Below the pieces are notes generated by a model that had not been told where the DNA came from, searched no databases, and saw nothing but the letters and a program-made list of their open reading frames with translations. A stretch of 25,192 bases of DNA, from assembly GCA_937958695.1 (NCBI GenBank), contig CALGNK010000031.1, forward strand, positions 1-25,192, read 5' to 3'. Positions 1 to 25,192 of the stretch are shown here, one piece after another. This DNA is from an uncultured bacterium (lineage in GTDB: Bacteria > DUMJ01). Within the stretch, counting starts at the first letter, position 1; each line of letters opens with the position of its first letter. The translations under genes and the position numbers were made by a program.

Positions 1-183
1 GTAATACTTTACAATCCTAAGGATAAATCTACCGAAATTTATAGGACGTCTGTAGAAGAAGCTCAGAGATTTGTTGAGCTCTTAAAGAGCTTGGGAAGAG
101 AAGCTTATTTAAGGATAAGTAAAGGGCTAAAAATCTTTGGTGCTTGTGGCCAATTGAAAGGTGCATATGAGAGATTTGAGTGA
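1..183 (+). CDS. rlmN: 23S rRNA (adenine-2503-C2) methyltransferase RlmN, C-terminal end (5' truncated)
   Basis: The frame is open from base 1 and gives 60 residues before TGA at 181-183. It contains NPKDKSTEIYRTS, then LRISKGLKIFGACGQL, which matches the end of RlmN: a substrate-handling stretch followed by the conserved ACGQL motif. In this family the Cys of ACGQL forms the transient methylene or covalent intermediate, and it is present here. RlmN is a radical-SAM enzyme that methylates A2503 of 23S rRNA and A37 of some tRNAs. The radical-SAM CxxxCxxC core lies outside the window. Its stop overlaps the start of the next gene, so the two are probably translationally coupled. In many Bacillota rlmN is followed by a PP2C phosphatase and a PASTA kinase; here the phosphatase is missing and the PASTA protein follows directly. 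Confidence 0.9.
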   Translation, partial: VILYNPKDKSTEIYRTSVEEAQRFVELLKSLGREAYLRISKGLKIFGACGQLKGAYERFE

Positions 184-1663
184 AAGATTTATTATTCTTG
201 AGGAGTCTAAAGGAGATAAAGTTAGGGCTTACGATAAGCTATTGACGAGATTTATCTCTTTAAGGCAGATAAAGTCTGGACTTAGCTTAGGAAGAATTTT
301 AGCTATACTAGATAAACTTATGAATCTGGATAATGATTTTTTAAAAGTCATTGGTTATCAAGCATTAGATAATGGGACAGTTTATGTTATAGAAGATCTG
401 CCACCACAGGAGGGTGTGGACTTAAAAAAAGATGTAAGAGAATTACTACAGGTTACAAGATATATAGGTCGGATGTTTGAATATCTTAATAGCCTTGGCT
501 TAAGAATAAGATTGCCTGAAGAAGACAAGATATATAAGGACGATAGAGGGAGATATCTTATATCTCCAATTGATCTGATAGATATGAATAATCCAGATAG
601 AGTTCAAAGTAAAGAGGAGCTGTTAGATGCATTAGCAACCTTCTTTATTTCCTTTGCCCCTAAATCTTTAAAGGATATTTTGTCTTCACTGATGGAGAGA
701 AAAATAATACACAAACTCGATAACACAGATGCCCTAGCTAATATGCTTAATACGTTTATACTTCAGGAGGAAAGGATGAAGTCTAAGTCAGAAAATAGAA
801 AACAAGAAATCGAAACTAGAAGAGAGAGAAAAAAGATAAGCCCTTGGGTTATTATTATACCAATCTTAGTTGTCCTTGCAGGAATTAGTGTGTGGATGTT
901 ATATTCAATTGGAGAAAGACTTCTTTTAGGGGAAGGGACAGTTGCAGATGTTATTGTCCCAGATATAATAAATAGGTCTCTCACTGAAGCTTATGGTATA
1001 TTGAAGTCTTCAGGACTTAATATAGAAGTCTCTGGGTTAGAGTATAGTAGTGCTATCCCTGCAGGGAATATAATCTCTCAGGAGCCTATAGGTGGATCAA
1101 AAGTAAAACAGGGAAGAAGTATAAAGGTGACCGTCAGTAAAGGGATAGAACTTATCAATGTACCTAATATTATTGGGCAGGACTTAAATAATGCTAGGAA
1201 GACATTAGAATCAGTGGGGTTAAAGATAGGAGATATAAGAGAGACACCTAGTAGAACTTCTCCTGATGGAATAGTAATCTCACAGAATCCTAAGTATGGT
1301 AGTATTACAAGTAAGAATTCACTAGTAGCTGTAGAAATATCAAGACACCTTCAGAGTAATATGCCTAGACTAGTAGGCAAGCCATTTGAAGATGTTGAAA
1401 AGATCTTAAAGCCATTAGGTCCGTATATACTTATAGTTAAAGAGCAAGAAAGTGATACTCCAGGAATTGTTATATCCCAATCTCCATCAACTAATACCAC
1501 ATTATTACAGGAGATTCCTAGGATAGAGATCGTGGTAGGGATTCCTAAAAGAGTAATCCCCAAACCTGAATTTACTTCTCCAGCTTCTCCTAATAATGAA
1601 ACGTCTCCATCTGAATCTAACCCTTTGGTTCCTTCCAATACTGAAAATCCTCCGCCGGAATAG
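167..1663 (+). CDS. PASTA-domain membrane protein with a degenerate (pseudokinase) Ser/Thr kinase domain
   Basis: This is a 498-residue protein with the layout of PknB/PrkC-type cell-wall-sensing kinases. Residues about 6-198 align by pattern with a small kinase domain, 225-247 form one membrane helix after a basic stretch, and three PASTA repeats follow (about 262-326, 331-393, 398-458). The tail, 459-498, is rich in Pro, Ser and Asn. The kinase half has lost its catalytic residues. The glycine loop is gone, the VAxK lysine position reads ISLR, the HRDxKxxN region reads IRLPEEDK, and the DFG region reads PIDL; the activation segment is very short. PASTA domains in this family bind peptidoglycan fragments or lipid II outside the cell, so a non-catalytic wall sensor or scaffold is the likely role (inferred). 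I chose ATG 167, which has AAAGG six bases upstream, over the GTG at 161. Both overlap rlmN. Confidence 0.8.
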   Translation: MRDLSERFIILEESKGDKVRAYDKLLTRFISLRQIKSGLSLGRILAILDKLMNLDNDFLKVIGYQALDNGTVYVIEDLPPQEGVDLKKDVRELLQVTRYIGRMFEYLNSLGLRIRLPEEDKIYKDDRGRYLISPIDLIDMNNPDRVQSKEELLDALATFFISFAPKSLKDILSSLMERKIIHKLDNTDALANMLNTFILQEERMKSKSENRKQEIETRRERKKISPWVIIIPILVVLAGISVWMLYSIGERLLLGEGTVADVIVPDIINRSLTEAYGILKSSGLNIEVSGLEYSSAIPAGNIISQEPIGGSKVKQGRSIKVTVSKGIELINVPNIIGQDLNNARKTLESVGLKIGDIRETPSRTSPDGIVISQNPKYGSITSKNSLVAVEISRHLQSNMPRLVGKPFEDVEKILKPLGPYILIVKEQESDTPGIVISQSPSTNTTLLQEIPRIEIVVGIPKRVIPKPEFTSPASPNNETSPSESNPLVPSNTENPPPE

Positions 1664-1667
1664 ACTA

Positions 1668-2492
1668 ATGAGAACACTAAATACGATAATCTTAGCCGAT
1701 TACATAGAGAAACTTTGTAGAGAGATAAATTATAAATTAAATAAAAGAGTACTATCTTTAATTGAAGAATCAGCCCAAAAAGAGTCTTCTAGTATAGGAA
1801 GAGAAGTATTTTCTCAAATGTTTACTAGCTATAAGATAGCAGAAGAGGAAAAAACACCACTATGTCAGGATACTGGGATGGTATCTGTATTCCTAGATAT
1901 AGGGCAGGAGGTACTTTTAGAAGGAATTCCGATAGAAGAAGCGATAAATATGGGAGTAAGGAGGGCTTATACAAGCTCCTTTTTTAGAAGTTCTATAGTA
2001 AGAGATCCCATAGCTAAAAGAGAAAATACTATGGATAATACTCCATCCATTATACATACAAGGTTTGGTAAGGGAGAAGAAGTCAAAATTGATATTTTGA
2101 TAAAAGGTTTTGGAAGCGAGAATGCCACCGCTCTAAAGATGTTTCCTCCTACTGCAACTCGAAAAGATATAGAAGAGTTCTTACTAGAAGTGGTAAGAGA
2201 AAAGGGACCTAATGCCTGCCCCCCACTCTTTATTGGAATGGGAATAGGTGGAACTGCAGATTACGCGCTAAAGCTTGCTAAAGAAGCACTCTTAGATCTC
2301 AAACCTATGGATGAGTGGGAGGCTCATTTGCTAGAAAGGGTGAATAGTCTAAATATAGGACCTGCCGGACTTGGTGGAGATATAACTGCTATTTATGTAA
2401 AAACAAGAGTATTTCCTACACATATAGCTGGTTTACCGGTAGCTATAAATATCAACTGCCATATACTTAGAATAGGGAGCGCAGTAATTTAA
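1668..2492 (+). CDS. Class I fumarate hydratase (or L-tartrate dehydratase family), alpha subunit
   Basis: The 274-residue product matches the large subunit of two-subunit, oxygen-sensitive, iron-sulfur hydro-lyases. These interconvert fumarate and L-malate, and relatives dehydrate tartrate. Three cysteines in the expected contexts would hold the [4Fe-4S] cluster: C66 in TPLCQDTG, C184 in GPNACPP and C264 in NINCH. The length is typical for the separate alpha subunit found in Bacillota, Thermotogota and archaea. The ATG at 1668 lies four bases after the previous stop; a longer frame from 1596 would run well into the PASTA gene and adds residues absent from the family. The beta subunit follows after five bases. 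Fumarase is favoured over tartrate dehydratase only because it is commoner; the sequence does not settle the substrate. Confidence 0.9.
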   Translation: MRTLNTIILADYIEKLCREINYKLNKRVLSLIEESAQKESSSIGREVFSQMFTSYKIAEEEKTPLCQDTGMVSVFLDIGQEVLLEGIPIEEAINMGVRRAYTSSFFRSSIVRDPIAKRENTMDNTPSIIHTRFGKGEEVKIDILIKGFGSENATALKMFPPTATRKDIEEFLLEVVREKGPNACPPLFIGMGIGGTADYALKLAKEALLDLKPMDEWEAHLLERVNSLNIGPAGLGGDITAIYVKTRVFPTHIAGLPVAININCHILRIGSAVI

Positions 2493-2497
2493 GAGAT

Positions 2498-4739
<2,242 letters not shown>

Positions 4740-4756
<17 letters not shown>

Positions 4757-4958
4757 AAAACCCTATGCGGTATGGAAGTATATAGGTTTGGCATTTTCAC
4801 TTGGATTTACCATAGTAGCTTCTGTAGCTGTAGGCTTATATATTGGAGGTTACCTAGATAAGAAACTCTCTACCGGCTATTCATTTAGAGTCCTTTTTAT
4901 GTTCTTAGGAGCCTTTACTGGCTTAAGAAGTATATACAGACAGTATAAAAATGACTAA
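4740..4958 (+). CDS. atpZ: AtpZ-like small membrane protein (AtpZ/AtpI family)
   Basis: A 72-residue protein with two predicted membrane helices (about 11-35 and 43-63) and the family pattern GLYIGGYLDKKL between them, followed by a basic end. Small proteins of this type lie at the head of many F-type ATP synthase operons. They are thought to help assemble the c-ring or to supply divalent cations; the role is known only for a few members. I chose ATG 4740, which overlaps the end of wecB by 17 bases, because the frame starting at 4719 adds residues that do not look like the family. The gene overlaps atpI by eight bases. Confidence 0.8.
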
Positions 4959-5307
4959 TCCTTTGATTTATATTCTGAAAATCTACTCCTTAATGCTAAT
5001 CCTACCTGGGATTGTAATGTTATTTAGACCCAATAAACACTATGTTTTAGGCCTTTTACTTGGATTCTTTCTTGTTCTATGTGATGTACTCCTCCTATTA
5101 ATAAGCTTTAGACAGCATAAACTAACCTATTTTAGGGCTGTAGTATACATGTTTCTCAGAATCTTGCTTCTAGGGTTAGTTATACTCTCTATGTATATTT
5201 GTGGTATAATTAGTAGGTTAAATATTATCGGTGTAGTTATAGCGTTATTATTATATCCTTTAGCCTTAATTGTAGGAGGAGTTAGAACTTTAAAATGGAA
5301 GAGATAG
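4951..5307 (+). CDS. atpI: ATP synthase protein I-like membrane protein
   Basis: This 118-residue, very hydrophobic protein has four predicted membrane helices (roughly 10-25, 30-52, 62-86, 89-110). Position, size and topology fit the ATP synthase I family, which assists c-ring assembly in some bacteria. Sequence conservation in this family is poor, so the call rests mainly on topology and on its place between atpZ and atpB. No strong ribosome binding site precedes the ATG; the eight-base overlap with atpZ suggests coupled translation. It overlaps atpB by 13 bases. Confidence 0.7.
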   Translation: MTNPLIYILKIYSLMLILPGIVMLFRPNKHYVLGLLLGFFLVLCDVLLLLISFRQHKLTYFRAVVYMFLRILLLGLVILSMYICGIISRLNIIGVVIALLLYPLALIVGGVRTLKWKR

Positions 5308-5951
5308 TACCAAGAGTAGTATTTAGTATATTTGGAATACCGGTGACAGATTCGGTTACTACTACATGGATAGTAATGTTATTTATCCTAATTCTAGGAT
5401 GGATCCTTTCTAAGGGGTTATCTGAACATCCATCTAAAATTCAATCACTACTAGAGAGTATTATAGATTTCTATGAAAATATTGCAGTTCAGATAATGGG
5501 AGAAGAAGGTAAGCAATTTGTTCCCCTAGCGGTATCTATAGGTCTATTCATTCTATTCTCTAACTGGATAGAGATAATACCAGGTTTCAATGCGCCAACT
5601 AGAGATTTAAGTACAACTATAGCACTCGCTATAGTTGCAGTCTCTGCTACATATGTAGCTGGTATAAAAAGAAAGGGCTTAAGATACTTTAAAAAGTATA
5701 TAGAACCTAGCCCGATTTTTCTACCTATAAATATTTTAGAAGAATTAGTAAGGCCAATCTCTCTTAGTTTCCGTCTATTTGGAAACATTCTAGGAGAAGA
5801 GATAGTTATAGCGATATTAGTAATGATAGTTCCTTTGATTTTGCCTATCCCTATGATTCTCTTAGGATTGTTTACTGGGTTAATTCAGGCATTTATCTTT
5901 TCTCTCTTAACCCTTTTATATATAGCTGGTGCTATAAGCGAAGAAGTTTAA
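5295..5951 (+). CDS. atpB: F-type ATP synthase subunit a
   Basis: The 218-residue integral membrane stator subunit forms the ion half-channels next to the c-ring. The essential arginine is R160 in ISLSFRLFGNILGEE, equivalent to R210 of E. coli. The segment IIPGFNAPTRDLSTTIALA near 95-113 matches the conserved helix and loop region, and the C-terminal FTGLIQAFIFSLLTLLYI is typical. Five or so hydrophobic helices are visible. It is shorter than the 271-residue E. coli protein but normal for Bacillota and Thermotoga-like enzymes. A purine-rich AGGAGGAG lies near 5274-5281, somewhat far from the ATG. Confidence 0.95.
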   Translation: MEEIVPRVVFSIFGIPVTDSVTTTWIVMLFILILGWILSKGLSEHPSKIQSLLESIIDFYENIAVQIMGEEGKQFVPLAVSIGLFILFSNWIEIIPGFNAPTRDLSTTIALAIVAVSATYVAGIKRKGLRYFKKYIEPSPIFLPINILEELVRPISLSFRLFGNILGEEIVIAILVMIVPLILPIPMILLGLFTGLIQAFIFSLLTLLYIAGAISEEV

Positions 5952-5954
5952 TTT

Positions 5955-5962
5955 GGAGGTGA
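5955..5962 (+). promoter_or_regulatory. Strong ribosome binding site of atpE
   Basis: GGAGGTGA lies nine bases before the ATG of atpE and matches the 16S rRNA tail over its full length. It is the best Shine-Dalgarno site within the ATP synthase genes, where most starts overlap the previous stop. This fits the need for many c subunits per enzyme. Confidence 0.8.
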
Positions 5963-5971
5963 ATAATATTT

Positions 5972-6235
5972 ATGCTAACTAGTAAAGCCTTAGTAATTAT
6001 AGCATCTGTTATATCAGCCGGATTTGGTATGGGTATAGCGGTGCTAGGGGGTGCATTAGGTGAGGGGAATGCGGTTTCTAAAGCTATGGAATCTCTAGGA
6101 AGACAACCAGAAGCTCAGAGTTCTATTATGACAGTACTTCTATTAGGACTTGCCTTTATAGAGTCTTTAGTAATATTTATGCTAGTTGTGGCCCTTGTTC
6201 TAATTTTTGTAAATCCTTTTGTGGGGATGGTCTAA
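5972..6235 (+). CDS. atpE: F-type ATP synthase subunit c, two-carboxylate (probably Na+-binding) type
   Basis: This 87-residue hairpin of two membrane helices forms the rotor ring. The polar loop RQPEA (44-48) is the family signature. The ion-site glutamate is E64 in the second helix, followed by S65. In the first helix the position that is Gln32 in the sodium-coupled Ilyobacter enzyme is E31 here (GALGEGNA). This two-carboxylate pattern, Glu in helix 1 plus Glu-Ser in helix 2, is the one described for the sodium-dependent Fusobacterium nucleatum ring. The residue after ES is L66 rather than the Thr of Ilyobacter, and F69 replaces the conserved Tyr. Sodium coupling is therefore likely but not certain. 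The C-terminal NPFVGMV also matches the sodium-type rings. Confidence 0.96.
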
Positions 6236-6238
6236 AGT

Positions 6239-6730
6239 ATGATAAAGTTTAGTTTTCCCACATTTATCTTTCAGACGATAAACTTTTTAATTACGCTATA
6301 TTTGATATATAGATTTGTCTATAGACCCTTAGCTAACTATATATCTAAGAGGCAAGAGACTATCCATAATGAACTCGAACAGGCTAGACTTGAGAGAGAG
6401 AAGGCAGAGGCTCTAAGAGTAGAATATGAAGAAAAATTAAGAGATGCACAGAAAAAGGCAGAGAGTATTATAGAAGAGGCTAAGCATCAGGCAGAATTAG
6501 AAAGATCTCAGATATTAGATAGGGCAAATAGAGAGGCACAAGCACTTTTGCTGAGAGCTCAGAATGAGCTTCTACTTGAGAGGAGTCATGCTATAGAGAA
6601 ATTTAAGGAAGAGATAGTAGATGTAATACTGAATTTAACAACAAAGCTTATAGTAACTGAGCTGAATAATAGAGATGACCTTAAAGAGAGAATACTAGAG
6701 GAATATATAGAGAGGGTAAGAAGTAACTGA
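6239..6730 (+). CDS. atpF: F-type ATP synthase subunit b
   Basis: A 163-residue peripheral-stalk subunit. One membrane helix (about 5-27) is followed by the family's Arg-Pro-Leu (RPLANYI) and a long charged helix (about 35-125, rich in Glu, Arg, Lys and Ala) that would form a right-handed coiled-coil dimer. Only one b gene is present, so a b2 homodimer is expected. Its last base overlaps the first base of the delta-alpha gene. In ordinary enzymes the C-terminal end of b binds delta on top of F1; here its partner is the delta part of a fused protein. Confidence 0.93.
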
Positions 6731-8771
6731 TGTCGAGAGTAGCTTCTTCTAGTACTATAGAGATTTTAAGTGAAGAATTGCTTAGAATAGCTGTAAGAGA
6801 AGATAAGGAAGATATATATAGGGAAATATTTAGAAGATTTTTAGATGAAATCACCTATAATACTAATTTAAATATCGTTTGGTCAGATAAAGATAGGGAG
6901 ATTAAAAAAAGATTTATCAGGGAGAGCCTCTCTAACTTTCCTAAAAGATTTTTAGATTTTATCATTAAAGTTATAGATCTTCGACTAGAAGAATCTCTTT
7001 ATAACATATACCTTAGATTTATTGAAATTCTAGAGAGTAATCAATATCTAAAGGTAAGAGTTGAGTTGCCTTTTTTGGTTTCTGAAGAAAAGATAGAGAG
7101 CCTTGAGCAGTATATAGCCAACCAGTTGGACAAAAAGGTTATATGTTCTATTCATATAAACGACAACCTTATAAATGGTATCAAGATAGACATAGAAGAA
7201 GAAATAATTGACTTTTCAATAAAATCGCAATTAGATATATTGCAAGAAACCTTAGAAGGTATAGAGATAGGAGATTCTTTCTATGATGTGCTTGCTAAGG
7301 TAAAAGAGAGGATAAATTCTTTCCATGTTAAGCCTCTCAGACTTTCTTTAGGCAAAGTAGAGAGTATAAGGGACTGTGTAGTAAATGCTTCAGGGCTAAA
7401 AAATGTTAAGTATGGAGAATTAGTATTATTTTCTAATAACATCTATGGAATGGTAATGAGTTTGGAGGAGAGTTCTACAGGAATCATCCTCTTAGGACCA
7501 CCAGATAGAATTTCTGTAGGGGATACCATAAGAGCCACGGGAAGGGTCTTAGAAGTTCCTGTGGGAGAAAGCCTTATAGGTAGAGTAATAGACCCTCTTG
7601 GAAGACCGTTAGATGGAGGTCCACCAATCGAAACTGATAAGACTAGAAAGATAGAAGCTCTTGCCCCTACCGTAGTTGAGAGAGAACCAGTAAATACCCC
7701 TTTACAGACAGGGTTAAAGATCATAGATGCACTCTTTCCTATAGGAAGAGGTCAAAGAGAACTAATAATAGGTGATAAACAAACAGGTAAGACAGCTATA
7801 GCTATTGATACTATTCTTAACCAGAAAGAAGAGAATGTTATATGCATATATGTAGCTATAGGGCAGAAGGCAACATCCGTTGCTGAGATAGTGAAGATAC
7901 TAAAAGAGAGAGGTGCTATGAATTACACAATTGTTATATCTGCCTTTGCTAGCGAACCAGCCTCTTTATTATATATAGCTCCTTATGCTGGATGTGCTAT
8001 TGGAGAGGAATTTATGTATCAAGGTAGGGATGTCCTTATAATATATGACGACCTATCTAAGCATGCAAAGGCTTACAGAGAGATATCTTTACTATTGAGG
8101 CGTCCTCCAGGTAGAGAAGCTTATCCTGGAGATATCTTTTACCTTCATTCAAGACTATTAGAGCGTTCAGCCAAATTGAATATTTACCTTGGAGGAGGGT
8201 CTCTTACTGCTTTACCAATAGTGGAGACACAGCAAGGGGATATCTCTGCATATATTCCAACCAATCTCATTTCTATAACTGATGGACAGATATATTTGGA
8301 TGCGTCTCTCTTTCATGAAGGAGTAAGACCTGCAGTAGATGTGGGATTATCTGTATCTAGAGTTGGAGGAAATGCTCAGATTAAAGCTATGAGACAGGTA
8401 GCTGGAAGGTTAAGGCTAGACCTTGCCCAATTTCGTGAAGTAGAAACTTTTGCACAGATATCTACAGATATAGACCATACTACTAGAAGTTTGTTAGAAA
8501 GAGGTAGTAGAATAAGAGAGATACTTAAACAACCTCAATATAGCCCTATGAATGTAATAGACCAAGTTATTATATTATTTACTGTAACTAGGGGATACAT
8601 AGACGAGATAGCTCTTGATGAGGTGGCTCATTTTCAGGACGAATTGTTAAAATATATAGATAAGAATTATAGCTATTTAAAAGATAAAATAAAGATAGAA
8701 GGAATGACAGATGAAAATACTAAGGAGCTTACAAGGGCTATATTTGAGTTTAAAAGGACATTTAGTAGCGA

Positions 8772-8775
<4 letters not shown>
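6730..8775 (+). CDS. Fused F-type ATP synthase delta and alpha subunits
   Basis: This single 681-residue frame joins two normally separate subunits. Residues 1-about 178 have the size and layout of delta (OSCP): a helical N-terminal domain to about 105 and a C-terminal part containing [20 protein letters not shown], similar to the conserved end of delta. Residues about 183-681 are alpha. They include the N-terminal helix ([14 protein letters not shown], matching the start of E. coli alpha), the beta-barrel, the P-loop GDKQTGKT (348-355), [13 protein letters not shown] (438-450), [12 protein letters not shown], and the arginine finger R544 in SVSRVGG. Only about four residues at the alpha N-terminus are missing compared with E. 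coli. F1 uses three alpha per delta, so the fusion conflicts with the usual stoichiometry unless alpha is also made separately or the fusion is cleaved. No separate atpH or atpA is in the locus. It overlaps atpG by four bases. Confidence 0.93.
7269..7290 (+). promoter_or_regulatory. Possible relic or active internal translation start at the delta-alpha junction
   Basis: AGGAGAT (7269-7275) lies exactly where an atpA ribosome binding site would be expected, between the delta and alpha coding parts. The first in-frame start codon after it is GTG at 7288 (V187), 12 bases beyond the motif, which is longer than optimal. ATG at 7283 and 7286 are better spaced but out of frame and reach TAA at 7301. 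Use of the GTG would give a free alpha lacking only a few N-terminal residues. This is a suggestion from spacing and position only. Confidence 0.25.
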
Positions 8776-11436
<2,661 letters not shown>

Positions 11437-11440
11437 AAGG

Positions 11441-12688
11441 ATGAAATTAAAGATAGAAGGCGGAGTAAGGTTAACAGGAGAAGTAGATATAATTGGTGCC
11501 AAGAATTCAGCACTTCCAATAATGGCTGCCACATTACTTACTAGTGGAAGGAATATTTTACACAATATACCTGATCTTAAAGATGTCCATACTATGATGA
11601 GCATGTTAGGGGTTTTGGGGGCTAAATTGAAATTCAGAAAAAATACCCTCCAGATTACTATAGACGAGGTAAATCATGTAGAACCACCAGAGGATCTGGT
11701 GAAACAGATGAGAGCATCGTTCCTTGTTGCTGGTCCACTTTTGGCTAGACTTGGTAAAATTCGTATACCTCTTCCAGGAGGCTGTCAAATAGGATCTAGA
11801 CCAGTAGACCTACATCTGAAAGGTTTCCAAGCCTTAGGAGCCAAAGTATCTAGCGAGCATGGTTATGTTGAGCTAGAAAGTAAAGGATTAAAGGGAACCT
11901 CTATATACCTTGACTTACCCACTGTAACTGGTACTGAAAATATCATGATGTCTGCTGTATTAGCCAAAGGTAAAACAGAAATTATTAATGCTGCCAAAGA
12001 GCCTGAAGTTGTTGATTTAGCAAATGCATTAAATAAGATGGGGGCAAAGATAGAGGGTGCAGGAACGGATAGGATTGAGATTGAAGGTGTAGACTCTCTA
12101 TCCCCTATAGAATATACTATAATCCCCGATAGGATAGAGGCTGGAACATTTCTTGTGGCTGGGGCAATTACCGGAGGAGAAGTCACTATTAAAGGGGCAA
12201 GAAAGGACCACCTTGGTGCTGTATTAGGAAAACTTGAAGAGATAGGACATAAGATAGAAACAGAAGAAGATAGAATAAGAATCATTGCTAAGAATGTGGG
12301 TAAGGCTTGTGATATTACAACAGCTCCCTATCCTGGATTTCCTACAGATATGCAGGCGCTTTTTGCTAGCCTATTAGGGGTATCTAAAGGGGCAAGTATT
12401 ATAACTGAAACAATATTCGATAGGAGATTCGGTTTTGTTGATGAACTCATTAGAATGGGTGCAAATATGAAAGTGCAAGGGAATACTCTGATAATAGTTG
12501 GAGTTAAGAGATATTCTGGAGCTAGCGTTACAGCTGGAGATCTAAGGGCTGGAGCAGCTCTCGTAATGGCAGGGTTAAATGCGGAGGGAATTACAGAGAT
12601 ATCAGGAGTTGAACATATAGAAAGAGGTTATGAGAACATAGATGGAAAACTTAAGTTATTAGGAGCCAAGATTTCTATCGAACTTTAG
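11441..12688 (+). CDS. murA: UDP-N-acetylglucosamine 1-carboxyvinyltransferase
   Basis: This 415-residue cytoplasmic enzyme transfers enolpyruvate from PEP to UDP-GlcNAc, the first committed step of peptidoglycan synthesis. The catalytic cysteine is C115 in LPGGCQIGSRPVDLHL, so the enzyme should be fosfomycin-sensitive in principle. Lys21 and Asn22 of IGAKNSALP and the later FPTDMQALFASLL and FDRRFGFVDELIRMGA segments are typical. Length is normal. Its place after atpC is the order seen in Bacillota. The ATG follows an AGGAG-type site inside the atpC end. Confidence 0.97.
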   Translation: MKLKIEGGVRLTGEVDIIGAKNSALPIMAATLLTSGRNILHNIPDLKDVHTMMSMLGVLGAKLKFRKNTLQITIDEVNHVEPPEDLVKQMRASFLVAGPLLARLGKIRIPLPGGCQIGSRPVDLHLKGFQALGAKVSSEHGYVELESKGLKGTSIYLDLPTVTGTENIMMSAVLAKGKTEIINAAKEPEVVDLANALNKMGAKIEGAGTDRIEIEGVDSLSPIEYTIIPDRIEAGTFLVAGAITGGEVTIKGARKDHLGAVLGKLEEIGHKIETEEDRIRIIAKNVGKACDITTAPYPGFPTDMQALFASLLGVSKGASIITETIFDRRFGFVDELIRMGANMKVQGNTLIIVGVKRYSGASVTAGDLRAGAALVMAGLNAEGITEISGVEHIERGYENIDGKLKLLGAKISIEL

Positions 12689-12689
12689 A

Positions 12690-12695
12690 TATAAT
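12690..12695 (+). promoter_or_regulatory. Possible -10 element upstream of bamA
   Basis: A perfect TATAAT overlaps the last murA codons and begins the 50-base gap before bamA, the largest gap inside the plus-strand gene run. No convincing -35 box lies 16-18 bases upstream (CCAAGA/CAAGAT), and the DNA is AT-rich, so this could be chance. Confidence 0.25.
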
Positions 12696-12724
12696 TGGTC
12701 CATAGAGTTTATATAAACAAAAAG

Positions 12725-12732
12725 AAGGAGGG
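12725..12732 (+). promoter_or_regulatory. Ribosome binding site deciding the TTG start of bamA
   Basis: AAGGAGGG lies six bases before TTG 12739. No ATG or GTG near it would keep the hydrophobic signal sequence, so this strong site supports TTG as the start. Confidence 0.75.
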
Positions 12733-12738
12733 CTGAAA

Positions 12739-14646
12739 TTGCTTAGAAGAATAGTATTAGTAGCGATTTTGTTTGTATTTTTTACTTCTACTTTTGTTAT
12801 TTATGCTATATCTGGTGAAAAGATAAAGATTTCAGGGGTTGAGGTACAGGGAAATTATAACATTTCTAAAGAAAAGATAATAAAAGCCCTAGAACTACCA
12901 GAAGAGGTAGATGAAGATGCAATAAGATCAGCTTTACAGAGGGTTTTAAATATGGGTTATTTCTCTAATATTAATGCAGGTATAAGATTAGAGCAGAATA
13001 GGTATATACTAGTAATAGAAGTAAGAGAGGCACCTATATTTAAAGGGGTTAAGGTAACAGGAAATAAGGAAGTGACTACTGAAGAAATAGTAAGTATGAT
13101 CTCACTGAAGGTTGGGAGTGTTATAAATCTTATCACCTTGAATCAAGATTTGGGTAAGGTTGCAGATCTATATAAGAATAAAGGATATGTTGGAGCTAAT
13201 TTCCAAGTAAACATAGCAGAGGATGGATGGGTGATTATAAATATAAGTGAAGGTCCGACTATCTCTGGCTTCAACTTTAAAGGGAATACAGTATTAACTT
13301 CTAAAGTTATAGAGGAGGCTCTAGAGACCTATAAAGGAAGGATTCTTTCTCTCAATCTCTTAAGAGATATGGCTCTTAAGATCCAAGAATTGTATAATAA
13401 GAACGGTTATCCTGCCTGTGTTATTCTTAACGCATATAGTGAGGAAGAGGGTATAGTAACATTTGAGATAGGGGAGGGTAGGATCTCAAAGATAATTATC
13501 GAAGGTAACCAAAAAACCAAAGATTATGTAATCCTTAGAGAGATGGAAACTAAAGCGGGAGATATCCTTAATAGAGATAAGATACAAAAAGACCTACAAA
13601 GGATATTTAATCTCGGCTACTTTTCAGATGTAAATGCAGATATCAAATCTGCGGAAACCCCTGGAGAAATAGTCCTTACAATCAAAGTTTTAGAACAGCT
13701 CACTGGACAGGCTGGTGGAGGCTTAGCTTATAGTACCAGGGATGGCATCTCTTTAGTATTAGGTATTAAAGATTCTAACTTGCTTGGAACTGGTAGAAAT
13801 TTAGGTTTATATCTAAACATAGGGCTAACTGCACATGATATTACTATAAATTATACAGAGCCTTATATCTTTGGAACAAAAGGAACTTTAAATACTTCTC
13901 TAATATGGAGGCAAGCAGACACTGTAGATATTATAGAGAATACAAAGGTTAGTTACCATGAAGATAGGAAGACGCTCGAATTAGTTATAGATAAACCAAT
14001 AAATAATGAACTAAAAGGCTCATTAGGCTTTTCTTACAATGATATATACTATCAGGCTAAAGATGAAGGAACGACTTTGCCAGATATAATAAAATCTGGA
14101 GTCTCTAGTGCTATAGTGTTAGGAATAGCAAAAGATACTAGAGATTTAGTGCTAAATCCAACAAAAGGAGATTACTATGGTTTAAGTCTAAAGCAAGGAG
14201 GAGGTATACTTGGTGGAGATTTCAATTTTACCAAACTTACTCTTGACTTAAGGTGGTACTTATCAACCTCTGATAAGGATATGTTTGCAGTAAACTATCT
14301 CTTTGGCTTAGGTCTTGGCGAATTACCGTATATAGAAAAGTTTAGTGTAGGAGGTGTAAATTCTGTAAGAGGTTTGCCAGAAAATTGGAAGAAGTCTGAT
14401 TATGTAGAACTATTGAGTCTTGAATATAGGAATAAAATACAGGATAATGTATTTGGTGTAATCTTTTTAGACTTTGGGAATGGATGGAAGAATGGAGAGA
14501 CAATAAATCCTTTAGATTTATACACTGGGATAGGCCTTGGATTAAGAATAATGATTCCTCCAATGGGTTTATTGAGGTTAGACTATGGCTGGGGTAGTTA
14601 TGATTGGCAGGGAAGGTTTTACTTTAGTGTAGGACAAAAATTCTAG
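12739..14646 (+). CDS. bamA: Outer-membrane protein assembly factor BamA (Omp85 family)
   Basis: A 635-residue outer-membrane protein that inserts beta-barrel proteins. A signal sequence (about 1-23) is followed by what I read as four POTRA repeats: about 28-99, 100-173, 174-248 and 249-322. Each has the GNxxxxxxxI pattern (for example VQGNYNISKEKII, VTGNKEVTTEEIV, IEGNQKTKDYVI). E. coli BamA has five. From about 325 the sequence alternates as beta strands of a barrel, and GGVNSVRGLPENW near 543 carries the conserved VRG lid-lock motif of Omp85. The protein ends in a strand with terminal Phe (FYFSVGQKF), the usual outer-membrane signature. It uses a TTG start. It is followed by skp and lpxD, a common arrangement. 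Confidence 0.95.
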   Translation: MLRRIVLVAILFVFFTSTFVIYAISGEKIKISGVEVQGNYNISKEKIIKALELPEEVDEDAIRSALQRVLNMGYFSNINAGIRLEQNRYILVIEVREAPIFKGVKVTGNKEVTTEEIVSMISLKVGSVINLITLNQDLGKVADLYKNKGYVGANFQVNIAEDGWVIINISEGPTISGFNFKGNTVLTSKVIEEALETYKGRILSLNLLRDMALKIQELYNKNGYPACVILNAYSEEEGIVTFEIGEGRISKIIIEGNQKTKDYVILREMETKAGDILNRDKIQKDLQRIFNLGYFSDVNADIKSAETPGEIVLTIKVLEQLTGQAGGGLAYSTRDGISLVLGIKDSNLLGTGRNLGLYLNIGLTAHDITINYTEPYIFGTKGTLNTSLIWRQADTVDIIENTKVSYHEDRKTLELVIDKPINNELKGSLGFSYNDIYYQAKDEGTTLPDIIKSGVSSAIVLGIAKDTRDLVLNPTKGDYYGLSLKQGGGILGGDFNFTKLTLDLRWYLSTSDKDMFAVNYLFGLGLGELPYIEKFSVGGVNSVRGLPENWKKSDYVELLSLEYRNKIQDNVFGVIFLDFGNGWKNGETINPLDLYTGIGLGLRIMIPPMGLLRLDYGWGSYDWQGRFYFSVGQKF

Positions 14647-14668
14647 GTGATAAGGAGTTGATACATAG

Positions 14669-15133
14669 ATGAATAAAGGATTGATAGTGTTAGCATTGAT
14701 CGTAGGCATAATTGGAATCACCCTTTGGGGATTGAGTATCCCAAGATATGGCTTTGCCTTAGATACTCTTAAGATTGGTTATATAGACATGAATAGAGTT
14801 TTAGAAAGTCATCCTAGGTTTGATAAGGCAAAGAAAGACATAAATGATTTTGCTATAAAGGCTAAGGCTGATTATCAAAAGCAGTTAGATGAGGCAGTAA
14901 AGAACAAGACAGCTACTGAAGCTCAACAGCTAAAGGTAGAATATGAAGCCAAGTTAAATCAAGCTGTGGCTCAGAAACAGCAGGAGATATTAAAGCCTAT
15001 ACTTGATGATATAAAGTCAGTAGTTAGGGATGTGGCTAAGAAGAAGGGCATAGATATAGTGTTAAGAGGGGAAATAGTAGTAGTTGGTGGTGTAGACCTT
15101 ACTGAAGATGCCATAAAGGCTATAAAGAAATGA
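14669..15133 (+). CDS. skp: OmpH/Skp-family periplasmic chaperone
   Basis: This 154-residue protein begins with a hydrophobic export signal (about 4-30, ending near GFA-LD), then IGYIDMNRVLESHPRFDKAKK, a typical OmpH opening. A long charged helix follows (about 55-110; Lys, Gln, Ala, Glu), which would form the tentacle of the jellyfish-shaped trimer. The end folds back as DIVLRGEIVVVGGVDLTEDAIKAI. The family holds unfolded outer-membrane proteins on the way to BamA. AAGGAG precedes the ATG at a workable distance. Its stop overlaps the start of lpxD by four bases. Confidence 0.88.
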   Translation: MNKGLIVLALIVGIIGITLWGLSIPRYGFALDTLKIGYIDMNRVLESHPRFDKAKKDINDFAIKAKADYQKQLDEAVKNKTATEAQQLKVEYEAKLNQAVAQKQQEILKPILDDIKSVVRDVAKKKGIDIVLRGEIVVVGGVDLTEDAIKAIKK

Positions 15134-16140
15134 AATATACCCTAGAAGAGATAGCTCAGCTTATAAAAGGAAGATTATCCGGACCATCCCAATTGATGAT
15201 AACTGGGATAAACTCGCCAGAGTTAGCCAAAGAGACAGATATATGTATTATCTACGACGAAAGGTTTATAGATCTAGTAAAAGATCGTAATGTAGGAGCA
15301 GTTGTTATTAGGGAAGGATTATCAATTGATAAGCCTCATATAGTAGTATCAGATCCTAGAGCTATTATGCCAATCCTTCTAAATCTGTTTGTCAAGAAAA
15401 AGGAGCTTCGAGGGATAGATAAAACAGCTATTGTTGGGAATAACTGCAATATACCGGAAACTTGTTTTATAGGACCATACGTAGTTATAGGAGACAATGT
15501 AAAACTGGGCGAAAGAGTTATTATTATGGCTGGAAGTAAGATAGGAGACGAAGTTATAATTGGGGATGACTCGTTTATAGGATATAATGTAGTAGTAGAG
15601 GAAAGAACAGTTATAGGTAAAAGGGTCAAAATACAACATGGTGCAGTTATAGGTAAAGAAGGGTTTGGCTTTTATAAGAGCGAAGAGGGTTATATAAGGA
15701 TTCCTCACTTGGGTAATGTAATAATAGAGGATGATGTAGAAGTCGGTGCTAATAGTGTAGTAGACAGAGCAACTCTTGGTTCTACAGTTATTAAAAGAGG
15801 AACAAAGATCGATAGTTTGGTATTGATTGCTCACAATGTAGATATAGGTGAAGATACTGCTATAGCTGGACAGACCGGTATAGCAGGGAGTTCCGAGATA
15901 GGTAGTCACTGCATGTTAGGGGGGCAAGTGGGAATAACAGACCATGTTAAGGTTGGTGATAATACTATAATCTTTGCTAAGTCAGGAGTTATAGGTGATA
16001 TACCCTCGAATTCTGTTGTATCTGGTACACCTGCTAGACCTCATAAGGAGTGGCTAAGGGCACAGGCCATCTTACTGAAACTCCCTAAAATAATTAAACA
16101 GTTGGGGATGAAGGATGTGGCAGACGACAATAAAGAATAG
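15130..16140 (+). CDS. lpxD: UDP-3-O-acylglucosamine N-acyltransferase
   Basis: The third lipid A enzyme adds the second acyl chain from acyl-ACP to UDP-3-O-acyl-GlcN. The 336 residues comprise an N-terminal uridine-binding domain (about 1-95), a left-handed beta-helix of hexapeptide repeats (about 98-290) and a helical end (about 305-336). The catalytic histidine is H235 in LIAHNVDIGEDTAIAGQTGIAGSSEIG, the conserved HNVxIG motif. Length is typical. It overlaps skp upstream by four bases and lpxC downstream by 26 bases. Confidence 0.96.
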   Translation: MKYTLEEIAQLIKGRLSGPSQLMITGINSPELAKETDICIIYDERFIDLVKDRNVGAVVIREGLSIDKPHIVVSDPRAIMPILLNLFVKKKELRGIDKTAIVGNNCNIPETCFIGPYVVIGDNVKLGERVIIMAGSKIGDEVIIGDDSFIGYNVVVEERTVIGKRVKIQHGAVIGKEGFGFYKSEEGYIRIPHLGNVIIEDDVEVGANSVVDRATLGSTVIKRGTKIDSLVLIAHNVDIGEDTAIAGQTGIAGSSEIGSHCMLGGQVGITDHVKVGDNTIIFAKSGVIGDIPSNSVVSGTPARPHKEWLRAQAILLKLPKIIKQLGMKDVADDNKE

Positions 16141-16933
16141 TGTAGAAATAACTGGAGTCGGATTACACACAGGAAGGGAAAGTAGAATTATAATTTCTCC
16201 AGCGCCTGCGAATACTGGCATAGTCTTTAATTTTGCCGACAAAAATTCTTTAAAAGTTAAAATAGATGATATGATTATATCTACAAACAGGGGGACTATT
16301 TTAGCACACAACGGATATTTCATATATACAGTGGAACATATACTTTCAGCCCTTAATGGGTTAGAGCTAGACAATGTGGAGATAACATTAGAGGGAGAGG
16401 AGATACCTTCTTGTGATGGAAGTGCTAAGGTTTTTGTAGATAAATTAAAGGATGCAGGGGTAGAAACTTTAGAAGAAGATAGAAGGATTATACAACTTCC
16501 AGAACCTATATGGATATTCAACGGAGATAAAGGGATATTTGCTCTGCCAAGCGATAAGCTTTCTATCTACTATATTATAGAGTTTCCCTGGATAGGAAAA
16601 CAGTGGATATTCTATGAGCATGATCCTGCTAGATATGAACAGGAGATCGCCCCTGCTAGGACATTTGGATTTGAAGAAGAGATAGAGACTTTAGTAACAG
16701 AAGGTCTGGCAAAAGGAGGAAGCTTTTTCAATTCTATAATAGTTGGTAAGAATGGTTATTCATCACCACTTAGATATCCTGATGAATTTGTAAGGCACAA
16801 ACTATTAGACCTTATGGGAGATATCTATTTGCTAGGTAAACGTATCAATGCTACAATATTTGTAGTGAAAGGTGGACATAATCTTCATGTAGAGTTAGTA
16901 AAGAGGATAAAAGAGGTGATCGATGATAGATAG
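16115..16933 (+). CDS. lpxC: UDP-3-O-acyl-N-acetylglucosamine deacetylase
   Basis: The committed zinc-dependent step of lipid A synthesis. The 272 residues hold the two-domain fold. Key residues are E74 and H75 in TVEHILSAL, T183 in PARTFGF, and H228, K229 and D232 in VRHKLLDLMGD, with H255 in GGHNLH. H75, H228 and D232 would bind zinc. The opening TIKNSVEITGVGLHTG is diagnostic. ATG 16115 has GGGGATGAAGG just upstream, inside lpxD. It overlaps fabZ by 11 bases; in some other phyla lpxC and fabZ are fused, but here they are separate. Confidence 0.97.
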   Translation: MWQTTIKNSVEITGVGLHTGRESRIIISPAPANTGIVFNFADKNSLKVKIDDMIISTNRGTILAHNGYFIYTVEHILSALNGLELDNVEITLEGEEIPSCDGSAKVFVDKLKDAGVETLEEDRRIIQLPEPIWIFNGDKGIFALPSDKLSIYYIIEFPWIGKQWIFYEHDPARYEQEIAPARTFGFEEEIETLVTEGLAKGGSFFNSIIVGKNGYSSPLRYPDEFVRHKLLDLMGDIYLLGKRINATIFVVKGGHNLHVELVKRIKEVIDDR

Positions 16934-17414
16934 AGAGGTTTCTACTTTCAATATATATGATTTGTTAAATATACTCCCCCATAGATATCCTTTCCTTCTA
17001 GTAGATAAGATTATAGAGTACGAAAAGGGAAAGAGGGTAAAAGGTGTAAAAAATGTCACCATAAATGAACCTTACTTCCCGGGACATTTTCCGGAAATCC
17101 CAATAACCCCTGGGGTTATTATTATAGAAACTATGGCCCAAATAGCAGGGATTCTTCTATTAGAAGAGGCAAAAGAGAAGGATCAACTAGCCATACTAAG
17201 TGGGGTAGATAAGGTTAGATTCCGTAGGATGGTAAGGCCAGGAGATCAGATAATTATAGAGGCAGAGATACTTCAGAAGAAGATTAATTTTTGTAAAATG
17301 AAGTGCACAGCTTATGTAGAGAATTATGTAGTAGCAGAAGGAGAGCTTTTAATAGCTTTATATAAGGAGGATTCTATCCGTGACATATATACATCCAACA
17401 GCAATAATAGATGA
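16923..17414 (+). CDS. fabZ: 3-hydroxyacyl-ACP dehydratase FabZ
   Basis: This 163-residue hot-dog-fold enzyme dehydrates 3-hydroxyacyl-ACP in fatty acid elongation, drawing on the same hydroxyacyl pool as LpxA and LpxD. The catalytic pair is H55 in YFPGHFP and E69 in GVIIIETMAQ. LLNILPHRYPFLLVDKI near the start is the family's opening. The C-terminal tail beyond about 150 is hydrophilic and is encoded over the start of lpxA (35-base overlap), so it is probably unstructured. It sits between lpxC and lpxA as in many diderms. Confidence 0.96.
   Translation: MIDREVSTFNIYDLLNILPHRYPFLLVDKIIEYEKGKRVKGVKNVTINEPYFPGHFPEIPITPGVIIIETMAQIAGILLLEEAKEKDQLAILSGVDKVRFRRMVRPGDQIIIEAEILQKKINFCKMKCTAYVENYVVAEGELLIALYKEDSIRDIYTSNSNNR
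17364..17370 (+). promoter_or_regulatory. Ribosome binding site deciding the GTG start of lpxA
   Basis: AAGGAGG lies nine bases before GTG 17380, inside the end of fabZ. The N-terminal sequence from this GTG (TYIHPTAIID) is exactly the usual LpxA opening, so the non-ATG start is well supported. Confidence 0.8.
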
Positions 17415-18201
17415 ATCGGTAAAATTAGGAGACGATGTAGAGATTGGACCATACGTAGTTATAAAGCATGATACTGTAATAGGTTCAGGGACAAAGATTG
17501 ATGCTCATTGTATTATAGGTCCGTGGGTTACTATAGGGAATAGATGTGAAATATATGGAGGTTGCTCTATAGGAGCTCCTCCGCAGGATGTAAGGTATAA
17601 AGGGGAACGTAGTTTTGTTATTATAGGAGACAATAATATATTAAGGGAGTTTGTTACCATACATAGGGCGTCAGGTAAAGATAAAGCAACTATCATAGGA
17701 GACAATAATTTTCTTATGGCATACTCTCATATAGCTCATAATTGCAAACTAGGAAATGGAATAACTATGGCTAACTCTTCAAATCTAGCAGGTTATGTAG
17801 AAGTCTATGATAGAGCGGTTATAGGAGGAGTAGTAGGGGTCCATCAGTTTGTAAGAATAGGGAAATTAGCCATGGTAGGGGCTTGTTCTAAAGTTGTCCA
17901 GGATGTTCTTCCCTTTTCCCTTGTGGATGGTCACCCAGCAAAAGCCTATGGAATAAATGTTGTTGGTCTTAGAAGAGCAGGATATTCCCCGGAGATAAGA
18001 AGTATCCTTCAGAAAGCCTTTAAAATTTTCTATTTTTCTCATCCAGGTAGAATGAAATCTATAATAACATTGGAGGAGTTAGAACCCATACCTGAGATAA
18101 AAGAAATGATAGAGTTTATAAAAGATAGCAGAAGAGGGATAGTAAAAGCTGCTAGAGAAGCTCTACAATGGGATGTTCAAACATTCTTAGAAAATATGTA
18201 A
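17380..18201 (+). CDS. lpxA: Acyl-ACP--UDP-N-acetylglucosamine O-acyltransferase
   Basis: The first lipid A enzyme places a 3-hydroxyacyl chain on UDP-GlcNAc. The 273 residues begin with IHPTAIID and continue as a hexapeptide-repeat beta-helix to about 185, with the helical C-terminal domain after GLRRAGYSPE. The catalytic base is H120 in SHIAHNCKLGN (equivalent to H125 of E. coli); H117 matches H122. GAPPQDVRYKGE (66-77) is the conserved loop. It starts with GTG and overlaps lpxB by 34 bases. No lpxI or lpxH gene lies between lpxA and lpxB. Confidence 0.96.
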   Translation: MTYIHPTAIIDESVKLGDDVEIGPYVVIKHDTVIGSGTKIDAHCIIGPWVTIGNRCEIYGGCSIGAPPQDVRYKGERSFVIIGDNNILREFVTIHRASGKDKATIIGDNNFLMAYSHIAHNCKLGNGITMANSSNLAGYVEVYDRAVIGGVVGVHQFVRIGKLAMVGACSKVVQDVLPFSLVDGHPAKAYGINVVGLRRAGYSPEIRSILQKAFKIFYFSHPGRMKSIITLEELEPIPEIKEMIEFIKDSRRGIVKAAREALQWDVQTFLENM

Positions 18202-19340
18202 AGATAGCTATCTTAGCAGGAGAAGTGTCTGGAGATGTTCAGGGTGCTTACTTAGCTGGTGGTTTGCTAAATAACGATTATGGCATAAATGTTTCACTTT
18301 TTGGTATTGGTGGGGAATATATGAGGAACAAGGGAGTTAAGTTATGGGATGAGACATCTAGGTATGGTTCGGTTGGCTTTTGGGAGCCGTTAAAGTTTTT
18401 ACCCAACTGGTTAAAAATCTATAGTAGGGTTAAAGAGAGAATCCTAGAAGAAGACTTAGATGGAGTTATCTTTGTTGATAATCAAGGATTTAATCTACAG
18501 GTAGCCAAGTTTATCAAAAAGAAAAGAACTAATTTATCTATGTTTTATTATTTTTCTCCTCAGGCATGGCTTTGGGGAAGCAGTATAGCCAAACAAGTAA
18601 AAAACCTCAATATTAAGATCTTAGCAGTCTTTCCCAAAGAAGCAGAAATATATAGAGATAGTGGGGCAGAAGTTTACTTTGTTGGACATCCTCTTTTAGA
18701 TATAGTAGAAGCTAAAGTGCCTCCAGAGAAGATAAGAGAGTCCTTAGGGATTAAAGATGAGTTGCCATTGATAGGGATATTCCCAGGTAGTAGAGAACAA
18801 GAGGTGAGATCACTATTACCGGTCATGTTAGAGGGTATATCCCCTTTAATAAACAGAGAAGCTTACTTCTATATAGCTAGTGCATCTGAGTTTACCTATA
18901 AATTAATTGTAGATATCTTAGAGAAGAGTAATCTATATCTACCCATTATTTCCCTAAATAGATACGATTATATGAATGCGTCTAAACTATTAATTATGTC
19001 ATCTGGAACGGCAGTTTTGGAAGCTGCCTTAATAGGTATACCTGTAATAGCTCTATATAAGTTATCCTGGCTTTCTTGGAATATTGCCAAGAGAATAGTT
19101 CGTTATCCATATGCTACTATGCCAAATATTCTACTTGAGAAACCTGTTGTAGTAGAATTATTACAAAAAGATGCTAACCCAACAAGGCTTAGGAATACGA
19201 TAAGAGAATTATTATATAATGACAAGAAGTTAGAAATTATAAGGAATGATTTAGGAAAGATAAGAGAGATTCTGGGTGAAAAGGGGGCTATAAAGAGGGC
19301 CGTAGAGTGTATCTTCAGGGGGTTAAACTGTATTGAGTAA
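18168..19340 (+). CDS. lpxB: Lipid-A-disaccharide synthase
   Basis: This GT-B glycosyltransferase (family GT19) joins UDP-2,3-diacyl-GlcN and lipid X at the inner face of the cytoplasmic membrane. Motifs in order are AGEVSGD near residue 18, FVDNQGFN (its Asp matches the essential D98 of E. coli), FSPQAWLW, FVGHPLLD, FPGSREQEV (its Arg matches R201), SSGTAVLEAALIGIP and YATMPNILLEKPVVVELLQ. The common IDAPDFN box is altered to VDNQGFN, a mild deviation. ATG 18168 is the only standard start near the first strand. It overlaps the next gene, its paralogue, by eight bases. Confidence 0.94.
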   Translation: MGCSNILRKYVKIAILAGEVSGDVQGAYLAGGLLNNDYGINVSLFGIGGEYMRNKGVKLWDETSRYGSVGFWEPLKFLPNWLKIYSRVKERILEEDLDGVIFVDNQGFNLQVAKFIKKKRTNLSMFYYFSPQAWLWGSSIAKQVKNLNIKILAVFPKEAEIYRDSGAEVYFVGHPLLDIVEAKVPPEKIRESLGIKDELPLIGIFPGSREQEVRSLLPVMLEGISPLINREAYFYIASASEFTYKLIVDILEKSNLYLPIISLNRYDYMNASKLLIMSSGTAVLEAALIGIPVIALYKLSWLSWNIAKRIVRYPYATMPNILLEKPVVVELLQKDANPTRLRNTIRELLYNDKKLEIIRNDLGKIREILGEKGAIKRAVECIFRGLNCIE

Positions 19341-20460
19341 ATTAATTATGCTTACTAACAGCCCCGGAGAGATTAGCGGATGGTTTCTTCCGTTAGCTAG
19401 AATTATAAAGGAAACCTATCCTAAATTGGAAATAATAGCGGTTCTATTACCCTGTCAATATGCCAGCGGAACTGAGGTTAAAGTTTTATCCGAATCTAGT
19501 ATATTCTCTAAGGTGGTGGACAGAAAGGATTTATTGAAATTTTTATTATCTCCCAAGATAAGAGATGAGAAAATCCTCATATTACAACTTGGAGGAGATC
19601 CTTATTGGGGAACCCTATTTAAGAAAAGATTAAAGGGCAAACTGTTTATATACTCTGATAGTCTAGTCCATACAAATAAATGGGCAGATATGGTCCTTTT
19701 GGCAGATTCAAGATTCTCTAAAGGAAAAGAGAATGAGGTGGTCGTAGGCAATTTGATATTAGATAGTATAGACATAAATATTCCCATTAATGGTTCTAGC
19801 ATAGCTTTTTTGCCAGGCAGTAGACCTTATGGACTTAAACTAGTGTTTCCTTTGATGCTTGAGACTGCTGAAAACCTAAAGAGAACTATAAATAATTCTA
19901 TAAAATTTATCATCTCACCATTTATACCTTTGGAAACTTTAGATAAATATATTCCAAGTAATTTTAGGATAGAGCAGAACAAAATAGTTTCTAGTTCGGG
20001 AAACATATATTCTATAGAGTATGGTACAACTTGGGAATGGGCAAAAGATGTAAAACTAGCCATAAATATTCCTGGCACTAATACCTTGCAGTTAGCCATC
20101 TTAGGTATACCTCAGATAACAATACTGCCTCTACAATGGGCTGAATATATACCGTTAGAAGGTATTTTAGAGTGGATAAGCAGATTACCATTGGTTGGCA
20201 AAGGAATAAAAAGAACAATTATTTATAGACTTATTCATAAAATTAAATTTATAGCTCTTCCTAACATAATATCAAAAAGGAAAATTACAGAAGAATTCAT
20301 AGGTATAATAACCCCGGAAAATTTGAGAGATAAAATAGTAGAACTTTTAAACGATGAAAAATTGTTAGATAATATGAAAGAGGGGTTAAAGAGTATAAGT
20401 TTTTTAGGAGGAGCAGGAAGAAATATAGCAAAACTTGTTGGGGATTCACTCTGTGAATAA
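19333..20460 (+). CDS. LpxB-like glycosyltransferase paralogue (lipid-A-disaccharide synthase-related)
   Basis: The 375-residue protein follows the LpxB plan but is clearly divergent. TNSPGEISGWFLP replaces AGEVSGD, LQLGGDPYWG keeps the aspartate at the D98 position, FLPGSRPYGLKL keeps the arginine of PGSR, and PGTNTLQLAILGIP and ALPNIISKRKITEEFIG match the donor-site region of LpxB. It belongs with the LpxB-related proteins found next to lpx genes in Synergistota-like and cyanobacterial genomes; the function there is not established. It could glycosylate another lipid or act in lipid A modification. It starts with TTG, has an AGGGGG site about ten bases upstream, and overlaps lpxB; ATG 19348 is an alternative. 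Being directly behind lpxB, it probably arose by tandem duplication or was kept as a unit. Confidence 0.75.
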   Translation: MSKLIMLTNSPGEISGWFLPLARIIKETYPKLEIIAVLLPCQYASGTEVKVLSESSIFSKVVDRKDLLKFLLSPKIRDEKILILQLGGDPYWGTLFKKRLKGKLFIYSDSLVHTNKWADMVLLADSRFSKGKENEVVVGNLILDSIDINIPINGSSIAFLPGSRPYGLKLVFPLMLETAENLKRTINNSIKFIISPFIPLETLDKYIPSNFRIEQNKIVSSSGNIYSIEYGTTWEWAKDVKLAINIPGTNTLQLAILGIPQITILPLQWAEYIPLEGILEWISRLPLVGKGIKRTIIYRLIHKIKFIALPNIISKRKITEEFIGIITPENLRDKIVELLNDEKLLDNMKEGLKSISFLGGAGRNIAKLVGDSLCE

Positions 20461-21871
20461 TTTAGATTGGACACTTATTACATTTCTCATAGTGATAAGT
20501 GGATCAATAGCTTTTATTGGTAACTATGTAGGAAGAAGGGTAGGGAAGAGAAGAGTATCTATCCTTGGTCTAAGACCCTATTATACGTCTATGATAATTA
20601 CTATTCTCACAGGTATTATTATCACCACTGTTACTTTGACTATTTTAGTCAGCACATCTTCTAGTATGAGAGAAGCTTTAGAAAATAAGGCTCAGCTTCA
20701 AGAGACTATAAAGTTACTCTCACAAAAATTAAGCACTACTCAATCAGAGCTCTCTATAAGGGCAAGTGAATTAAATGCAGCTATAGAGTATCAAAAGAAG
20801 TTAGAAGAAAAGATAAATGAACAGAATGAAAAAGTTAGGAACCTAGAAAAGCGATTAAAAGAGATGAAAGATGAAATAAAGACTAAGGAAGTAGCCTTAA
20901 AGAATAGGGAGATAGCATTAGAAGAGAGTAGATCTAGTCTAAAAGAATTAGATAGGCAAAGGAAAGAACTTACAGATATAATTGCTAAGTTAAACAAAGA
21001 TAAAGAAGAGTTAAGAAGAGAAAAAGAGAGACTCACAGAAGAGAGTAAGCAATTAAAAGATAAGTTGATTAAGTTAGAAAAAGAGATATCTGTTTTAGAA
21101 GATCAGAGGAGGATATTAAATAATAAATTAGAGCTTTACAGTTCTGAATTGTCAGAGTTAAAGAAAGAGATTAGCGATTATAAGGTTCGTGCTTTAGAAC
21201 TTAGGAAGGAGATAAAAAATAAAGAGGAACAGTTGAATCTATTAAGATACCAAAAGATTATATTTTACGGTGGGGAGATAATACTAGCAGAAACAATTAA
21301 TGGACCTAAGAGTGAGCAAGAAGCTAGGGATAGTCTGAAGTATCTATTAGATAGGGCTAACGAGATAATAAAAGCTAAATATACTCAACTAGGGGTATAT
21401 TTAGTAGCCGATAGTAAAGAGAATGTGTTATCGACGTATGACCCAAATGAGTTAGAATTTGCTATAAAATCTTTGAAGGAAGAACAGAGATTGATACGGA
21501 TAAAAGTAAAAAATAACACTCTTATAAGAGAACCAGTCCATTTAGTAATAGAGTCTTTAAAGAGTAAGCTTGTCTTTAATAAAGATGAAACTATAACATT
21601 TAAATTTGTGTCATCTAAACTGCCAAGGAATAAGATTGTAGAAGAGTTAGATCTAATGTTAGATGAAGTAAAAAAAGAAGGTATAAGAAGAGGGATGATT
21701 TTAGACCATTTAATTAACCCTGTTACTAATGTATCCTATGAGACGCTTCTAAATCTATCGGTGAGAATAAAAGTCAAATACTCAAAAGTTGATAGTGCGT
21801 TGGTTTTGGTTAAAGCTGAAAGAGATATATACACAGGTGGACCATTAAGAGTAAGGTTTGAGCTTCGATGA
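20453..21871 (+). CDS. DUF3084-type membrane-anchored coiled-coil protein
   Basis: A 472-residue protein of unknown function. Two membrane helices (about 5-24 and 44-66) flank a basic loop with GRRVGKRRVSILGLRP, which is the hallmark of DUF3084 proteins in cyanobacteria and Synergistota-like bacteria. A long coiled coil of Glu, Lys and Leu heptads runs from about 70 to 260, followed by a globular C-terminal domain (about 265-472) beginning IIFYGGEIILAETINGP. I chose GTG 20453, with GGGG nine bases upstream, over TTG 20435 or 20438, because it begins right before the first helix; it overlaps the preceding stop. It is the last gene of the plus-strand lpx run. A structural role between envelope layers is a guess from shape and neighbours. 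Confidence 0.8.
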   Translation: MNNLDWTLITFLIVISGSIAFIGNYVGRRVGKRRVSILGLRPYYTSMIITILTGIIITTVTLTILVSTSSSMREALENKAQLQETIKLLSQKLSTTQSELSIRASELNAAIEYQKKLEEKINEQNEKVRNLEKRLKEMKDEIKTKEVALKNREIALEESRSSLKELDRQRKELTDIIAKLNKDKEELRREKERLTEESKQLKDKLIKLEKEISVLEDQRRILNNKLELYSSELSELKKEISDYKVRALELRKEIKNKEEQLNLLRYQKIIFYGGEIILAETINGPKSEQEARDSLKYLLDRANEIIKAKYTQLGVYLVADSKENVLSTYDPNELEFAIKSLKEEQRLIRIKVKNNTLIREPVHLVIESLKSKLVFNKDETITFKFVSSKLPRNKIVEELDLMLDEVKKEGIRRGMILDHLINPVTNVSYETLLNLSVRIKVKYSKVDSALVLVKAERDIYTGGPLRVRFELR

Positions 21872-21950
21872 GATAGATATATTTAGTCGAATAATGTATC
21901 TTATGTAAAGTAAAAGAAAGTATGCTTAAATTCAGCAAAATCTTTTTCTA

Positions 21951-21980
21951 TTGTCATCAAGATATCTTTTATGATATCCT
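21951..21980 (+). promoter_or_regulatory. Candidate promoter for the sugar transferase
   Basis: TTGTCA (21951-21956) and TATCCT (21975-21980) are separated by 18 bases in the only sizeable gap of the window. A new transcription start is expected here, but AT-rich DNA yields many such pairs, so support is weak. Confidence 0.3.
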
Positions 21981-21981
21981 T
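21959..21981. repeat. Small inverted repeat overlapping the candidate promoter
   Basis: GATATC occurs twice, at 21961-21966 and 21973-21978, separated by six bases, giving a six-base-pair stem; the flanking AA and CTT can extend it with a bulge. No T-run follows, so it is not a normal intrinsic terminator. It might be an operator half-site pair or chance. Confidence 0.3.
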
Positions 21982-22013
21982 ATAAACAACAAGGATAAAT
22001 TTTTTATTCAGCT

Positions 22014-23249
22014 ATGAATGTAAAAAATTTTTACAATAGCAAAAATGTATATAAATTTCTAAATGCACTTTGGTTCTTCATTATTATGCTAATCTCTTCC
22101 TATCTAGCCTGGGGAACTTTAAATTTTTGGAAAATGAGAGAAGGCATAATTATGGTATCCCTAGCTTTTACAATACATATCATCTCCTCTCTAATTATCT
22201 CAAGACTAGTCATATTCCCTAGGATCGAACATTTAGGGGTAGTCTTTACCATATTCAGTTTTACCTTTCTACTGGCTATTGGCTTTGTAGCAATAGGCAG
22301 ATTATACTACTCTAGAGCCTTTCTATTATCCTTTTATGTATTAGATGCTACCCTATTAATGGTATGTAATAGAAGAAAGAAGAAACTAAACCTAGGTATA
22401 ATTCCCTTCGAGCAATATGAAGACATATTAAAGATAGATAATATCAATTGGTATATATTGCAAGCCCCAAAGGATATAGCCCTAGATGGTATTGTGGTAT
22501 CATCCCCTGAAGATTTAACTCCTCAATGGTCTCAATACATAGTTACTCAAAGACTTAAAGGCATACCAATATACCGTGCTTCAGAGATATACGAGTCTAT
22601 GCTCGGGAGATTACCCCTTAGATATTTCTATGAAGAAATAATAGAGGACCTAAACCAGTCTCTTATTGTAAGATATACAAAGAGGTTATTTGACATTCTC
22701 TTTGCTTCCCTTCTCTGCCCTATTCTTCTCTTGCTTACCTTGATTATATCAGTATTTATAAAATTAGATTCGGAAGGTCCAGTATTCTTTAAACAGGAAA
22801 GGATTGGACAGGGAGGTAAGGTTTATAAGATTATAAAGTTTAGAACTATGTATAGAGATGCAGATATAGACAGACCCAGATTTACAGAAAAGGACGACCC
22901 TCGGATTACCCCTGTAGGAAGGATATTAAGGAGATTCCATTTAGATGAACTACCACAGGTATGGAACGTATTAAAAGGAGATATGAGTTTTATTGGTCCA
23001 AGGCCAGAGCAGGCGAAAATAGTCAGAGAATTTGAAAAAGAGATTCCCTTTTACAATTATAGACACTTAGTAAAGCCAGGTATAACAGGCTGGGCACAGG
23101 TAAACCAAGGTTATGCGGTTGGACTAATAGAGACAATAGAAAAGCTAGAATATGACTTATATTATGTAAAAAATCTATCTATATGGCTTGATATTGTAAT
23201 AGTAATCAAGACTATAAAGATGCTTATCACTACTTGGGGAGCTAGATAG
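22014..23249 (+). CDS. Polyprenyl-phosphate sugar-1-phosphate transferase (WcaJ/WbaP-like)
   Basis: This 411-residue membrane enzyme would load the first sugar phosphate onto undecaprenyl phosphate, starting a surface polysaccharide. Four hydrophobic helices (about 16-38, 45-67, 74-98, 103-117) precede a soluble linker. A re-entrant helix (about 224-250, KRLFDILFASLLCPILLLL) leads into the conserved catalytic domain: GPVFFKQERIGQGGKVYKIIKFRTM, LRRFHLDELPQVWNVLKGDMS, FIGPRPE, and KPGITGWAQVNQGYA. The Asp-Glu pair of LDELPQ is present. The donor sugar cannot be told. The ATG lacks a close Shine-Dalgarno site (AAGGA lies about 18 bases away). The stop directly abuts the stop of the opposing gene. 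Confidence 0.92.
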   Translation: MNVKNFYNSKNVYKFLNALWFFIIMLISSYLAWGTLNFWKMREGIIMVSLAFTIHIISSLIISRLVIFPRIEHLGVVFTIFSFTFLLAIGFVAIGRLYYSRAFLLSFYVLDATLLMVCNRRKKKLNLGIIPFEQYEDILKIDNINWYILQAPKDIALDGIVVSSPEDLTPQWSQYIVTQRLKGIPIYRASEIYESMLGRLPLRYFYEEIIEDLNQSLIVRYTKRLFDILFASLLCPILLLLTLIISVFIKLDSEGPVFFKQERIGQGGKVYKIIKFRTMYRDADIDRPRFTEKDDPRITPVGRILRRFHLDELPQVWNVLKGDMSFIGPRPEQAKIVREFEKEIPFYNYRHLVKPGITGWAQVNQGYAVGLIETIEKLEYDLYYVKNLSIWLDIVIVIKTIKMLITTWGAR

Positions 23250-24386
23250 TTAAATCTTTATATCTAAAACCTCTTGTATGACTTCTAAGTATTTATCAAT
23301 AATAATATTTTCGTCAAATTCTTCTATTGCCTTTTTTCTACTATGTCTTCCCATTTCACTTCTCTTTTCTTTTGGAAGCTCTATAAATCTAATCATAGCA
23401 TCGGTAAGAGACTTTACATCTTTAACCTTAACTAGGAATCCATTTTTACCATCCTCGACAACTTCCCTACATCCTGCGGTATCTGTAGTAATTATAGGCT
23501 TTCCCATAGAAATTGCCTCAAGAAGAGAACGAGGAATTCCTTCTCTGTATGAAGGTAAAACTACAACATCGCTCTGACAGATGAAGGGACGAACATCTTC
23601 AGCTACTCCTAGATATTTAATAATTCCCTTCCCCTCCCAATCTTTTATAGTTTCAATAGGAATTCTAGTAGGGTTTGCCCTATCTATTGTGCCTAAAAGC
23701 CAAAATTCTGTGTTGGGATATCTCTCCTTAACTCTTTTAGCAGACTCAACAAACTCTCCTATCCCCTTATCCCAGAGTAATCTAGCAATCAAAAGAAATA
23801 TAAATTTCTCATTTCTTTTAAGATACCCCTTACAGAACTCTGTTGAAAATAGTTCTGTATCTATTCCTTCGCCTTTTATTAACACTGCTTTATTGTGGTC
23901 AACTATTCTATCTTTGATGAAAAGCTCTTTATCTTCTCTATTCAAGAAAAAGACCCTCTCTGTAAAGCGAAATGAGAATCTATATAGATATTTAAGTGCT
24001 AATTGCATCATATTTTTATCGACAAAGAAAGAACCTAAACCTGTGACTACAGAGAAAGATTTTATTCTAGCCAATTTAGCTGAGATATTTCCAAGAATAT
24101 TTGGCTTTATAGTATAATGTAAGACTAAGAGAGGTTTTTCCTTCTTGTAAATCTTATACAACTCTAAAATAAGTAGTATGTTCTTAAATAAGCCTTTTTC
24201 TTCTCTCTTTAGAACCTCGACTGAGATATATCTAAAACCTTCTTTTATAAACTTCTCTGAGAAACTATCCTTTGGAGCAATACATACAATCTCGAAGCCC
24301 TTCTTTTTAAGTGCTTTCATAAGCCCAACTCTGAAATTATATAAATCACGAGACACATTAGCAACAAAAAGGATCTTATACGACAT
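23250..24386 (-). CDS. Family 4 glycosyltransferase, PglA/CapM-like
   Basis: The 378-residue GT-B enzyme opens with KILFVANVSRDLYNFRVGLMKAL and contains LHYTIKPNILGNISAKLA and VVTGLGSFF, a pattern typical of PglA/CapM-type transferases that extend undecaprenyl-linked sugars. The donor site is marked by LLIARLLWDKGIGEFVESA and the EX7E motif EGIPRSLLE, followed by MGKPIITTDTAGCREVV. It probably acts on the lipid-linked sugar made by the neighbouring transferase, although it lies on the opposite strand. It lies 30 bases downstream of the other minus-strand glycosyltransferase and is likely co-transcribed with it. AGGATAA precedes the ATG at about 6-12 bases. Confidence 0.92.
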   Translation of the reverse strand: MSYKILFVANVSRDLYNFRVGLMKALKKKGFEIVCIAPKDSFSEKFIKEGFRYISVEVLKREEKGLFKNILLILELYKIYKKEKPLLVLHYTIKPNILGNISAKLARIKSFSVVTGLGSFFVDKNMMQLALKYLYRFSFRFTERVFFLNREDKELFIKDRIVDHNKAVLIKGEGIDTELFSTEFCKGYLKRNEKFIFLLIARLLWDKGIGEFVESAKRVKERYPNTEFWLLGTIDRANPTRIPIETIKDWEGKGIIKYLGVAEDVRPFICQSDVVVLPSYREGIPRSLLEAISMGKPIITTDTAGCREVVEDGKNGFLVKVKDVKSLTDAMIRFIELPKEKRSEMGRHSRKKAIEEFDENIIIDKYLEVIQEVLDIKI

Positions 24387-24416
24387 CTTGGATTATCCTA
24401 TACCAATCTTATTCCC

Positions 24417-25192
24417 TTAATATAATTCGGAATAAATACAAATTAATTTTCTCTCCATAATCGCCCATGAAAAACTTTTCTCAAAAATAGACGAAACTCT
24501 CTTTGCAAAATCTTTTCTATAGTTAGTATTCCAAGATTCGAGTTCTTTTAGAATACCTTCAAGTTGAGCTTCTTCTCCATAATCTACAACAAATCCCAAG
24601 TTATAATTTCTTACTTTCTCGTCCATTCCAGTATTCTTTGCAACAATTATTGGTTTGCCAAGCATCATAGCTTCAAAAAGTTTATTGGCACTTGAATATC
24701 TATGATTTGGAATCTTTGGATCATAGGTTGCAAAAAGAACGTCACAACTTGAATAAATTCTTAATGTTTGTTCGTAGGGAATCCTTCCAACAAAAACTAT
24801 ATTATCTATAGATTTGCATTGTTCCTTTATAAGATCTTCATCTCCTCCAAATCCACCTAAGATTAGTTTCCAGTTCTTATTTCTTTTCACAACATTTATC
24901 ATTTCTAATAATCCTCTCTCTTTTTGAAGTAAACCTACATAACCAATTACAAGATTATTTTGATTGCCTTTCGTTTCAGTATTACCTTTATCCGCTGGTA
25001 AGCTATAGCTATCGGGAGAATTATAAATTACTACAAGTCTTTTTGGATGGGAACCTTCTATCTGCTTTAAACGAGACTCATCTGCAATAATTACTGCATC
25101 CGCAATTCTTATTAAAAATAGGTCTATTTTCTTTATAATTTTTTTAAAAATGTCTGGCACATTTCTAAGCATGTCAGCATAGAAATCAAAGA
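24417..25192 (-). CDS. Family 4 glycosyltransferase, C-terminal part (5' end beyond window)
   Basis: The minus-strand frame is open to the window edge, so the N-terminal half is missing; an in-window ATG at 25172 is probably internal because coding continues upstream of it. About 257 residues are visible. They include the linker ADAVIIADESRLKQI, the second Rossmann domain with VIGYVGLLQKERGLLEMINVV, LILGGFGGDEDLIKEQ, VGRIPYEQTLRIYSSCDVLFATYDP, and the EX7E-like region NKLFEAMMLGKPIIVAKNTGMDE. This is the pattern of GT4 enzymes. Substrate unknown. It is the upstream member of a minus-strand polysaccharide gene pair. Confidence 0.85.
   Translation of the reverse strand, partial: FDFYADMLRNVPDIFKKIIKKIDLFLIRIADAVIIADESRLKQIEGSHPKRLVVIYNSPDSYSLPADKGNTETKGNQNNLVIGYVGLLQKERGLLEMINVVKRNKNWKLILGGFGGDEDLIKEQCKSIDNIVFVGRIPYEQTLRIYSSCDVLFATYDPKIPNHRYSSANKLFEAMMLGKPIIVAKNTGMDEKVRNYNLGFVVDYGEEAQLEGILKELESWNTNYRKDFAKRVSSIFEKSFSWAIMERKLICIYSELY

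Follow-up and report, generated by a model that had tools for sequence, protein, structure and literature searches.

Fusion of a full-length delta to alpha in the otherwise standard F-type ATP synthase of a deep-branching bacterial genus, with no separate gene for either subunit

In ordinary bacterial F-type ATP synthases, such as those of E. coli and Bacillus PS3, delta and alpha are separate subunits present in a delta:alpha ratio of 1:3. The DNA analyzed here, a 25,192-nucleotide contig from an uncultured bacterium (CALGNK010000031.1 of assembly GCA_937958695.1, referred to as the window), raises the question of how such an enzyme is built when the two subunits are fused. The original prediction, made from the letters of the window, held that a full-size delta and a nearly complete alpha with intact catalytic residues are encoded in one frame and that this conflicts with the known stoichiometry.

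By reading the open reading frames of the window, we found that positions 6730-8775 of the forward strand (the strand of all atp features described below) form a single uninterrupted ORF of 681 aa, in which an intact delta (OSCP) sequence is followed by an intact F1-alpha. The delta part is matched by Pfam PF00213 (OSCP) at aa 17-175 (profile positions 9-172, 48 bits against a cut-off of 22.3), and the alpha part contains the ATP-synt_ab_N (PF02874, aa 217-271), ATP-synt_ab (PF00006, aa 328-543), and ATP-synt_ab_C (PF00306, aa 550-673) domains. The atpA model TIGR00962 is matched over its full length at aa 186-679, with a score of 732 bits versus a cut-off of 484. From its N terminus, the protein consists of a delta N-terminal domain (NTD; aa 7-105, 6748-7044), a delta C-terminal, b-binding domain (CTD; aa 106-176, 7045-7257), the linker GIEIGDS (aa 177-183, 7258-7278), an alpha N-terminal helix placed by TIGR00962 and an AlphaFold2 model (aa 184-197, 7279-7320), and an alpha core of beta-barrel, nucleotide-binding, and C-terminal domains (aa 198-681, 7321-8772). 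The P-loop GDKQTGKT (aa 348-355, 7771-7794) and, as also seen by alignment, the arginine finger R544 (8359-8361) are intact. The reading of the frame and of its catalytic residues in the original prediction was therefore correct.

The fused gene lies in an atp operon of standard F-type order. Upstream of it are genes for an AtpZ/ATPase gene 1-like protein (4719-4958; PF09527, 54 bits), a 118-aa membrane-type ORF without a family match that occupies the usual atpI position (4951-5307; assigned from position and sequence), subunit a (5295-5951; PF00119, 175 bits), subunit c (5972-6235; PF00137), and subunit b, which is a separate 163-aa ORF (6239-6730; PF00430, 92 bits). Downstream are gamma (8772-9644; PF00231, 193 bits), beta (9641-11035; TIGR01039, 733 bits), and epsilon (11032-11436; PF02823 and TIGR01216). 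The b stop codon and the start ATG of the fused gene share one base (TGATG), and the stop codon of the fusion overlaps the gamma ATG (ATGA). The order a-c-b-delta-alpha-gamma-beta-epsilon, the domains, and the catalytic residues are the same as in the E. coli and Bacillus PS3 enzymes, from which the window enzyme differs in the fusion of delta to alpha. The N-ATPase (alternate F1F0) lacks delta, whereas the window enzyme has one, and the window alpha scores 647 bits with TIGR03324, below the cut-off of 750.5. Subunit c has a Glu in both its first (GEG) and its second (ES) helix, and these two carboxylates presumably resemble those of a two-carboxylate Na+-type rotor. Elsewhere in the window (12739-20460), ORF reading gave candidate BamA-like and OmpH/Skp-like genes and candidates resembling lpxD, lpxC, fabZ, lpxA, and lpxB, which suggest that an outer membrane containing lipid A is present.

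The assembly is a draft of 57 contigs, and a sequencing or assembly error could in principle have joined atpH to atpA. Two further species of this deep-branching genus, with proteins 89% and 88% identical to that of the window, also have this frame with no interrupting stop codon, and the linker GIEIGDS does not vary among the three species. Comparison of the three congeners gave a dN/dS of 0.04-0.19 for the two delta domains, both of which are under purifying selection, and of 0.03-0.05 for alpha. Because separate genomes of three species share the frame and the linker and show purifying selection, a join error is refuted for practical purposes, and chance is likewise excluded.

The original prediction had also proposed a search of related genomes for the same fusion, which both congeners proved to contain, and a search for separate atpA or atpH genes. 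With PF00213 and TIGR00962, no second F1-alpha or delta was found in any of the three congener genomes (completeness, 97-99%). Judged by length, place, and similarity, the remaining ATP-synt_ab proteins of the window genome are the beta subunit, both the A and the B subunit of a V/A-type ATPase, and two proteins that are FliI-like (449 aa) and rho-like (464 aa). From these results, we conclude that the fusion is the sole alpha and the sole delta of an otherwise standard F-type ATP synthase and that it is fixed in the genus.

The original prediction knew of no described delta-alpha fusion, and on this point it was mistaken: Ueno et al. 2025 (PMC12229609) built such a fusion, solved its structure (PDB 9jc1), and named natural ones. 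In that study, the delta NTD was deleted in Bacillus PS3 and the remainder was fused to alpha, and the engineered enzyme had up to three stalks and an H+/ATP ratio of 5.8; the authors concluded that the delta NTD holds the enzyme to a single stalk and predicted that ATP synthases with several stalks exist in nature (PMC12229609). The natural fusions named there, those of Acidaminococcus fermentans and of UniProt G4Q3K6 and A0A1I2C5T3, are reported to be without the delta NTD (PMC12229609). The earlier known delta fusion, that of Mycobacterium and Gordonia (PMC5709465), joins delta to b, a further stator subunit, where copy numbers can match, whereas the window protein joins delta to alpha.

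By sequence search, 9jc1 was the sole solved chain found to contain both delta and alpha. Like the window protein, this engineered PS3 chain runs from the delta C terminus through a short linker to the alpha N terminus and works with ordinary F-type partners and no free alpha or delta; it lacks delta residues 2-104, whereas the window protein keeps the complete delta NTD. No description of a delta-alpha fusion that keeps the whole delta was found in the literature searched. The window fusion is thus of the delta-alpha kind already known, but with a full-length delta not described before in that literature. It differs from the truncated class because it keeps the delta NTD, the domain credited with restricting the enzyme to a single stalk. 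Among solved structures, the 157-aa delta of the Chloroflexus aurantiacus ATP synthase (PDB 9itj and related) matches profile positions 65-177 only and is represented by 12 chains in 6 entries, or two per entry on average; this is possibly a natural two-stalk enzyme without a fusion.

A survey of 386 genomes, from ∼259 sampled families, placed delta and alpha in one frame only in the window genus among the best matches listed; the sampled relatives outside the genus share only the domain Bacteria with it. In the Bacillota-type group of G399, a fusion of the delta CTD to alpha without an intervening stop was present in 15 of 398 genomes, including a Bacillota MAG (L041), and a sixteenth, in G391, is split over contig ends. 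Frames were read for all but one of these 16 truncated fusions, that of G388, which is identical to G386 by search. The loci (G386/L041, G387/L162, G399/L158, L159, L160, L163, and L186-L194) encode proteins of 578-629 aa where the ORF length was read, and the one in G387 sits on a 2.88-Mb contig.

Like the window fusion, the truncated ones are in-frame delta-alpha genes in a standard atp operon and are often the only delta of their genome. They lack the delta NTD, whereas in the 681-aa window protein this domain is present and predicted to fold. Of the 16 genomes, 9 have no delta other than the truncated fusion; the remaining 7 encode a separate full-length delta as well. Of these 7, G446 has two F-type operons, one with the truncated fusion (L160) and one with separate full-length delta and alpha (L161), and the others are G485, G752, G574, G549, G447, and G645. 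G429 (L159:2842-4575) has an alpha extended at its N terminus, where the delta CTD would lie, by a highly diverged sequence (Pfam OSCP E value 0.12), and no ordinary delta was found in this genome. These data show that truncated delta-alpha fusions are recurrent. A quick tree groups them with the full-length fusions (83%), whereas a careful tree does not, and the AU test rejects neither a single clade (p = 0.37) nor a placement of the truncated ones apart (p = 0.19).

Two candidates suggested by frame length were rejected, since the alpha of G043 is an ordinary 507-aa frame and the G288 frame extends upstream without recognizable delta sequence. For G239, where a 620-aa frame was suspected to be a fusion, a motif scan of one stretch showed no alpha frame.

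The delta part of the window protein was modeled with confidence by AlphaFold2 as six N-terminal helices (aa 7-103) and an alpha/beta C-terminal domain (aa 107-176), and the pLDDT of the NTD is mostly over 90. The predicted NTD matches that of E. coli delta (1abv) with a Z score of 12.7 and an rmsd of 2.8 over 103 residues, and the C-terminal part of the predicted delta matches the engineered fusion chain 9jc1_K. Of the columns conserved in an alignment with 15 ordinary deltas, 8 of 24 in the NTD and 14 of 28 in the CTD are retained by the window genus. The RYAxA motif of helix 1, which is nearly universal in ordinary deltas, and the invariant Arg86 are replaced in all three congeners. The six-helix NTD fold is predicted to be kept, the loss of RYAxA and Arg86 leaving fold membership unaffected. 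RYAxA has a role in alpha binding, and the docking of the delta NTD to alpha has probably changed; the loss of conserved NTD residues may also reflect only co-evolution with a diverged alpha N-terminal helix.

Unless the polypeptide is cleaved, delta and alpha would be made in equal numbers, giving three deltas per F1. The conflict with a 3:1 ratio of alpha to delta seen in the original prediction is supported, with one frame and no separate copies. The original prediction had allowed for extra free alpha, of which a supply from another gene is now ruled out. An internal start within the fused gene would also yield free alpha, so that each F1 would contain one fusion and two free alphas, and the window does have an in-frame GTG at codon 187 (V187), but this codon is GTA or ATA in the other two congeners. 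There is no in-frame ATG at codons 2-240 in any of the three congeners, and no in-frame ATG, GTG, or TTG preceded by a Shine-Dalgarno-like site at codons 2-250, which makes a separate alpha by internal initiation unlikely. The junction is also unremarkable in synonymous conservation across the three congeners, with no excess of the kind expected from a hidden signal. An out-of-frame ATG with an upstream AGGAG is present at the junction in all three species; it follows from the conserved amino acids and opens only a short out-of-frame ORF. Taken together, we regard an internal start as very improbable.

Canonical stoichiometry would also be restored if the polypeptide were cleaved after translation at or near the linker, releasing separate alpha and delta, with the surplus delta degraded. 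The linker, ∼7 residues that separate the helix of the delta CTD from that at the alpha N terminus, is modeled with lower confidence than its surroundings, and this and its identity in three species would suit a cleavage site. However, identity over 12 junction residues is not above that of neighboring alpha, no protease or known cleavage motif was identified, and cleavage would have to be postulated for the truncated fusions of other genomes as well. We consider cleavage unlikely and infer that the fusion protein is used uncut, with three delta domains per alpha3beta3 crown.

Our tentative proposal is that three fused subunits per F1 are accompanied by probably more than one peripheral stalk and a-subunit, with a raised number of ions per ATP. 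Three uncut fused subunits would enter each alpha3beta3 crown, where each delta CTD would adjoin its own alpha N-terminal helix and could bind a b2 dimer in the manner of the engineered, N-truncated enzyme. A consequence of the fusion absent from the original prediction is that a docking site for a stalk could be present on every alpha. In known geometry the single central concavity has room for one NTD, so three could not all fill it, and the altered NTD motif suggests that they would dock differently or flexibly, which makes us favor a capacity for more than one stalk. If more than one stalk and a-subunit are present, more ions would be used per ATP, and ATP could be made at low ion-motive force. 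The linker plan, similar to that of the engineered 9jc1, is evidence for this proposal. An F-ATPase evidently tolerates one delta CTD per alpha, since 9 of the 16 genomes examined have retained one whose sole delta is a truncated fusion.

Against more than one stalk, the NTD held to restrict the enzyme to a single stalk is kept and selected here. The fusion could be used uncut with one stalk, one delta unit capping the crown and binding b2 while the other two are idle. This would account for a six-helix fold maintained under purifying selection and would agree with PS3, where the NTD occupies the concavity at the center and keeps the number of stalks at one (PMC12229609). Subunit b is the sole PF00430 protein above the family cut-off in the window genome, and a single ordinary b gene fits one stalk, although it is compatible with any stalk number. 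However, the CTDs of both idle units would remain open to b2, and the NTD no longer has the conserved motif that one would expect if it capped the crown in the canonical way. We regard a single stalk with two idle delta units as a serious rival, though one that we judge somewhat unlikely.

The window genome also contains a complete A/V-type ATPase operon in reverse order (G000:C30:3000-22000, L121, 7759-16128), with genes for a 104-aa coiled-coil protein, I, K, E, C, F, A, B, and D as assigned by ORF reading and PF00006. Genes for the A/V-type A and B subunits are present in genomes G001 and G002 as well. The organism thus has two rotary ATPases, and the F-type enzyme could therefore be specialized for ATP synthesis at low ion-motive force.

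The window genus separates two parts of the rule of Ueno et al., in that delta is fused to alpha while the delta NTD is kept. If the enzyme does have more than one stalk, it would account for ATP synthesis when the ion-motive force is very low, and ATP yields would have to be re-estimated for the organisms that carry it. Two gear ratios may coexist in one cell where the genome encodes a truncated fusion and a separate full-length delta as well.
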